The notes beneath the pieces were generated by a model. The model ran no database searches, was not told where the DNA came from, and saw nothing but the letters and a program-made list of their open reading frames with translations. Made by a program: the position numbers and the translations under genes. From Butyrivibrio sp. (GTDB taxonomy: Bacteria; Bacillota; Clostridia; Lachnospirales; Lachnospiraceae), in NCBI RefSeq assembly GCF_017433805.1, contig NZ_JAFRGN010000066.1, forward strand, positions 1-60,216: a stretch of 60,216 nt of DNA, written 5' to 3'. This document shows, one piece after another, positions 1 to 60,216 of this stretch; within the stretch, counting starts at the first letter, position 1; each line of letters begins with the position of its first letter.

Positions 1-2
1 AT

Positions 3-76
3 AGGCGGAAGTAGTGGTTTTGTTTTGGTGTGGTAACTTAAACAATACTCCTTTTAGGAGTCACTATCTACCGCCT
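3..76. repeat. Imperfect inverted repeat with inner hairpin at left edge
   Basis: The arm at 4-16 (GGCGGAAGTAGTG) pairs imperfectly with the arm at 62-75 (CACTATCTACCGCC), and the ends AGGCGG/CCGCCT match exactly. A second small hairpin, ACTCC-tttta-GGAGT, lies inside at 47-61. There is no coding signal. It could be a structured 3' end of a gene to the left of the window or the edge of a small non-autonomous element. The window boundary prevents a decision. Confidence 0.4.
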
Positions 77-85
77 TTCTAAAAG

Positions 86-126
86 TAAAAATGCTGCGCC
101 ACAGCCTTGGCAGGCCGTCGCGCAGC
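86..126 (-). terminator. Rho-independent terminator of the NTase-GNAT gene
   Basis: GCTGCGC (93-99) pairs with GCGCAGC (120-126), and the loop side can also pair internally (GCC/GGC). Read on the minus strand the stem is followed by ATTTTTACTTTT. It lies just downstream of the minus-strand gene that stops at 152. Confidence 0.7.
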
Positions 127-151
127 GACTTAGTTCAACTGTAACATAATC

Positions 152-931
152 CTATATCTCTATCATTTTTCTTATCCCATTAGATATTACTTCAAATCCA
201 AGTTTCTGATAAAAGCCTTCCTTCCCTTTGGCAGAAACACCACCAATAGTGGTAAATTCCCCTGTTGAAGAATTCTTTACAGCATAGTCAACAAGATAGT
301 TAACTATCTTGGTTCCTATACCCATACCTTGGTATTCCGGCAAAACCACTATTTCCTGCAGATACCAATACATCGCGCCATCGCCAACAAGCCTTCCCAT
401 TCCTATAAGTTCTCCGTCTTTCAAAACAGAGATATTTATAAGACCATTAGTGAGTGCCTTTCTTGCATGCTCCACGGGAATATCTGCAAAACCTGTAGTA
501 GCCCTAAGCCTCACAAAATCTTCCGGTTTCAAAACATTCTCAACAAGTTCGAACTTCTTGCCAATATATTCCTTGATCAATGCAATATCTTTTTTGTCCT
601 TGTCTCGCCCAAGTTCCTGTTTCATCAGGATTAGGCCTTTGATAGAAATTACCGGAACGTTATCAACCATACCAATTGTATCTTTGATCCAGTTCTTAAA
701 TACCTCTATGTTTTCACCGATTTCAAACTTCCTATTACCGCTTTCTGTTAAAGAAAACGAGTAGCCATCTGCCGCAAGTTGATCTGCCATCTTTGACGTG
801 CATCCCATATCTATATCATGAGTTTGCTCTCGGATTCCGTACAGAACCATGGCGCTTCCTGTTATTATCCAGTATTCATCGCGGCTATATTGAAAATCAT
901 CCAGTATACTTATGATCTCTTGTTTGTTCAT
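152..931 (-). CDS. Nucleotidyltransferase-like / GNAT acetyltransferase fusion
   Basis: 259 residues. The N-terminal part (about 1-130) has a nucleotidyltransferase-fold signature: Gly25-Ser26 followed by Asp39-x-Asp41 in THDIDMG, as in antibiotic-modifying and MNT/AbiEii-type enzymes. The C-terminal part (about 140-259) is a GNAT acetyltransferase with the acetyl-CoA loop in VVLPEYQGMGIGTKIV and a final FYQKLGF segment typical of the fold. The start has a plausible AAAGGTGAG binding site. It is monocistronic with its own terminator. Family knowledge suggests small-molecule modification (drug, amine or nucleotide), but the substrate cannot be read from the sequence. The order nucleotidyltransferase then acetyltransferase in one chain is uncommon. 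Confidence 0.75.
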   Translation of the reverse strand: MNKQEIISILDDFQYSRDEYWIITGSAMVLYGIREQTHDIDMGCTSKMADQLAADGYSFSLTESGNRKFEIGENIEVFKNWIKDTIGMVDNVPVISIKGLILMKQELGRDKDKKDIALIKEYIGKKFELVENVLKPEDFVRLRATTGFADIPVEHARKALTNGLINISVLKDGELIGMGRLVGDGAMYWYLQEIVVLPEYQGMGIGTKIVNYLVDYAVKNSSTGEFTTIGGVSAKGKEGFYQKLGFEVISNGIRKMIEI

Positions 932-1024
932 ACTCTCACCTTTATTCCCAAAGCAACTATTTATTCCTTTTACTGCATATCATCCTTAAATAATTTTGGC
1001 ATATCATTAAAATATGTGTGGCTG

Positions 1025-1312
1025 TTACCAATAAAAAGCGTTCTCATCATCCTGACTTCTCCCATATATTTTTCCTGTAGCCGGATCAATATGACTATCA
1101 TGAATATCTTTTATTTTCGCTATCATTCTTACCTGCGCATACTTATCTGAATATTCCTCCACCAACAAATACCCCAGGTAATATATGTCTTCAAGTTCAA
1201 TATTCAATTCTTCAATATATTCTCGTTTGTCATTTGAAAATGCTATTCCATAGACCTGTTTTACCGGTAACTGCTCCGGAAGCAAGTCCTTAAACCACGT
1301 GAGTAAACACAA
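1025..1312 (-). pseudogene. Nudix hydrolase remnant with internal deletion
   Basis: The reading frame opens only with TTG directly after the stop of the chromate transporter gene. Its N-terminus (LPVKQVYGIAFSNDK) resembles the first strand of a Lachnospiraceae Nudix family that I recall. It then jumps straight into REYIEELNI, the second half of a Nudix box (GX5EX7REUXEEXGU). It continues as a normal Nudix C-terminal sheet (YLGYLLVEE, YAQVRMIAKI, GKIYGR) before a premature end. The Gly-x5-Glu half of the catalytic box, roughly 35-40 residues, is missing, so the product should be inactive. I read it as a decayed gene; a short functional protein is possible but unlikely. Confidence 0.55.
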
Positions 1313-1873
1313 TTAAATACCGTAAACAATTAAACCAGCTATTGCGGCTGTAATGATCAGGATGATTGGCGACATTTTCTTTTTGAATAACGCATGATAT
1401 CCAAAAAACACCGCAGCCAGCACTATTGTGAGCATTGTCGGGAGTATATCTTTCTCTGATATGATAGGCGATATACAGTTTTTGCCGACCATGCTCACTC
1501 CCATAGCCAGGATAATGCCGATAATGCAAGGTTTTATTCCATTAAACGCCGCTTTGATCCGCTTTTTACCAGCTAATCCGTTTATAAGAGTTACCAGAAG
1601 TATTATGAAAAGAAAAGCTGGAGAAACTACAGCAAGTGTCGCCAGAATTCCGCCTAAAACGCCAGCTTTATTGCATCCAACGTAAGTAGCAAGGTTTACC
1701 ATTATTGGTCCTGGTGTACTCTCGCTGATGGCAATCATGTCCACGAGCGCATCTTCGTCCATCCAGCCATAATGCAGAACTACATCCCTGATCAGAGGGA
1801 TTGCACCGTAGGCACCACCAAATGAGAACATTCCCACCTTTAAAAAACCAATAAGCAAATCCAGATATATCAT
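1313..1873 (-). CDS. Chromate transporter, half-size subunit (second gene of pair)
   Basis: 186 residues, strongly hydrophobic, from the CHR (chromate ion transporter) family in its short, single-domain form. Family signatures visible are FSFGGAYGAIPLI near the N-terminus and ESTPGPIMVNLATYVG in the middle, followed by several membrane segments. The ATG overlaps the stop of the upstream partner by four bases (ATGA), so the two halves are translationally coupled and probably form a heterodimer equivalent to a full-length ChrA. Proposed roles in the family are chromate or other oxyanion movement; the physiological substrate in gut anaerobes is not established. The gene is followed immediately by a broken Nudix gene. 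Confidence 0.88.
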   Translation of the reverse strand: MIYLDLLIGFLKVGMFSFGGAYGAIPLIRDVVLHYGWMDEDALVDMIAISESTPGPIMVNLATYVGCNKAGVLGGILATLAVVSPAFLFIILLVTLINGLAGKKRIKAAFNGIKPCIIGIILAMGVSMVGKNCISPIISEKDILPTMLTIVLAAVFFGYHALFKKKMSPIILIITAAIAGLIVYGI

Positions 1874-2442
1874 TTATCAGCACCACCTTTCACAGCTGAC
1901 ATCTCTGATACTCCGGATATAATCATACCGGCAATTGCCGCGATCACAAGCAGCAATATTGATGAAATGCCCAGATTAATAATATTGTTAAGAAGCATTA
2001 TCACGAAAGAACAGCCAAGAATAATGCAGGGTATGGTCTTCTTTTTCATCTTTTTGATCATTCCGATCGCAGCATCAAGAATCAGTATTCCCACTGCAAT
2101 TCTAATTCCCTTAAATCCACTTACAATACCCTGAATCTCGAGGAAATTCTCCAGGAACTTGGAGATCAGATAAATAATTATAAACGAAGGCGTTACAACT
2201 CCCAGTGTAGCTGCCACAGCACCAGCGATACCTTTTTGCTTGTATCCGATGTAAGTAGCACAGTTTATAGCTATCGGTCCTGGAGTAGACTCAGCGACGA
2301 CAGTAATCTTCATCATCTGCTCATGAGTTATCCATCTCTTCTGCTCTACGCAAATGCTCTCTATAAGTGATATCATGGCGTATCCGCCACCAAATGTAAA
2401 AAGACCTATTTTAGCAAAGGTCAGAAACAACGTAATAATCAT
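1870..2442 (-). CDS. Chromate transporter, half-size subunit (first gene of pair)
   Basis: 190 residues; short-chain CHR family. It carries FTFGGGYAMISLI at the N-terminus and ESTPGPIAINCATYIG in the middle, the same signatures as its partner downstream, with about five or six hydrophobic segments. It is first in a two-gene operon with a four-base overlap. The upstream Shine-Dalgarno (AAGGAA) is weak and somewhat distant. The pair presumably descends from an ancient duplication, since CHR proteins exist either as two half genes or as one fused gene. Confidence 0.88.
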   Translation of the reverse strand: MIITLFLTFAKIGLFTFGGGYAMISLIESICVEQKRWITHEQMMKITVVAESTPGPIAINCATYIGYKQKGIAGAVAATLGVVTPSFIIIYLISKFLENFLEIQGIVSGFKGIRIAVGILILDAAIGMIKKMKKKTIPCIILGCSFVIMLLNNIINLGISSILLLVIAAIAGMIISGVSEMSAVKGGADK

Positions 2443-2516
2443 TATTTGTAATATTCCTTAGTTTAAAAAATTATCCCATCTCCTCACGATCCCTGCGACT
2501 GCCTGTGTTTAGCAGA

Positions 2517-2972
2517 TTAGCGCAACTTCTCAAATCGCGGACCTTCTTCGCCCATTGTACCATTTGGCTGAAATCCGCATTTTTCAAGGATTCTCTGCGA
2601 TGCTTTATTATCAGGGTCAGTTTCTGCCTCAACACGTTTGATTCCAGGCTGCTCTAACGCCCAATTCACAGCCATTTCTACAGCTTCAGTAGCATAACCA
2701 TTTCCTTGAAATTCTTCATTTATGCCATAGCCAATTTCTACTGAGCCATCAGCTCCAAATCCCTTAAAGCACAGATCTCCTATATGCGTTCCGTCTTTTT
2801 TCTCGATCATCCACATCGCATACCACGCCCACTGATCAGGATAATCAATGCATCCCTGTAGCATTTCCTTATAGGCCTTTTTCATTTCCTCATCTGTCTC
2901 TTTTGCAATGTGAGCTTCCATCTCCTCACGAGAAGCAATGTGTATCTTCAAGCGATTTGTCTCGAATATCAT
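2517..2972 (-). CDS. GNAT family N-acetyltransferase (RimJ/RimL-like)
   Basis: 151 residues from the chosen start. The ATG at 2972 is preceded by GGGGAG at good spacing, which is better than the ATG nine codons upstream. The N-terminus (ETNRLKIHIAS) and the middle (IGYGINEEFQGNGYATEAV) match the RimJ/RimL type of GNAT, with the acetyl-CoA binding Q-G-N-G-Y-A loop. EAETDPDNKASQRILEKCGF is the usual C-terminal motif. It probably acetylates an N-terminal amine of a protein or a small molecule; the substrate is unknown. It is monocistronic. Confidence 0.85.
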   Translation of the reverse strand: MIFETNRLKIHIASREEMEAHIAKETDEEMKKAYKEMLQGCIDYPDQWAWYAMWMIEKKDGTHIGDLCFKGFGADGSVEIGYGINEEFQGNGYATEAVEMAVNWALEQPGIKRVEAETDPDNKASQRILEKCGFQPNGTMGEEGPRFEKLR

Positions 2973-3011
2973 AAAAAAACTCCCCCTATCTATCAGCATT
3001 CTTAGAATAAC

Positions 3012-3046
3012 ACAAAAAAGATCCAGAACACACTCTGGATCTTTTC
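3012..3046 (-). terminator. Terminator of the 107-residue paralogue gene
   Basis: AAAGATCCAGA pairs with TCTGGATCTTT around a short loop. On the minus strand it is followed by TTTTTTGTG. It lies between the stop of the gene at 3061 and the next gene. Confidence 0.85.
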
Positions 3047-3060
3047 TAAAGCTTATATCT

Positions 3061-3384
3061 TTATTGTTGAGCCTCTTCTTTCTTGATCTCTTCCTGCAGG
3101 AATGCCTTAACCTTAGGATTCTTCATGACTTTGATAGCTTCAATGGCACATTGGTATATCATTGCCATCTGCCTTGAAGCCGGTTCATTGAGATCACATT
3201 TTCTGTAAACCATCTCGAAATGCTTGATTGCCTGGTCTGCCACGCTGGAAGTTATGGTCATTCCATTGCAGTAGAGTGTTCCAGTCTCCGAATCAAACCT
3301 TGATTCCTCATATTTGGTCTGCGCAAACTGCCCTGCTCCCATCGAAGCTGCCAATTGATTAATTAAATCAGATCTATCTGCCAT
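3061..3384 (-). CDS. Uncharacterised ~100-residue protein, paralogue A
   Basis: 107 residues, soluble and mostly helical by composition; no family recognised. The start has a strong AGGAGG site. The protein opens with MADRSDLINQLAASMGAG and contains YEESRFDSETGTLYCNG, then a helical C-terminal half ending in charged residues (KKEEAQQ). A second copy (34131-34418) shares the opening, the ESRFD-ETGTLYC core, the K-CD-N-PASR segment and the overall length. The ETGTLYCNG stretch looks like a beta hairpin. Neither neighbour suggests a pathway. Cys is present singly in the core of both copies. Confidence 0.8.
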   Translation of the reverse strand: MADRSDLINQLAASMGAGQFAQTKYEESRFDSETGTLYCNGMTITSSVADQAIKHFEMVYRKCDLNEPASRQMAMIYQCAIEAIKVMKNPKVKAFLQEEIKKEEAQQ

Positions 3385-3475
3385 TTGAACCCTCCTAAAT
3401 AATTACCATTTCACATATACCATTCTATATGTTGATAATTAATTCATGATTAAATGACGATAAAATGTATATGAA

Positions 3476-3691
3476 TTAATAGCTCTTCTCTATCTCTTCA
3501 CTGATTCCATACTGTTCCTTGAATTCAGCCAGATCCGCAGAGTCACGAATGAGCATTACTTCCTCAAATTCTCCTGTGCGTAAGTCTTTAAAGCCAGCAA
3601 CCTGTTCACCAGTGCAGATACTGGCTCTGATCATCGGCTTCTTGGCCTCAGGATTGTATGAATATGACGGCTTCTTTTTTCTAAAAAACAT
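3476..3691 (-). CDS. Small conserved hypothetical protein (71 aa)
   Basis: 71 residues. The N-terminus is basic (MFFRKKKP), then comes a compact domain with PMIRASICTGEQVAGFKD, EEVMLIRDSADL and FKEQYGI. I recall similar short proteins in Lachnospiraceae but no assigned function. The gene begins two bases after the stop of the HD-domain gene, so the two are cotranscribed and probably translationally coupled. A role accessory to the HD phosphohydrolase is an inference from position only. Confidence 0.75.
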   Translation of the reverse strand: MFFRKKKPSYSYNPEAKKPMIRASICTGEQVAGFKDLRTGEFEEVMLIRDSADLAEFKEQYGISEEIEKSY

Positions 3692-3693
3692 AC

Positions 3694-4470
3694 TCAGCCT
3701 CCTACAACTGAATAATAGTCCTCCAGTTCTTTTCTTGTTTCCACCAAAGCCCTCTGTGTGCTGGCATTCTGTGAAGGAAAGGCCATCATCTTGTAGATAT
3801 AGCCCTGTTCCTTGGCAAGCTCCCAGCTCTTAGGATAGACAAGCTCAAAACAAAGTGCCAAATGGCCGATCAGGTGCTCTGCCGGTGAATCCATGACATC
3901 TCTGTTAACCGCGCGGTGCTCTCTCACCTGCTCCATGACTTTCTCTGAAACGCCAGACGTCATAAGCACATCCTCAGTTACATTATAAATCTCCTCCATG
4001 GGAGTCTCCACATTAACTCTCAGGATATCAACCTTATCCGCATCTCTTAGAATATTGCAAAAGACAAGGGTTTTCCCTGTTACTGAACTATCAATCCTGT
4101 ACTTATTGTGCTGTCTTATAACTATCTCCATCATCTCGTCAAAAGACCTATCGGAGTAATACTCCTCTGCGAGCATATCTTCTTTAAAAAGAAGATCCGC
4201 GCCAAACTCTGCATGATCAACGGATTCAGAGTCAATGAAGGTGTTATATCTTTTAACCTGTTCAAATCTGCCGATATCATGTAGCATTCCTGAAAGCCAT
4301 GCAAACTCTACTTCATCCTCAGAAAGACCTATCGACTTTGCAATTTGCTCGCAATTGTCTGCAACTCTGTATGTATGCGCAATTTTGAGCGCAATCTTAG
4401 GATCATTTGCATCGTACCTACGGGTGTAGGCTGCAAATGTTTCTCTTATATTCTTTCTATCTATCTTCAT
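3694..4470 (-). CDS. HD-domain phosphohydrolase
   Basis: 258 residues. The metal-binding HD signature is visible as WLSGMLHDIGRFEQV, preceded by an upstream His in KIAHTYRVADN and followed by VDHAEFGADLL, IVIRQHNKYR and DADKVDILR, which together give the H...HD...D set of the superfamily. These enzymes hydrolyse phosphate esters of nucleotides or other metabolites in the cytoplasm; the exact substrate is unknown. It is first gene of a two-gene operon. The start has AGGAGAAACC upstream. The region ahead of it holds an unusual 10-bp-phased TATAA array (4483-4588), which is likely part of its promoter or regulatory region. Confidence 0.85.
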   Translation of the reverse strand: MKIDRKNIRETFAAYTRRYDANDPKIALKIAHTYRVADNCEQIAKSIGLSEDEVEFAWLSGMLHDIGRFEQVKRYNTFIDSESVDHAEFGADLLFKEDMLAEEYYSDRSFDEMMEIVIRQHNKYRIDSSVTGKTLVFCNILRDADKVDILRVNVETPMEEIYNVTEDVLMTSGVSEKVMEQVREHRAVNRDVMDSPAEHLIGHLALCFELVYPKSWELAKEQGYIYKMMAFPSQNASTQRALVETRKELEDYYSVVGG

Positions 4471-4482
4471 GGTTTCTCCTAA

Positions 4483-4588
4483 ATATAATTCATGCTCATA
4501 AAATATAATACGATATAATTCGAACCATTTTAATATAAAGTACTATAATCCACTATAATTCACTATAAAGTTCTATAAACTTCTATAA
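4483..4588. repeat. 10-bp-phased TATAA array upstream of HD gene
   Basis: The hexamer ATATAA or CTATAA recurs at exact 10-bp steps: 4483, 4503, 4513, 4533, 4543, 4553, 4563, 4573 and 4583, with only the 4493 and 4523 slots empty. The best stretch is five consecutive units of the type nnCTATAAnn. On the minus strand this reads as repeated TTATAG just upstream of the HD-gene start. The period is close to one helical turn, so every copy faces the same side of the DNA. Function is unknown; it could be phased binding sites, curved DNA or stacked -10 elements. Confidence 0.75.
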
Positions 4589-4717
4589 AAATAAATTGTC
4601 AGTATATTGGTAATATTGTTTGACTTTCACATACGATAGGTGTAACATAATATCTGGTTTAAGGTTGTGCTAAACGTGTAAAACTGGTTTTTCCTTTTTT
4701 TACGGGTAATGTGCACG

Positions 4718-4748
4718 AAAAGAAGCGGAGGAGTCCGCTTCTTTTTTT
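4718..4748. terminator. Bidirectional terminator
   Basis: AAGAAGCGGA pairs with TCCGCTTCTT around GGAG, with a T-run on the plus strand and TTCTTTTCG on the minus strand. It follows the stop of the minus-strand esterase gene (4753). Confidence 0.8.
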
Positions 4749-4752
4749 GTCT

Positions 4753-5829
4753 TTATTTCTGTTTATCGTACGCTATCTGCTTAAACAAGTTGTACAATCC
4801 GCTCTTTATCGCATTATTATCATGGTCTGCACCAGTTATCTCGTACCAGATATGGTCTGTTCCGTTGGCTGTGAGAAGTTCGTGATAAGACTTAGGATAA
4901 GTTCCGACTACAGAATCTCTTGATCCGCAGCATATGATGAATACATTAGGTGCAACAGCGTCAGCTGCGATCTTCATCTCGCTCTCTTCTATCTGGCCTG
5001 GATGTGACATGAACTTGTCCTTGGTAGGCACAACGCCAGGGGCTGCTGATATTGCGCATACATAGCCAAAGAGCTCAGGTCTCTGAAGTGTGATGTAGAT
5101 TGTCTCACGTCCACCCATTGAAAAACCCGCAAGATAGGTATTCTCTCTGCCTGTAAGAACTGAGTACTCACCCTCGATATAAGGCATGAGATCATTCACC
5201 AGGTCATTGATGAAATTGTCGTAAGGAATGCAGGCCTCGGCATCAAATCCTGGCTTCTGAGAAGGATCTGTAGCTGCGTACATGTTAGGACACACAACGA
5301 TAGTCTCCTCAATAAGGCCGTCAGCTACCATATTTCCTACTATTTCCTTGATCTTGTTGTTGTCATCTCCTGACATGGAATACTCATCACCAAAGATTCC
5401 ATGAAGCAGATACAAGACTGGATACTTCTTATCTGTACTATAATCTGCTGGAAGAAGGATCGTATAGCCTCTCTCCATGCCACAGGTCTCTGAAAAATAG
5501 GTTCCGTGAATAAATTCCCCGTAGTTTACATCTCCCCTGGTTGCTGTGAAAGTCACAGGACAACGCTCTTCTATCTCATTATTTAGTACAAACTCCTCTG
5601 TTTCCTCTTTTATTTCAGCTGTAGAGGCCGCTCCTGCGCTATTATCCTCTGTTGCGATTCCTGAGGCGAACATATCCTTATCTCCTGTGCTAACATCCTC
5701 TGTCGCCGTAACTTCCACACTCATATCTTCTGTTACCATACCTTCTACCTCCAAATTTTTTGTTCCGCATGCGCTCAGCATCATCGATGCCATAAGCGCC
5801 ATAGAAACTATAACTTTTCCTTTTTTCAT
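4753..5829 (-). CDS. Lipoprotein alpha/beta-hydrolase esterase (CE1/feruloyl-esterase-like)
   Basis: 358 residues. It has a signal peptide with lipobox LSAC (Cys21), so it is anchored outside the membrane. A Thr/Glu/Ser-rich linker follows to about residue 90, then an esterase D/CE1-type domain. The oxyanion strand is YPVLYLLHGIFGDEY, the nucleophile Ser237 sits in GFSMGG, and the likely acid and base are Asp305 (GSRDS) and His336 (GADHD). CE1 enzymes release ferulate or acetate from arabinoxylan, which fits the nearby arabinofuranosidase locus, but other acyl esters are possible. It is monocistronic, with a terminator downstream. Confidence 0.83.
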   Translation of the reverse strand: MKKGKVIVSMALMASMMLSACGTKNLEVEGMVTEDMSVEVTATEDVSTGDKDMFASGIATEDNSAGAASTAEIKEETEEFVLNNEIEERCPVTFTATRGDVNYGEFIHGTYFSETCGMERGYTILLPADYSTDKKYPVLYLLHGIFGDEYSMSGDDNNKIKEIVGNMVADGLIEETIVVCPNMYAATDPSQKPGFDAEACIPYDNFINDLVNDLMPYIEGEYSVLTGRENTYLAGFSMGGRETIYITLQRPELFGYVCAISAAPGVVPTKDKFMSHPGQIEESEMKIAADAVAPNVFIICCGSRDSVVGTYPKSYHELLTANGTDHIWYEITGADHDNNAIKSGLYNLFKQIAYDKQK

Positions 5830-5886
5830 ATGTCTTTTCCCCTATTAAAACGCTCTTTCCTACGATGACAACAGTATATAACAGCA

Positions 5887-5926
5887 AAAAAGCTGTTCAC
5901 TACCGACAAATGGTTGTGAACAGCTT
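5887..5926 (-). terminator. Terminator of a vanished gene
   Basis: AAGCTGTTCAC pairs exactly with GTGAACAGCTT; on the minus strand the stem ends in CTTTTTTGC. It lies upstream of the esterase gene, so it does not serve any intact gene. It directly follows the coding remnant at 5950-6030. Confidence 0.7.
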
Positions 5927-5949
5927 AGATATTGCTTTTTCTATATTTT

Positions 5950-6030
5950 TTACCAGTCTGAACCCCAGTCTGTGTTGCCTGAATCCCAGTTATCTGAATC
6001 TCCAGAATAGGATTCACCGGAATAAGAATT
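5950..6030 (-). pseudogene. Remnant C-terminus of a lost Ser/Gly/Asp/Trp-rich protein
   Basis: A 26-codon open stretch ends in TAA and reads with strong low-complexity bias: NSYSGESYSGDSDNW, then repeats of the type DSGNTDWGSDW. It has no start codon and an in-frame stop immediately upstream, but a good terminator follows at normal distance. Such Ser/Gly/Asp/Trp tails are common at the ends of Gram-positive secreted or membrane proteins. I infer that the body of the gene was deleted and replaced by the promoter of the amino acid ABC operon. Beyond this remnant, its terminator and that promoter, I see nothing else in 5830-6180. Confidence 0.45.
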
Positions 6031-6075
6031 TTAACTGCATTTTGAAAAAAATTTAGAGCGATTTTAATTTTTTAC

Positions 6076-6104
6076 TTGATAAATATTAATTTCGCTGTTA
6101 TATT
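6076..6104 (+). promoter_or_regulatory. Promoter of amino acid ABC operon
   Basis: TTGATA at 6076-6081 and TATATT at 6099-6104 are separated by exactly 17 bp. The predicted start near 6111 falls at the edge of the ArgR-like boxes. Confidence 0.6.
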
Positions 6105-6116
6105 ATACATAAAAGT

Positions 6117-6150
6117 TGCATATTTATTCATTAATTGCATAAAATATTCA
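6117..6150 (+). promoter_or_regulatory. Tandem ArgR-like operator boxes
   Basis: Box 1 (6117-6130) TGCATATTTATTCA differs by one base from the ARG-box core TGAATwwwwATTCA. Box 2 (6136-6150) TGCATAAAATATTCA is the same with one extra A/T base in the centre. The two boxes are about two helical turns apart, as in known ArgR operators, and cover the predicted transcription start. Arginine-dependent repression of the transporter is the natural inference. Confidence 0.6.
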
Positions 6151-6180
6151 TTTACCAATAATTTATTTTAGGAGGCTATT

Positions 6181-6954
6181 ATGAAAAAGAAAATTATATC
6201 TGTTGTACTTGCATCTCTTTTAACTGTTGCAGCACTTGCTGGCTGCGGAAACTCAACTGCAGCTCCTGCAGAAACTGCTAGCACAGGTGAGACACTTGTT
6301 GTTGGAACAAACGCTGCTTTCCCACCATTCGAGTATGTTGGTGATGATGGACAGCCAGATGGCTTCGATATGGCTCTTATCAAGGCAATCGGCGCTAAGA
6401 TCGGTATGGAAGTTCAGATTCAGGATATGGAGTTTGATTCACTTGTATCTTCTATCGGCAGCAAGATCGACGTTGCTATCGCTGGAATGACAGTTACAGA
6501 AGAGAGACAGAAGACTGTAGATTTCTCAGAGTCATATTACGAGGCTGTTCAGGCTGTTGTAGTTCCTAAGGGCTCTGCTATCGCAGCTGCTGATGACCTC
6601 AAGAATCTCAATATCGGTGTTCAGCTTGGAACAACTGGAGAATTTATTGCAGATGAAATTGAAGGTGCGAACGTTTCAGCGTACAATAAAGCTATAGATG
6701 CTGTTAACGATCTTATCAACGGACGTGTTGACTGCGTTATCGTAGATAAGAATCCTGCTGAGGTTTTTGGAGCACAGTACTCTGATAAGGTTGACGTATT
6801 ACCTGGTACATCTTTTGACTTCGAGCCAGAGTTCTACGCAATCGCACTTCCTAAGGGAAATACAGACCTTGCTAACAAGATCAACGCAGCAATTCAGGAA
6901 TTAAAGGCTGACGGAACTTATGATAGTCTCGTTAAGCAGTACATTGAGGAGTAA
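6181..6954 (+). CDS. Amino acid ABC transporter substrate-binding lipoprotein
   Basis: 257 residues. Signal peptide with lipobox LAGC, then a family 3 solute-binding domain (SBP_bac_3): VVGTNAAFPPFEY, PDGFDMALIKAI, DVAIAGMTVTEERQKTVDFS and the later GTTGEFIADE and ADGTYDSLVKQY motifs. The Arg in TVTEERQKTVDFS is the residue that usually clamps the alpha-carboxylate. First gene of a three-gene polar amino acid importer with a strong AGGAGG site at the start. The ArgR-like boxes upstream suggest arginine or another basic amino acid, but ligand specificity cannot be read directly. Confidence 0.92.
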   Translation: MKKKIISVVLASLLTVAALAGCGNSTAAPAETASTGETLVVGTNAAFPPFEYVGDDGQPDGFDMALIKAIGAKIGMEVQIQDMEFDSLVSSIGSKIDVAIAGMTVTEERQKTVDFSESYYEAVQAVVVPKGSAIAAADDLKNLNIGVQLGTTGEFIADEIEGANVSAYNKAIDAVNDLINGRVDCVIVDKNPAEVFGAQYSDKVDVLPGTSFDFEPEFYAIALPKGNTDLANKINAAIQELKADGTYDSLVKQYIEE

Positions 6955-6965
6955 TAACAAACAAA

Positions 6966-7652
6966 ATGACTTTATATGAACGTTTTATTGCAGCATTCAT
7001 AACTGGTGAAAGATGGAAGCTTTATCTTTCAGGACTTGGAATTACGCTGGAAGTAGCTCTTTTCGCTGGAATCCTTGGTATTATCATCGGAACTATCATG
7101 GCGCTTATGAAGCTGTCCACTACAGAGGATGGTAAACCAACTATCCTTAACTACATAGCGTCCATATACATTGATGTGATAAGGGGAACACCTAGTGTTC
7201 TCCAACTTCTCATCATGTGGTTTATTATCATGGCTTCCTCCAACAACGGTATTCTGGTAGCCTCCTTGTCTTTTGGTATCAACTCAGGAGCTTACGTTTC
7301 AGAGATCGTACGTGGAGGAATTCTCGCTGTTGATAAGGGCCAGATGGAAGCTGGTAGAAGTCTTGGTCTGTCCAAGGCCACAACAATGCGCTACATCATC
7401 CTTCCTCAGGCGATCAAGAACATCATTCCACCACTTGGTAATGAGTTCATCACTCTGATCAAGGAGACAGCTATTGTTGGATATGTAAGTCTTACAGACC
7501 TCACACGAGTAGCGAATCAGATTGCATCCAGGACTTATGACGCATTCATGCCTCTTATAGGAGCAGCTGTTATTTATTTCGTGATCATCAAACTGCTCAC
7601 TATATTCCTTGGAAAGTTGGAAAGGAGGATGCGTAGAAGTGATAACCGTTAA
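6966..7652 (+). CDS. Amino acid ABC transporter permease
   Basis: 228 residues, HisMQ/GlnP type membrane subunit with about five hydrophobic segments. [19 protein letters not shown] and the EAA loop [20 protein letters not shown] followed by [18 protein letters not shown] are the characteristic segments; the EAA loop docks on the ATPase. Only 11 bases separate it from the binding protein gene, and its end overlaps the ATPase start by 14 bases. It acts as a homodimer in the membrane. Confidence 0.93.
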
Positions 7653-8376
7653 GAATCTGTGTAAAGAGTTCAAGAATACTGACGGAACAGTTACTAAAGT
7701 TCTGCAGGGAATCAACTACGAAATCAATCAGGGCGAGAAAATCGTAATTGTCGGCCCTTCAGGCTCAGGAAAGAGTACTTTCCTCAGATGCCTTAATATG
7801 ATGGAAAGACCTACATCAGGACAGATCATCTTTGATGGAGTGGATATTACAGATAAAAAAGTAGATATCAATAAGGTTAGAGAGCGCATGGGAATGGTTT
7901 TCCAGAACTTCAACCTCTTTAATAACCTTACTGTTATGCAGAATATCATTCTGGCACCTGTTAAGCTCAAGATCATGACAGAGGCAGAGGCCAGAGAGAA
8001 GGCCAAAAAGCTCCTTGAAAGAGTCAACCTTCTTGATAAGGCTGATGTTTATCCTATTTCTCTTTCAGGTGGACAGAAACAGAGAATCGCTATCGTGCGT
8101 TCACTTTGCATGAATCCTGAGGTTATGCTCTTCGACGAGCCTACTTCTGCTCTCGATCCTGAGATGGTTGGAGAAGTTCTCGATGTTATGAAGCAGCTGG
8201 CTGACGATGGAATGACAATGGTTGTTGTTACCCACGAAATGGGCTTTGCAAGAGAAGTTGCAACCAAGGTGCTCTTCGTTGATGAAGGAAATATCCTTGA
8301 AGAGAACACACCTAAGGAGTTCTTCGAGAACCCACAGAGTAAGCGTCTTCAGGAGTTCCTGTCCAAGGTACTGTAA
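7639..8376 (+). CDS. Amino acid ABC transporter ATP-binding protein
   Basis: 245 residues from a GTG start at 7639, chosen because AGGAGG lies ten bases upstream and the protein then opens with [11 protein letters not shown], the normal N-terminus of the GlnQ family. Walker [11 protein letters not shown]-loop, signature LSGGQKQR, Walker [13 protein letters not shown] and the switch His in [10 protein letters not shown] are all present. The [12 protein letters not shown] segment after Walker B is typical of polar amino acid transporters. It completes the binding protein-permease-ATPase operon. Confidence 0.93.
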
Positions 8377-8412
8377 AACGATTTTTATTCTAATGAATAT
8401 AACGAACATAAC

Positions 8413-8442
8413 GAAAGCCGTCACAAAAATGTGGCGGCTTTC
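8413..8442. terminator. Terminator between convergent operons
   Basis: AAAGCCGTCAC pairs with GTGGCGGCTTT (with G-T pairs) around AAAAAT. It serves the plus-strand amino acid ABC operon and can also act on the convergent arabinofuranosidase transcript, though neither T-run is long. Confidence 0.65.
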
Positions 8443-8477
8443 ATCATTAAGAGAGAAGGATCAACTGGATTAACACT

Positions 8478-9983
8478 TCAGAGAGTTACTCTCAGTGTCA
8501 CACAACTACAAGGCTTCATATTTACTTTTATAACCTTTCCATCAAAGCTAAAGTCCTCGAACTTGGCTTCCTGAACCTTAGTTGGATCATCAAAAGTATT
8601 GTAATCCATCATGTTTCCTGCAAGCTCAAAGCCCTCTACGTCCTTAACCTCTTTTTCCCTGAAATCTATCTCTATCTCATTATTCTTGTCAGCATCGATA
8701 TTGTTGAGGGTAATTGTCACAACGCCGTCCTTATCTACTGATACAGATTCATTGACATTTGTAGCAACATCCTCGCCGATTCCTACATTCTCTTCGCCCT
8801 CAAGGAAGCTGTCCAGAAGGTCTGAATCCTGGTGGAAGCGATACATGTGGAAGATGTGATATGTAGGAGTGAGAACCATCTTGTCATCCTCTGTAAGGAT
8901 AACAGACTGGAGTACATTGACGATCTGCGCAAGACAGCCCATCTTAACTCTGTCCGAATGCTTGTTGAATATATTAAGAGTAGCACCTGCAACCTGAGCA
9001 TCTCTCATAGTATTCTGCTGATAGAGGAAGCCTGGGTTAGTGCCCTCTTCTACATCATGCCAGCACCCCCACTCGTCAACCAGCATAGCAATCTTCTTTT
9101 CCGGATCAAACTGAGAAAGGATTTGGTCGTTGCCACTGATGATGTCATCCATGTAGTATGCCTTACGCATAGCTCTGTAGTACTCTTCCTTGGAGAAATC
9201 CTTGGCACTGCCCTTATCTTCCCAGCTATTAACTACAACATAGTAATGAACAGAAAAACCATCCATAAAGCCGTGAGCTGCAGCTGGCGCCGGGTGTCTG
9301 AAGCAGGTCTCCAGAACCTCTTTTGTCCATCTGTAATCATCAGCATTAGGGCCACAGCACACCTTCTTGATAGGCTTGTTGCCATCATAGTTGCGAACAT
9401 AAGTCTGGTAATTTCTGAATTTGTTGCCGTAGTAATCAGCAGTCATGTTACCACCGCAGCCCCAGTTCTCGTTACCAACACCGAAATAATCTACTGTCCA
9501 TGGCTTTTCATGGCCATTTTCTTTTCTGAGCTCAGCCATTGGAGATACGCCGTTGAAGGTCATGTACTCAACCCACTCGCTCATCTCTCTGACTGTGCCA
9601 CTTCCAACGTTACCATTTACGTAGGTTTTGCAGCCAAGCTGCTCACAAAGCTCGAAATACTCATGTGTTCCGAAGCTGTTATCCTCAATCACACCTCCCC
9701 AGTGTGTATTGATCATCTTCTTGCGCTTCTCTTTTGGTCCAATACCATCCATCCAATGATATTCATCCGCGAAATTTCCTCCTGGCCAGCGAAGTACAGG
9801 CACCTTGATTTCTTTTAGCGCATCGACAACGTCCTTGCGCATGCCCTTATCATTTGCAATTTCGGATTTCTCCCCCACATAGAGTCCACCATATATACAT
9901 CTGCCCAGGTGCTCACTGAAATGACCATACACCTCTGGTTCAATGTGACTAAGCTTACGATTCTCGTTAATATGTAATTTCAT
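8478..9983 (-). CDS. Alpha-L-arabinofuranosidase, GH51
   Basis: 501 residues, full length for the cytoplasmic GH51 family and without a signal peptide. HFSEHLGRCIYGGLYVG, VLRWPGGNFADEYHW and the catalytic motifs are visible: acid/base Glu172 in GVGNENWGCGG and nucleophile Glu304 in VDEWGCWHD. After the TIM barrel comes the C-terminal beta domain. The enzyme removes arabinofuranosyl side groups from imported arabino- or arabinoxylo-oligosaccharides. It is the last gene of a LacI-controlled operon whose binding protein and permeases probably import the substrate. Confidence 0.95.
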   Translation of the reverse strand: MKLHINENRKLSHIEPEVYGHFSEHLGRCIYGGLYVGEKSEIANDKGMRKDVVDALKEIKVPVLRWPGGNFADEYHWMDGIGPKEKRKKMINTHWGGVIEDNSFGTHEYFELCEQLGCKTYVNGNVGSGTVREMSEWVEYMTFNGVSPMAELRKENGHEKPWTVDYFGVGNENWGCGGNMTADYYGNKFRNYQTYVRNYDGNKPIKKVCCGPNADDYRWTKEVLETCFRHPAPAAAHGFMDGFSVHYYVVVNSWEDKGSAKDFSKEEYYRAMRKAYYMDDIISGNDQILSQFDPEKKIAMLVDEWGCWHDVEEGTNPGFLYQQNTMRDAQVAGATLNIFNKHSDRVKMGCLAQIVNVLQSVILTEDDKMVLTPTYHIFHMYRFHQDSDLLDSFLEGEENVGIGEDVATNVNESVSVDKDGVVTITLNNIDADKNNEIEIDFREKEVKDVEGFELAGNMMDYNTFDDPTKVQEAKFEDFSFDGKVIKVNMKPCSCVTLRVTL

Positions 9984-10000
9984 ATGTAAATTTCCCCTTT

Positions 10001-10897
10001 TTATCCTTTTACTCCGCCCAGCGTGATTCCTTTTACAAAGTTACCCTGAATAAATGGGTAAGACACAAGTATAGGTAAAACGCCGACTGTGGCCATTGCC
10101 ATTCTGACAGAAACTGAAGGAATAGAAGCAAGTCCTACTCCTGCGTCCTGAACACGCGCGCTGTTCTGCGACAGATACTGAATATTCTGCATCATTCTGT
10201 TGAGCAGATTCTGAACCGAATACAGATCAGTCCTCTTGGTGAGGTAGATATATCCGTTCATCCAATCGTTCCAGTACGCAATTCCTGCAAAAAGACCTAT
10301 CGTAGCCACTATAGGCTTGGAAAGCGGCAGTACAACGCTTCCGAAAGTCTTGTACTCTGAAGCTCCATCAATATAAGCCGCATCCAAAATCTCAGTTGGT
10401 ATACTACTGCAAAAATACGATTTCATCAGCATTACATTGAAACCGTTCATCAAAAGTCCCGGCACAAGCAGCGCCCAAAAACTATTCTTAATGTTCAGCA
10501 TATTGGTATAAACAATGTAGGTTGGAACCAGTCCGCCATTGAACAGAAGTGTGAAGAATACCAGGAACAACAGCACACTTCTAAAAGGCAGATCAGGCTT
10601 GGACAGGGCATAAGCCAGCATGGTTGTGATAGACAGCGCTAGCACTGTTCCAACGATAGTCAGAAGTATTGATATTCCATACGCATGAACTACTGAATTT
10701 CCAGTTTTGAAGATATACTCATAAGCGTAAGTACTCCATTTTGCTGGGGTAAAAGAGTATCCGTTAGCAATAAGTGTGTCATTATCGGTAAAAGAGGATA
10801 TGACCAGCAGCACAAACGGAACCACAGCAAAGAATGACAATATGATCATCACGATATGAGCAAATATCTGAAAGTTTCTCTCTTCTCTCGTTCTCAT
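10001..10897 (-). CDS. Oligosaccharide ABC permease (LplC/YtcP type)
   Basis: 298 residues, six membrane segments, CUT1 family. The EAA loop is ILDAAYIDGASEYKTFGSVVLPLSKPI. The protein ends VKGITLGGVKG, the usual C-terminus of the YtcP/LplC subfamily. It lies between the other permease and the arabinofuranosidase gene, 17 bases ahead of the latter. No ATPase is encoded in this operon; such CUT1 systems commonly share a general MsmX-type ATPase encoded elsewhere. Confidence 0.92.
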   Translation of the reverse strand: MRTREERNFQIFAHIVMIILSFFAVVPFVLLVISSFTDNDTLIANGYSFTPAKWSTYAYEYIFKTGNSVVHAYGISILLTIVGTVLALSITTMLAYALSKPDLPFRSVLLFLVFFTLLFNGGLVPTYIVYTNMLNIKNSFWALLVPGLLMNGFNVMLMKSYFCSSIPTEILDAAYIDGASEYKTFGSVVLPLSKPIVATIGLFAGIAYWNDWMNGYIYLTKRTDLYSVQNLLNRMMQNIQYLSQNSARVQDAGVGLASIPSVSVRMAMATVGVLPILVSYPFIQGNFVKGITLGGVKG

Positions 10898-10926
10898 TGT
10901 TACTCATCCTTCTAAATTCTAGTTGA

Positions 10927-11856
10927 TCAGAATAATGCGTACTCCGGATCAATCTTTTTAACAACCAGATTAGAACCCAGTACCAGAATGAAACCTACCA
11001 GTGACTGATATAGGCCTGCGGCTGATGACATCGACATATCTCCCAGCTCCAGCAGTCCTCTGTATACGTAGGTATCAATGGTATTCGTTACGCTAAAGAG
11101 CGCGCCCTGGTTCTGTGGAACCTGGTAAAAGAGTCCGAAATCTGAATAAAAGATTCTTCCCACTGCCAAAAGAGTGAGCATAACGATTGTTGGCTTTAAA
11201 AGTGGAATGGTGATCTTGAATATCTGTTGCCACTTGGAAGCTCCGTCAATCGCAGCTGATTCGTAGATGCTACGGTCGATTCCCAGAATGCTTGCAAGAT
11301 AGATTACGCAGTTATATCCAACGCCCTTCCATGCGCTTACGAACACTAGGATAAACGGCCAGTATTTCTTTTCCATATACCAGGAGATCGGATCCAGCCC
11401 CATAGGCTTGAGGATTGAATTGTTGATAAATCCGTTCTCAGTGGATAAAAAGCCGAATACCAGGTAACTTACAATAACCATGGAAATCATGTAAGGCAGG
11501 AGGATAAATGACTGATAGGCTTTCTTGATCCTGGAAGTCATCTCTGCCAAGAGAATAGCAACAAATATTGCCAGAATGGTATTTACAATGATGAACACAA
11601 GATTATACAGAATAGTGTTTCTTGTAATTACAAATGCATCCTTCGTTGCAAAAAGATATTTGAAATTCTTGAAGCCTACAAAAGGAGATCCGTAGATTCC
11701 CTTCTTGGCATTAAATTTTTTGAATGCGAGAACAAGTCCAGGAAGTGGTAAGTAGTTGTTAATAAAAAGATATAACAACCCTGGAAATGCCATAACATAA
11801 AGAGGTATATACCTCTTGAAGTTTTTCTTTTTAGTCTTAGTTTTCCCCGAAGCCAT
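10927..11856 (-). CDS. Oligosaccharide ABC permease (LplB/YteP type)
   Basis: 309 residues, six membrane segments with a basic N-terminal extension (SGKTKTKKKNFKRY). The EAA loop is IYESAAIDGASKWQQIFKIT followed by IPLLKPTIVML; the protein ends DPEYALF, as is typical of the LplB/YteP subfamily. It pairs with the downstream LplC-type permease to form the membrane channel. A terminator lies between this gene and the upstream binding-protein gene, so it is expected to be expressed less than the binding protein. Confidence 0.92.
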   Translation of the reverse strand: MASGKTKTKKKNFKRYIPLYVMAFPGLLYLFINNYLPLPGLVLAFKKFNAKKGIYGSPFVGFKNFKYLFATKDAFVITRNTILYNLVFIIVNTILAIFVAILLAEMTSRIKKAYQSFILLPYMISMVIVSYLVFGFLSTENGFINNSILKPMGLDPISWYMEKKYWPFILVFVSAWKGVGYNCVIYLASILGIDRSIYESAAIDGASKWQQIFKITIPLLKPTIVMLTLLAVGRIFYSDFGLFYQVPQNQGALFSVTNTIDTYVYRGLLELGDMSMSSAAGLYQSLVGFILVLGSNLVVKKIDPEYALF

Positions 11857-11891
11857 CTCTTTTCTCTCCCATTAAAGCAACTCTAATGATA

Positions 11892-11928
11892 GAAAAAACC
11901 CCGGCTATCCTTCCCCGATAGCCGGAGT
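11892..11928 (-). terminator. Attenuating terminator inside the arabinoside operon
   Basis: CCGGCTATC pairs with GATAGCCGG, and on the minus strand the stem is followed by GGTTTTTTC. Its position between the binding-protein gene and the permeases is typical of partial read-through that keeps the binding protein in excess. Confidence 0.85.
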
Positions 11929-11941
11929 CCCTTAAAACCGA

Positions 11942-13564
11942 TTAGTTAATTCCGTTCTCAGCTGCCCATGCATCGAGAGCTTCCTGCTTACCAGCCATGT
12001 AATCGTCAAGGCCAGCTGCCTTAAGTGCTGCTACGAGCTCTGAAATACCCTGCTCAGGCTCTACAAATCCGTATACAACCTTAGGACCATACTCATCATA
12101 AGCATTCTTGAGTGCTGTGTACTCTGAAGCGTAATCTGTGTTATCCCATGTGAAGCCAAGTGCCTTTGACTTACATGTGCAATTGTCGTTAAAGTCTGCA
12201 ATCTGCTGACCAAGATCAAGTGGATCACCCTGCCATACGTATGTTACATATGGGTTAGGCATAAGCCAGAGAACGTTTGGATAGTACTCTGAATTGTTAG
12301 CATCTACGCCATCAGCGTATGTGATAGTTCCGTCTGAGTTAACCTTGAAATCCTTGCCTTCCTGGCCCCAGCACATAAGTGTCTCAATTGTTGAATCTGT
12401 GTAAAGAGCGTTGAGAACCTGAAGTGTAGCTACAGGATCCTCTGTGTTCTGGTTAACACACCATGGGAAAGATGAAACTGATGAAGAACTCATGAAGCTC
12501 TCACCTACATCAAATACAACCATGTCTCTTCCGCACTCACCAGAGATCTGTGTCTTGTAACCAGGCTTGCAGCAAGCCATCATAGCCATGTAAGAACCTG
12601 ACTTAACCTTAGCTGATGCGCCAGTTGTATCTGTAAGGGCATCCTGTGAAAGATAGCCAGCCTGATTCCACTCATAAGCTCTCTGTGCCCACTCTTTGAA
12701 GATATCTGATTCATAAACATCTTCGATCTTGAGTGAATTCTGAGGATCAAGAAGTGTTCCGAAGTAGTCACCAGCGATGTTATCAACTGAGCTTCCCTGT
12801 GTGAGCTCGTTGTCCTGAATAGCCATTACATACTTGTCAGGGAACTTCTCGTGGAGCTGTGCATAGATATCATTGATATCATCCCATGTAGCTCTTGGAT
12901 ATCCAAGGTCGCTTGTAGGAAGCTTGGAAACATCGTAGCCGATAGCATCAAGATATTCCTGACCTACACAAACAGCACATGTCTCAATAGCGTAATCCTT
13001 GATTGGAGGTGTTCCATATAATACGCCGCCAACTCTGCAGGCATCGAGATAATCAGCTCTGATCTTCTCCTTGATGCCACCACAGTAATCATCAAACATT
13101 CCGTTCTCTTCAAGATCAAGAACATAACCATTGTTGATAGATGGGTTATATCCAAGGATACATGTTGAGAAAAGATCTACCTGCTCGCCAGATGAAAGCA
13201 TCAGCTTCATGTCATCACCATAAGCTGCAGAATCAATAATCATAAGCTCTACATCAAGACCAAGTGTCTCTTCTGTATAAGCTGATAAAGCCTCGTTAAC
13301 TCTGTCAAGACCAGCTGGTCTTCCAGTCCAGTCAAAGAAAGCAATAACTACCTTCTCATATTTACCACTCTTCTCTGCCTCTGCCTTACGATCAGCGATA
13401 GCCTGTGCAGCCTTATCGCTAACAGAAGCCGCTGTTGCTACTTCACCATCTTTGATAGTAGCTGTAGCTCCCTGGTCAGAACTAGGAGCACTTGAACCAC
13501 ATCCGGTCAGAACCATAGCCATTGTGGTCATACTAAGTAATAAAGAAGCAATTTTCTTTTTCAT
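11942..13564 (-). CDS. Oligosaccharide ABC transporter substrate-binding lipoprotein
   Basis: 540 residues from the ATG at 13564, which has GGAGGG four bases upstream. Lipobox LTGC gives a membrane-anchored lipoprotein. The large size and motifs such as VVIAFFDWTGRP, ATWDDINDIYAQLHEKFPDKY and SFPWCVNQNTEDPVATLQVLN fit the family 1 binding proteins (LplA/YtcQ class) that partner LplB/LplC permeases. Expected ligand: arabinose-containing or other hemicellulose oligosaccharides, inferred from the GH51 gene in the same operon. Transcribed from a strong promoter with LacI-type operators. Confidence 0.9.
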   Translation of the reverse strand: MKKKIASLLLSMTTMAMVLTGCGSSAPSSDQGATATIKDGEVATAASVSDKAAQAIADRKAEAEKSGKYEKVVIAFFDWTGRPAGLDRVNEALSAYTEETLGLDVELMIIDSAAYGDDMKLMLSSGEQVDLFSTCILGYNPSINNGYVLDLEENGMFDDYCGGIKEKIRADYLDACRVGGVLYGTPPIKDYAIETCAVCVGQEYLDAIGYDVSKLPTSDLGYPRATWDDINDIYAQLHEKFPDKYVMAIQDNELTQGSSVDNIAGDYFGTLLDPQNSLKIEDVYESDIFKEWAQRAYEWNQAGYLSQDALTDTTGASAKVKSGSYMAMMACCKPGYKTQISGECGRDMVVFDVGESFMSSSSVSSFPWCVNQNTEDPVATLQVLNALYTDSTIETLMCWGQEGKDFKVNSDGTITYADGVDANNSEYYPNVLWLMPNPYVTYVWQGDPLDLGQQIADFNDNCTCKSKALGFTWDNTDYASEYTALKNAYDEYGPKVVYGFVEPEQGISELVAALKAAGLDDYMAGKQEALDAWAAENGIN

Positions 13565-13601
13565 AGCACCCTCCAACTTTAAGTTTTCTCGTCCCTACTT
13601 T

Positions 13602-13617
13602 TGTTAATCGATTAACA
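13602..13617. promoter_or_regulatory. LacI-type operator O1
   Basis: TGTTAATCGATTAACA is a perfect 16-bp palindrome with the central CG expected for LacI/GalR proteins. It sits just downstream of the -10 of the binding-protein promoter, where repressor binding would block initiation. Confidence 0.75.
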
Positions 13618-13627
13618 TCTTAAATAA

Positions 13628-13656
13628 AGAATATGACAACCATTTCTGGTTGTCAA
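13628..13656 (-). promoter_or_regulatory. Promoter of the arabinoside operon
   Basis: On the minus strand TTGACA (13651-13656) and TATTCT (13628-13633) are separated by 17 bp. The spacer holds most of an exact inverted repeat, TGACAACCA-tttc-TGGTTGTCA, which might bind a second regulator. Confidence 0.75.
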
Positions 13657-13736
13657 TACGGTTTGTCGATAAATATATACAATTTGTTAATATATAATGA
13701 TTATTCTCATATTTAGATATGCATTATGCACAAAAC

Positions 13737-13748
13737 TTAAACGTTTAA
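13737..13748. promoter_or_regulatory. LacI-type operator O2
   Basis: TTAAACGTTTAA is a perfect CG-centred palindrome, related to O1, lying between the stop of the regulator gene and the binding-protein promoter. It is about 90 bp upstream of the -35 hexamer, a distance compatible with looping. Confidence 0.55.
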
Positions 13749-13750
13749 CT

Positions 13751-14788
13751 TCACTTCTCCACGAATTGAGCTATAGAATTTCTCTCTACAAGAGTACATG
13801 GAACCTTGATCTCATCAGGTATTTCCCTGCCTTCCATCTTGTCAAACAGAAGCTCCATTGTCCTCTTTCCTATCTCTACGAGCTCAATTTTCATAGTAGA
13901 GAGTCCTGGTGTCATGTAATCAGCTATCACTTCATTATCAAAGCCCATAATGGAAATGTCCTTGGCCACCTCTTTGCCATGATCAAACATGTACTCATAG
14001 ACACCACCGGCAGTCCTATCACTCATGCAAAAGATAGCTGTGACGTCCTTATCAAGAATCTTCTGAGCCGCATTATAGCTGAGTTCCTTGTTCCAGCCTG
14101 CATATACAACAAGCTCTGGGTTATACAGAATGCCTGCCTCATAGAGAGCCTTCTGATAGCCGAGAATACGAAGCTTGGTATGGATATTCTCCTGTTCACC
14201 AGCCATAACTCCAATCTTGGTGTGACCCTTTTCTATGAGGTGTCTGACTGCAGCTCTGGCGGATTCTTCATCATCTATAACAACAGAAGGAACATCTTTT
14301 TCCTGGGAATAAGCGTAAGCAAGAACTGATGGGATATCGTAATCACTAGGGAATCTGTGTATCTTGCGGGCATGACCAGCCACGTAAACAATACCGTCAA
14401 CCCTGATGGATGCCATCTCCTGAACTGCTGGATCCATAATAGAATAGTACATCTTGTCGTTATCAAACCACTGATCCTGCCATCTGGAATAAAGTCGCAA
14501 GTTCTGAACAATTGTCCTGTAGCCTCTCTCCTCGCAGGTTTCCATGATACCCTCAATGATCTCGGGAGTTGTAAACTGCGCAATATCTTCCGCGATAACT
14601 CCGATAGTCTGAGTCTTCTGTTTCCTGAGGCCCTGAGCCACATAGTTGAGCTTATAACCACGCTCTTTAACTACACTCAGCACTCTCTCCCTTGTCTCTT
14701 CACTGGCATTATTCTTGCCATTTAATATGTTAGAAACAGTAGCTGTGGAAACACCGCACTCCTTGGCTATCTCTTTTAAGGTTATCAT
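13751..14788 (-). CDS. LacI-family transcriptional regulator
   Basis: 345 residues from the ATG at 14788 (GGGAGA seven bases upstream). The helix-turn-helix MITLKEIAKECGVSTATVSNILNG is followed by the hinge region and a type 1 periplasmic-binding-like effector domain (IGVIAEDI, VDGIVYVAG, IGVMAGEQENIHTKLR, ISIMGFDN). It lies upstream of, and in line with, the arabinoside transport and hydrolysis genes and is the probable repressor of both that operon and itself. Operators with TTAA-CG-TTAA cores occur at its own promoter and at the operon promoter. The inducer is probably an arabinoside, by inference. Confidence 0.9.
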   Translation of the reverse strand: MITLKEIAKECGVSTATVSNILNGKNNASEETRERVLSVVKERGYKLNYVAQGLRKQKTQTIGVIAEDIAQFTTPEIIEGIMETCEERGYRTIVQNLRLYSRWQDQWFDNDKMYYSIMDPAVQEMASIRVDGIVYVAGHARKIHRFPSDYDIPSVLAYAYSQEKDVPSVVIDDEESARAAVRHLIEKGHTKIGVMAGEQENIHTKLRILGYQKALYEAGILYNPELVVYAGWNKELSYNAAQKILDKDVTAIFCMSDRTAGGVYEYMFDHGKEVAKDISIMGFDNEVIADYMTPGLSTMKIELVEIGKRTMELLFDKMEGREIPDEIKVPCTLVERNSIAQFVEK

Positions 14789-15097
14789 TTTAAATCTCCC
14801 ATGGTAATCTTGCAAAAATGCTGTAATTTCAACGTGTTAATCGTTTTAATCATTTTATTATCTTTGACTGATTTTTGCAAGTTAATTCATGAGAGCGGAC
14901 AGTTCTTCGTATCTTGCCTTGGCCTTCAGAAAAAACAGCTACTATGTGCCAACATGATGATACATTTTATTGCATTACAATTGTTATTTTATGCACCATA
15001 ATTTCAATATTTTCGTGAAAAGATAACAGTTTGGGGGATATATTTATAGAGATTTTTGTCGCAGATGGAGATTATATTTTTTTAAGATTTATTTCTG
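14789..15097. promoter_or_regulatory. lacI-type gene promoter with operator O3; remaining spacer
   Basis: For the minus-strand regulator gene TTGCAA (14875-14880) and TAAAAT (14852-14857 on the complement) are 17 bp apart. Immediately downstream lies TTAATCGTTTTAA (14837-14849), a CG-centred site with one perfect half, in the same place relative to the promoter as O1. This suggests autoregulation. From 14881 to 15097 I see no gene or recognisable RNA, only AT-rich sequence. Confidence 0.55.
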
Positions 15098-15126
15098 TTC
15101 ACTCACACCTTTTTCTGTGGTATGTT
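15098..15126 (+). promoter_or_regulatory. Possible promoter of the FliM-N-like peptide gene
   Basis: TTCACT (15098-15103) and TATGTT (15121-15126), 17 bp apart, with TG just ahead of the -10. The hexamers are weak matches. No flagellar sigma-28 consensus was seen. Confidence 0.35.
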
Positions 15127-15167
15127 AATGCAGCAACTTTTAAGACACGTTCAGAAAGGGGTACAAA

Positions 15168-15257
15168 ATGGGCGAAAATAATAATGGTGGTGCAGTTCTT
15201 TCACAAGCAGAGATAGACAAACTTATCCAGCAGATGGAAGCTGAAAAGAATAAATAA
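15168..15257 (+). CDS. 29-residue orphan peptide matching FliM N-terminus
   Basis: A 29-codon gene with a clear AGAAAGGGG binding site eight bases ahead of ATG. The product begins MGENNNGGAVLSQAEIDKLI and ends with a charged helix (QQMEAEKNK). The core LSQAEIDKL matches the EIDxLL segment at the start of flagellar switch protein FliM (E. coli FliM begins MGDSILSQAEIDALL; FliY has a similar start), which is the known binding site for phosphorylated CheY. The rest of FliM is absent and no flagellar gene is nearby. It is therefore a free CheY-binding-type peptide, not a truncated end of a larger frame: it has its own start, ribosome site and stop. Confidence 0.75.
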   Translation: MGENNNGGAVLSQAEIDKLIQQMEAEKNK

Positions 15258-15258
15258 T

Positions 15259-15274
15259 AACCTGTTTTCAGGTT
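15259..15274. terminator. Small hairpin between convergent genes
   Basis: AACCTG pairs with CAGGTT around TTTT. It fills the gap between the orphan peptide and the AraC-type gene. It is short with a weak T-tract, so only a partial terminator in either direction. Confidence 0.4.
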
Positions 15275-16120
15275 TCATCTGCAAAGTTTACGATATTCTC
15301 TTGGAGAGTATCCTGTTATATCGTGGAAAGCTTTATTGAAGGCAGTTGTAGATTGGAAACCTGCCTGAAATGCGCACTCAGTGATGGACAGATTATCATC
15401 TGCCAGGAGTTTAGCAGCATTTCGAACCCTGATATTAGACAAATATGCAGGAAAAGACATATTCATATAACTCTTGAAGAGCTTGGACAGGTAGTAAGAG
15501 CTAAGGCCGATGCGACTTGCTACTTCCGCCTGAGTAATATTTTCCGTAGAATTATCAATAATATAATCGCATGCCAAATGGATATAGCGCCAAGCCGATC
15601 CTGAGGCGTGCGTTTTTTCTATTTCCTCTTTTTTGTCATTGAGGACAAATTCCCCTATTTTCAACAAAATTTCATAGATACATATCTTGCACCTTGTCTC
15701 CGCGAGCGGATTCCCAGAAATGCGGATATTTCTGATCTCAAACACCTTATCTGAAATAAACCTTGTAAGCTCAGGATATTCTTCATTGGAAAAATAATGG
15801 CAATCGTACAGATATCTCGCAATAGATACCAGATCCATATTATTCTCGAATATAGAAGCTGAGAACTGAGTGAAGATCGCTCCCTTCGGAGGCACGAAAA
15901 GAGTCTCATGAATCTGCTGAGGCCACGCCAAAAGGACATCTCCTTCCTTTAATTCATAAGAGATGCCGTTAATACGGTATTTACAGCCCGATTTAAGCGC
16001 AATGGTAAACTCCATGGCATTGTGCCAGTGAGCTGGATAATACTCAGGTGTTTCCTCATCTGTAATTGAAATTTCTGACAGACCATCAAAATTTATGGTC
16101 TCTTTTTCTGCATTATTCAT
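15275..16120 (-). CDS. AraC-family transcriptional regulator
   Basis: 281 residues from the ATG at 16120; a TTG nine codons upstream is less likely, and no strong ribosome site is visible for either. The N-terminal part is a cupin-like ligand domain (YYPAHWHNAMEFTIALKSG, YELKEGDVLLAWPQQIHE), the C-terminal 100 residues hold two helix-turn-helix units (ITQAEVASRIGLSSYYLSKLF and SITECAFQAGFQSTTAFNKAF). It is transcribed divergently from the MATE/glycosidase-like pair and probably controls it. Direct repeats in the shared promoter region are good candidate operators. Confidence 0.9.
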   Translation of the reverse strand: MNNAEKETINFDGLSEISITDEETPEYYPAHWHNAMEFTIALKSGCKYRINGISYELKEGDVLLAWPQQIHETLFVPPKGAIFTQFSASIFENNMDLVSIARYLYDCHYFSNEEYPELTRFISDKVFEIRNIRISGNPLAETRCKICIYEILLKIGEFVLNDKKEEIEKTHASGSAWRYIHLACDYIIDNSTENITQAEVASRIGLSSYYLSKLFKSYMNMSFPAYLSNIRVRNAAKLLADDNLSITECAFQAGFQSTTAFNKAFHDITGYSPREYRKLCR

Positions 16121-16133
16121 AATTCTATAATAA

Positions 16134-16188
16134 CAAAAATTGGGCAAAAGAAGCCAAATTTTTCATTTAATTTACCAAAAATGGGGCA
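16134..16188. promoter_or_regulatory. Direct repeats in divergent promoter, candidate AraC-type operator
   Basis: CAAAAATTGGGCA (16134-16146) and CAAAAATGGGGCA (16176-16188) differ at one base in 13 and are 42 bp apart, four helical turns. Between them lies a related half-site in the opposite orientation (GCCAAATTTTT). The arrangement fits a dimeric AraC-type regulator acting on both genes. Confidence 0.55.
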
Positions 16189-16219
16189 TAGTATAGTCCA
16201 TAGAAATGAGGATTATATT

Positions 16220-17581
16220 ATGAAAAGAGAAATCGATTTTACCCAGGGAAGCCCACGTAAGCTTATTCTGGCTTTTTACTGGCCGCTTCTCATGACAAGT
16301 ATGCTTCAGCAGTTCTACAATTTTGCTGATACATGGATTGTAGGAAAAGGCCTTGGAGACAACGCTCTCGCAGCTGTTGGCAACATGGGCTCACTATTTT
16401 TCCTGATTGTTGGCTTTTCTTTCGGCCTGGCTAATGGCTTCGGAGTACTTGTTGCTCAGAGCTATGGCGCCAAGGACATGAAAAGACTAAGAAACAGGCT
16501 TGCAGGAGTAATTGAGCTTGGTATCATTTTGGCCGTTGTGCTTTCAGTATCAAGCGTTATCTTTTTACCCCATGCTCTGCTCCTGTTACAGACCGATGAA
16601 CTTATCATCGGAGACAGCCTTAAATATGGATATATAGTCTTTGGAGGTCTCTCAGCAGGGATCTGTTACAACATTTCTGCTTCAATTCTGAGATCCCTTG
16701 GCGATAGCAGAACTCCACTTAAGGCAATCATCATATCTTCCATACTGAATCTGGGTCTTGATAGCTTCTTTATCTTCGTTCTCCACACAGGAGTTGAAGG
16801 CGCTGCCATAGCAACACTTTGCTCTCAGGTAGTTTCTTCTTTTATCTGTATTGGACGGCTTCGCAAGATTGACTTTATCAAGCTGTCCAGAGAAGATTTT
16901 GGAAATGAGCGCATGATTTTTGCTGAGCTCCTTGGAAACGGCCTTCCTATGGCTTTCATGAACTCCATAACAGCTGTTGGATGCATGGTTGTTCAGTATT
17001 TTGTAAATGGCTATGGCGTAGTTTATACAGCAGCTTACGCCGCTTGCAGCAAATATCTGAATCTGTTCATGAACCCTGCAACTACTGCCGGAAATGCCAT
17101 GTCTGCCTATACCAGCCAGAACTATGGTGCCCACAAATTCGAGAGAATCAGGGACGGATTATATGTTTGCCTTGGAATATCTACAATTACATATCTGATT
17201 TTTGGATCCCTTATGGTGATCAAACCACAGTTCCTTGCAGGAATTTTGTTGTCCGGTCAGGATCAGATAGCTCTTGTGTGCCAGTTTTTACCTAGATGCG
17301 GAATCATGATGATATGCGTAGATTCACTTTTCGTTATCAGAAGCGCCGTTCAGGGCATGGGCAAGCCTATGCTCCCTATGGTTTCAGGTATTCTGGAGAT
17401 GATTCTGAGAATATCCGTCATCTCCTTCTTTATCGGAAGAATTGGCTTTGCTGCTACTGCTTATGCAGAGATCAGCGCATGGATCGGAGCTCTTTTGATA
17501 AATGCTTTTGCTCTTTATATTGAATTGCGTCCAAAACTAATGCATAACAACGTTTACTTTAGTAAAATTAAGAGTGTATAA
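16220..17581 (+). CDS. MATE-family efflux transporter
   Basis: 453 residues from ATG 16220 (ATGAGG upstream; the longer frame lacks a site). It opens REIDFTQGSPRKLILAFYWPLLMTSMLQ and has twelve hydrophobic segments, with the family motifs QQFYNFADTWIVGKGLG and GAAIATLCSQ. MATE proteins export cations, drugs or metabolites in exchange for Na+ or H+. It is cotranscribed (21-base gap) with the glycosidase-like gene downstream and faces an AraC-type regulator. This pairing suggests a dedicated transport and processing unit rather than general drug efflux, but the substrate is unknown. Confidence 0.9.
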   Translation: MKREIDFTQGSPRKLILAFYWPLLMTSMLQQFYNFADTWIVGKGLGDNALAAVGNMGSLFFLIVGFSFGLANGFGVLVAQSYGAKDMKRLRNRLAGVIELGIILAVVLSVSSVIFLPHALLLLQTDELIIGDSLKYGYIVFGGLSAGICYNISASILRSLGDSRTPLKAIIISSILNLGLDSFFIFVLHTGVEGAAIATLCSQVVSSFICIGRLRKIDFIKLSREDFGNERMIFAELLGNGLPMAFMNSITAVGCMVVQYFVNGYGVVYTAAYAACSKYLNLFMNPATTAGNAMSAYTSQNYGAHKFERIRDGLYVCLGISTITYLIFGSLMVIKPQFLAGILLSGQDQIALVCQFLPRCGIMMICVDSLFVIRSAVQGMGKPMLPMVSGILEMILRISVISFFIGRIGFAATAYAEISAWIGALLINAFALYIELRPKLMHNNVYFSKIKSV

Positions 17582-17602
17582 AGATAACTACAGGAGGCCA
17601 GC

Positions 17603-19351
17603 ATGTCACATTTTAATAACTTCAAACTTACAGTTTATTGCGTAGCACAGATCCTGGAGAGATTAGATCTCGAGACAATTAAGAAACAGTACGAATTTAT
17701 CGAGAAATATGTAGGCCTGGATAAGGTTTACCTTGAGCCCTACAGAGATGGTCACTGGGTAGATAAAGACAAGATGAAGGGCTACATTGACTTCTTTAAG
17801 AGCAAAAACGTGGAGGTAGCTGGCGGATTTACTACGGTTGTTCCTGATGTGGACGAGGAAGATGCCAAGAGACAAAGACTTTTTGGTACTTTCTGCTACA
17901 CCAATCCCAAGATGCGCGAATACATCCAGAAGGTCTCTGAATACTGCGCCGAGCAGTTTGATGAGGTCATTCTCGACGACTTCTATTTTACTAACTGTAC
18001 CTGCGAGGACTGCGTAAAGGCTAAGGGCGACAAGACCTGGGTTGAGTTCAGAAAAGAACTTATGAAGGATGTTTCTGAGAATCTGGTTGTTGGACCAGCC
18101 AAGAAGGTCAATCCTAATGTCAAAATGATCATCAAATTCCCTAACTGGCGCGAATCCTACCACGCTACAGGCTACAGACCAGATGTTGAAAAAGACATTT
18201 TTGACATGGTATATACAGGAACAGAGACAAGAGCCAGTGCATATCAGGATCAGCACCTTCCTACCTACCTTAGCTACAGCCTTGTAAGATGGATGGACGA
18301 TGCTTCTAACGGCCGCAATCATGGCACCTGGTTTGACACCTATCAGTGCTGGCCAATTGATGACTATCTCGAACAGGGATATCTCTCTGCCTTTGCTAAG
18401 CCTGAGGAGATAACTCTTTTCCAGTGGACTGACCTTATTGATAACAAGCTGGTTACACCACTTGGTCTCCAGCTCACCAGAATAGATAAGATGCTGGATA
18501 AAGCTGGTAAACCTGTTGGAATCCCAGCATATATTCCATATGCTTCAGAGGGCGAAAATCACGTAGAGGATTTCCTTGGAATGCAGGGCTTTGCTCTTAA
18601 TCCAACACCTCTTTTCCCAGAAAATAGCTCTGTTCTCCTGACTCAGAGTTCTCTGTGCGATGCAGAGGTATTTAGTAAGTTAAAAGACTTCCTGATGAAG
18701 GGCGGAAAAGCCTTTGTAACACCGGGATTTATGTCCAACGCTCCTCAGAAGGAGTGGAAAGACCTTAGCAGCGCTTATCTGACAGGCAGAAAGCTCACTG
18801 TAACAAGATATTACAAGACAGATGATCCAGCTGGATATCTTGAAGATAATGATCCTGTGGCATTTGCTGATATTCAGCACGCTAACAACATGTCCTGGTC
18901 GCTTTTAAACGGCGGTGCTGGCGAATATCATTCATCTCTTTTCCTCAAGGATACTTACGGAAAAGGCCAGATGTATCTGATAAATGTTCCTGAGAATCCA
19001 TCAGATCTGTCAAGGATTCCAGAATGGGCTATGGACGCTGTTAAGCCTGTATTCAACTACGGCGGAGTATATGTTTCCGGAAGGAACGTATCTCTTTTCC
19101 ACTACGATAATGATGTGTTCATTCTCTATGCACATGTTACTGGTAAGGCACATCCTATCCATGCGACTATTCACATTCAGGATGAGAACGCCAAGCTGAC
19201 TCAGCTCTTTGCTCCTAAGCCTTGGCCAGAAGAAAGAGAGATAGAGCTTGTACCCAAGACTCTTCACTATGATTTCACGAAGATGAAAGAACTTGTTGGA
19301 GAAATGATTCTTAACCCAGGAGAATTCTACGAGTTCAGAGTTACAAGATAA
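17603..19351 (+). CDS. Uncharacterised TIM-barrel-like, putative glycoside hydrolase
   Basis: 582 residues, no signal peptide. The first half looks like a TIM barrel: VYLEPYRDGHWV, VEVAGGFTTVVP, then EVILDDFYFTNCTCEDC, with acidic residues at the end of a strand and a CTCEDC cluster, then VKMIIKFPNWRESY and DMVYTGTETR. The second half resembles beta-galactosidase-trimerisation or glutamine-amidotransferase-like folds (SVLLTQSSLCDAEVFSKL, GGKAFVTPGFM), followed by a beta domain. I do not recognise an assigned GH family. It has a strong AGGAGG site, is cotranscribed with the MATE gene and is followed by a terminator. Carbohydrate cleavage is inferred from architecture only. Confidence 0.7.
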   Translation: MSHFNNFKLTVYCVAQILERLDLETIKKQYEFIEKYVGLDKVYLEPYRDGHWVDKDKMKGYIDFFKSKNVEVAGGFTTVVPDVDEEDAKRQRLFGTFCYTNPKMREYIQKVSEYCAEQFDEVILDDFYFTNCTCEDCVKAKGDKTWVEFRKELMKDVSENLVVGPAKKVNPNVKMIIKFPNWRESYHATGYRPDVEKDIFDMVYTGTETRASAYQDQHLPTYLSYSLVRWMDDASNGRNHGTWFDTYQCWPIDDYLEQGYLSAFAKPEEITLFQWTDLIDNKLVTPLGLQLTRIDKMLDKAGKPVGIPAYIPYASEGENHVEDFLGMQGFALNPTPLFPENSSVLLTQSSLCDAEVFSKLKDFLMKGGKAFVTPGFMSNAPQKEWKDLSSAYLTGRKLTVTRYYKTDDPAGYLEDNDPVAFADIQHANNMSWSLLNGGAGEYHSSLFLKDTYGKGQMYLINVPENPSDLSRIPEWAMDAVKPVFNYGGVYVSGRNVSLFHYDNDVFILYAHVTGKAHPIHATIHIQDENAKLTQLFAPKPWPEEREIELVPKTLHYDFTKMKELVGEMILNPGEFYEFRVTR

Positions 19352-19366
19352 TATGAGAATTTGTAA

Positions 19367-19401
19367 ATAGGCCCTGATGCCAAATATCAGGGTCTATTTT
19401 T
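19367..19401 (+). terminator. Terminator of the MATE/glycosidase-like operon
   Basis: TAGGCCCTGAT pairs with ATCAGGGTCTA around a short loop and is followed by TTTTTG. Confidence 0.85.
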
Positions 19402-19576
19402 GTGCATTTCATACTTATCTGTATTGTGTCAATATGCTGAACTGTTTTCCGAAAACGTTTAAGAAAACTTTAAGAATATGATTATGCTTTTTTTATCCCG
19501 TCTACAAATTTAGAACATAATCATGGAGTAGACTAGTTTGAAAGTGGTTCAATCATACCCGCCAGGAGGTGACAGC

Positions 19577-19750
19577 ATGAGTGAGAATATAGTAAATATG
19601 AGCAATTCCTTTAAAAAGAACGGTAAAATAATTGATACTATAAATTATAATGGCAAATATGTGGATGTTTCTGTCATAAGAAAAAGGGTCCTGTCTATAA
19701 CAGCAGCCCTCGCAGCTCTTGCATGCTTTGCAGTGATCTTCCTCTTATAA
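19577..19750 (+). CDS. Small single-span membrane protein (57 aa)
   Basis: 57 residues from the ATG at 19577, which has a near-perfect AGGAGGTGA site. The longer in-frame start lacks one. The first 38 residues are polar (MSENIVNMSNSFKKNG, YNGKYVDVSVIRKR) and the rest is one hydrophobic helix ending the protein (SITAALAALACFAVIFLL), so it is a tail-anchored type with the N-terminus probably inside. No family recognised. It converges with the diguanylate cyclase gene, whose stop codon abuts its own. Confidence 0.7.
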   Translation: MSENIVNMSNSFKKNGKIIDTINYNGKYVDVSVIRKRVLSITAALAALACFAVIFLL

Positions 19751-21163
19751 TTACTCTCTTGCCATCTTGGATGCGACTTTGTCCTTGTACATGTTCTCAT
19801 CCGCACGTTTGAATACGTCATTCATACACTTATCTATAGCGCTATCGTAGATAGCAACACCGATTGCTGCTGAATAGCGCTCCCACGGCTCTTTGGACTC
19901 ATCCTTGGATGAAAGTTCAATGGCCGCCTTCATCTCTGCGATCAGCTCTTTTCGATTTTCAAAATCTCTGTTTTCCAAAAGAACTACAAACTCATCCCCA
20001 CCTATTCTAAATACTGGAGAATGATCGAATATTACACATATCTGATGGCAGGCGCCAAAGATATAGTCGTTTCCGTGCTCATGGCCATAATTATCATTGA
20101 CCTTCTTGAGGTTATTGAGATCTGACATGATGATTCCAAAGCACGCTCTTCCATTGGCAATATCTTCGTCAACTCTTGCCTGAACCTTTTCGTACCATGC
20201 CCTGTTCTTGACGTGGGTTAGAGGATCCTGATGAGCCACGACATCCATGTGGCTTACCTGGTTCTTCATATCCTCCACCTTAACCTCGGCATCCACTATA
20301 TTTTTTACGTAGGCGCGCATATCTTCAGACATCTGATTTACAGCATTAGACAGCGATTCAACCTCGTTATGGGTATGGATATGTGGATCCTCATATTTGA
20401 GAAGTTCTGGGTTTGTCTGTTCGTGGCTTCTTTTAGCAAGGGATACCACTGCTTTTTCCAGCTTGGTGATTGGCTCAGTTATGTTATGAGACATCCAAAC
20501 CAGGAAGAACGAAATAAACGCGCTTCCCAAAAGGATTATCAGAATAACATTAACGACTGTATAGTTGGCAATAGCTTTTTGAACATCATCTACTTCTATA
20601 TCGACGCATAGAGCTGCGAAATGCTCACCCTCGGAATTGATAAGTGGCATGAGTGCTGTATAATCATAACCCCAGTAGCTAAAATTCTTGAAATAGCTTA
20701 TCTCATCCTTATCAAGCATTTTCTGGTACAGATCAGCAGTCTCTATATCATATACATCTTCCATAAGGTAGTTCAAATAATAGCCGTCGGGATCATGTTC
20801 CCTGCCATAGGCCGTATCTGCAGAAATGATATTGTACACGCCCTGTTTCCCATCAACACCAGCAGGTCGAACTATATAAAGATAGTGAATGTCAAAATCT
20901 TCCATAATGGAATCCATAAAGCTTACTAACTCATAGTATTTCTCGGATTCCACGCCAGTATCTACACACTCAGACAAATCCTCAATATCAATGTGGGTGT
21001 ACACATAGTTGAGGATGTCTTTCATTCTTTTGTCATAGGACCTATACAAAGATGTAGTGTAGGTATAGTATGTCATTATGCTCAAAATAAGGCATAGTAA
21101 GGTTATGAACACCAAAGAATATAAGAAAATACTTCTTTTTAGAGGCTTTCGTGTTGTTTCCAC
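19751..21163 (-). CDS. Membrane diguanylate cyclase (sensor-HAMP-GGDEF)
   Basis: 470 residues. A membrane segment near residues 14-34, an extracellular sensing region of about 165 residues, a second membrane segment near 200-222, a HAMP-like linker (ITEPITKLEKAVVSLAKRS) and a short coiled coil lead to the GGDEF domain. The active loop is FRIGGDEFVVLL near residue 388, preceded by DLNNLKKVNDNYGHEHGND, so it should be an active cyclase making cyclic di-GMP. No RxxD inhibitory site is seen at the usual position. It is monocistronic and located next to regulatory genes. The signal sensed is unknown. Confidence 0.9.
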   Translation of the reverse strand: METTRKPLKRSIFLYSLVFITLLCLILSIMTYYTYTTSLYRSYDKRMKDILNYVYTHIDIEDLSECVDTGVESEKYYELVSFMDSIMEDFDIHYLYIVRPAGVDGKQGVYNIISADTAYGREHDPDGYYLNYLMEDVYDIETADLYQKMLDKDEISYFKNFSYWGYDYTALMPLINSEGEHFAALCVDIEVDDVQKAIANYTVVNVILIILLGSAFISFFLVWMSHNITEPITKLEKAVVSLAKRSHEQTNPELLKYEDPHIHTHNEVESLSNAVNQMSEDMRAYVKNIVDAEVKVEDMKNQVSHMDVVAHQDPLTHVKNRAWYEKVQARVDEDIANGRACFGIIMSDLNNLKKVNDNYGHEHGNDYIFGACHQICVIFDHSPVFRIGGDEFVVLLENRDFENRKELIAEMKAAIELSSKDESKEPWERYSAAIGVAIYDSAIDKCMNDVFKRADENMYKDKVASKMARE

Positions 21164-21272
21164 AGACTACACTCCTATAAGTATCAAACGCAGACTCCTA
21201 CATATTATATCGGCATTTTGGGATAAAATATAAATACTATTTAACATATATCCACACACTATAATGATAACA

Positions 21273-22352
21273 TTAATTCTGTCTTTTTTTCCGTCTTACT
21301 CTATTGATGTGTCTCTCGAAATCTCCGCTCTTGATCAGCTCTGCTATTACATACTGGTCGAATATTGGCACTGTGCAGGAATAGAATCCAAGCTTGTCAT
21401 TAAACTCTGAGACCATACTCTCAGGCAGGATCATGTATCCAATTCGCATGGACGGAGCTATTGTTCTGGAAAAAGAGTTAAGGTATATCACCGCTGCATC
21501 CTGAGCCATGGAAAAAAGTGGTTCTTCTGCCTTTCTTGATACAGTAAGCTCTGAATCGTAGTTATCTTCTATGAGAACACCATCTCTTTGCTTGGCCCAT
21601 CTGATGTACTCGAGCTTCTTGGAAATGCTAGCAGTAACTCCGCTTGGATAGCTGTTAAAAGGAGTTACGTGCAGAATTCTGGCCTTGGTCCTTGCAAGAT
21701 CATCTGATGCAAGCCCCTCTTCTGTCATTGTGAGCATGTCACAGGTAACACCAAGAGCCTCGTACACATCCCTTATCTTCTTATAAGATGGTTTTTCAAG
21801 AGCGTATACCCTGTCTGTTCCTAGTAGCTGAACTATAAGGCCATAGAGATACTCTGCTCCAGAGCCTATTATTACCTGATCAGACTTAACTGAAATGCCT
21901 CTACTCCTTGCAAGGTACTGACACAGCTCATTTCTAAGCTCAAGACAACCGTGATTTGGGGATTTTATAAGTATCCTTTCCCCATAATCAAGCATTACTC
22001 TTCTCATGGTCTTAGTGAGGACAGAAAAAGGAAAATCGCTGGTATTGGGAATTTCCGGCGTCTTCTCTGTAATCTGCACCTTCGCTGGCTCTTTTCCCCC
22101 GAGGAAGTCCTCATCTCTATAGGTCACAACTACGCCGCTTCGTGGCCGGCTCTCAACATAGCCCTCATCGTTTAAAAGAGTAAGAGCATGCTCCACGGTA
22201 ATGACACTTATCCCTGTTTCCGCTGCTATCACTCGCTTGGAAGGGAGTTTGGTGTCATATTCGTATACTCCTGCCACTATATCTTTTACCAAAAGTCTGT
22301 ATAGCTGAATATATGCTGGTTCTGAAGCATTTTTGTCGATGTTATAGTTCAT
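21273..22352 (-). CDS. MocR/PdxR-type regulator, truncated and lacking the PLP lysine
   Basis: 359 residues. The N-terminal GntR helix-turn-helix (YDTKLPSKRVIAAETGISVITVEHALTLL, residues about 37-65) is intact and followed by an aminotransferase-like fold I domain (VIIGSGAEYLYGLIVQLLG, VLIEDNYDSELTVS). The cofactor site reads NSFSRTIAPSMRIGY: Arg296 replaces the lysine that forms the Schiff base with PLP, and the protein ends about 100 residues earlier than normal family members (usually 450-490). The coding frame beyond the stop does not resume homology. It may still bind DNA and a ligand, but should not bind PLP covalently; alternatively it is an early pseudogene. Confidence 0.8.
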   Translation of the reverse strand: MNYNIDKNASEPAYIQLYRLLVKDIVAGVYEYDTKLPSKRVIAAETGISVITVEHALTLLNDEGYVESRPRSGVVVTYRDEDFLGGKEPAKVQITEKTPEIPNTSDFPFSVLTKTMRRVMLDYGERILIKSPNHGCLELRNELCQYLARSRGISVKSDQVIIGSGAEYLYGLIVQLLGTDRVYALEKPSYKKIRDVYEALGVTCDMLTMTEEGLASDDLARTKARILHVTPFNSYPSGVTASISKKLEYIRWAKQRDGVLIEDNYDSELTVSRKAEEPLFSMAQDAAVIYLNSFSRTIAPSMRIGYMILPESMVSEFNDKLGFYSCTVPIFDQYVIAELIKSGDFERHINRVRRKKRQN

Positions 22353-22450
22353 CTGGTCATATCCTTTTTAGTATTTGCTGATGTTTTTGTATGTTCAGTT
22401 TCATAATAAACTTTACTTCCGAATATGTAAAGCGCCAGTATTATTGGTAA

Positions 22451-22479
22451 TTGCCACCAGATTGCGTCAATGGTAGAAT
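22451..22479 (+). promoter_or_regulatory. Promoter of the YGPP lipoprotein-radical SAM operon
   Basis: TTGCCA (22451-22456) and TAGAAT (22474-22479), 17 bp apart. The predicted start near 22486 excludes an upstream start codon for the lipoprotein and supports ATG 22518. Confidence 0.6.
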
Positions 22480-22517
22480 ATTCAGTAACATCTAACTCGA
22501 AAGGGAAGGAGTCACGT

Positions 22518-22967
22518 ATGAAAAAGCTTAAAAAACATGTTGTCATAGGCACAACAGCTGGTCTTGCAGGATTATTCCTGACAGCCTGCGGAGCCTATGG
22601 ACCTCCTATAACAGAATCTACATCTAATACAGAAGGAGCAAGTATGGAAATCGGTGCCAATCAGGAAACGACTCAGAATGCACAGGATACACCTGCTGCA
22701 GAGAGCTCCACTGCTAGCGCAGAAGCTAATACTACAGAGCCAGTTACAGATAGCGCTTCCACTGAGAGTGCTGCCGCTTCCACTGAAAGCACTAATTCTG
22801 ATGCTGCTACAGGCAAGATTTCTTTTAGCAAGGTTGGGGAAGTTAAGGGCGAAGATGCCAAAAATGCCATGAATTCATCATCTCTTCTGAGTGATGATGT
22901 CGAATACATCGATCCTAAGACAATTCCAGTTCCTGCGGTTTACGGACCTCCTGTAGAATCCAAGTAA
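22518..22967 (+). CDS. Lipoprotein with duplicated YGPP motif, putative radical SAM substrate
   Basis: 149 residues, start supported by GGGAAGGAG upstream and by the promoter position. The signal peptide ends in lipobox LTAC (Cys24), and the lipid-modified Cys is followed at once by GAYGPPITE. A long Ser/Thr/Ala/Glu-rich linker (about 31-110) leads to a short ordered segment (KISFSKVGEVKGEDAKN), and the protein finishes in AVYGPPVESK, repeating YGPP at residues 142-145. It lies 13 bases ahead of a radical SAM/SPASM gene. I recall bioinformatically defined families in which lipoproteins with a YGxP motif beside the lipobox are paired with such enzymes. Enzymatic modification of one or both YGPP motifs is an inference. 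Confidence 0.75.
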   Translation: MKKLKKHVVIGTTAGLAGLFLTACGAYGPPITESTSNTEGASMEIGANQETTQNAQDTPAAESSTASAEANTTEPVTDSASTESAAASTESTNSDAATGKISFSKVGEVKGEDAKNAMNSSSLLSDDVEYIDPKTIPVPAVYGPPVESK

Positions 22968-22980
22968 TAGAGGTTATACC

Positions 22981-24054
22981 ATGAACACCAGGAAACTCAA
23001 GAAATCTCATTTAGATATCCAATACAAAGTACATAAAGAGCTCTTTGAACAGCCGATCTTGCATCAGCTGTTCTTTGAGTTTACGCTTCGTTGCAACGAA
23101 CACTGCTGGCACTGCGGCTCCAGATGCGGCGATATACAGGCTACTGAGCTGACAGTAGCTGACTGGAAAGGTATCCTTGATCAGGTCAAGGAAGACTTTG
23201 CAAATCACCTTCCTCAGATCAACGTAACCGGCGGCGAACCACTGTTATACCCAGGTTTTGAAGAGGTTATGAGTTACGCTCACGAGCTTGGCTTTAAATG
23301 GGGAATGACTTCAAATGCCATTTTAATAACACCTGATATCGCACAAATGCTGTCCAAATGCGGAATGAACACCATTTCAGTCAGCATAGATGGTCTCGAA
23401 CAGACACACGATTCTCTAAGGGGACTCCCAGGAGGCTACAGGCGAGCAATGGATGGAATACAGAATCTCATTGATATTGGCACCTGCGATGCCATAATGG
23501 TCACAACTGTAGTCAACCACGAGACAATCCATGAGCTCGATGACCTTTATGAGATAATGAAGGATCTCGATATTGATTATTGGCGAATCCTTGGCGTTGA
23601 GCCTATTGGAAGAGCGCTTGAATACCCTGATAGAGCCATGACTATGGAAGATCAGCGTACTCTCTTTGATTTCATCCGCAGCAAAAGAGCTGACAATATG
23701 CCTGTGAGCTACGGCTGCAACCATTATCTTGGCCTCGATTATGAGCGCGAAGTCAGAGACTGGTATTTTACCTGTATGGCTGGAACTACTATCGCAAGTA
23801 TCACCTGCATAGGAGATGTGACAGGCTGTCTTGATATCGAGCGAACTCCAAGCGTTATTCAGGGTAATATCCACGATCGCAGATTTTCAGATATCTGGAG
23901 AAATGAATTCAAGATATTCAGACGTGATAAAGCTGAAGACAACGAGACCTGCAAGAACTGCCAGGATCGCAATTACTGTATGGGCGGAGCTTGTCACACC
24001 TGGGATTTTGACAACAATGTACAGAGAGTATGCTTGTCTGAATTGTGGAGATGA
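22981..24054 (+). CDS. Radical SAM/SPASM protein, putative lipoprotein-maturation enzyme
   Basis: 357 residues. The radical SAM cluster motif CNEHCWHC (Cys38, Cys42, Cys45) is followed by the SAM-binding GGEPLLYPGFEEV. The C-terminal SPASM-type region has many cysteines (FTCMAGTT, CIGDVTGCLD, ETCKNCQDRNYCMGGAC, VC), enough for auxiliary Fe-S clusters. Enzymes of this architecture typically modify peptides or proteins (thioether, C-C or C-O links, decarboxylation, epimerisation). It follows the YGPP lipoprotein by 13 bases in one operon with no other gene, which makes that lipoprotein the likely substrate. Because radical SAM enzymes act in the cytoplasm, modification would precede secretion. 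Confidence 0.88.
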   Translation: MNTRKLKKSHLDIQYKVHKELFEQPILHQLFFEFTLRCNEHCWHCGSRCGDIQATELTVADWKGILDQVKEDFANHLPQINVTGGEPLLYPGFEEVMSYAHELGFKWGMTSNAILITPDIAQMLSKCGMNTISVSIDGLEQTHDSLRGLPGGYRRAMDGIQNLIDIGTCDAIMVTTVVNHETIHELDDLYEIMKDLDIDYWRILGVEPIGRALEYPDRAMTMEDQRTLFDFIRSKRADNMPVSYGCNHYLGLDYEREVRDWYFTCMAGTTIASITCIGDVTGCLDIERTPSVIQGNIHDRRFSDIWRNEFKIFRRDKAEDNETCKNCQDRNYCMGGACHTWDFDNNVQRVCLSELWR

Positions 24055-24091
24055 GCCCATTGTCAGATACATCAGTGTGAGAACATAATTA

Positions 24092-24136
24092 TAGGGATAG
24101 TTATATAACACATATATGTTATATAACTATCCCTTT
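24092..24136. terminator. Bidirectional terminator between convergent genes
   Basis: AGGGATAGTTATATAAC pairs exactly with GTTATATAACTATCCCT. CCCTTTTC follows on the plus strand. It serves the radical SAM gene and the convergent DUF3048 gene. Confidence 0.85.
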
Positions 24137-24151
24137 TCAATTCATTGATTA

Positions 24152-25138
24152 TTAGTTGAATACCAGCTTATCCCATGTATCAGAAGGAACAAGTCCGATA
24201 TAGGTCTTTCCTCTGTTTACTGCAATCTCATTACCAGCTACATCAAAGTAATGAGTGATTGCTGTCTCGCTACCCTTGGACCAGGTAATAGGAACTGCCT
24301 TACCATTTGTCAGGTAGTAGCCATTTCCTGAACCTACTACGTTATAGGTAAGATATCCATTCTTATCAAGCTGCTTAAATGATGTATTCTGCAGAATAAC
24401 GTTCTTAAATGTAAGTGGCTGTGCGTCCTCAGCATCAAAGTGTTGGCTGCCATATTCGTAATAATCGTATGTTCTGCTTCCTGGATTAAACAATAACTGG
24501 CTCTTATTGTGCACGAAAATATTACTGAGATCTACAATATTGACCGCTGCTTCACTTGCAAGGTCTGTATCAGCTGCTGTAAACAGGAAATGTGAGCCTC
24601 TCTCAGGTGCCATAGTATATGCTGTTGAGATTCCACTTTTAGCAAATCTGTTAACCAGCTCCTGTCCGAATACGTACTCAGTAAATTCTGTAGGCTTACC
24701 ATTCTTGATTCTGGAGAAACCACCGCTGATATGTGTAGCATAAGGCTGCTTCAGATAGCTCTTTATATAGAATGGACCACCGTCGTGGATCAGAACTGCG
24801 TTGTACTCTCCTGTCAGCATTACGTTTGTAGTACGTGTACTACGAATACTTCCTGTCTGCTGGAGATTTGCCCAGTCCTTGTACAGACACATAAGTCTTG
24901 TAACGCGGCCATTTGCTGTACTGTTCATCATCTCGTAGACAATATCTGCTTCTGCTGTACCGTAGTGAGCTAGAGCTTTCTTTTCATTATCTACCATAAT
25001 AGCTACAGGTCTCTGTGCCACAAGCTCGTCGCTTATCTCAAGTCCTGTCAGCTCATTTGTTCCTGCATAAACCGTTGTTGACAGCATAATAACGCTGAGA
25101 GCGCTGGTAATTACCCCTAAAACTTTTTTCAACTTCAT
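24152..25138 (-). CDS. DUF3048 (YerB-like) secreted protein
   Basis: 328 residues with a cleavable signal peptide (SAG-type site after TTVYA) and no lipobox cysteine. Conserved DUF3048 segments are visible: QRPVAIMVDNEKKA, AEADIVYEMM, TRLMCLYKDW, GSIRSTRTTNVML and VLIHDGGPFYIKSYL. Proteins of this family are exported and of unknown function in Gram-positive bacteria. It is monocistronic, upstream region shared with the divergent Nudix gene. The B. subtilis relative YerB is a lipoprotein, unlike this one. Confidence 0.85.
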   Translation of the reverse strand: MKLKKVLGVITSALSVIMLSTTVYAGTNELTGLEISDELVAQRPVAIMVDNEKKALAHYGTAEADIVYEMMNSTANGRVTRLMCLYKDWANLQQTGSIRSTRTTNVMLTGEYNAVLIHDGGPFYIKSYLKQPYATHISGGFSRIKNGKPTEFTEYVFGQELVNRFAKSGISTAYTMAPERGSHFLFTAADTDLASEAAVNIVDLSNIFVHNKSQLLFNPGSRTYDYYEYGSQHFDAEDAQPLTFKNVILQNTSFKQLDKNGYLTYNVVGSGNGYYLTNGKAVPITWSKGSETAITHYFDVAGNEIAVNRGKTYIGLVPSDTWDKLVFN

Positions 25139-25220
25139 ACATCTCTCCCTCTATTAAGATTATGTTTTTAGATATAATGTTATTATATTATAAAATATGC
25201 TAAATAAGGGGATTTTTCAT

Positions 25221-25688
25221 ATGGATTATATTAAATCTATGCGTAAGCATGTTGGTCACGACCTCGTAATGACAGTAGGCTGCGGCGTTCTCATAGAAAA
25301 TGAGAAAGGTCAGCTTCTTTTGCAGAAAAGAAGTGACACAGGCGAATGGTGCGTTCCAGGAGGTGCCCTTGAACCAGGCGAAACCTATATACAGGCAGCC
25401 ACAAGAGAGCTTAGTGAGGAAGTTGGAATTAAGGTAAAAGACCTTAAGCTCTTCGGATTGTACTCCGGAGACGACAGGGAAATTCACTATCCTAATATGG
25501 ATGTTGTCTACTCTTTATCTGTTATCTTCATTACTAAAGCCTATGATGGCGAGATCTCAGACAGCGACAGTGAGGTTCTGGAACATCGCTTTTTTGACAG
25601 AGCAGATATTCCGTCAGAATTATTTGGTCCTGATGCAAGACCTATTATCGATTGGAAGAATGAAATTTATGATGTAACAGTGGATTAA
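25221..25688 (+). CDS. Nudix hydrolase
   Basis: 155 residues from ATG 25221, which has AAGGGG nine bases upstream. The Nudix box is complete: GGALEPGETYIQAATRELSEEVGI, with the catalytic REL-x-EE. The N-terminus MDYIKSMRKHVGHDLVMTV is characteristic of the ADP-ribose/nucleoside-diphosphate type common in Lachnospiraceae. It should hydrolyse a nucleoside diphosphate linked to another group in the cytoplasm. In contrast, the Nudix-like frame at 1025-1312 lacks half the box. Confidence 0.9.
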   Translation: MDYIKSMRKHVGHDLVMTVGCGVLIENEKGQLLLQKRSDTGEWCVPGGALEPGETYIQAATRELSEEVGIKVKDLKLFGLYSGDDREIHYPNMDVVYSLSVIFITKAYDGEISDSDSEVLEHRFFDRADIPSELFGPDARPIIDWKNEIYDVTVD

Positions 25689-25730
25689 ATAACTCAAAAA
25701 TTACTCGTTCACAAAATATTCACGGTTTTA

Positions 25731-25800
25731 AAAACAGGCTCGAAAACCCGCTAAACCAGCGGCTGTAAGGACGAACTTTATTTCAGCCGATGCACGCAAT
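25731..25800 (+). other. Structured intergenic element of unknown type
   Basis: CCGCT-aaacc-AGCGG forms a tight hairpin nested in ACAG...CTGT. The alternative CGGCTG...CAGCCG overlaps it, so two mutually exclusive folds are possible. It lies after the Nudix stop and ahead of the promoter of the next gene, so it is not that gene's leader. It has no T-run and does not match a riboswitch class I know. It could be a 3' structure or a small RNA. Confidence 0.35.
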
Positions 25801-25829
25801 ATTGAATTTTTGTTTTTTCGTAAATAGCA

Positions 25830-25858
25830 TTTACAAACGATTATTTCTCTGTTATATT
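25830..25858 (+). promoter_or_regulatory. Promoter of the small lipoprotein gene
   Basis: TTTACA (25830-25835) and TATATT (25853-25858) separated by 17 bp; predicted start near 25865. Confidence 0.6.
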
Positions 25859-25905
25859 GCTCAATGTCGTTTATAAAGTTTTTATAAAAAATGGAGAAAC
25901 AAAAC

Positions 25906-26226
25906 ATGAAGAACTATAAAATGTTTATTGCAGTAGTTATGGGTTGCTTTATGCTTACAGGATGCGGAAACGCAGCTGTTGAGTCTGCTATTACATCTGA
26001 TACAGAGAGAGATATCGTAGTTGAGTTCACTGAGGGTACAGAGCTTACAGCTGATCTTATTGCTGAAATCGAGGCAATGACTTCAAGCAGCTACAAGACA
26101 CATCCTTATGAGAGATGCTACAGATTCGAGGCTAACGAGGCTTCTTACGAGGCTATTACAGATGTTTGTAAGGCACTTATCGAGCTTCCTTATGTTAGCG
26201 ACGCTCACACAGAGTATCACAAATAA
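25906..26226 (+). CDS. Small lipoprotein (106 aa)
   Basis: 106 residues from the second ATG, chosen because GGAGA lies upstream of it and the lipoprotein signal then fits (MKNYKMFIAVVMGCFMLTGC, lipobox Cys20). The mature part of about 85 residues has an alternating pattern (DIVVEFTEGTEL, helix, ERCYRFEANEASYEAITDVC, helix, YVSDAHTEYHK) that resembles small ferredoxin-like domains such as protease propeptides, but this is only a fold guess. Two cysteines remain in the mature part. It has its own promoter and terminator. Confidence 0.75.
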   Translation: MKNYKMFIAVVMGCFMLTGCGNAAVESAITSDTERDIVVEFTEGTELTADLIAEIEAMTSSSYKTHPYERCYRFEANEASYEAITDVCKALIELPYVSDAHTEYHK

Positions 26227-26241
26227 TTTAAACCCGCTTAT

Positions 26242-26286
26242 AAAGGGCCTGTGATTGGTTGTTAACCGGTCGCGGGCCTTTTTTAC
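26242..26286 (+). terminator. Terminator of the small lipoprotein gene
   Basis: GGGCCTGTGATTGGTT pairs with AACCGGTCGCGGGCC, using several G-T pairs, and TTTTTT follows. Confidence 0.85.
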
Positions 26287-26315
26287 GCAATTTTTTAGAA
26301 GTTTTGCACTAATAA

Positions 26316-26344
26316 TTGACACTTGTGTCTCATTCCATTAGACT
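26316..26344 (+). promoter_or_regulatory. Promoter of the 2-hydroxyacyl-CoA dehydratase operon
   Basis: TTGACA (26316-26321) and TAGACT (26339-26344) with a 17-bp spacer; the leader is about 50 nt. Confidence 0.65.
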
Positions 26345-26397
26345 ATCTGTATAAAAATTTAATAAATTTTTAATAATTTGCAAGGACGGGGGAAAGA

Positions 26398-27600
26398 GTG
26401 AAAGATTTAAAGCATTTGATTTTTTTTGAGAATCTGCTCTTAGAGGCTAATAATGAGTTGATTCGGCAGGCCCAGGCTGATTCAAAGGTATGCGTTGCAT
26501 ATACCTGTGAGAATACACCTGAGCCGCTTCTTAATCTTGGGGGATGTTTTTCAGCAAGACTTCGTGCGCCTAGAACAGGCTCTCTAGATATTTCTACATA
26601 TTATATGACAAGTTTTCTGTGTGAGTATTCCAGAGCACTTTTGGAGCGTGCCATCGAGGGCGGCTTTAATTTTGCTGACTGCATCATCACGCCTGATGGA
26701 TGCTCAATGATGAACCGCTGCATAGAGAACATGGAACTTCTTAAGACTATGGGAAAAGGTAAAGAGAATTTCTTTTTCCAGTACATGGAGATTCCTATGA
26801 AGGCCGACGATAACGGTCTTAATCTTTATGTTCTTCAGTGTCAGAATCACATTTTGAAGCCACTTCATGAGCACTACGGAATTGATATTTCCGATGCTGC
26901 CATCAGACAGGCTGTTAAAGAGCATAACCACATCTGTGAACTTATCAGAGCTATCGGTGATTATCGTAAGGAAGAAAAACCTAGAATTACAGGCTATGAA
27001 TTTGCTGTAATTACTCTTTCTACTTACGTTGCACCTAAATATCTTCTCGTTGACAAGCTTGAAGAGACTCTCGAAGAGCTCAAGACACGTGAGCCTGATG
27101 AAAAGAGCAAGTTCAGAGCCAGAGTACTTGTTGCCGGCTCTGAGGTTGATGATACAGATTTCATCAAGCTGATTGAGGACTGCGGCGCTTATGTGTGTGC
27201 TGACCGTTTCTGCTACGGCTCTCTTCCAGGCAGAAATCCTATTGTTCTTAATGACGAAGAGGATGCACTTACTCAGATCTGCCGAGCTTACATGAATAAG
27301 GGCGAATGTCCTAGATTCATGAACACAGACAAAATGGACCACAGAAGAATTTATATCGATGAATTAGCCAGGGAATACAAGGCTGACGGTATCATCTATC
27401 AGCAGATGAAATTCTGCGATCCATGGGCATATGAGAAGATGATGGGCTCCAATATCCTGAGAGATAAATATGGCTATCCTGTTCTCGCTGTAGACAGACC
27501 TTATTCTATCGGTGTTTCCGGACAGATGCAGACCAGAGTACAGGCTTTTGTCGAGAGCATCGAGATCAAAAAGATACAGAGAGGTGCAGTAAATGGCTAA
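26398..27600 (+). CDS. 2-hydroxyacyl-CoA dehydratase-family subunit (HgdB-like)
   Basis: 400 residues from a GTG start with GGGGGAAA upstream. It belongs to the 2-hydroxyglutaryl-CoA dehydratase D-component family. The cysteines that normally hold the [4Fe-4S] cluster are present in AYTCENTPEPLL, ADCIITPDGCSMMNRC and QQMKFCDPWAYEKM. Family members remove water from 2-hydroxyacyl-CoA or reduce benzoyl-CoA-type rings by ketyl-radical chemistry and need an ATP-dependent activator, which is not encoded in this window. Its stop overlaps the start of the second subunit by eight bases. The substrate is unknown. Confidence 0.85.
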   Translation: MKDLKHLIFFENLLLEANNELIRQAQADSKVCVAYTCENTPEPLLNLGGCFSARLRAPRTGSLDISTYYMTSFLCEYSRALLERAIEGGFNFADCIITPDGCSMMNRCIENMELLKTMGKGKENFFFQYMEIPMKADDNGLNLYVLQCQNHILKPLHEHYGIDISDAAIRQAVKEHNHICELIRAIGDYRKEEKPRITGYEFAVITLSTYVAPKYLLVDKLEETLEELKTREPDEKSKFRARVLVAGSEVDDTDFIKLIEDCGAYVCADRFCYGSLPGRNPIVLNDEEDALTQICRAYMNKGECPRFMNTDKMDHRRIYIDELAREYKADGIIYQQMKFCDPWAYEKMMGSNILRDKYGYPVLAVDRPYSIGVSGQMQTRVQAFVESIEIKKIQRGAVNG

Positions 27601-29158
27601 ACAGATTGGCGCCGACAGATTAGGCGATTTTTATAAAGAAGGCTCCAGAGTCCGCAAACGTCGTGAATGGCGTGGACTTAGAGACACATTATATGATTAT
27701 TCCAGATGGCTCTGGATCATGATGACACTTGCTAAATTCGTAGCTAAACCACGTAACGTAAAGGCTATGTTCAGATACCGTTGGATGGCCAATTATCTGG
27801 CAGTTCCTATGATGGTAGACAGACATACTCAGGGACTTAGAGGTGAATACCTCAGAATCTGCCACACAGAGCAGGATCTGGTTATCAAGGACGTTGCTAA
27901 CCTCCTTGATGCTCTCTTTAGAGGCGACAGACGTATCGGCAATGACAAGAAATTCTCTGATCAGGTCGTTCTGGTTGATGAGAACGAGATGACAGCTGTA
28001 ATGATGGGCTTCCCTAACCTCAAGGTTTTGAGTCGTGAAACACCATCTACTTACGTTTCAGTTCTTCTTAATCAGCGCGCTGCTTGCCACTACATCGACG
28101 TTGCACAGCAGTTTGGCCTTGCAGGTGATGTTTGCCCTATGCCAGAGGCTGAAGCCGGAGTTTCAATTGACGATGATGCTCCAATCCTTGGCGCATGTGC
28201 TATTCAGTGTAATACTACCTGCGACGGATCTCTTCTTGGTAACGGTGTTATTTCTCAGCGTCTTGAGCACGAGAACGGAATCCCTGTATTCCAGCTTGCT
28301 GCTCCACTTCGTCACAGAGAAGACGATGTTCAGGACTACGCTGCTCAGGAAATTCGTAATGCCATCGCTTTCGTAGAGAAACATACAGGCCACAAGTGGG
28401 ATTGGGATGCATACTTTGAATGTGCTAAGCGTGTTAACTACGCAACCAAGTGCCGTATGGAATGGCTTGAAATGAACCGTACACCATATCCTCAGGTATT
28501 TGGGTCAAACCTTGCTCTTTATACTGAAACTAACTATATGGCTATCTGCGGCAGAATTGCTGCTTTTGAGAAAGCTGATGCCAAGATTACCAAGCTTGCA
28601 AGACAGGCTTATGACAAGAAGATGATGATGGCCAAGGAATATCGTCATCGTGCCATTGTATGGGGTGTTCAGTCACACTTCTACATGGACTTCCTGTTAT
28701 GGCTCCTTAACTGCTGGGGCATCGTTCCTCTTACAGATATGCTCTCAATGGTTTCAACCAAAGAGCTTGTAACAGAGGATACACCAGAGAACAGAGAGCA
28801 GGCTATCTACGATATGGCTTGGCTTACAGAGAACATGATCATGAGAAACAGAACTCACGGTGGATACAAGGTTCTTTTGGATGAACTTTGGGAGTTTGTT
28901 GAGATGTTCAACGCAGATATGGTTATTCTTTGGGAGCACATGAGCTGTAAGGCTCTTGATGGAATGCACGGCTTATTCGAAGAGAAGGCCCGTGAAAAGG
29001 GTATTCCTCTTGTATGGGTATCACATGACCTCTTCGATCCACGTATCATTTCCCGTCAGGGCGTACGTGATCAGATCAACTCCTTCATGCGTACAGTTAT
29101 GCAGGAAGAACCTATTGATCCATCACTTGAGATCCTCCCAGACGACATGTCATGGTAA
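27593..29158 (+). CDS. 2-hydroxyacyl-CoA dehydratase-family subunit, larger partner
   Basis: 521 residues, longer than the usual 370-430 of the family because of an N-terminal extension of about 110 residues rich in Arg and Trp. Family segments are visible in GACAIQCNTTCDGS, FQLAAPLRHREDD, ITKLARQAYDKK and at the end VWVSHDLFDPRIISRQGVRD. Several cysteines could hold a second cluster. It is translationally coupled to the smaller subunit. The pair probably forms a heterodimer, but the absence of an activator gene and of CoA-transferase genes next door means that the pathway cannot be named. Confidence 0.82.
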   Translation: MAKQIGADRLGDFYKEGSRVRKRREWRGLRDTLYDYSRWLWIMMTLAKFVAKPRNVKAMFRYRWMANYLAVPMMVDRHTQGLRGEYLRICHTEQDLVIKDVANLLDALFRGDRRIGNDKKFSDQVVLVDENEMTAVMMGFPNLKVLSRETPSTYVSVLLNQRAACHYIDVAQQFGLAGDVCPMPEAEAGVSIDDDAPILGACAIQCNTTCDGSLLGNGVISQRLEHENGIPVFQLAAPLRHREDDVQDYAAQEIRNAIAFVEKHTGHKWDWDAYFECAKRVNYATKCRMEWLEMNRTPYPQVFGSNLALYTETNYMAICGRIAAFEKADAKITKLARQAYDKKMMMAKEYRHRAIVWGVQSHFYMDFLLWLLNCWGIVPLTDMLSMVSTKELVTEDTPENREQAIYDMAWLTENMIMRNRTHGGYKVLLDELWEFVEMFNADMVILWEHMSCKALDGMHGLFEEKAREKGIPLVWVSHDLFDPRIISRQGVRDQINSFMRTVMQEEPIDPSLEILPDDMSW

Positions 29159-29279
29159 TCAGGCCTCATTGATACTTATATTGAGTAATAATAATTAAAT
29201 TGAGTAATAAATAGAGACACAAATATAGCCTCAAATGTAGTAATACATTTGATATATAAATAGTAATTGGAGGAACAAA

Positions 29280-29447
29280 ATGGCCACATTTTTACTTGTT
29301 CTTAAAATAATAGCAATTGTTATTGTTGTATTCTTTGCGCTGACCTTCACTGTATACATCTTCAATCTTGACATGAAGCTTACAGCAGCCATCGAACCAA
29401 TTTTGCTCAAACACTACGATAAGATCGACAGAGATCAGCATCTTTAA
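29280..29447 (+). CDS. Small membrane protein (55 aa) downstream of dehydratase genes
   Basis: 55 residues with a clear TTGGAGGAAC site ahead of ATG 29280. One long hydrophobic helix covers residues 4-28 (FLLVLKIIAIVIVVFFALTF), followed by a short charged, cytoplasmic-type tail (KHYDKIDRDQHL). It lies 121 bases after the second dehydratase subunit and before the shared terminator, so it is probably the third gene of that transcript. No family recognised. It could tether or regulate the dehydratase, but this is position-based only. Confidence 0.7.
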   Translation: MATFLLVLKIIAIVIVVFFALTFTVYIFNLDMKLTAAIEPILLKHYDKIDRDQHL

Positions 29448-29489
29448 TAGAACGACGTTTGGGTTTCTGACATCAATTATAAAAGTAGA

Positions 29490-29518
29490 TAGCCCCTCAC
29501 CTGCCGGTGAGGGGTTTC
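29490..29518. terminator. Terminator of the dehydratase operon
   Basis: AGCCCCTCACC pairs with GGTGAGGGGTT around TGCC, followed by TTTCTCATT. It also lies just beyond the stop of the convergent nuclease-like gene. Confidence 0.8.
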
Positions 29519-30337
29519 TCATTCTAAGCACATTCTTTTAATATTCGGAAGATAATCTGCGATATTGAACGGGTGCTCCTCATCTTCAAATGTCATTACC
29601 AGGTTCTCTCCTTGAATTATCCCTATTTGCGGAAACTTTCTCATCTTCCAGAAAAAACCATCTCTATAATTATCCGCATGCATTTTCCCAAAATGTTCAA
29701 TATATATTTCTTTTCTCCTTTTGACATTGAGCGCTGTAAAATCTGGATTGAAGCACTTTGAGCCTTTGTAATAGTATGGTTCTTCGTATTTATAGGGAAT
29801 TCCTAATCTAGCCAAAGTATCAGCAATTATGACTTCTGATTTAGATCTTACTATTTCTCCATTAGCAGTAGTAAATAACAGTGATTCTGGATGATTTGAT
29901 ATTGGTTCATTATCATCAGATGTACTTATTTTCTTGCGACTTGTTTCAAGCCACTTCTTAATATACTCTTCATCAGAGAGGATGTATGGAGTGATAAGCT
30001 TACGTCTGGCTAGATTGTATTCATTATGTATTTCACATACCTTTTTATCTTTATATAGCGCTATTAGCTTATCCAAAAGCTCAATTCTAGCTTCTATATC
30101 ACTGAGTATGTCTAACGCGTATCCCTTCTGCGCAAGGCTCACAGCAAACTTTCTGTCTGAAGCCTTTATATATGTGCCATATCTGTCTGCAGAATCCTTG
30201 CGATGATAATATACCGGTGTATCCTTTGACCTGGTAGCCCTTAATGTACCTACAGGCGCTCTTTCTACGTCGTTTCGTGCTCTTTTCATTATTCTGAATA
30301 GCAAGTCACGCTCCAACTCCAGTTCCTCTATATTCAT
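29519..30337 (-). CDS. PD-(D/E)XK nuclease-like protein
   Basis: 272 residues, N-terminal helical half (ELELERDLLFRIMKRARND, EARIELLDKLIALYKDKK), C-terminal half like a restriction-endonuclease fold: GEIVRSKSEVIIADTLARLG with the helix Glu, YEEPYY, CFNPDFTAL with the metal-binding Asp, then IYIEHFGKMH as the ExK-type strand. No methylase or specificity partner is nearby, so it is not a classical restriction gene. The start is supported by AAGGAGC. Just upstream (in its promoter direction) lies a 64-bp-period repeat array. The role may be defence, recombination or RNA processing; the sequence does not decide. Confidence 0.65.
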   Translation of the reverse strand: MNIEELELERDLLFRIMKRARNDVERAPVGTLRATRSKDTPVYYHRKDSADRYGTYIKASDRKFAVSLAQKGYALDILSDIEARIELLDKLIALYKDKKVCEIHNEYNLARRKLITPYILSDEEYIKKWLETSRKKISTSDDNEPISNHPESLLFTTANGEIVRSKSEVIIADTLARLGIPYKYEEPYYYKGSKCFNPDFTALNVKRRKEIYIEHFGKMHADNYRDGFFWKMRKFPQIGIIQGENLVMTFEDEEHPFNIADYLPNIKRMCLE

Positions 30338-30473
30338 TGAACTGCTCCTTAATTAAATTTGGTCCATACAACATGAATAGTGTGTTTGAACGTCCGAATA
30401 GACCACACTTTTCTATGAATTACTAAGACATTGAGATGTATTATAATCATTGATATCTTAATTTGTCAAATAT

Positions 30474-30766
30474 TTTACCGCATTTCATAATTCTTTTTGT
30501 TTGCGGTAAAACCATCTAATCCCGCTACTTTACTTACTTTACCGTAAATACTGATTCTCCTATCTTTCGGTAAACTCTACTCAAACCGCCTTTATATCTC
30601 TTTTACCGCATTCTCAGCTAACCTTCGCTTGCGGTAAACTCTACCCAAATCACTTCTACATCTCTTTTACCGCACTCCAAGCAAATCTTCATTTGCGGTA
30701 AACTCCACTTAAATCACTTCTACATCTCTTTTACCGTATTCTAAGTTATTATCTACTTGCGGTAAA
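30474..30766. repeat. Five-unit tandem array, exact 64-bp period, each with an inverted repeat
   Basis: TTTACCG begins at 30474, 30538, 30602, 30666 and 30730, exactly 64 bp apart, and its counterpart TTGCGGTAAA (or TTTCGGTAAA) begins at 30501, 30565, 30629, 30693 and 30757, also exactly 64 bp apart. Each unit is therefore an inverted repeat TTTACCGCA...TTGCGGTAAA with about 18 bp in its loop and a linker of the type CTCTACyCAAATCACTTCTA. Units 3 and 4 are nearly identical, units 1, 2 and 5 are more diverged. The array fills the space between the nuclease-like gene and the terminators of the DUF2339 gene. No gene is seen within it. Confidence 0.9.
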
Positions 30767-30804
30767 ATTCTACCAATTTACTCCTGTCCGCGTAGTCACC
30801 CAAT

Positions 30805-30845
30805 CAAAAAAGCCTCCACTTCCCATCAAAAAGATAGTGGAAGCA
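30805..30845 (-). terminator. Second terminator behind the DUF2339 gene
   Basis: GCCTCCACT pairs with AGTGGAAGC; on the minus strand TTTTTTGATTGG follows. It lies downstream of a first terminator, giving a tandem stop. Confidence 0.75.
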
Positions 30846-30846
30846 C

Positions 30847-30883
30847 AAAAAATCCCCAGTACCTGTTCGAAGGTACTGGGGAC
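30847..30883 (-). terminator. First terminator behind the DUF2339 gene
   Basis: CCCCAGTACC pairs exactly with GGTACTGGGG, and the minus strand continues ATTTTTTG. It begins seven bases after the stop codon. Confidence 0.88.
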
Positions 30884-30890
30884 CATAGTT

Positions 30891-33191
30891 TTATGCGTTT
30901 TCTTCCTGTTTTTCTGGAACTTCTCTCTTTTCGAAGTGGTTATATATAGCACTAATACCGAAGCAGAGGATACCACTGATAAGGAAGCTAAGTGCGTGTC
31001 CAAGTGTATTCTCGTAAGTTGTATCAAACATGATGAACTTAACTACACATATCATTGAAATAACAAGTCCGTATACACGAAGCTCTTTAGCTCCATATTT
31101 CTTATTGAAGCCAATCAGAATGCAAATGATCGCATATACCAGAATGAATACGCTGGCAACATAGCCCTTGGCATCATAGCTGTAAAGAGCTGCCAAAAGG
31201 ATGACTCCATACTTGATTCCTGCATAGAGTCTCTCATCGCTAGTGCCCTCAATGTGATGCTTGAGATTGATGCTTGCAAGAGTAACAGTGTACACTAGAG
31301 CGATGCTGGCTGTGTATTTCTCATCAAATGTAACCATGCTGAAGAGTCCGACTAACATACCTACAACATTCAAGACGTTGAGCATGATCCATGTCTCGTG
31401 ATTACTCTCTCCCTGTGCGTTTCTATCGAGCTTGCGCAGGATCATAACCGCGTTGAAAAGACCTGCTGGTACTGTCATCAGAATAGTCTTCCAATCACCT
31501 GTAACCTCGTCCCTTCCGCAAATAGCGTACACCATAATCAAAAGATTGATAAGTGTAAATACATAGTAAGTAAGCTTAAGCTCAGCGCTGTCATTTAAGA
31601 TGAATGCCTCAATTACAAATACAAACAGAGCAAACGCAAATGCCATTACGCTAAACATAACTGCTTCGCCACCGCATACCTCGATAACTGCGAGAATAGC
31701 CGCGATAACAAATGCCTGCCACTTATAATACTTATTACCTGTCTTGATTCCCCAAAGAGCAAGTGGTGCAAGGAACAGGTAGAGAATTCCTGTATCAAAG
31801 AATTCATTTACATTGCTATAAGCAAATATTGATGCGATCACAAGCCATACACTGATCCATATAATGCTAAATAATGAGTAATTGTTAGCAGTATCCTTTT
31901 TATCTGTCATGATCATAGCGACTTCAGCAGCCACTCCGATAGCAAGTAAACCAATAACTCTTACAATATCTGGTGTATCAAAAGCACTAAGAATTCCAAA
32001 ATAAGTAATAGCAAGGACTGCTGCACTAGCTAGTGCAAAGTATGGATTTGATGTCTTTTCCTTGAAAAGATCTCCAAATGTAAAGTACACAAATGCAGCA
32101 AGTGCAAGGATTGTCATAATAACAAATGCTATTGTATAAGCTGTGCCTCCATCAAATGCAAATCTGAGTACACATGAATACTGAGCCATAATAGCAAGAT
32201 TTACACCACACTGAATCTTACGCTGCAGATCATTCTTCCAGAAGATATACAAATGAGCTCCGCCCATAATGATCAGATATGCTAAAAGAGGAATGATAAG
32301 TGCCTCATCATCTATAGCAAAAGCAAGCAGTGATGAAATCACAAAACCTGCATTACTGATAACCTGGAACAGCCAGTTCTCCTTGCGAGCAAGGAACAAA
32401 ACTGCTGCGCCCCAGATCAGCATAAGTACATACATTGCAATGTCGCCAATAGCTTCAAACGACATCCTCGTTACAAGAATAGATATATAACAGCAACCTA
32501 TTCCACATGCTAAAAGCGCGGTAAATAATGAATTCTCAGGCTTCTTCTTGTGCATGTAATAAGCAAACGCTGAAATTCCAATGCTTGCTGTGAACATCAT
32601 TGTGATCTTCACGCCATCCCCAAGATAAGGAATGATAAGACTAGCAAACAAAACAAGTGCCACAAATATCAAAACGCTGGCAAAGATGCTCATGAGATGT
32701 TTACCAATCCATGATTCTGTGCTCTCAGCAGGCTTAAATACATTACCAGCTCTCTTCTGCTGATTCTGATTTGAATTAGGCTGAATCATCACCTGACCTG
32801 GCTGAACCACTCTGTACACTGGCTGCTGAACAGGTGCTGCCTGTGCTGGTATTTGCTGTGGTTGCTGCACTGGTGCCTGTTGCTGAATCGGCTGAACTGG
32901 CACTTGCTGCTGTACAGGCTGAACTGGTACCTGTTGAACTGGCACCTGCTGAACTACAGGTACTTGCTGTGGCTGTACCGGTATCTGCTGCATAGGCTGT
33001 GGTGCTACCTGGTTGTTAGCTTCTGCCAGCTTCAATCTCTGGGCCATAGCAGCCTGTTGAGCCATCAGATTTTCCTGATTTTGCTTGATATTTCCAATCA
33101 TTTCTCTGGACTTATCAAGGCTTTTCTGAATACGATCAACTTGATATTGTATCGTAGTCAGCTCGTACTCCAACTCTTCTATTTGTCCCAT
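30891..33191 (-). CDS. DUF2339-type polytopic membrane protein with coiled coil and PQ-rich linker
   Basis: 766 residues. A coiled coil occupies about residues 1-60 (ELEYELTTIQYQVDRIQKSL), then a low-complexity linker of repeated QQVPVQ/PVQPVQ runs to about 150, then some twenty or more hydrophobic helices fill the rest with no large loop. The layout matches the DUF2339 family (N-terminal coiled coil plus many membrane helices), whose function is not known. Codon use resembles the neighbours. It is monocistronic with two terminators in series. The linker resembles that of the partition-associated protein at 58167-58988. Confidence 0.8.
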   Translation of the reverse strand: MGQIEELEYELTTIQYQVDRIQKSLDKSREMIGNIKQNQENLMAQQAAMAQRLKLAEANNQVAPQPMQQIPVQPQQVPVVQQVPVQQVPVQPVQQQVPVQPIQQQAPVQQPQQIPAQAAPVQQPVYRVVQPGQVMIQPNSNQNQQKRAGNVFKPAESTESWIGKHLMSIFASVLIFVALVLFASLIIPYLGDGVKITMMFTASIGISAFAYYMHKKKPENSLFTALLACGIGCCYISILVTRMSFEAIGDIAMYVLMLIWGAAVLFLARKENWLFQVISNAGFVISSLLAFAIDDEALIIPLLAYLIIMGGAHLYIFWKNDLQRKIQCGVNLAIMAQYSCVLRFAFDGGTAYTIAFVIMTILALAAFVYFTFGDLFKEKTSNPYFALASAAVLAITYFGILSAFDTPDIVRVIGLLAIGVAAEVAMIMTDKKDTANNYSLFSIIWISVWLVIASIFAYSNVNEFFDTGILYLFLAPLALWGIKTGNKYYKWQAFVIAAILAVIEVCGGEAVMFSVMAFAFALFVFVIEAFILNDSAELKLTYYVFTLINLLIMVYAICGRDEVTGDWKTILMTVPAGLFNAVMILRKLDRNAQGESNHETWIMLNVLNVVGMLVGLFSMVTFDEKYTASIALVYTVTLASINLKHHIEGTSDERLYAGIKYGVILLAALYSYDAKGYVASVFILVYAIICILIGFNKKYGAKELRVYGLVISMICVVKFIMFDTTYENTLGHALSFLISGILCFGISAIYNHFEKREVPEKQEENA

Positions 33192-33304
33192 ACACTACTC
33201 TCCTCTGTCATATAATTACGAACAGTAATAGTTATTATATACCAAAAACAATATAAAGAGCGTAAATGTGGCACTAAATAGTCCGTTTTTTTATACTTTT
33301 TTGC

Positions 33305-33346
33305 AAAAAAAGAAGCAGAGCAACTTTCACGTGTTGCACTGCTTCC
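33305..33346 (-). terminator. Terminator of the phosphoribosyltransferase-like gene
   Basis: GAAGCAG-GCAAC pairs with GTTGC-TGCTTC; the minus strand continues CTTTTTTTGC. Confidence 0.85.
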
Positions 33347-33370
33347 TACTACGTTCATCAAATCTAATTC

Positions 33371-34009
33371 TCAAATCGTAGAATATCCGTATCCATTACA
33401 GATAGCATCAACAGGAACTCCTGATTTGCAAAGAGGACAGTTGTCATGACTGTAGCTTGCATAATCTGGGAAATCTCTTCTGGAGAAAAGAGCTCTGATA
33501 GGAGTATTCTCAATCTGAGTAGCGATAGAGAATACAGCTGAGATACCAACAGCCTCGCCCTTATAGAATCTTACTGAATCAAGGGCTGCCTGAAGTGTTC
33601 CACCCGTTGTTACAGAATCAATAAGAATCAAAACCTTTTTGCCATTGATCATGTGTTTAATATTGTCTCTGAACATCATCTGTCCGTTAACATTGGTCTC
33701 AGGCTGTGTAATATACATAGTCTTATGTGAATTCATGGAGATAATTCCCGCCTGGGTAAGCTTATCTGCCATATATGAACCTACTACTTCCATACCGTTA
33801 AGGCACAGGATCGTATCGATGACATCAGATGCAAGATACATTTCTGCTAGAGCTTCGCCTGTTGCTCTGGCCTCTTTCATTCTAGCCTTGGTATCACTTA
33901 GATCCATGAAATAGTTGACATGGGAATGTGGTGTAACAAAATGACCTGGTGTAATTCTCAAAATAACATCGCTATGTCCAGCATATTCAATCTTATTGTA
34001 ATTCTGCAT
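33371..34009 (-). CDS. Orotate-phosphoribosyltransferase-like protein
   Basis: 212 residues from ATG 34009, chosen because GGAGGG lies seven bases upstream; upstream in-frame ATGs lack a site. The PRPP-binding loop is recognisable as VLILIDSVTTGGTLQAAL, and the N-terminal ITPGHFVTPHSHVNYFMDLS and GMEVVGSYMA segments are typical of the type I phosphoribosyltransferase fold. The C-terminus has CPLCKSGVPVDAI, a CxxC pair with a likely metal or disulphide role. A nucleobase salvage or regulatory role is likely. The Asp usually found as DDxxTTG is reduced here to IDSVTTGG, so activity on a standard base is uncertain. Confidence 0.75.
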   Translation of the reverse strand: MQNYNKIEYAGHSDVILRITPGHFVTPHSHVNYFMDLSDTKARMKEARATGEALAEMYLASDVIDTILCLNGMEVVGSYMADKLTQAGIISMNSHKTMYITQPETNVNGQMMFRDNIKHMINGKKVLILIDSVTTGGTLQAALDSVRFYKGEAVGISAVFSIATQIENTPIRALFSRRDFPDYASYSHDNCPLCKSGVPVDAICNGYGYSTI

Positions 34010-34090
34010 TATGCGTCCCTCCACATACTTTGTAGGCATACTGAGTGTCATATTAATCATATCATTAAAGCGTTTATTTATCCACTCAAT

Positions 34091-34124
34091 AAAAAAGGCC
34101 ACTGGGGACTAACCCAAGTGACCC
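34091..34124 (-). terminator. Terminator of paralogue B gene
   Basis: GGTCACTTGGG pairs with CCCAGTGGCC on the minus strand and is followed by TTTTTTATTG; it lies in the start region of the next gene's longer frame, supporting the shorter start of that gene. Confidence 0.8.
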
Positions 34125-34130
34125 GTTTAA

Positions 34131-34418
34131 TTATTCTTTTTTCTCTGCCTCTCTGAGCTTCTTGATGCCCTCAATAGCAGTTTTATATATCAGCGCCATG
34201 TGTCGTGAGGCCGGGTCATTCATATCGCATTTACTCTGCATCAATTTAAAATGTTGCATAGCTTCATCAATGACCGACTTGGAAATAACGTATCCATCAC
34301 AGTATAATGTACCGGTCTCTGGATCAAACCTGGACTCTTCAAATCTGGTTTTGGCATAATCGCCAGCACCCATACTGGCTGCAAGCTGATTGATCAAATC
34401 TGTTCTACTATCTGCCAT
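34131..34418 (-). CDS. Uncharacterised ~100-residue protein, paralogue B
   Basis: 95 residues from ATG 34418 (AGGAG upstream). It opens MADSRTDLINQLAASMGAG and contains FEESRFDPETGTLYCDG, KSVIDEAMQHF and SKCDMNDPASRHMALIYKTAIEGI, nearly position by position like the protein at 3061-3384. Both have the single Cys in the hairpin-like core and a Cys-Asp before N-x-PASR. No domain was recognised. The two copies are 31 kb apart and both are single-gene transcripts with their own terminators. Confidence 0.8.
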   Translation of the reverse strand: MADSRTDLINQLAASMGAGDYAKTRFEESRFDPETGTLYCDGYVISKSVIDEAMQHFKLMQSKCDMNDPASRHMALIYKTAIEGIKKLREAEKKE

Positions 34419-34512
34419 ACGAATTTCTCCTTTCACAGGAAAATTTTATCATATCTCCGTACGGTAAAACGTAAAAATTTTATAACTTTTTGATAGCATT
34501 TCTGACCTTCAG

Positions 34513-36975
34513 TTACTTCCTGATTCCCACAGATCTAACCTTCAAACCTTCAGTATTTCCGCTGAGTATACGAACTCTCTTCTCTCCGGCATTAAGATCA
34601 AAATAGTTGTCTGATAAGAGAAGATCATCGTTCTCGTTGCGAATCTCAATACTCTTAGCATATGTCTTGGCAGAAACCACAATCTCATCACCTTCAATTC
34701 TATACTCAAGCTCAGGATCTGCGAATTTAAAGTGCTTAGGCGGGCAGAAAAGAACTGTTCCCTCTGATACAACCTCGCCCTTTTCCAGTACCTGATAGCT
34801 CACATAGTTCTCGCGAAGCTCCGCATGATCCATGTCTTTTTCCTCAAACCAGGTTGTGGAAAGCGGCTCAACTGCGAGGATTTCCGCACCAGATTCAATA
34901 ACATCTGCTTTTGAATTTCTAAGCTGCCATCTGACCTCAAGTTCATGTTTGTCCATGGTCTCATTCTGAACATTGAGCCTTATAGACTTCTTGATTGGAT
35001 CTGCATCGTCATTAACGCTGATTCTCTGATCAAGGTATCCCTTCTCTTCGCATGAGATAAGGATTGGAGCAAAGAATCTCTTAGCGTAATACTGAAGCGC
35101 TTTCCATCTGCCTTCGTAGTCGATAGAAGCCCATGAAGCTACTGGCCAGCAGTCATTGAGCTGCCAATACACTGTACCCATGCATCTTCCTCTATTCCTA
35201 CGGAAGTGCTCAACGCCGTATCTGATAGCCTCAGCCTGAAGAAGCTGAGAATAGTAAACAAGCTCATCAAGACTCTCTGGATAGAGGAAAGTCTGGCTCA
35301 TATAGTTCATGATCTTACCATTAGCCGCATTGTTACGCTGATGCTTCTCCATCACATATGAGAAGATATTGCGGTCCTCTGGCTCAGTGAAGGTCTCAAT
35401 AGTCTTAACTGAAGGGAATGACTGGAAGCCAAACTCTGACAGGTATCTGAAGTGGAACTGACGATACGCTGTAAATGGCTGATTGCCATGCCAAACCTCC
35501 CAGTAATGAGCATCTCCTCTGTTCTCATCATTAGGGTCATCAAATCCTCCGCCTGATGATGGGCTAGCAGGCCAATAATAGGTCTGTGGATCCAATACCT
35601 TGAGAAGTCTTGGGAAAAGATATTCATACATCTTAACGTAATCGGACTTAAGAGTGAATTTAGCTCCCCAGTGCTCCTGTCCTACAAAGAGCTCCATCTC
35701 GTTATTACCGCACCAAAGTCCAAGGCTGGCATGATGACGAAGTCTCTGAACATTCTGAGTAACTTCTTCGCAGATACTCTGCTCAAAGTCCTCTGTAAGT
35801 CTGTAAACAGCGCATGCAAACATCAGATCCTGCCATACAACAAGTCCCAGCTCGTCGCAAAGATCATAGAAATCATCTTCTGGATAATATCCGCCGCCCC
35901 ATACTCTGACACAGTTAAAGTGTGAATTAACGCAGTGTGTAAGAAGCTGTCTTGTACGCTCTTTGTTAACTCGGCTAAGGATATTGTCCTGTGGAATGTA
36001 ATCTGCACCCATGGCAAAAATCTTGACGCCATTAACCACATGGCAGAACTCCTCACCAAATTCGTCCTTCTGTCTGGAAATAGTCATGGTTCTAAGACCA
36101 ATTCTCTTTTCCCAAACATCCAGAAGCTCACCATCAGCATCCTTGAGCTCTACTCTTACAGTATAAAGAGGCTGCTTACCATAGCCATTTGGCCACCAGA
36201 GCTGTGGATTCTCGATATCTACTCTGTATGGAGCACCTAGATCTTTAACAACCACCTTACCATCGGGATCTGTAACAGTAACAGTTGTTATCAATCTATC
36301 CTTGTTATTCCAGTCAAAGTTTTCTGTATGAGCTAATCTGCACTGCGTTTCTACAGCCAGTGTTACCTTGCCATTTTCATGATTCTGTCTCACATAAACA
36401 TCTGACAGTGTAGCTTTCTTTATTCCAACGAGACTTACTGGTCTCATGATACCTGCATCGGGCAGTCTTGGACCCCAATCCCAGCCAAACATATAGTGAG
36501 CCTTACGGAGCTTAGGGAATCCTTTAGTACAGTCCTCAGAGCCTAATACGGGGTCATTTTCGAATTCTTTTTTAATAAAGGCATTAGGAGAGTGGAAAAC
36601 AATTTTAAGCTCGTTTTCGGCCTTTAAACTCTCTTTTACGCCATATCCATATGTCTTATGCATGTTGCAGACGCTGTCCACAAGATTGCCGTTGAGATAA
36701 ATGTCTGCTACAGTATCGAGCATCTCGAATTTGAGCAGTACTTCATCGCAGCCCATAAGCTCATCATCCTCAGGAACTGCAAAGCTCATGCGATACTCAT
36801 AGTCATAGTCCATAAGGCGAAGCGCCTCATCCTCATTATCCCTGTAATATGGATCCTCCATGAGGCCATTATCAAGCAGATCAGTATAAACAGTTCCAGG
36901 AACAGTAGCCTTGTACCACTTGTCCTGATCCATTCTGCGCATTTCCCAATTGTCATGCAGATATCTTGTAATCAT
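34513..36975 (-). CDS. Beta-mannosidase, GH2
   Basis: 820 residues from ATG 36975 (AGGAAAGGAAAC upstream), no signal peptide, so cytoplasmic. The jelly-roll sugar-binding N-terminus (WEMRRMDQDKWYKATVPGTV, PYYRDNEDEALRLMDYDYEY) and the TIM barrel are of the GH2 mannosidase subgroup: the acid/base Glu is in WCGNNEMELF near residue 425 and the nucleophile Glu in SEFGFQSFPS near residue 513. It removes mannose from the non-reducing end of manno-oligosaccharides. Mannose-6-phosphate isomerase is encoded 18 kb away. It is a single gene. Confidence 0.93.
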   Translation of the reverse strand: MITRYLHDNWEMRRMDQDKWYKATVPGTVYTDLLDNGLMEDPYYRDNEDEALRLMDYDYEYRMSFAVPEDDELMGCDEVLLKFEMLDTVADIYLNGNLVDSVCNMHKTYGYGVKESLKAENELKIVFHSPNAFIKKEFENDPVLGSEDCTKGFPKLRKAHYMFGWDWGPRLPDAGIMRPVSLVGIKKATLSDVYVRQNHENGKVTLAVETQCRLAHTENFDWNNKDRLITTVTVTDPDGKVVVKDLGAPYRVDIENPQLWWPNGYGKQPLYTVRVELKDADGELLDVWEKRIGLRTMTISRQKDEFGEEFCHVVNGVKIFAMGADYIPQDNILSRVNKERTRQLLTHCVNSHFNCVRVWGGGYYPEDDFYDLCDELGLVVWQDLMFACAVYRLTEDFEQSICEEVTQNVQRLRHHASLGLWCGNNEMELFVGQEHWGAKFTLKSDYVKMYEYLFPRLLKVLDPQTYYWPASPSSGGGFDDPNDENRGDAHYWEVWHGNQPFTAYRQFHFRYLSEFGFQSFPSVKTIETFTEPEDRNIFSYVMEKHQRNNAANGKIMNYMSQTFLYPESLDELVYYSQLLQAEAIRYGVEHFRRNRGRCMGTVYWQLNDCWPVASWASIDYEGRWKALQYYAKRFFAPILISCEEKGYLDQRISVNDDADPIKKSIRLNVQNETMDKHELEVRWQLRNSKADVIESGAEILAVEPLSTTWFEEKDMDHAELRENYVSYQVLEKGEVVSEGTVLFCPPKHFKFADPELEYRIEGDEIVVSAKTYAKSIEIRNENDDLLLSDNYFDLNAGEKRVRILSGNTEGLKVRSVGIRK

Positions 36976-37168
36976 ATAGTTTCCTTTCCTGTAATTCCTT
37001 AAAAGCATCAAATTCCATGGCATTAAACGCCTTTTTCATTATATCGCATTTGCTTAATTAATCATGCAAATTAGCTTCATTTTTTCTAAGAAATAAGATA
37101 ATATATAGATGTTGTGGAATTCAGTCACATGGAAACGCAATATATAAGGGTTTTTAAGGGGATAACAA

Positions 37169-37693
37169 ATGGGCAAGAGATCAATTAGAGAGAACAAGAA
37201 CATATACTTTGAGAGCCGCGAAGAGGCCGGACTTACAAGAGCACAGGCCAGCGAGATCATTGGAACCATCAGTGAGAGCCGTCTCGAGAAAATGGAAACC
37301 GGCAAAACTGCCATCTATCCTGAGGACGTTGTAGATATGGCTGCTGCTTACAAGAAGCCAGAGCTGTGCAATTACTACTGTACTCACGAGTGCCGAATCG
37401 GCCAGGAATCAGTACCTGAGGTTAAGATTTCATCTCTTTCAGAGATTGTCCTTGGTATGTTATCAGCTCTCAACTCACTTGATAAACAGAAAGACCGACT
37501 CATCGACATCACAGCAGATGGCGAGATTACAGAGGACGAACTTCCAGATTTTGTCAGAATCCAGGAGCAGCTTGATCAGATCGACCTTACAGTAGAATCC
37601 CTCAAGCTCTGGATGGCCAGCACAATTGCAGAGGGCAAGATTGATAAGAAGACATTAAAAGAAGCTACAGAGAAATATAAAACTAAGAAGTAA
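37169..37693 (+). CDS. Helix-turn-helix (XRE-like) protein with C-terminal helical domain
   Basis: 174 residues. An XRE-like DNA-binding domain spans about 10-60 (YFESREEAGLTRAQASEIIG, SESRLEKMETGKTAIYPEDV). A cysteine-bearing segment CNYYCTHECRIGQ follows and then a helical C-terminus (LDKQKDRLIDITADGEITEDELPDF, a segment with an Asp/Glu-rich turn). I recall similar proteins in Lachnospiraceae, where they are annotated only as regulators. It is divergent from the beta-mannosidase gene, but regulation of that gene is not demonstrable. Confidence 0.75.
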   Translation: MGKRSIRENKNIYFESREEAGLTRAQASEIIGTISESRLEKMETGKTAIYPEDVVDMAAAYKKPELCNYYCTHECRIGQESVPEVKISSLSEIVLGMLSALNSLDKQKDRLIDITADGEITEDELPDFVRIQEQLDQIDLTVESLKLWMASTIAEGKIDKKTLKEATEKYKTKK

Positions 37694-37713
37694 TATCTTT
37701 TCACATAAGACAA

Positions 37714-37750
37714 GAAAAGGCCTGCCAGAATCTAGTATTCCAGCAGGCCA
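37714..37750 (-). terminator. Terminator between convergent genes
   Basis: GGCCTGCCAGAAT pairs with ATTCCAGCAGGCC (one mismatch); on the minus strand TTTTCTTG follows, so it serves the CheY-like gene. Confidence 0.8.
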
Positions 37751-37775
37751 TTATTATGCAATAAATTAAATGGAT

Positions 37776-38150
37776 TTATTCATCGTCGTTATCAAACACC
37801 TTATTAACCGCTGTCATTACGTCTGCAGCAGTAAATGGCTTGATAACAAAGTCCTTGGCGCCTCTCTTAATAGCCATTACGATCATGTTCTCATATTTCT
37901 GATCTGAGCACATGATTACATTGGCATTGCCGTCGTACTTGATAACCTCAGTAAGAGCGTCAATCCCGTTCATTTTAGGCATATTAATATCGAGTATCAT
38001 GAGATCAGGCTTCTTTTCCTTGTAAAATTCAACGGCCTGAACTCCATCCGTCGCCTCCCCAACAATCTGAAACTTCTCAGGGTCAAGTGCAGATTTCAGC
38101 ATTTCTCTCATAAAGGTCGTATCATCGGCTATCAGTATCTTTCTCTTCAT
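37776..38150 (-). CDS. Stand-alone CheY-like response regulator
   Basis: 124 residues from ATG 38150 (AGGAGGT four bases upstream). A single receiver domain with the acidic pair in KILIADDTTFMREML, the phosphorylated Asp in LMILDINMPKMNGIDAL and the conserved Lys in DFVIKPFTAADVM. The switch Thr position reads VIMCSDQ, with Ser. It has no output domain, as in CheY proteins that act by binding a target. No kinase or flagellar gene is adjacent. The window also encodes an orphan FliM-N-like peptide (15168-15257), a potential partner by sequence. Confidence 0.88.
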   Translation of the reverse strand: MKRKILIADDTTFMREMLKSALDPEKFQIVGEATDGVQAVEFYKEKKPDLMILDINMPKMNGIDALTEVIKYDGNANVIMCSDQKYENMIVMAIKRGAKDFVIKPFTAADVMTAVNKVFDNDDE

Positions 38151-38240
38151 AGTGACCTCCTTAGAAAACATCCTACCAATATTATTATGGCCATTAATTC
38201 GTTAGTTTACAAATAAAATATTGATAAAATGTCAGACATA

Positions 38241-39290
38241 TTAATTGTCTATGCTCTGAACAGCATAGCTTACGCCATCTACTTCAACCTCGGTCACATC
38301 AGGGATTGAACTAAAGAGCCTCTCGTCAACATAGTTGAATTTATCCGGAGTTTCTCCAGCAACCAGCATGTCAACAAGCGCCTTAACTCTTGGTCCATGA
38401 AGAGGATTACATTCAGCGATGCATGAAATCTTGCCCTCTTTGGCGTAGTCCAAAGCCTCTTTGTTAACTCCATCAAAAGAAACAACCATGATCTCACCTT
38501 TTCTAAGGTTTGATCCAACTTTTTTACCAGCAGCCTCGATAGCATCAATAGCTCCAATTGCCTCGTTATCGTTCTCACAGTATACGACATTTATGTTGTC
38601 AAAGCGCTTCAAAAGACCTGCCATAACCTCTCTGCCCTTGGTCTCAGTGAAATCTCCTGATACCTCAGCCATAAGATCCCAGCCATTTTCTCTGGCTGCA
38701 TTAGCAAGTCCTCTTGTTCTGCCTATCTGTGCAGTTGAACCTATTGTTCCCTGAATATTAACTATATGGAGCTCATCCGCATCCATACCAATGCTCTGAG
38801 CATAGCTCTTTATCCAGGCAGCCATTTTACGGCCTTCCAGCTCGAAATCTGAGCCAACCCAGCAGGAATACAGTGTCTTATCAGGAACATCTACTCTTCT
38901 ATCAACGAGGATCACAGGAATTCCTGCATCTCTGGCTTCGCCAAGAACAGTATCCCATCCGCTCTCTGTAACAGGCGCTAGAACTATGTAGTCCACCTCC
39001 TGCTGAATAAAGGTTCTGATAGCTGTTATCTGATTGGCCTGCTTCTGCTGACCGTTTTTGTAAATGAGGTTATATCCCTCTTCAGGAACAAATGCTGACT
39101 GCATCGATACAGTATTGGCACTTCTCCAGTCAGATTCTGCTCCCAACTGCGAAAAACCTACTGTGATAAGCTTCTTTTCCTCAGTGGTGCCCTCATTTGT
39201 ATTATCCATCTGTGCAAGACTGCTCCCGCAGCCAGTCATTACAGCCACTGACAGGAGCAGTACCATCGCTATTTTAGCAATTTTTTTCAT
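38241..39290 (-). CDS. Sugar ABC substrate-binding lipoprotein, second copy (YtfQ-like)
   Basis: 349 residues with lipobox MTGC. Galactofuranose/ribose-type periplasmic-binding protein: ITVGFSQLGAESDWRSANTV, YIVLAPVTESGWDTVL, VDRRVDVPDKTLY, IQGTIGSTAQIGRTRG, and YCENDNEAIGAIDAIE. It lies 13 bases after the last permease of the operon, so the operon carries two binding proteins. This copy shares key segments with the first one (43090-44082) but is clearly diverged. The pair may widen ligand range or let one copy serve as a sensor. Confidence 0.9.
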   Translation of the reverse strand: MKKIAKIAMVLLLSVAVMTGCGSSLAQMDNTNEGTTEEKKLITVGFSQLGAESDWRSANTVSMQSAFVPEEGYNLIYKNGQQKQANQITAIRTFIQQEVDYIVLAPVTESGWDTVLGEARDAGIPVILVDRRVDVPDKTLYSCWVGSDFELEGRKMAAWIKSYAQSIGMDADELHIVNIQGTIGSTAQIGRTRGLANAARENGWDLMAEVSGDFTETKGREVMAGLLKRFDNINVVYCENDNEAIGAIDAIEAAGKKVGSNLRKGEIMVVSFDGVNKEALDYAKEGKISCIAECNPLHGPRVKALVDMLVAGETPDKFNYVDERLFSSIPDVTEVEVDGVSYAVQSIDN

Positions 39291-39302
39291 AAAAGATTTG
39301 TC

Positions 39303-40346
39303 CTAACCCTTTAATGCCTTTTGCTTCTGAACCATTACAACACTCTGGATGATAAGGAAAATGCAAAGCATAGCAGCAATTGTGATTCCAGTCCACCATG
39401 CATCGTCAAGACCTGCTGATGCAACGATTGTCTGGATTGTACACAATGACAATACACCGAAAAGTGTACCGATAAGGTTACCAACACCACCTGTAAGCAT
39501 TGTTCCACCGATGATTGATGAAGCAATAGCATTCATCTCCATACCCATGGCATGGCTGGCAGAACCAGAACCTACATGAAGGAAATATACATATCCGGCA
39601 ATTCCTGCCAATACGCTACAAATAAGGTGTGACAAGAACTTAGTTCTTTTTACATTGATACCCAGCATAAGTGCGCTCTGCTTGTTTCCTCCAACTGCAT
39701 AGAAGCTACGTCCGAGCTTGGTCCAGCGAAGTACTACGAATAATAATAACACAACTGCAAGGGCAACGATTACACCAATTTCAACATAAGCTGGTACATA
39801 GATACCTTTTCTTGTGTAGGAACCCATGCCAGGAACGATGATTCTTGTGTCCTTGAGGGCTACAAATGTAGGATTCTCAACGTTGAAAGGTGCAGTATTA
39901 ACGATTGTTGTCATACCTCTTGCAAAGAACATTCCGGCAAGAGATACGATGAATGGCTGAATATCAAGGTATGCAACCAGAAATCCCTGTACAATTCCGT
40001 ACAAAAGACCTATTCCAAGAGCGATACCAATTGAACCAATAATGCTTCCACCCATCTTATCAAGATATACAGCACAGCACATGGAAACCAATGCAACAAC
40101 ACCACCAACTGAAATATCAATACCGCCTGTTATCATTACAATACTCAGTCCTACTGAGGTTATGATAAGTGCAGAGTTAGCATTCAGAATGTTGAACAGC
40201 ATCTGTGGCTTGGTAAATCCACCGCCCTGGAAGATGATTGCTCCAATGTACATTACAAAAAAGATTACAATAGTGATGATCAGCAGCAAACTTGTATCAT
40301 TTACCTTTGTGAAAATGCTGCCTTTTTCATTTGTCTTTTTCATCAT
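39303..40346 (-). CDS. Sugar ABC permease (YjfF-like)
   Basis: 347 residues, about ten membrane segments of the RbsC/AraH-type permease family. Typical segments are GGIDISVGGVVALVS, ILNANSALIITSVGLS, YAVGGNKQSALMLGINVKRTK and MNAIASSIIGGTMLTGGVGN. It overlaps the preceding permease by four bases and precedes the second binding-protein gene. Together the two permeases form a heterodimer, as in the E. coli YtfT-YjfF pair. Confidence 0.92.
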   Translation of the reverse strand: MMKKTNEKGSIFTKVNDTSLLLIITIVIFFVMYIGAIIFQGGGFTKPQMLFNILNANSALIITSVGLSIVMITGGIDISVGGVVALVSMCCAVYLDKMGGSIIGSIGIALGIGLLYGIVQGFLVAYLDIQPFIVSLAGMFFARGMTTIVNTAPFNVENPTFVALKDTRIIVPGMGSYTRKGIYVPAYVEIGVIVALAVVLLLFVVLRWTKLGRSFYAVGGNKQSALMLGINVKRTKFLSHLICSVLAGIAGYVYFLHVGSGSASHAMGMEMNAIASSIIGGTMLTGGVGNLIGTLFGVLSLCTIQTIVASAGLDDAWWTGITIAAMLCIFLIIQSVVMVQKQKALKG

Positions 40347-41413
40347 GCTGCCTCCTTTCTTGCTGGAGTCAGCTTCTTGAAGAACTTGCTTGTGCCTTCT
40401 CTTACTGTAGGAGCAGAGAATACAACAAGAATGATAACAACAACGGCCTTATATGCTGCAAGAGCATCTGACTGAACATCGAACTTATAAAGAGTTGTTG
40501 TAAGGAACTGAATTACGTATGCACCAAGGATTGAAGCCCACATGTTGAACTTACCACCTGAAAGGGCGTTTCCACCAAGTGCTACAGCAAGGATGGCATC
40601 CATCTCAATATCTTTAGCTATAACTGAATAGTTGATAGTTGAAAGTCTGCTGACCTTGATAAGTGCTGCAACAGCAACGCAGAGTCCTAAGATTACAAAA
40701 GAGAGAATCTTGATCGCTGTAGGATTGATTCCGTTAAGTCTTGCAGATTTCTCGTTGATACCTACTGCCTGTGTATAAAGGCCAAGGTTTGTAAACTTAA
40801 GTACAAGTGCGATCACGATGATACATGCGATCATGATAAATACTGTTGTAGGAATCGGAATTCCCGGAATAACGCCGCCAAAATATGAGAATTTTGGATC
40901 TGGAACGATTGGAAGCTCGTTGTGGTTGATCCATGCAGCGATTGAACGTCCAGCTGTGAAAAGAATCAGCGTAGCGATCATAGGCTGAATCTTGAAAATA
41001 GCTACCAGTGAACCGTTGAAAAGTCCACAAGCCATTCCTACAAGGCAGGCAACAAGGAAAGCTACGATGATAGGTGCCTGAATTGTCTCAGGACGTGCAA
41101 CACCACCGCAGAGGATTCTCAGCATAGCAGAACCAGCAATAGCTATAGTAGCACCAACTGAAATATCCTGTCCGCCTGAAGCAGCTGTAACAAGAGTCAT
41201 ACCGATTGCAAGGATACCAAGCTCTGAACCGAAATCCAGGATGGTTATTAAACTTCCGGATAACATAGGGTTTCCGGCATTGTTTGTTACTAATGTGATC
41301 TTAAAAAAGCTTGGATCGTTGATCAGGTTTATAAGTGCGAGAATCAGCAGCGCGATTACAGGAATAAAGAGCTGATTACCCACGATCCTTTTTAATATAT
41401 TCTGATTTTTCAT
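40343..41413 (-). CDS. Sugar ABC permease (YtfT-like)
   Basis: 356 residues, about ten membrane segments. Family segments are LAIGMTLVTAASGGQDISVG, ILFTAGRSIAAWIN, TQAVGINEKSARLNGINPTAIK and IEMDAILAVALGGNALSGGKFN. It overlaps both neighbours by four bases (ATGA type junctions), so the ATPase and two permeases are translationally coupled. The GGQDISVG motif with Gln rather than Ile/Val is typical of the YtfT subgroup. Confidence 0.92.
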   Translation of the reverse strand: MKNQNILKRIVGNQLFIPVIALLILALINLINDPSFFKITLVTNNAGNPMLSGSLITILDFGSELGILAIGMTLVTAASGGQDISVGATIAIAGSAMLRILCGGVARPETIQAPIIVAFLVACLVGMACGLFNGSLVAIFKIQPMIATLILFTAGRSIAAWINHNELPIVPDPKFSYFGGVIPGIPIPTTVFIMIACIIVIALVLKFTNLGLYTQAVGINEKSARLNGINPTAIKILSFVILGLCVAVAALIKVSRLSTINYSVIAKDIEMDAILAVALGGNALSGGKFNMWASILGAYVIQFLTTTLYKFDVQSDALAAYKAVVVIILVVFSAPTVREGTSKFFKKLTPARKEAA

Positions 41414-42924
41414 ACGTTACTCTCCCCTGCTATCGTGCTCATAATCTTGCTCTGAGTCAGGTCTTCTCCAGATAGTTCCCCAACTACCTTTCTATCTCTC
41501 ATGACTACTAACCTTGAGCACGTTCTCAGCATTTCATCCGTCTCAGAGGAAATAAAGGTTACGCTCATTCCCTCTTTTGCAAGCTCTAATACGAGCTTCT
41601 GAATATCCACCTTGGTTCCTACGTCGATACCTCTTGTAGGCTCATCAAGAATCAGATATTCGGGATGCATCAAAAGCCATCTGGCCAGAATAACCTTCTG
41701 CTGGTTACCACCGGAAAGAGACTTGATAGGTGTATCTGCAGATGCAGTCTTGATGTTAAGCTTTTTAATGTATTCATCTGCAAACTCATTAGCCTGGCGC
41801 TTACTAAATGGCTTAAAGAAGCCTGTAAGAACCTGATATGCCAGGATTATGTTATCTCTAACGGAAAGATCTCCGATGATTCCATCAATCTTTCTATCTT
41901 CTGGAAGATAAGCAATACCTTTTTTCATAGCATCGATTGGCTTGTTTATCTTAACCTTCTGTCCACGAACCTTAACAGATCCATTTATTACTCTGTCCGC
42001 TCCAAAAATCGCTCTTACGCACTCACTTCTACCGGATCCAAGAAGTCCTGTAAAGCCATTAACCTCACCTTTTTTGATATAAAAATCAAATGGCTTGATT
42101 CCGGCATTACTCTGAAGCTGCTCTGCCTCAAATACCTTCTCGTCCTTATCATCCCCGCTGTAGGCGCCTTCTTCGCCCTTTATATCTGACAGATCATCCA
42201 TCTCTTTGCCCAGCATCTTGGCTACCAGCTGAACTCGAGGAAGATCCTTTATTTCGTATTCACCAACAAGCTGTCCGTCACGAAGAACTGTGATCTTGTC
42301 GCATACCTCGTAAACCTGGTCAAGGAAGTGTGTTACGAAGATGATTCCTACTCCCATGGCCTTAAGGTCTCTCATAAGTCCAAACAGCTTTTCAACTTCC
42401 TGCTCATCAAGAGAAGATGTAGGCTCATCCAAAATCAGAACCTTACAATCCATATCTACAGCTCTTGCTATAGCTACCATCTGCTGAACTGCGATAGAAC
42501 AGCTTCCGAGCTGCTGAGTTGCTTTTGCCGGAATATCCAGCTTCTGTAAAAGGAGTTCTGACTCCTTGTTCATTTCTTTCCAATTGGTAAAAGCGCCTTC
42601 GCCTCTTCCAATAAACATGTTCTCAGCCACAGTCAGATTAGGGCAAAGAGTAATTTCCTGATAAACAGTACTAATACCCAATTTCTGTGCATCCTGTGGT
42701 GAATGTATCTGAACTTCCCCTTGACCCTGAAGGCTTATAGTACCCGCATCCTTGGAGTACACACCTGTCAGAACCTTTATAAGCGTTGACTTTCCAGCAC
42801 CGTTCTCTCCCATAAGAGCATGAATCTCGCCCTTATTCAGGGAAAAATCAACATTCTGAAGAGCCTTAACACCTGGAAATTCTTTGCATATCCCCCGCAT
42901 TTCCAGTACTCTTGATTCTTCCAT
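41410..42924 (-). CDS. Sugar ABC ATP-binding protein, two-domain (YtfR-like)
   Basis: 504 residues with two nucleotide-binding domains fused in tandem, as in RbsA/MglA/YtfR. Domain 1: GENGAGKST, CSIAVQQMVAIARAV, VLILDEPTSSLDEQE. Domain 2: degenerate Walker A GLLGSGRSE, signature LSGGNQQKVILARWL, Walker B YLILDEPTRGIDVGT. Energises the two permeases downstream. A 165-base gap containing two hairpins separates it from the first binding-protein gene, which allows unequal expression. Confidence 0.93.
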   Translation of the reverse strand: MEESRVLEMRGICKEFPGVKALQNVDFSLNKGEIHALMGENGAGKSTLIKVLTGVYSKDAGTISLQGQGEVQIHSPQDAQKLGISTVYQEITLCPNLTVAENMFIGRGEGAFTNWKEMNKESELLLQKLDIPAKATQQLGSCSIAVQQMVAIARAVDMDCKVLILDEPTSSLDEQEVEKLFGLMRDLKAMGVGIIFVTHFLDQVYEVCDKITVLRDGQLVGEYEIKDLPRVQLVAKMLGKEMDDLSDIKGEEGAYSGDDKDEKVFEAEQLQSNAGIKPFDFYIKKGEVNGFTGLLGSGRSECVRAIFGADRVINGSVKVRGQKVKINKPIDAMKKGIAYLPEDRKIDGIIGDLSVRDNIILAYQVLTGFFKPFSKRQANEFADEYIKKLNIKTASADTPIKSLSGGNQQKVILARWLLMHPEYLILDEPTRGIDVGTKVDIQKLVLELAKEGMSVTFISSETDEMLRTCSRLVVMRDRKVVGELSGEDLTQSKIMSTIAGESNV

Positions 42925-42959
42925 AATCCAGTCCCTTTTTCTTCCCTATTCACTAAATA

Positions 42960-42995
42960 GCGGTGCGGTTCTCCTCTGTGAGGACGCCGCACCGC
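42960..42995 (-). other. Stable intergenic hairpin ahead of ATPase gene
   Basis: GCGGTGCGG pairs exactly with CCGCACCGC. No T-run follows on the minus strand, so it is more likely an mRNA-stabilising or processing stem that protects the 3' end of the binding-protein message. Confidence 0.6.
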
Positions 42996-43031
42996 GCTAA
43001 ATGTTATATATCATATATATGTTCGGTCCTC

Positions 43032-43075
43032 AAGGTTACATTTTTTGTCTGCAAGCATCCAAAAATGTAACTTTT
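43032..43075 (-). other. Second intergenic hairpin behind binding-protein gene
   Basis: AGTTACATTTTT pairs with AAAAATGTAAC(C)T across a loop of about 14 bases. It lies 15 bases after the stop of the binding-protein gene and may cause partial termination or protect the upstream mRNA. Confidence 0.5.
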
Positions 43076-43089
43076 CGTCCCTATATCAC

Positions 43090-44082
43090 TCAGATACCGT
43101 AGTTGTCTACATCATCCTGTGTGATTGTTGTAGCATCAAAGCCCTTCTCATCCATGATGATTGTCTTCTGAGCAAGTGATCCGCCGCTCTCAAGAGTCTT
43201 GATGATATCATCGATGTAGCTAGCCTGGAATGGGTTACACTGTCCATCATAGTTCCAGTTCTGAGCAAGGAGCTCTTCAAGTGCCCACTTGTTGCAGTCG
43301 AAGCACATAACAACAACGTCTTTGCCAACACCGTGTGAGATACCAGCTGCGTCAAGAGCTGCAACAGCGCCCTTAGCCATATCGTCGTTCTCAGCATAGA
43401 TTACGTTGAAAGGTGTGCCAGCGTCGATAACTGACTGAACGATCTGCTGTGCCTTCTCTGCGTTCCACTCAGCTGTCTGCTGCTTAACGATGTTCCAGTT
43501 AGCTTCTGCAGCAACCTTAGTATCAAGAGCACCACTACGTCCCTGCTGAGCTGCACTACCCATAACACCCTGAATATGGATTACGTTGTACTCAGAAAGG
43601 TTCTGGCCTGCAAGCCAATCAACAGCTGTCTGGCCTTCCTTAGCCATGTCTGAAACAATAGAAGCCTCATAGAGACTAGAATCAGCATCGATAGTACGGT
43701 CGAAAAGGATAACCTTTACGCCTGCGTTCTGAGCATCCTTAAGAACTGAATCCCAACCTGCTGTATCAGCTGCTGAAAGGAGAAGATAATCAACATCGTC
43801 CTGGATAAAGTTCTGAGCTGCCTGGATCTGCTCATCGTTCTTTAAGCTGTAAGCAAAAGAAGCGTCATATCCGTTAGCCTCAGTGAATTTAGCCTTAAGG
43901 TCAGCATCGTTAGCTGTACGATAACCAGACTCGTTAGGGTCGTTGTTGATAATACCAACCTTGATAAGTCCGCCTGATGCGCTTCCGCCATCTGACTTAG
44001 CTGCTGGCGCAGCACTTCCACAAGCAACAAGGCTAAGTGTCATTGCTGATGCCATGAGAATTGACAACACTTTCTTCATCAT
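43090..44082 (-). CDS. Sugar ABC substrate-binding lipoprotein, first copy (YtfQ-like)
   Basis: 330 residues with lipobox LVAC and two possible adjacent ATG codons behind AGGAGG. Family segments: KVGIINNDPNESGYRTAND, YLLLSAADTAGWDSVLKDAQ, VILFDRTIDADSSLY, VIHIQGVMGSAAQQGRSG and YAENDDMAKGAVAAL. The class binds galactofuranose or related sugars. It stands between the sensor kinase and the ATPase genes, with an alanine-rich linker after the lipidated Cys. Probably the main ligand-capturing subunit. Confidence 0.92.
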   Translation of the reverse strand: MMKKVLSILMASAMTLSLVACGSAAPAAKSDGGSASGGLIKVGIINNDPNESGYRTANDADLKAKFTEANGYDASFAYSLKNDEQIQAAQNFIQDDVDYLLLSAADTAGWDSVLKDAQNAGVKVILFDRTIDADSSLYEASIVSDMAKEGQTAVDWLAGQNLSEYNVIHIQGVMGSAAQQGRSGALDTKVAAEANWNIVKQQTAEWNAEKAQQIVQSVIDAGTPFNVIYAENDDMAKGAVAALDAAGISHGVGKDVVVMCFDCNKWALEELLAQNWNYDGQCNPFQASYIDDIIKTLESGGSLAQKTIIMDEKGFDATTITQDDVDNYGI

Positions 44083-44221
44083 AACAAAAATCCTCCTAAA
44101 AACTTAATCTCTTTTACTAAGGCCTATTCCTTAGCTAAGATAATTGTAGCTTTCAGGAGGAAAAAATACATAGAAAATAACTCAAAAAGAGTTGATTTTT
44201 TTATTTTATTTTAATCTTGTT

Positions 44222-45550
44222 TCACTTTTTTACGTTTCCGGTTAAGATTTTCGGCAAATAAATTGTTACATCAGTTCCTTTGTCCAGTTTGCTGTCGATC
44301 GTAATGCCGTACTCATCGCCAAAATTAAGCCTGATTCGCTCATTTACGTTGTACAGACCATAAATAGCACTCTTATCAGAAGAATCCTGTAAAAGACTAT
44401 CTCTAACCTCTTTTAACCTGTTCTCATCCATTCCGGCGCCGTTATCCCTTACATGAATAGCGAATCCGTTCTCATTCTCAGCTCCGGTAATAGTGATCTT
44501 ACCACCGCCCCTGCGGTTCTTAATGCCGTGATACAGCGCATTTTCTACAATAGGCTGAATCGTGATCTTTGGAATACTGTAATTATAGATATCTTTGGCC
44601 ACATTTATCTCATAGGATAAAATGTCCTGATACCTTATCTGCTGGATTTCCAAATAACTTGTAACATGCTGAAGCTCTTCTTTTACAGACACTATCTCTT
44701 TTCCCTTATTAAGAGAAGTCCTGAAGAACTCAGACAAGCTGCCAACCATGCTTACAACCTGCTTCTGATTGCCGGACTCTGCAGACCATACGATCGCATC
44801 CAGTGTATTATACAGGAAATGAGGATTTATCTGCGCCTGAAGCAGCTCAAATTCTGCTTTTCGCAGCTGCTTCTGTTCCTCTTTAACCTGCTCCTCAATA
44901 GGTCTTGTGATCCAAACAGGCATCCACAGAGATATCAGAACAATGCATGCCAGCAGGAATACAAAGATAACGATTGATATTTCAAGTGCTCTACTAAAGA
45001 ACGCTCTGTTCTCAGCCTGAGTTACCTGTAACTGCTTATTTTCATAATAGATATATTCATTAATTGTCTCCTTTAAAAGAGCTGTAACAATCTGAACATC
45101 ATTCTCCCAGATCAGCATATTTGCTTCATATCTGTTCTCATATTCAAGATTTTCCTTGATTCTGTCTGTATAAGTCTCCAGATTGTTCAGATACTTCTCA
45201 GCACTTGCAAGCCTCTTCTGATTATCGTGAGTATCCGTATAGTCCTTGAGGCCATTTACAACGCCCTTAGCGTCGCTTAACAGCGTAGGAAGATTGGAAT
45301 TCTCCCAGGTAACATTACCTACAATTAAAAGATATGTCTCGTAGTCGAAATCCTCTTTGAAATCCAAACTGAACTCACTGGCTGCAACCACTGAACTCAG
45401 CATGTCTTTGTATCTCTCGTTGGTCATCCAAAAGCTGTGGAACGCATAGAGCATAAACACCAGATTTGGTATCAAAAGAATCATATAGGATATTCGAATC
45501 TTATTAGCTAGCTTGTAGTCATGCTTATTTGTACTTTTGCCAAATATCAC
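44222..45550 (-). CDS. Sensor histidine kinase, YesM family
   Basis: 442 residues. Membrane segments near 20-40 and 195-220 flank an extracellular sensing region of about 150 residues. The phosphoacceptor box is ELLQAQINPHFLYNTLDAI, and the ATP-binding part has QPIVENALYHGIKNRRGGG, and IHVRDNGAGM. Such kinases act with a YesN-type regulator on neighbouring sugar transport genes. Its start overlaps the stop of the response-regulator gene by four bases. The extracellular part likely senses the sugar directly or through a binding protein. Confidence 0.92.
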   Translation of the reverse strand: MIFGKSTNKHDYKLANKIRISYMILLIPNLVFMLYAFHSFWMTNERYKDMLSSVVAASEFSLDFKEDFDYETYLLIVGNVTWENSNLPTLLSDAKGVVNGLKDYTDTHDNQKRLASAEKYLNNLETYTDRIKENLEYENRYEANMLIWENDVQIVTALLKETINEYIYYENKQLQVTQAENRAFFSRALEISIVIFVFLLACIVLISLWMPVWITRPIEEQVKEEQKQLRKAEFELLQAQINPHFLYNTLDAIVWSAESGNQKQVVSMVGSLSEFFRTSLNKGKEIVSVKEELQHVTSYLEIQQIRYQDILSYEINVAKDIYNYSIPKITIQPIVENALYHGIKNRRGGGKITITGAENENGFAIHVRDNGAGMDENRLKEVRDSLLQDSSDKSAIYGLYNVNERIRLNFGDEYGITIDSKLDKGTDVTIYLPKILTGNVKK

Positions 45551-47172
45551 CTTGCTGCCTCCATCTGCATGCCACTTCTATATTGCGTAGTAGTAACACC
45601 CTGGGTCTTTTTGAACAAATATGAAAAATAGTGCGGATCCTTGTACCCTACCAACATAGCTATCTCGTTGCTCTTCTTGGAAGTGGTGCAAAGAAGCCTT
45701 TTAGCCTGTTCCATTCTATAATCGGTCAGATACTTGATAAATGGCTGACCTGTTTCCTGCTTAAATACTGCGCTCAGATGATTAGGTGAGAAATTAACAT
45801 GCGCTGCCAGTGTATTAAGGGACAACTCATCCTCAGCGTAATGCTCTTCAATATAAGAAAGAGAATCCTTGACCATGTCATGATACTTGCCAGAATAGTT
45901 GTTATCTCTGATTCCTATGGCAATCCTGATTGTCTCGACCAGGTAATCTCTGGTTCTGTCCTCATCTGCCAGAATCTCAGGAGTAGGTACTGCCATCTCC
46001 TCATCTAGCTTGTCTCTGTCGACTCCAAGGTCATTTTCTACGAAATCAGCCACGCAGAAATAGATGTCCATTGCAATATACTGCCTCAGCATTGTGGATT
46101 TGATGGCATTATTGCCCATTCCCTTGAAGAATTCGTCCAGGAACACCTCTGTTTCGGACTCATCTCCGCGTCTTAGAAACTCTTTAATGTGCCTTCTGTC
46201 TATATGCTTGGGATCAATTGTTGATAAAATAAGGTTCTCATTTACTGGCTGAAGCTCTTTTTCCGAGCCCCAAAGGAACCCATTATCAGAAGTAAGGTAA
46301 ATATGCGCATAAGCTCTGCTAGCCCAGTTAAAGGAATCTGGTATCTCTGTGATTCTGCCTGCGCACTGACCCACTCCACCAAAATATCGCATGTTATGAT
46401 ATTTGCTCATAACTGCTTCAATCGCGCTTATACTGCGCTTTATAGACTCTGTAATCTTCTCTTCTGATTCACCTCTGAACAAAAGAGCTATGCCTTCTAC
46501 ATTCAGGTCAAAAAAGATAGCGCCCTCTTTGTCAGCAATCTCGCGGATACTGGTTTCTGCATCCAGAACGCTTCCTGAATACTCAAAAGCATCGTGTCTT
46601 GTAGACCACAGCTTTAAAAGAACTACATTGTAGCATGGTCCTGAAATATCTATGCCAAGCTTCTTGGCGCCTTCCAAAAGCTCAGGAAAGCTCCTACCAC
46701 CCTTTAACAGGCTCCTGAAGAACTCAAGCTTATCCAGCTCTGTCCTCTCCTGCATTTCAGCCTCATAGCGAAGGGCAACTTCTCTCTCCTGCTTCTTTTC
46801 TTCAACCTTTTCAGCAATAGCATCAACCTCTTTTAACAGGTTATCTCCGCTTATAGGTTTAGATAAGTAGCAAGAGACGCCAATTCTGATGGCCTCTCTT
46901 GCATACTGAAAGTCTTCGTATCCAGTTAAAAGAATGATCTCAATCCATGGATATTCTGCCTTGATCAGACGGCTCAGTTGTAATCCGTCCATAAATGGCA
47001 TTTTGATATCGGTAATCACAATATCAGGCTGCTCTTTCTGTATCATCGAATAGGCAATCTCCCCGTCTGACGCCTCTCCACAGAAATCGTAACCGTGTGC
47101 TTCCCAATTGATATTATTCTTGATCCCCTCTCTGACGACAAACTCGTCCTCCACTAAAAACACCTTCATCAT
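45547..47172 (-). CDS. Response regulator, YesN family (receiver plus AraC HTH)
   Basis: 541 residues. The receiver domain (about 1-120) has the acidic pair in VFLVEDEFVVREG, the phospho-Asp in DIVITDIKMPFMDGL and Lys in YLSKPIS; a long middle region follows. The C-terminal 100 residues are a double helix-turn-helix of AraC type (LSLNTLAAHVNFSPNHLSAVF, NEIAMLVGYKDPHYFSYLFKK). First gene of the operon that includes its kinase and a galactofuranose-type ABC importer, so it probably activates that transcript. Only 43 bases separate it from the upstream surface protein gene. Confidence 0.93.
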   Translation of the reverse strand: MMKVFLVEDEFVVREGIKNNINWEAHGYDFCGEASDGEIAYSMIQKEQPDIVITDIKMPFMDGLQLSRLIKAEYPWIEIILLTGYEDFQYAREAIRIGVSCYLSKPISGDNLLKEVDAIAEKVEEKKQEREVALRYEAEMQERTELDKLEFFRSLLKGGRSFPELLEGAKKLGIDISGPCYNVVLLKLWSTRHDAFEYSGSVLDAETSIREIADKEGAIFFDLNVEGIALLFRGESEEKITESIKRSISAIEAVMSKYHNMRYFGGVGQCAGRITEIPDSFNWASRAYAHIYLTSDNGFLWGSEKELQPVNENLILSTIDPKHIDRRHIKEFLRRGDESETEVFLDEFFKGMGNNAIKSTMLRQYIAMDIYFCVADFVENDLGVDRDKLDEEMAVPTPEILADEDRTRDYLVETIRIAIGIRDNNYSGKYHDMVKDSLSYIEEHYAEDELSLNTLAAHVNFSPNHLSAVFKQETGQPFIKYLTDYRMEQAKRLLCTTSKKSNEIAMLVGYKDPHYFSYLFKKTQGVTTTQYRSGMQMEAAR

Positions 47173-47215
47173 ACTCTTCCCAACAAATCCCCAATTACTA
47201 AATATTATGCCTTAA

Positions 47216-50200
47216 TCAATTGCTGGCCACAAACTCATAATCATGCTCATCTGTGCGAACAGCGCTAACTATAAGCCTTCTGTCCTCTTTTGACGTACAT
47301 GTCGCAAGTGTGATCACATGGTCTGCTTCTGTAGCTTCTATGCCGGTTTGACGGTATGAACCACCCTCTATATCCTGAAGCATTTCCCACATGCCCTCAG
47401 GATTCTTGCCGTAAACCCAAAAAACGTCATGATTGTCAGGCACTTCTTCGTAAGCAAATATCTGATATCTATAAACTCCATCCTTGGTAAATACTTGGAA
47501 ATACTGGTGTTCGTCATAATATGACGCATCTGTCTTATAATATCTAAGCTTACCAAACATGGATAGATCACGCATATTATGGCCATAAATAAGGCTATGT
47601 GGATCTGAAAAATCAGGTGTGGATTCTCCATCAAGGAAAATCGCGCCGGCTTTCGCTTTTTCACCATTATAGGAAGTGCTAAGATACTTGGTATTGTCCC
47701 CAGAATACATTATAGGATAGCTGATATCCTCATTCTCAAAGTATATCCATCCTATCACATCTGGGTACTCTTCGGAAAGAGTATCCATCTCAACGCTGGC
47801 CTCATCCCACCAAACTGTGTTCTCAGCATTGACTGTTTCAGTCTTATCTGTAACTACAGGCAACTGCTGTGTTTCCTGTACAAAAGTCTTGTTGGCGTTT
47901 TCATATGTCCTCTCAGACCTATGATACTCAAGAGACGTTACGATCAGTACTCCTGCGGCTATCAGCACAACAACTCCGCTGACAGCAAGTGCCAGATCAC
48001 GTCTTTTTTCATTGACCTTTCTGGCCAAAAACTTAAAAACCGTTACAATTACAAGCCCTACCAGAAGAAAGAAACGCGTTACCTTCCTGACCGTCTTGTT
48101 ATTAGAAAACTTAACCTTACCTTCCTTAGCACGGGAATACAGATTGCAGCTAAACACTACAAGTGCACTAACTAAAATCAGTACCCACAGCCAAACTGGT
48201 GGAAGTGTATCATTCGTACGAGCTGCACGAGCGCCATTTACATCGCCATCTTCATCATCGTCAGCATCTTTTCCCTCGCCGTTAACGAATCCAGCGTATA
48301 AAGTGAGATTTGAATTCACTGGAGTATCAAAATTATACAGTGTCTTAGCTGTCTTATCTGAATACCATCCCTTGAAGGTATATCCCTCTTTTACCGGATC
48401 AGCTGGTCTGGCAACCTTATCTCCTTCTAATACCTGAACTGTTGTAGTTGGTGTAATACCGCTGAATGTTACGGTATAAGTCTTTCCATAGTATGCTGTC
48501 AACGTCATGTTCGCTGTAACAGGAGTGTTAAAGTCATACGCTGTTGGCTTAGTGGTAGAAGAACTACTACTTGTTCCCTTGTACCAGTACTGAGCTGTAA
48601 CTCCATCCTTTGTAGGCATTCCTTCTGGTGCCGAAACCTTCTCTCCTGCTTTAACCTTTGATGTCCATGTCTTTGTTCCATCATTGAAGGTTACTGTGTA
48701 GTATACTTCTGGCTTATACGCTACTGCAAAGCTTGAGAAATTACTAGCATAGATATAAATCTTACCAGCATCCTTATCAAGTCTGAAAGTACCATCTGAT
48801 CCTGGATTATCCGAGCGTAACTCCTTAGCTTCACCATCATGACATCTGAACACTCTTACGTCTTCTTTTTCCTTAAAGTCGTAAGAAATAACTTCTGTCA
48901 GCACCACAGGGAGCTCTGCCTTTCCTTCATAAAATCCGTCATCGTGAGACACAACTCCAGCTTTTTTATACGTGAAACTTACGCCATAATAATCTGCTGT
49001 ATATTTTGTTGCTGTACTTAATCCAGTACTGTTTGCAGTTGATCCTGTTGTAGCTGAAGCATTACTATTGCTGGTAGTGGTCGTAGCAGTAACCTTATTG
49101 TACGTAGGCAAAATATTTGAAATGGCGGTTTTATCTGTAGAAGTTGCAGCACCATTCTTCATTTCAATTAAAATAGTCTCGCTTGGTTCTCCTAATCTTT
49201 TAGCATAGGCGTCTAATTCGCTTCCACTAAGCTTTACACTCTTAATATTTCCAGAGCTATAAGAATTCGATGTGGCCATCTTAGAAACTGGCTTCAATAT
49301 TCCATTTGTTGATACTCCTGCAAAAGAAAGCGCAAACTCAACAATATCATCGTCATCTACTGCTTCCCAAGAAAGTGTCGTTTCAGGTATTACTCCTTCC
49401 AATAAGTCATCAGTCTTATTTGTAAATGGATGTAGTTTACTTCCACTTTTCTTAGCATAGTAACTAGCATCAGACGTATACGGAATTAATACCAAAGAAG
49501 GAATTTCATCTCCTGTACCTGCATTGACCGCAGCTTGTGCTGTATCAAGATCCTCAGACCTGATAACATCAATATACTTGTAGGAGCTTGTAGTAGTTTT
49601 ATGTGTTTCAACGACCAATGTTTCAGCATCAACATTTCCAAATTTAACATTTCCGCCAAAGGCAAAATTTTCATTTCCTGAATTTAACTCTACATCAGCA
49701 AATAGTACTCGTGGTGCAGTATCACTAAAGCTAAATCTCATTTTTTTCGGAGCACTAGGCGCTGTAGGTGAAGTTGTATTGGTGTTGTACATACTCCATC
49801 CAGTACAGCTAGGTGTTGTTGGAAGCATAGTGTTTTTCCCATCTATAGTAAACTGACCAACAACATCAAAGTATTTATTATCGGAAGAAATAGTATATGC
49901 TATAACACCATTAGTAACATAACATTGATCCTTACTTCCATACGAATTTGTCCATTTTCTGGTATTCTTATCTCCATTAGCAGTAACAATTTGGACTTCC
50001 TTACTTGGGTCTCCATTTACAATGCATCTATATCTCACGCCATTATCAGTCATAGTACTGCCATATACAGCAGTATTAGCACGGTCTATACATACCCATT
50101 TTCCTTTTTCATTATCATAATACTGCCACTGATATAGAATTAACCCGCTTGCCAATTTATTCACATCTATCCCTAGTGTGAATGTTTTTTCTCCCAACTT

Positions 50201-52063
50201 TTGACCGTATGGGTATTCGCAATCAAAAGTATAATCGGTAAGCGTATCTATAGACACAGAAATATCTCGTGTATCATTATCAGTAAACTTAACTTTAATG
50301 ACTTTCTCACCATCAAATGGTTGTCTAACTATTAAATACCACTTTTCTGTTACATCCTTTTTATATACACCATCTATAATATTATTCTCATCTGTTGGAT
50401 CTGCTAGTCTATCTATAAAAAGATAATCACTATCGTTCTGTTCAACCAATGTAACACTATTAATTGTTTTTCCCGTTACCCCAATATTTGCTAGATAATC
50501 ATCAATGCATGTAGGATTATCAGTAATTGGTAAGTCATCCTTTCCTGCGGTTTTAAAGATAACTTTATATGGCGAAAAACTATCAGTCGGCGCCTCAAGT
50601 ACCTTCACATCCTCGAACTCCACAACCTCAGCCTCAAGCTTCTCAGCCTTAAGCACAGAATTCTCATCGAAAATAGTTAAGACACGCTCTTTTTCGCGCT
50701 CGCCACCAAGAGCCACAGCTTCTACTTCCTTTGGCTCATCTTCTACTTCTTTTTCATCTATGATGTGATAAATCTCAGCTTCGAGAGTCTCGTCTGCAAC
50801 CTCGGCAGTTTCAAAAGAAACCACAACACGGCCCTTTTCTGTGTCAGGCTGTACCTCGTAGCCCTCTTTGTCCTTAATTGTGATATCGAAGGTGTACTCT
50901 TTTACAACGTTCTCAGACTCAAGCTGCTCGTCAACTACCTCTTTTACCTTCTCTTCGTCCTCAGCAGCAAGCTTCTTGGCAGTTACTCGTGAGCCCTCAG
51001 GGAATACTCCCTTGTCAGCTCTTACGCGGATTGTAACGTCGTCAACAACCGCCTTTTCATCGAATGCATAGAAGTCATCAGTAACTGTAACAGTGATAAT
51101 TGGAAGCTCATCTTCCACGTAGTATGTATCAGGAATCAGCAGAACTGGTGTGAAAAGATATATCGCACCCTCTTTATCCGCCACGAACTCTTCTACTCCA
51201 TTGTTGTACTCAGGCTCTAGAATCCACTCAACATCAGAAATCTGCTCAATGCTCACGCCTTCCTTCTGAGCCTTGGTCTCTTTAGCATCTGCTGCATATG
51301 CTACAGCTGGAATTCTAAAGGTGTTCTTGAACCAGGAAACAAGGCTTTCTTCTGAGGTAGCCTCTGTAGACTCCTCTGCGCCTGATTCTGTAGTGTCCTC
51401 TTCAGGAACATCAATTACTTCTTCGCTACTGCCTGCATCTGAGTTTGTGCTCTCCTCAACAGGTGTATCTATAGTTGGAGCTTCCTCATCTTCTATTGTG
51501 CTTGTATCACCAGAGTAAATCTCTTCTTCGTAAGTCTCTTCTTCGCTAAGCTCGCTTGATGCATCCGATGGCGCTATTTCCTCTCCATTCTCGTCAAAGA
51601 AAATAATCTCTTCTCCTGAATCCTCAGAAGCTGCTGCATCACTTTCATCCTCAGAGCTGCCCTTTTTCGCGCGCTCTTCCTCTTCCTGTTCAGCCTGTTC
51701 GCGTTTCATGCGTTCTCTTTCCTGCGCAAGTCCTCTTTCAATTCGCTCATCATGCTCATAATCAGTTTCTACCGCTACTTCAAGTGTATCCGGCAGTTCC
51801 AGATCCTCAAGGCTTCCCCCAACCCTGACTTTCTGATTAGATATATTTTCTGGCAGATCAGTAAAATCAGTTATCTTATAATAGCTGATACCTTCCTCGC
51901 CGTAGGCGTTTTCATTCTCTTTTTCCTCTGCTACAGATGAAGCTTCCGTGCTGGCAACACTAGAAGACTCTGCTGCGCTGTTATTAGCCGCAAAGGATGT
52001 AACACCAATGTTGGAAAAAAACAGGACTCCTGCAATTAAAATTGAGACAACTCGCTTTTTCAT
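47216..52063 (-). CDS. Giant surface protein with C-terminal class B sortase domain
   Basis: 1,615 residues. Signal peptide, then an acidic disordered region (about 40-230), several extracellular beta domains, and two InlB/Flg_new-type repeats (KAGEKVSAPEGMPTKDG, PVKEGYTFKGWYSD). Near residue 1285 there is TLPPVW, then a hydrophobic helix and a basic stretch (YSRAKEGK), in the layout of a cell-wall sorting signal; two further hydrophobic stretches follow (about 1325 and 1355). The C-terminus (about 1390-1615) is a sortase B domain: IGWIYFENEDISYPI, YGHNM with the catalytic His near 1492, TLATCTS with Cys near 1587, and DRRLIVSA with Arg near 1594. It is transcribed alone from its own upstream region, with no separate substrate gene recognised nearby. 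Confidence 0.85.
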   Translation of the reverse strand: MKKRVVSILIAGVLFFSNIGVTSFAANNSAAESSSVASTEASSVAEEKENENAYGEEGISYYKITDFTDLPENISNQKVRVGGSLEDLELPDTLEVAVETDYEHDERIERGLAQERERMKREQAEQEEEERAKKGSSEDESDAAASEDSGEEIIFFDENGEEIAPSDASSELSEEETYEEEIYSGDTSTIEDEEAPTIDTPVEESTNSDAGSSEEVIDVPEEDTTESGAEESTEATSEESLVSWFKNTFRIPAVAYAADAKETKAQKEGVSIEQISDVEWILEPEYNNGVEEFVADKEGAIYLFTPVLLIPDTYYVEDELPIITVTVTDDFYAFDEKAVVDDVTIRVRADKGVFPEGSRVTAKKLAAEDEEKVKEVVDEQLESENVVKEYTFDITIKDKEGYEVQPDTEKGRVVVSFETAEVADETLEAEIYHIIDEKEVEDEPKEVEAVALGGEREKERVLTIFDENSVLKAEKLEAEVVEFEDVKVLEAPTDSFSPYKVIFKTAGKDDLPITDNPTCIDDYLANIGVTGKTINSVTLVEQNDSDYLFIDRLADPTDENNIIDGVYKKDVTEKWYLIVRQPFDGEKVIKVKFTDNDTRDISVSIDTLTDYTFDCEYPYGQKLGEKTFTLGIDVNKLASGLILYQWQYYDNEKGKWVCIDRANTAVYGSTMTDNGVRYRCIVNGDPSKEVQIVTANGDKNTRKWTNSYGSKDQCYVTNGVIAYTISSDNKYFDVVGQFTIDGKNTMLPTTPSCTGWSMYNTNTTSPTAPSAPKKMRFSFSDTAPRVLFADVELNSGNENFAFGGNVKFGNVDAETLVVETHKTTTSSYKYIDVIRSEDLDTAQAAVNAGTGDEIPSLVLIPYTSDASYYAKKSGSKLHPFTNKTDDLLEGVIPETTLSWEAVDDDDIVEFALSFAGVSTNGILKPVSKMATSNSYSSGNIKSVKLSGSELDAYAKRLGEPSETILIEMKNGAATSTDKTAISNILPTYNKVTATTTTSNSNASATTGSTANSTGLSTATKYTADYYGVSFTYKKAGVVSHDDGFYEGKAELPVVLTEVISYDFKEKEDVRVFRCHDGEAKELRSDNPGSDGTFRLDKDAGKIYIYASNFSSFAVAYKPEVYYTVTFNDGTKTWTSKVKAGEKVSAPEGMPTKDGVTAQYWYKGTSSSSSTTKPTAYDFNTPVTANMTLTAYYGKTYTVTFSGITPTTTVQVLEGDKVARPADPVKEGYTFKGWYSDKTAKTLYNFDTPVNSNLTLYAGFVNGEGKDADDDEDGDVNGARAARTNDTLPPVWLWVLILVSALVVFSCNLYSRAKEGKVKFSNNKTVRKVTRFFLLVGLVIVTVFKFLARKVNEKRRDLALAVSGVVVLIAAGVLIVTSLEYHRSERTYENANKTFVQETQQLPVVTDKTETVNAENTVWWDEASVEMDTLSEEYPDVIGWIYFENEDISYPIMYSGDNTKYLSTSYNGEKAKAGAIFLDGESTPDFSDPHSLIYGHNMRDLSMFGKLRYYKTDASYYDEHQYFQVFTKDGVYRYQIFAYEEVPDNHDVFWVYGKNPEGMWEMLQDIEGGSYRQTGIEATEADHVITLATCTSKEDRRLIVSAVRTDEHDYEFVASN

Positions 52064-52284
52064 ACCCTATCTCCACGCATAAAAAAATATAATTTCCCAG
52101 ATAATATTTTATTACATTATCGGATAAATTTGTCGAAATTTTATTCTTTTTTTAGAAAATCTTGGGACCACTTTTTCGATAAAACTAGGTCAGAACAGAT
52201 TTTAGACTTTATTTAGATACGTAATTGTCTGTATATGGTACACTTTTCTTGTATAGTGAAGGATTATCGGCATTTGGAGCCTAT

Positions 52285-53469
52285 ATGAAAAAAGTAATTG
52301 CTGCATTACTTACAATTTCATTAATTCTGGTTTGCTTATATTTCGGACTAAGGCCACAGCCAGAGCCTGTTGCTGAGGTAACAGGGCTAATTGATGCGCC
52401 CACTCTTGACGACATTCACACCGATGATGGACAGACAATTGTCGGTATATCTATGCCCGACAGGCTCTTAGAGCGTTGGAACAAGGATGGGTCTTATTTA
52501 CGTGCACAATTTGAGAAAAAAGGCTGCAAAGTGCTGCTCCGCTACGCAAATAATCTTATAGATACGCAGATAGATGACATCGTCGACATGATACGTGAAG
52601 GCGCCGATCTTCTCGTAATTGCAGCAGTTGATGGCTCTGCTCTTACAGAAGTTCTTGACCTTGCCAAGTCTGCAAACGTCCCAATTATCGCTTACGACCG
52701 CCTTATAATGGATTCAGATGTTGTAGATTACTATGTTTCTTTTGACAACTATAAGGTAGGAGTATTGCAGGCTCAGTATATTATCAGGATTCTGGATCTT
52801 GCTCATTCAGAAAAACCCAAGCATATAGAATTCGTTACAGGAGACCCCGTCGATAATAACGCTCGTTATTTCTACAATGGCGCAATGGACACGATTAAGC
52901 CCTATTTAGATTCACAAAAACTCATTTCATTGTCCGGTCAGGTCAATTTCTATGAAACAGCTACAGCCCAGTGGTCTACTGATATTGCGCAGCAGCGTCT
53001 TCAGATTATACTTAATTCTTATTATCCTGAGAATGTAACTCTGGACGCTGTTCTATGTGCCAACGATTCAACAGCTCTTGGCGCTGTCAGAGCCCTCGAA
53101 TCTGATTACACACAAAAAAATCCTGTCGCTGTAACAGGACAGGATGGTGATATCGCAAATATCTATAACATTATCAACGGAACTCAGGGAATGACTGTAT
53201 TCAAGGCTCTGAGAGAAGAATCCGTTGTCACTGTAGCCTTAGGACTTGCTCTTTTAGATGGTAAAAGACCTGCAGAAGACCTTATCGCTGCTTCTGACTG
53301 GGATTTTAAGTGTTCCTACAACACAACTGACTATGATAACGGCAAAAAGCTTGTGGCTTCTTACCTTCTCGAACCAATCACTATAACCGCCGATAATATC
53401 GAACATCAGCTATTTGATACAGGCTATTACAGGCGTAACTCAGCCGGCCTTATTTATGCTGCTAAATAA
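52285..53469 (+). CDS. Orphan sugar-binding periplasmic-type protein (ChvE/xylose-binding-like)
   Basis: 394 residues from ATG 52285, with TTGGAGCC upstream. The N-terminal hydrophobic segment (KKVIAALLTISLILVCLYFGL) serves as signal peptide or anchor; the lone Cys in it has Val before it, so lipidation is doubtful. The mature part is a sugar-binding fold: VGISMPDRLLERWNKDG, LLVIAAVDGSALTEVLDLA, PIIAYDRLIMDSDVVDYYVS, and NDSTALGAVRALESD. No permease or ATPase is beside it. It overlaps the convergent diguanylate cyclase gene by 30 bases at the 3' ends. It might present sugar to a receptor rather than to a transporter. Confidence 0.83.
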   Translation: MKKVIAALLTISLILVCLYFGLRPQPEPVAEVTGLIDAPTLDDIHTDDGQTIVGISMPDRLLERWNKDGSYLRAQFEKKGCKVLLRYANNLIDTQIDDIVDMIREGADLLVIAAVDGSALTEVLDLAKSANVPIIAYDRLIMDSDVVDYYVSFDNYKVGVLQAQYIIRILDLAHSEKPKHIEFVTGDPVDNNARYFYNGAMDTIKPYLDSQKLISLSGQVNFYETATAQWSTDIAQQRLQIILNSYYPENVTLDAVLCANDSTALGAVRALESDYTQKNPVAVTGQDGDIANIYNIINGTQGMTVFKALREESVVTVALGLALLDGKRPAEDLIAASDWDFKCSYNTTDYDNGKKLVASYLLEPITITADNIEHQLFDTGYYRRNSAGLIYAAK

Positions 53470-55083
53470 GGTATATCCGTCTCTGCCATTCTCTTTTGTC
53501 ACATAAAGCGCTCTATCTGCGCATTCCATGAGTTTATCCGGATCAGCCTCGTCCTGTGGATAGGTTGCACATCCAACGCTGACCGTGATATGCAGCTTTC
53601 CAGCTGAAGTTTTCACTTCATCCTTCATAGCATTTATGATTGCTTCACATATCGACTGTTCCCTACTCCTTGTAGGCTCGTAGAAAATAGCGCAAAACTC
53701 GTCGCCACCTAGTCTTGAGAAAAGTGCGACCTCATCGGTCAACGTCTGAAGCCTCTTACCAACCTCCTTTATGACTTCATCACCCACTTTGTGGCCATAG
53801 GTGTCATTTATATTCTTAAATCGGTCTACATCTAGCATTACAAAGCCATATGGAGTTTCCGTTGATACAACCTGAGCAATTTCCTCCATAATCCGTAGTC
53901 TGTTCGGCATCTGGGTAAGGAAATCCGTTCTCGCAATTCTGGACCTTCTCCTGTTCGAATAATACAAATGCCCTATTATTACCATCATCAAGATTGCGAT
54001 AATAATGACCAGATTGCTAAGAGTCTTGTTCTCACGATAGAACTTAGCAAAACTCTGGTGCTCATTGATAATAACGGAGCCCTGTGGAAGCTGGCTATAT
54101 CTGATGTTGTATTTATCAAGCGCCTCCTGATCAAAATATGGCGTAGTTACCGTTGCGGTTTTAAGTGGCATATCATCAGGATCTGCGCCCATAAGTATCT
54201 CTTTTGCCGCCGTTCCGGCTATGAATCCCGAATCATAATACGAATATGATATTCCTCCGAACACCCCGTGGCCTATATCAGAGGATGACAATCTGAATAT
54301 TGGAACATTTTGGACATTATCACTGATAAAATCGGATGCATTTTTAAGCGAATAGCTATTTTTATCCCCGTCCAGACCAAAGTCCAGGAAGAGAATAATA
54401 TCATCCTCTCCTAACGCATTTAAAACCCTTTTTAGACCGTTTTGAGTATAATACGAGGTATTTATTATCTTGCTCGTAATTTCGCCGTGCTGGTCCTTAA
54501 ATTTCATAAATTCTACATAGTCACCCTGTCCAGTAACCGTGGAGTCTGTAATTACTACAAGATTATTTCTATTAGGGAAAAGAGCTTTCATGAGCTCATA
54601 GTTGCTCTCAAAATCTTGATTTTCCGCGATTCCTGTGGCATTTCTCATAGCAGCAGCCGTTGTGGCCTCAGTAATATTGTTGATTCCCATGAAAACCATA
54701 GGAATATCAGGGAAAAGCTTACTTCTGTTGTTGATCGCGTATCTAAGGGCCGGATCATCTGCAACAGCGATAAGGTCAAAGTTTCTCACTGAAAAGATCT
54801 TATATCTGAGGTACTTGTCGAAATTACTAATATCTGTAGCGCCATAAAACTGCTGCGCTTCCATGAAATCATAGTTGATCTCGACATTAATACCCTCTAC
54901 GCCATCCTGAAAACCTCTAAATGTTTCTGGAACACCTGCGGCCGAAAAGCCATAAGAAGAAATAAAAAGAATATGAAATTGCCGCTCTAAAGAATCCTCT
55001 GCATTTGCTTTAAATGTAGTGGCACATACTGCAAAAATAATGCTGTATGCAATTAGAACGGCACATTTCAAAATACGTTTCAT
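53440..55083 (-). CDS. Diguanylate cyclase with periplasmic ABC-substrate-binding-type sensor
   Basis: 547 residues. Signal-anchor at the N-terminus, then an extracellular region of about 330 residues of the ABC_sub_bind type (HILFISSYGFSAAGVPETFRG, DIPMVFMGINNIT, VITDSTVTGQGDYVEF, SYYDSGFIAGTAAKEIL), a membrane helix (LVIIIAILMMVIIGHLYY) and a GGDEF domain with SRLGGDEFC near residue 459, and DVDRFKNINDTYGHKVGDE before it. Active cyclase expected; no inhibitory RxxD was seen at the normal position. Ligand binding outside probably controls cyclic di-GMP synthesis inside. It ends in a 30-base overlap with the convergent sugar-binding gene. Confidence 0.9.
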   Translation of the reverse strand: MKRILKCAVLIAYSIIFAVCATTFKANAEDSLERQFHILFISSYGFSAAGVPETFRGFQDGVEGINVEINYDFMEAQQFYGATDISNFDKYLRYKIFSVRNFDLIAVADDPALRYAINNRSKLFPDIPMVFMGINNITEATTAAAMRNATGIAENQDFESNYELMKALFPNRNNLVVITDSTVTGQGDYVEFMKFKDQHGEITSKIINTSYYTQNGLKRVLNALGEDDIILFLDFGLDGDKNSYSLKNASDFISDNVQNVPIFRLSSSDIGHGVFGGISYSYYDSGFIAGTAAKEILMGADPDDMPLKTATVTTPYFDQEALDKYNIRYSQLPQGSVIINEHQSFAKFYRENKTLSNLVIIIAILMMVIIGHLYYSNRRRSRIARTDFLTQMPNRLRIMEEIAQVVSTETPYGFVMLDVDRFKNINDTYGHKVGDEVIKEVGKRLQTLTDEVALFSRLGGDEFCAIFYEPTRSREQSICEAIINAMKDEVKTSAGKLHITVSVGCATYPQDEADPDKLMECADRALYVTKENGRDGYTLFSSINKAG

Positions 55084-55118
55084 GGTATAATTTTATACCA
55101 ATTATAGTCAGTCGGCAA

Positions 55119-56057
55119 TCATGGAACGATTGTCTGAAGAGCCTTGATATCGCCCTTTATTTCGAATTTTCCTGTTGAAGCTTCTATGAATACTGAATCG
55201 CCTTTTTTAACTTCATAGCTCTTTTCTCCGGCAGAAATTGTTCCCTGGCCTTCTGTTACCAATATGCTGACAAAAGAGCTGTCGTCTGCAACATAGCTAT
55301 ATGGCTTATCTGCTGAAGTTTCTATCTTATCTACACAGAAAAACTCGCAGCTCACCATGTGCTCGTCTGGAGATACATATTTCTGTGGCTTCTCAATTCT
55401 TGTAACATCAATAGACTGTTGGATATGGAGCTGTCTTGGCTTACCATCTGCTCCAACACGTCCGTAATCATATATTCTGTAGGTTACATTTGAATTCTGC
55501 TGAATTTCTGCTATTAACAGGCCAGCCCCAATAGCATGAAGTGTTCCTGGAGAGATGAAGATTATATCGCCAGGCTTAACATATTCCTTGTGGAGCACGT
55601 CTGTAAGTGTATTATCTTTAATTCTCTGCTCGAATTCCTCTTTAGAAATCTCTTTTTCAAAGCCCTGGTACAGATATGCGCCTTCTTCTGCCTCCAGCAC
55701 ATACCACATCTCAGTCTTACCATACTGATTCTCATGCTCAAGAGCATAAGCATCATCTGGATGAACCTGAATCGAAAGAGCCTTACTAGCATCTATAAGT
55801 TTGATCAGAATTGGAAAATCCTTATATTTCTGACAATTTTTACCAAGAATTTCTGTACCTTTCTCTTTAATAACATCAGAAAGAGTCTGTTTTTCATGAA
55901 TATCGCCTGTTATTATAGACATTCCATCCTTATGGCATGACAAAGTCCACGCCTCAGCACAAATCTCTCCTGAATATTCGACGTTATATTCGTCTACAAG
56001 CTTGTGTCCTCCCCACAGGTAATCCTTACAGGCAGGTTTTAATACATACATTGACAT
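55119..56057 (-). CDS. manA: Mannose-6-phosphate isomerase, type I
   Basis: 312 residues, complete for the short Gram-positive form. It has CKDYLWGGHKLVDEY at the N-terminus, the zinc-binding QVHPDDAYALEHE, and AEIQQNSNVTYRIYDYGR with VGADGKPRQLH typical of the family. Interconverts fructose-6-phosphate and mannose-6-phosphate in the cytoplasm, feeding mannose from manno-oligosaccharides to glycolysis, in line with the beta-mannosidase gene. It is monocistronic, with GAGAGG upstream of the start. Confidence 0.95.
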   Translation of the reverse strand: MSMYVLKPACKDYLWGGHKLVDEYNVEYSGEICAEAWTLSCHKDGMSIITGDIHEKQTLSDVIKEKGTEILGKNCQKYKDFPILIKLIDASKALSIQVHPDDAYALEHENQYGKTEMWYVLEAEEGAYLYQGFEKEISKEEFEQRIKDNTLTDVLHKEYVKPGDIIFISPGTLHAIGAGLLIAEIQQNSNVTYRIYDYGRVGADGKPRQLHIQQSIDVTRIEKPQKYVSPDEHMVSCEFFCVDKIETSADKPYSYVADDSSFVSILVTEGQGTISAGEKSYEVKKGDSVFIEASTGKFEIKGDIKALQTIVP

Positions 56058-56249
56058 TTTGCATTACCTCTCTTTAACCTATGGAATTATAGTCGGCTGC
56101 AAAAAATTTATCAACTACTCATTTGTTATTTTACTACCATCTTCATGTGTAATTATGTTGTTTACTATTTTTTCATATACTAGCTTATCTTTTTATTTCA
56201 TGTTATACTTTTGACTCGTATCGCAAATTTTTTAGAAAAAGGATGTTTT

Positions 56250-57602
56250 ATGAATACCAAAGAAAACAAAATGGGTGTAATGCCTGTCAAACAGCTTATT
56301 GTTTCCATGTCGCTTCCTATGATGGTCTCAATGCTTGTTCAGGCATTGTACAACGTTGTAGATAGCGTTTTTGTTGCCAAGATCAGTGAGGATGCACTTA
56401 CTGCTGTTACTCTTGCTTTTCCAATGCAGAACCTTATGATTGCTCTTGGTTCAGGAACAGGAGTCGGTGTTAACGCACTTTTATCAAGATCCCTTGGCGA
56501 AAAGAAATTTGAGAATTCCGATGCTGCTGCTAATACCGGACTTCTTCTTACTTTCTTTAATTATATTGCTTTTCTTCTGATTGGTCTTTTCATCGCCCCT
56601 GCATTTATCGCAACACAGACAGACAGTGAAACCATAAGAGCATATGGCGCTCAGTATCTTACTATTATCTGCTGTCTTTCCTTTGGAGTATTCTTTCAGG
56701 TAATGTTTGAAAGACTTCTGCAGTCTACCGGTAAGACTATTTATAGTATGATTTCTCAGTCTACTGGCGCTATTATCAACATTATTTTTGATCCACTTCT
56801 TATTTTCGGAATCGGACCATTCCCTGAACTTGGTGTTGCCGGAGCTGCGTATGCAACTATTTTAGGTCAGCTTGTAGGCTCTTCTATCGGTCTTTTCTGT
56901 AACCTCAAGTTTAATAACGATATTCATATCAGTTTTAAAAAGATTATTGCACCAAAGGCTCACATCATTGAGGAAATTTACTTTGTAGGCGTACCTTCAA
57001 TCCTCATGATGTCTATTGGATCTGTAATGACTTACCTTATGAATCTGATCCTCGGCTCATTCAGTTCAACAGCAACAGCTGTATTTGGCGTATATTTCAA
57101 ATTACAGAGTTTCTTCTTCCTTCCTGTGTTTGGTCTCAACAACGGTCTTATCCCTGTTCTGGCTTACAATTACGGTGCACGCAACAAGGACAGAATCAAG
57201 GAAGCTCTTCGCTTTGCACTTATGCTCGCAGTATCAATCATGATTGTTGGTACAGCTTGCTTTTTGACCATTCCTGGTCTCCTTCTTACATTGTTTAATG
57301 CATCAGAAGACATGGTTAAGATCGGTATTCCAGCTCTTAGAATAATCAGTCTTTCTTTCCCTGTTGCTGGTGTTTGCATAGCTATGGGTTCAATATTCCA
57401 GGCTTTCTCAAGAAGCTTCTACTCTTTGATAGTTTCTGTTGGCCGTCAGCTTGTTGTACTCATACCTGCTGCATTCCTTTTAGCTCAGACCGGAGTCCTG
57501 TCAAACGTTTGGTGGGCCTTCCCTATCGCAGAGATAGCATCTTTGATTCTTTCCACATTCTTCTTTAGGAAACTGTACAAAGAGACTGTATCTACGATGT
57601 AA
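56250..57602 (+). CDS. MATE-family efflux transporter
   Basis: 450 residues from ATG 56250 with AAGGATG upstream; the longer frame lacks a site. Twelve hydrophobic segments, with MSLPMMVSMLVQALYNVVDS, GTGVGVNALLSRSLGE and the repeat-two counterpart SIFQAFSRSFYS. Belongs to the MepA-like group. It exports drugs or cationic metabolites by cation exchange. It is only distantly like the MATE protein at 16220-17581. Single gene. Confidence 0.92.
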   Translation: MNTKENKMGVMPVKQLIVSMSLPMMVSMLVQALYNVVDSVFVAKISEDALTAVTLAFPMQNLMIALGSGTGVGVNALLSRSLGEKKFENSDAAANTGLLLTFFNYIAFLLIGLFIAPAFIATQTDSETIRAYGAQYLTIICCLSFGVFFQVMFERLLQSTGKTIYSMISQSTGAIINIIFDPLLIFGIGPFPELGVAGAAYATILGQLVGSSIGLFCNLKFNNDIHISFKKIIAPKAHIIEEIYFVGVPSILMMSIGSVMTYLMNLILGSFSSTATAVFGVYFKLQSFFFLPVFGLNNGLIPVLAYNYGARNKDRIKEALRFALMLAVSIMIVGTACFLTIPGLLLTLFNASEDMVKIGIPALRIISLSFPVAGVCIAMGSIFQAFSRSFYSLIVSVGRQLVVLIPAAFLLAQTGVLSNVWWAFPIAEIASLILSTFFFRKLYKETVSTM

Positions 57603-57691
57603 TTTTTAAAAAATGTCTTGATATCCATGGTTTTTAAGAATTATGCACTAAAAACCGCTATAATTTTTGGCACTTTTTCGAATTTAACTAC

Positions 57692-57720
57692 TTGTATGGT
57701 GCATAAAATGGGTGTAGAAT
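57692..57720 (+). promoter_or_regulatory. Promoter of the HU gene
   Basis: TTGTAT (57692-57697) and TAGAAT (57715-57720), 17 bp apart, followed by a leader with GAGGGAGG before the start. Confidence 0.65.
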
Positions 57721-57766
57721 TTTACTTGGTAGTAAAAAATACTCAATTTGAGGGAGGTATTAAACC

Positions 57767-58051
57767 ATGAATAAGACAGAACTCGTTGATGCTATTGCAA
57801 AGGAAACTGGTCTTTCTAAGAAGGATTCAGAGAAGGCTGTTAAGGCTTTCACAGAGACTGTATCTAAAGAGCTTAAGAAAAAGGGCAAAGTTCAGCTTGT
57901 TGGCTTTGGTACTTTTGAGACAGCTAAGAGAGCAGCTAGAACTGGTAAGAATCCTCAGACTGGCGCAGCTATCAAGATTCCTGCAGCTACAGTTCCTAAG
58001 TTTAAGGCTGGTAAGGCCCTTAAGGATGCTGTAAACGGCAAGAAGAAATAA
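57767..58051 (+). CDS. hup: HU family DNA-binding protein
   Basis: 94 residues. MNKTELVDAIAKETGLSKKD, VQLVGFGTFETAKRAARTG and NPQTGAAIKIPAATVPKFKAG are characteristic of HU, with the conserved Pro in the beta arm (NPQTG). Histone-like protein that wraps and bends DNA. Its position next to the partition genes suggests a replicon-specific copy, though the gene is ordinary in sequence. The upstream region has a GAGGGAGG site. Confidence 0.96.
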   Translation: MNKTELVDAIAKETGLSKKDSEKAVKAFTETVSKELKKKGKVQLVGFGTFETAKRAARTGKNPQTGAAIKIPAATVPKFKAGKALKDAVNGKKK

Positions 58052-58066
58052 TTTAGATTTAAATAC

Positions 58067-58099
58067 TAAAGCCCTTAGAGCTTGACTCTAGGGGCTTTT
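58067..58099 (+). terminator. Terminator of the HU gene
   Basis: AAAGCCCTTAGAG pairs with CTCTAGGGGCTTT (G-T pairs allowed) around a short loop, followed by TTTTC. Confidence 0.85.
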
Positions 58100-58120
58100 C
58101 TATTGCGCCTATATTGCATT

Positions 58121-58155
58121 TTAAAAGGACGGTTCCAGATGGAATCGTCCTTTTA
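58121..58155. terminator. Terminator of the partition operon
   Basis: AAAAGGACGGTTCC pairs with GGAATCGTCCTTTT. On the minus strand it follows the stop at 58167 of the ParA-partner gene. Both sides carry T-runs. Confidence 0.82.
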
Positions 58156-58166
58156 GGTAGTAAACC

Positions 58167-58988
58167 TTATCTTCTTGCCTTGAGGGCCTCTTCTAATTGT
58201 TTGTGCTGCTGATAGATGTCCATATTACGCATCATATCCTGCTCTATAAGGCTTCTGATATATTTGGTAGCTGACATGTTAGATGCCTTAGCCATATGCT
58301 CTACATAGTCTCTATAACCTCTGATATCAAGCAGAAGGAATTTCTCTTTCTCATATCTACTCTTATCCTGTTTAGGCTGTCTGCCTGTTGTCTTAGGCTC
58401 ATTATAAGCTGGCATAACTGGCTGCTGCATTACAGGCTGCTGATAAGTATTAGGAACCTGATACTGCGCTGTCTGTACTGGCTGAGGCTGTACAGGCTGA
58501 TATGTCTGATACTGTGGTGTCTGGATATTCTGAACAGGAACTTGCTGTGTATACTGCTGAACTTGAGGGTCTGGAACATACTGCTGAACAGGTACATTCA
58601 TCTTAGGTTCTGGCTCAGCTACAATATTATCAATCTGAGCAACCTTCTCGCCCAGCATTTCTGCTACTACTGGGACCTCTGATCTATTGATTACGGTCTC
58701 TTCCTGTACTACAGAAACCTTAGGAGTCTCTGTATTCGTTTTTTCTACTGTCACAACTGGTTGTGTTACCTTTTCAACCTCAATCTTTGATTCTACAGAC
58801 TTTTCTGGTTCTGCCTTTTTAGAAGTCTCTGATTTTACTGGCTTTTCTGTAGACTTCTCAACCTTTTTAGCACTAGCACTCTTAGACTCACTTGAATCTC
58901 CATTCTTGCTAAGTGGAGTCATTCCCGCAAACAAACCTGTTGAAGCTCTATTGGCTCCGCCCTTTAATCTGTCAGCCTTACTAGCCAT
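58167..58988 (-). CDS. ParA partner protein, PQ-rich with C-terminal DNA-binding-like end
   Basis: 273 residues. N-terminus MASKADRLKGGANRASTGLF, then a Lys/Ser/Glu-rich linker and a long low-complexity section of QQVPVQ/PQPVQ type (about 120-205), and a C-terminal 60-residue helical segment, RYEKEKFLLLDIRGYRDYVE then MSATKYIRSLIEQDM, which looks like a ribbon-helix-helix or similar DNA-binding end. Its ATG overlaps the parA stop by one base (TAATG). By position it is the ParB/ParG-type adaptor binding the centromere and stimulating ParA; no ParB domain in the usual sense is seen. The linker resembles that of the DUF2339 protein. Confidence 0.7.
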   Translation of the reverse strand: MASKADRLKGGANRASTGLFAGMTPLSKNGDSSESKSASAKKVEKSTEKPVKSETSKKAEPEKSVESKIEVEKVTQPVVTVEKTNTETPKVSVVQEETVINRSEVPVVAEMLGEKVAQIDNIVAEPEPKMNVPVQQYVPDPQVQQYTQQVPVQNIQTPQYQTYQPVQPQPVQTAQYQVPNTYQQPVMQQPVMPAYNEPKTTGRQPKQDKSRYEKEKFLLLDIRGYRDYVEHMAKASNMSATKYIRSLIEQDMMRNMDIYQQHKQLEEALKARR

Positions 58989-59815
58989 TACTCACCCTCC
59001 TCTAAGAACTCATCAATAAAATCATCGTAGTCTCTTGCTGCAGAAGAACCTCCTGCATATTCAAACAGATCCATCTTCATAGTCTGTGCCTCTTCTACTG
59101 AAACGTTAAGACGAATCTTTGATTTGAACACTTTAGTATTAAGAAGCTGAGCCTTCTCTTCTATATCACCGATCCAGATCTTGGCATTAGCTGTATTTCT
59201 AACCTTAGTTACGAGAATACCATCTACTCTGAGCTTATCATTGGTATAATCATGGATCTGATCAATGAACTTGTAGAGTCTTGATAATCCCTGAAGTGAA
59301 TAAGCACCTGGCTCCAAAGGAATAATGACCTCATCAGCAACTGTAAGGATATTCATAAGTACTACGCCAAGAGCAGGGCTACAGTCGAACACACAGAAAT
59401 CATAATCCTTCTCAATATCTTCAAACGCTTCCTTGATAAGTCTCTCTCTTCCAAGTCCGGCAAAAGTCATATCGGCTGAAGCAAGATCAATACCACCTAC
59501 AATAAGGTCTAGATTCTCGGAAATAGGAATAATGGCATCATTTATATTCTTCCTCTTAGCCATTACCTCAAACAACTTAGCTGGTACATGCTCATAGAAA
59601 TAATCCTGCTGTTCCTCTGTAAGCTTCTCAATATCCTCTGGATCAGGATCTATCTCATTTAAATCGATTCCAGCAGACATAGAAAGGTTTTCCTGTGGAT
59701 CTGCATCTACTACAAGAACCTTGTAGCCTCTTTTAGCAAGGCCTACAGCCATTGCATAACTAGATGTAGTCTTGGCTACTCCCCCTTTTTGATTACTGAA
59801 TGCAATTATTCGCAT
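58988..59815 (-). CDS. ParA-family partition ATPase
   Basis: 275 residues from ATG 59815, which has AGGAGGAG close upstream. The deviant Walker A is SNQKGGVAKTTSSY (Ala in place of the more common Gly before the second Lys), Walker A-prime is FCVFDCSPALG, and the ligand loops IIPLEPGAYSLQGLSRL and DGILVTKVRN are of ParA/Soj type. It drives replicon movement together with its overlapping partner gene. Lack of an N-terminal helix-turn-helix makes it type Ib-like. With the AT-rich flank it suggests a separately partitioned replicon, though chromosomal Soj-type genes cannot be excluded. Confidence 0.92.
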   Translation of the reverse strand: MRIIAFSNQKGGVAKTTSSYAMAVGLAKRGYKVLVVDADPQENLSMSAGIDLNEIDPDPEDIEKLTEEQQDYFYEHVPAKLFEVMAKRKNINDAIIPISENLDLIVGGIDLASADMTFAGLGRERLIKEAFEDIEKDYDFCVFDCSPALGVVLMNILTVADEVIIPLEPGAYSLQGLSRLYKFIDQIHDYTNDKLRVDGILVTKVRNTANAKIWIGDIEEKAQLLNTKVFKSKIRLNVSVEEAQTMKMDLFEYAGGSSAARDYDDFIDEFLEEGE

Positions 59816-59820
59816 AACTC

Positions 59821-60216
59821 CTCCTAAAATATATAACTTATATAAGATAATTAATATCAATAATACTCTTATATTGTCCCTATGAAATTATATTCTATTT
59901 CTTATTTAGATTCAATATATAATATCATAAATATAATTCATTTATATTATCTATGACATTGATATTATTATTCATATATTTATTATATTCCTTTTATATT
60001 ATATATTTGTTATATATCTTAAATCATATGTATCCAAATAATATAATATGTATATGTTATATATCTATACATATTATATATCTTATATGTCTTATACATT
60101 AACAAAACATACTTTATATCTGTTATATATATTTTATATATCCTTCAATTTATGTTTATCACACTTATATATGTTATATACATTTGATACGCAGATATCT
60201 GGTTTTAGTGTTATAT
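59821..60216. other. Very AT-rich upstream region with GTTATATAT repeats, candidate centromere/origin
   Basis: About 85 percent A/T by eye and without coding sequence. The word GTTATATATCT or close variants occurs near 60009, 60056, 60073 (ATTATATATCT), 60122 (GTTATATATAT), and 60175 (GTTATATACA), separated by 17 to about 50 bp, amid other TATAT words. It lies immediately upstream of parA, where plasmid-type centromeres (parS/parC) are typically placed. The window ends inside it, so its full extent is unknown. No replication initiator is seen in the window. Confidence 0.5.

Follow-up and report, generated by a model that had tools for sequence, protein, structure and literature searches.

Short aromatic motifs are the targets of the triceptide, cyclophane and other cross-linking maturases, which are SPASM enzymes, and lipoproteins encoded beside a radical SAM/SPASM enzyme are described by the NCBIfam models TIGR04134 (lipoprotein) and TIGR04133 (enzyme), names that occur in no paper of the open-licence literature we searched. 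Work by Scott et al. from 2022 (Chem 8:2659) may cover part of this lipoprotein/radical SAM family. Treponema, Parabacteroides and Phocaeicola plasmids were found to carry TIGR04133/TIGR04134-type pairs, whose lipoproteins contain CYGMP, CEYGSP and CEYGTP; the two of these lipoproteins that were scored, from Treponema and Parabacteroides, lie above the TIGR04134 cut-off. A search of 21 genomes for the TIGR04134 lipoprotein returned none, in a run whose control set gave no match anywhere. In the account of PMC11002830, the splicease PlpX, together with PlpY, excises tyramine from Xaa-Tyr-Gly; its natural sites as named in PMC10533398 are MYG and LYG, and the engineered splice tags mentioned there include GYGLPI. 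PlpX is choosy, since in the part of PMC10533398 that deals with FtsZ, 2 of 16 tag insertions were spliced, both containing GYGLPI and with no LYGLPI form. Spliceotides are spoken of as protease inhibitors in PMC11117315 and PMC10373908. On a Nostoc plasmid, a TIGR04103 enzyme scoring 853 bits, above the cut-off, lies between a Nif11-leader precursor that ends ALYGLPPELF and a 71-aa protein. TIGR04103 is presumably the InterPro family of PlpX (IPR026482).

The window, by which we mean the whole 60,216-nucleotide stretch of the Butyrivibrio sp. contig that was analysed, contains a lipoprotein gene, the putative substrate gene (22518–22967, plus strand; 149 aa, from reading of the sequence and its open reading frames), followed 13 nt after its stop by a radical SAM/SPASM gene (22981–24054, plus strand; 357 aa, identified with Pfam, NCBIfam and AlphaFold). 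The pair stands alone because both flanking genes are on the minus strand, the upstream one encoding a MocR/PdxR-type regulator divergent from the pair (21273–22352; above the NF052282 cut-off) and the one just downstream a DUF3048 protein (24152–25138; Pfam), which confirms the sequence-only reading that the unit holds no other genes. Among 18 loci compared, most with a flank of about 1.5 kb, these neighbours occur only in L124 and L125, and the pair therefore behaves as a self-contained cassette. A probable ribosome-binding site of the lipoprotein gene, AAGGAG, is found at 22506–22511 (plus strand). The promoter and terminator claimed for the pair stand less firmly. A possible sigma-70 promoter, TTGCCA-17-TAGAAT with TG ahead of the second hexamer, is located at 22451–22479 (plus strand) but is weak, promoter-like sites numbering 6 against 4.4 (sd 2.4) in shuffled sequence, which is not above expectation. 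A hairpin of 18 pairs followed by a short T run (24093–24134, plus strand) makes the terminator plausible, although such sites are not commoner than chance (1 found, mean of 1.1 in shuffles). The window also encodes a small second lipoprotein (25891–26226, plus strand; 111 aa) with an LTGC lipobox and no YGPP, which has no family match above cut-off in NCBIfam or Pfam.

We rejected the idea that the pair came from a virus or a plasmid. One stretch among viral contigs matched a pattern and none was confirmed; 15 phage records matched, all below 60% identity, with the top among the 5 matches listed at 26%; and 288 plasmid records matched, likewise all below 60%, the best three at 32% (two annotated as TIGR04133 family and one without annotation).

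The product of the first gene has the features of a bacterial lipoprotein, with a signal peptide (residues 1–23) and a lipobox, LTA/C, that by eye places the lipidated residue at Cys24 (22587–22589). The Cys is directly followed by GAYGPP and the C-terminus reads PAVYGPPVESK, exactly the duplication reported from the sequence, with a low-complexity region between these recognisable ends. The predicted modification sites are thus Ala26-Tyr27-Gly28-Pro29-Pro30 (site 1; 22593–22607, plus strand) and Val141-Tyr142-Gly143-Pro144-Pro145 (site 2; 22938–22952, plus strand). When the residues of the protein were shuffled 200,000 times, at least one YGPP appeared in 165 of the shuffles and two in none. 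Neither NCBIfam nor Pfam returned a family above cut-off, and neither TIGR04134 nor a Nif11/NHLP leader was matched. The genome was also scanned for other lipoprotein substrates with the pattern NTNTAYGGNCCNCC, which is blind to site 1 (Ala before Tyr) and does not reach Tyr-Gly without Pro-Pro; of its six matches, one was site 2, two were YGPPG stretches resembling ATPase P-loops and the remaining three lay in unconvincing frames, and such candidates were rejected.

The enzyme matches the Pfam models Radical_SAM (3.7e-22) and SPASM (4.3e-10) and has the makeup of a radical SAM/SPASM peptide maturase, as had been read from the sequence: the cluster motif C38xxxC42xxC45 followed by Gly46-Ser47 (23092–23115, plus strand), GGEP at residues 84–87, and a Cys-rich C-terminal end. 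The SPASM region (23773–24033, plus strand; from Pfam, alignment and sequence) contains Cys 265, 283, 324, 327, 333 and 351, which are probable ligands of auxiliary Fe-S clusters. The AlphaFold model (pLDDT 88.9) has its nearest folds among peptide maturases and shows no visible N-terminal recognition domain. A model search for radical SAM-associated lipoprotein families had been suggested, and it did return TIGR04133 as the best NCBIfam model, at 253.8 bits against a cut-off of 425, but gave no TIGR04134 match for the lipoprotein. Three relatives score 270.6–286.3 bits on TIGR04133 (L007, L034 and L015). The next models on the window enzyme are AhbD (heme b synthase; 134 bits), MftC (124.2), NirJ2 (123.5) and TIGR04103 (116.8, cut-off 725), and the cross-linking models WgkB (103.8), PapB (70.5) and DynA (63.5) are all under their own cut-offs. 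The statement that lipoproteins of this kind pair with radical SAM genes holds insofar as TIGR04133/TIGR04134 exist, but the window pair falls outside both models; because the TIGR04133 and TIGR04103 cut-offs are failed and TIGR04134 is not matched, it resembles TIGR04133/TIGR04134 but is not filed as a member.

Two trees were calculated, one of 42 rows and one of 41 rows in which NirJ and a second TIGR04053 enzyme were added and PqqE and the genome's other radical SAM enzyme removed. The window-type enzymes form one clade (support 97/89 and 95/85 in the 42- and 41-row trees, respectively), which is joined with TIGR04133 at 100/99 and 100/98, consistent with common ancestry apart from the other radical SAM/SPASM families, in trees that include only three TIGR04133-type rows and few other families, AhbD, NirJ2 and the cross-linking enzymes being the main gap. 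Rooted on other families, the window-type and TIGR04133 enzymes are sister to a group of TIGR04103, TIGR03913 and their Lachnospiraceae kin; the larger TIGR04103-containing grouping has support of 95/91 in the 42-row tree, and in the 41-row tree the whole grouping is split from mftC, NirJ, TIGR04053 and TIGR04347 at 100/97. This whole grouping is marked by Gly46, just after CxxxCxxC (34/34 clade rows), and by Gly251 (32/34), each in 0/7 outgroup rows, whereas His143 (34/34) and Trp201 (33/34) are each also found in 2/7 outgroup rows. NirJ2 (TIGR04055) was sought as an outgroup source in 148 genomes of the class, with no match.

Relatives of the enzyme, the window included in each count, were found in 20 of 79 genomes of the genus (E ≤ 1e-60), 19 of 397 of the family (E ≤ 1e-40) and 2 of 398 over the phylum (E ≤ 1e-50). 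In GTDB contigs at least 593 stretches matched, at least 585 of which encode a relative. The best 80 of these at least 585 come from Lachnospiraceae, Ruminococcus and other Oscillospiraceae, Erysipelotrichaceae, Coriobacteriaceae, Eggerthellaceae and others, many of them from rumen or faeces, and the nearest named relative among the 80 listed is from Butyrivibrio sp. MC2021 (70%).

Pairing was surveyed in 99 loci, 19 from the family of the window genome and the best 80 of the at least 585 GTDB-contig relatives, by calling as partner any open reading frame (ORF) with YG.P whose end lies within 450 nt of the enzyme match on its upstream side. The loci are not mutually independent and some are near copies. 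Such an ORF is located upstream in 86/99 loci, just downstream in 2/99 and at neither place in 11/99; with four short-flank loci set aside, the figures are 84/95, 2/95 and 9/95, which bears out the claim that the two genes co-occur in other genomes. Control windows lying some 3 kb upstream had an ORF with YG.P in 4/57. Several of the 11 misses carry a related motif by eye: YGPAP twice (L013), CGYGPS (L021), YGPKP downstream (L014), YAPP downstream (L016), a YGPP lipoprotein 1.3 kb downstream of the enzyme (L095), and GPP with the Tyr absent (L018). Sequence ends too soon in two (L077 and L081), and in three (L010, L036 and L087) no YG partner is visible nearby.

The motif is far more constant than the protein that carries it. 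Compared with the two nearest orthologues, L124 and L125, the enzyme is 84–85% identical and the lipoprotein 47–53%; 8/8 and 7/8 motif residues are kept, respectively, against 41/117 and 52/117 residues outside the motif and the signal peptide. In 15 same-genus loci, drawn from 21 places found (enzyme identity 54–100%), Tyr-Gly follows the lipidated Cys in all 15 and recurs at the C-terminus in 12 (absent from L126, L136 and L137). One of these relatives, L130, reads AYGSG at one site and MYGSP at the other, retaining Tyr-Gly even where Pro is lost, and Tyr-Gly rather than the full YGPP is the most constant part; conservation of YGPP across orthologous lipoproteins thus holds most strictly for its first two residues. 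The 94 non-redundant partner ORFs contain 271 exact YGPP, with one-letter variants at Tyr in 2 cases, Gly in 1, the first Pro in 7 and the second Pro in 12. Because this set was selected by YG.P, its figures are biased in favour of the motif, the selection itself ensuring that every protein has one or more copies with Tyr, Gly and the second Pro, and it contains a few spurious frames, such as the L015 hydrolase and the first frame of L045. The residue before Tyr (n = 271) is Val in 216, Leu in 34, Ile in 7, Ala in 6, Met in 2 and another in 6. Since the lipoprotein drifts while the motif stays, and the pairing is widespread, the motif is very probably the site of the enzyme.

The carriers of the motif extend beyond surface lipoproteins, the type of substrate proposed for the window pair. 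By a rough regular-expression rule 60/94 partner ORFs are lipoproteins, and by another 9/94, in Ruminococcus and its kin, carry a dockerin, with Pfam Dockerin_1 above cut-off in both proteins tried (L075 barely, 23.7 against 22.9). DUF805 membrane proteins (L098, the one tried with Pfam; L011, by eye) and zinc-ribbon proteins (L015, the one tried with Pfam; L014 and L019, by eye) are also among them, the last three with no visible signal, and Tat-like signals were seen by eye on L039 and L048. Copies of YG[PA][PA] number 0 in 1 ORF, 1 in 19 and 2–7 in 74 (n = 94). That structurally unrelated carriers share one short motif would make little sense if the motif did not meet the enzyme. In L011 and L098 (3243–3944; Pfam for L098) the DUF805 domain bears a C-terminal tail of VYGPPEDF-type repeats. 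In Ruminococcus, YGPP repeats flank the dockerin domain (L034 3148–3984, L075 3154–3984 and others), and some loci have two or three YGPP-dockerin genes in tandem; given this placement, the tags, once modified, may be built into cellulosomes.

Taken with the co-occurrence of enzyme and partner, the conservation of YGPP in a fast-changing partner makes it very likely that the two genes form a system that modifies the lipoprotein at its YGPP motifs, as had been proposed, and we regard a modification at YG as highly probable. From the related enzymes a particular chemistry suggests itself that the sequence-only reading did not include, a splicease acting at Xaa-Tyr-Gly. The same Xaa-Tyr-Gly core with a hydrophobic Xaa, its several copies and the position of the enzyme in a sister clade lead us to predict splicing at Ala26 and Val141. 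The radical SAM/SPASM enzyme would act on its partner in the cytosol, ahead of Sec export and lipidation, and would target each Xaa-Tyr-Gly-(Pro), namely Ala26-Tyr27-Gly28 beside Cys24 and Val141-Tyr142-Gly143 near the C-terminus. Tyramine would be cut out of the backbone at each site (about −135 Da per site), forming alpha-keto-beta-amino residues at Ala26 and Val141, and the result would be a protein tethered to the membrane with an electrophilic alpha-ketoamide at each end, perhaps acting as an anchored inhibitor of proteases or as some other covalent bait. On balance we lean towards a stand-alone splicease-like enzyme acting at these two residues and perhaps yielding a tethered protease inhibitor, and we hold tyramine excision to be somewhat favoured.

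Several observations count against splicing, and part of them suit a single-site modification of Tyr, Gly or Pro with an uncut backbone, such as beta-hydroxylation, dehydrogenation, epimerisation or an MftC-like oxidation. AhbD, MftC and NirJ2, which catalyse reactions other than splicing, outscore TIGR04103 on the enzyme, as does TIGR04133, and Val-Tyr, the pair on which MftC acts, is also the commonest pair before Gly here. The targets of MftC are a C-terminal Tyr and the adjacent Val (PMC9062424). The three MftA sequences examined end in GVY. MftC decarboxylates that terminal Tyr, whereas the Tyr residues of YGPP are internal, and the Gly that follows Tyr varies no more than Tyr does, which fits Xaa-Tyr-Gly better than a change at Tyr alone; we consider a single-site change of this kind rather unlikely. 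A C-C or ether bond that joins the Tyr ring at each motif to a residue close by, as in triceptides and cyclophanes with Tyr linked to residue +2 (−2 Da per site), seems unlikely to us, if a little less so: WgkB scores close to TIGR04103, yet both it, by little, and DynA score below it, and the enzyme is placed beside the TIGR04103/TIGR03913 clade, in a tree that held no cross-linking enzymes. We know of no cyclophane site Tyr-Gly-Pro. Splicing is further weakened by the low TIGR04103 score, by the choosiness of PlpX, and by the lack of a conserved PlpY-like third gene near the enzyme, of a Nif11/NHLP leader on the lipoprotein and of an N-terminal recognition domain in the enzyme model, although PlpX works with PlpY; besides the YG partner no small gene recurs near the enzyme in more than 4/99 loci, the PlpY-like gene having been sought at the loci only. 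The zinc-ribbon carriers that have no visible signal misfit an external protease inhibitor, and a related Lachnospiraceae group has VYAGP/VYNGP, in which Gly does not directly follow Tyr.

The three loci where no YG partner was seen also count against splicing, and they would suit an enzyme that modifies something else, the YGPP protein being a carrier or sensor; the sharing of one motif by dockerin, DUF805, zinc-ribbon and lipoprotein carriers makes this very improbable. It had also been suggested that a lipoprotein is closed into a loop by a cross-link between its two YGPP motifs, which would suit the window protein, with a motif at each end, and the 12/15 same-genus relatives whose two ends both have Tyr-Gly. 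We rejected this and find it scarcely credible, because the copy number reaches 7, 19/94 ORFs have a single copy while most others have 2–7, odd numbers included, and 3/15 relatives retain the N-terminal site only.

Returning to splicing, the pair offers a concrete and cheap test for the orphan family pair TIGR04133/TIGR04134, and no publication on the pair itself was found in the open-licence literature. With slightly more doubt than belief, we propose a large unrecognised class of stand-alone, PlpY-free spliceases that would cut tyramine from one to seven Val-Tyr-Gly-Pro-Pro tags on lipoproteins and on cellulosomal dockerin, membrane and zinc-ribbon proteins of gut and rumen anaerobes, leaving surface- or cellulosome-anchored reactive alpha-ketoamides as protease traps or covalent anchors. 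If true, backbone splicing would be extended from small leader-bearing peptides to ordinary exported proteins, and the surfaces of gut and rumen bacteria, like their dockerin-bearing proteins, would display reactive ketoamides, which would matter for defence against proteases and for the digestion of fibre; a splicease that needs no PlpY and has a short tag would also be a useful tool for labelling proteins.

Among related groups, a second set of radical SAM enzymes in Lachnospiraceae (L138–L148; 10/200 genomes) is TIGR04103-like but under cut-off, and some of its loci adjoin proteins, some of them zinc-ribbon proteins, with VYAGPExF, VYNGPE, VYAPPEFF, KYGYP or YGFP tags; it is perhaps a parallel tag system with a different residue after Tyr. 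The GDL-motif maturases of TIGR03913, encoded with DUF1843 proteins, form a clade with TIGR04103. The five DUF1843 partners examined (L107 and L108) include two with PYG near the N-terminus (QPYGAGI and RPYGPAM), whereas two have YA at that place (LYAAGI and MYAASI) and one has neither, and they are not lipoproteins; these tags, too, are possibly Xaa-Tyr-Gly/Ala sites.

Compared with the described systems, the triceptide/cyclophane and other cross-linking maturases, for which the comparison is by model scores and not by tree, are approached by the window enzyme through the WgkB model, and their motif differs. Mycofactocin MftC is likewise a SPASM enzyme acting on a Val-Tyr pair (in the account of PMC9062424), but its Tyr is C-terminal, MftB is adjacent and it occupies a separate branch of the tree. 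PlpX/PlpY and the window system share a radical SAM/SPASM enzyme, Xaa-Tyr-Gly with a hydrophobic Xaa and multiple sites per substrate, and with the TIGR04103 spliceases the enzyme has Gly46, His143, Trp201, Gly251 and the six SPASM Cys in common; in contrast, its TIGR04103 score is far under the cut-off, no PlpY partner is found nearby, and the substrate is a lipoprotein that has no Nif11/NHLP (nitrile-hydratase-type) leader. TIGR04133/TIGR04134 has the same layout, a radical SAM/SPASM enzyme of about 350 aa adjoining a lipoprotein gene, with the enzymes in sister clades and YGxP near the lipidated Cys in all three TIGR04134-type lipoproteins examined. The two differ in that the window pair lies outside both models and in that the TIGR04134-type lipoproteins have a carboxypeptidase-regulatory-like domain, above the Pfam cut-off in Parabacteroides and below it in Treponema, whereas the window lipoprotein is of low complexity and carries a second motif at its C-terminus.
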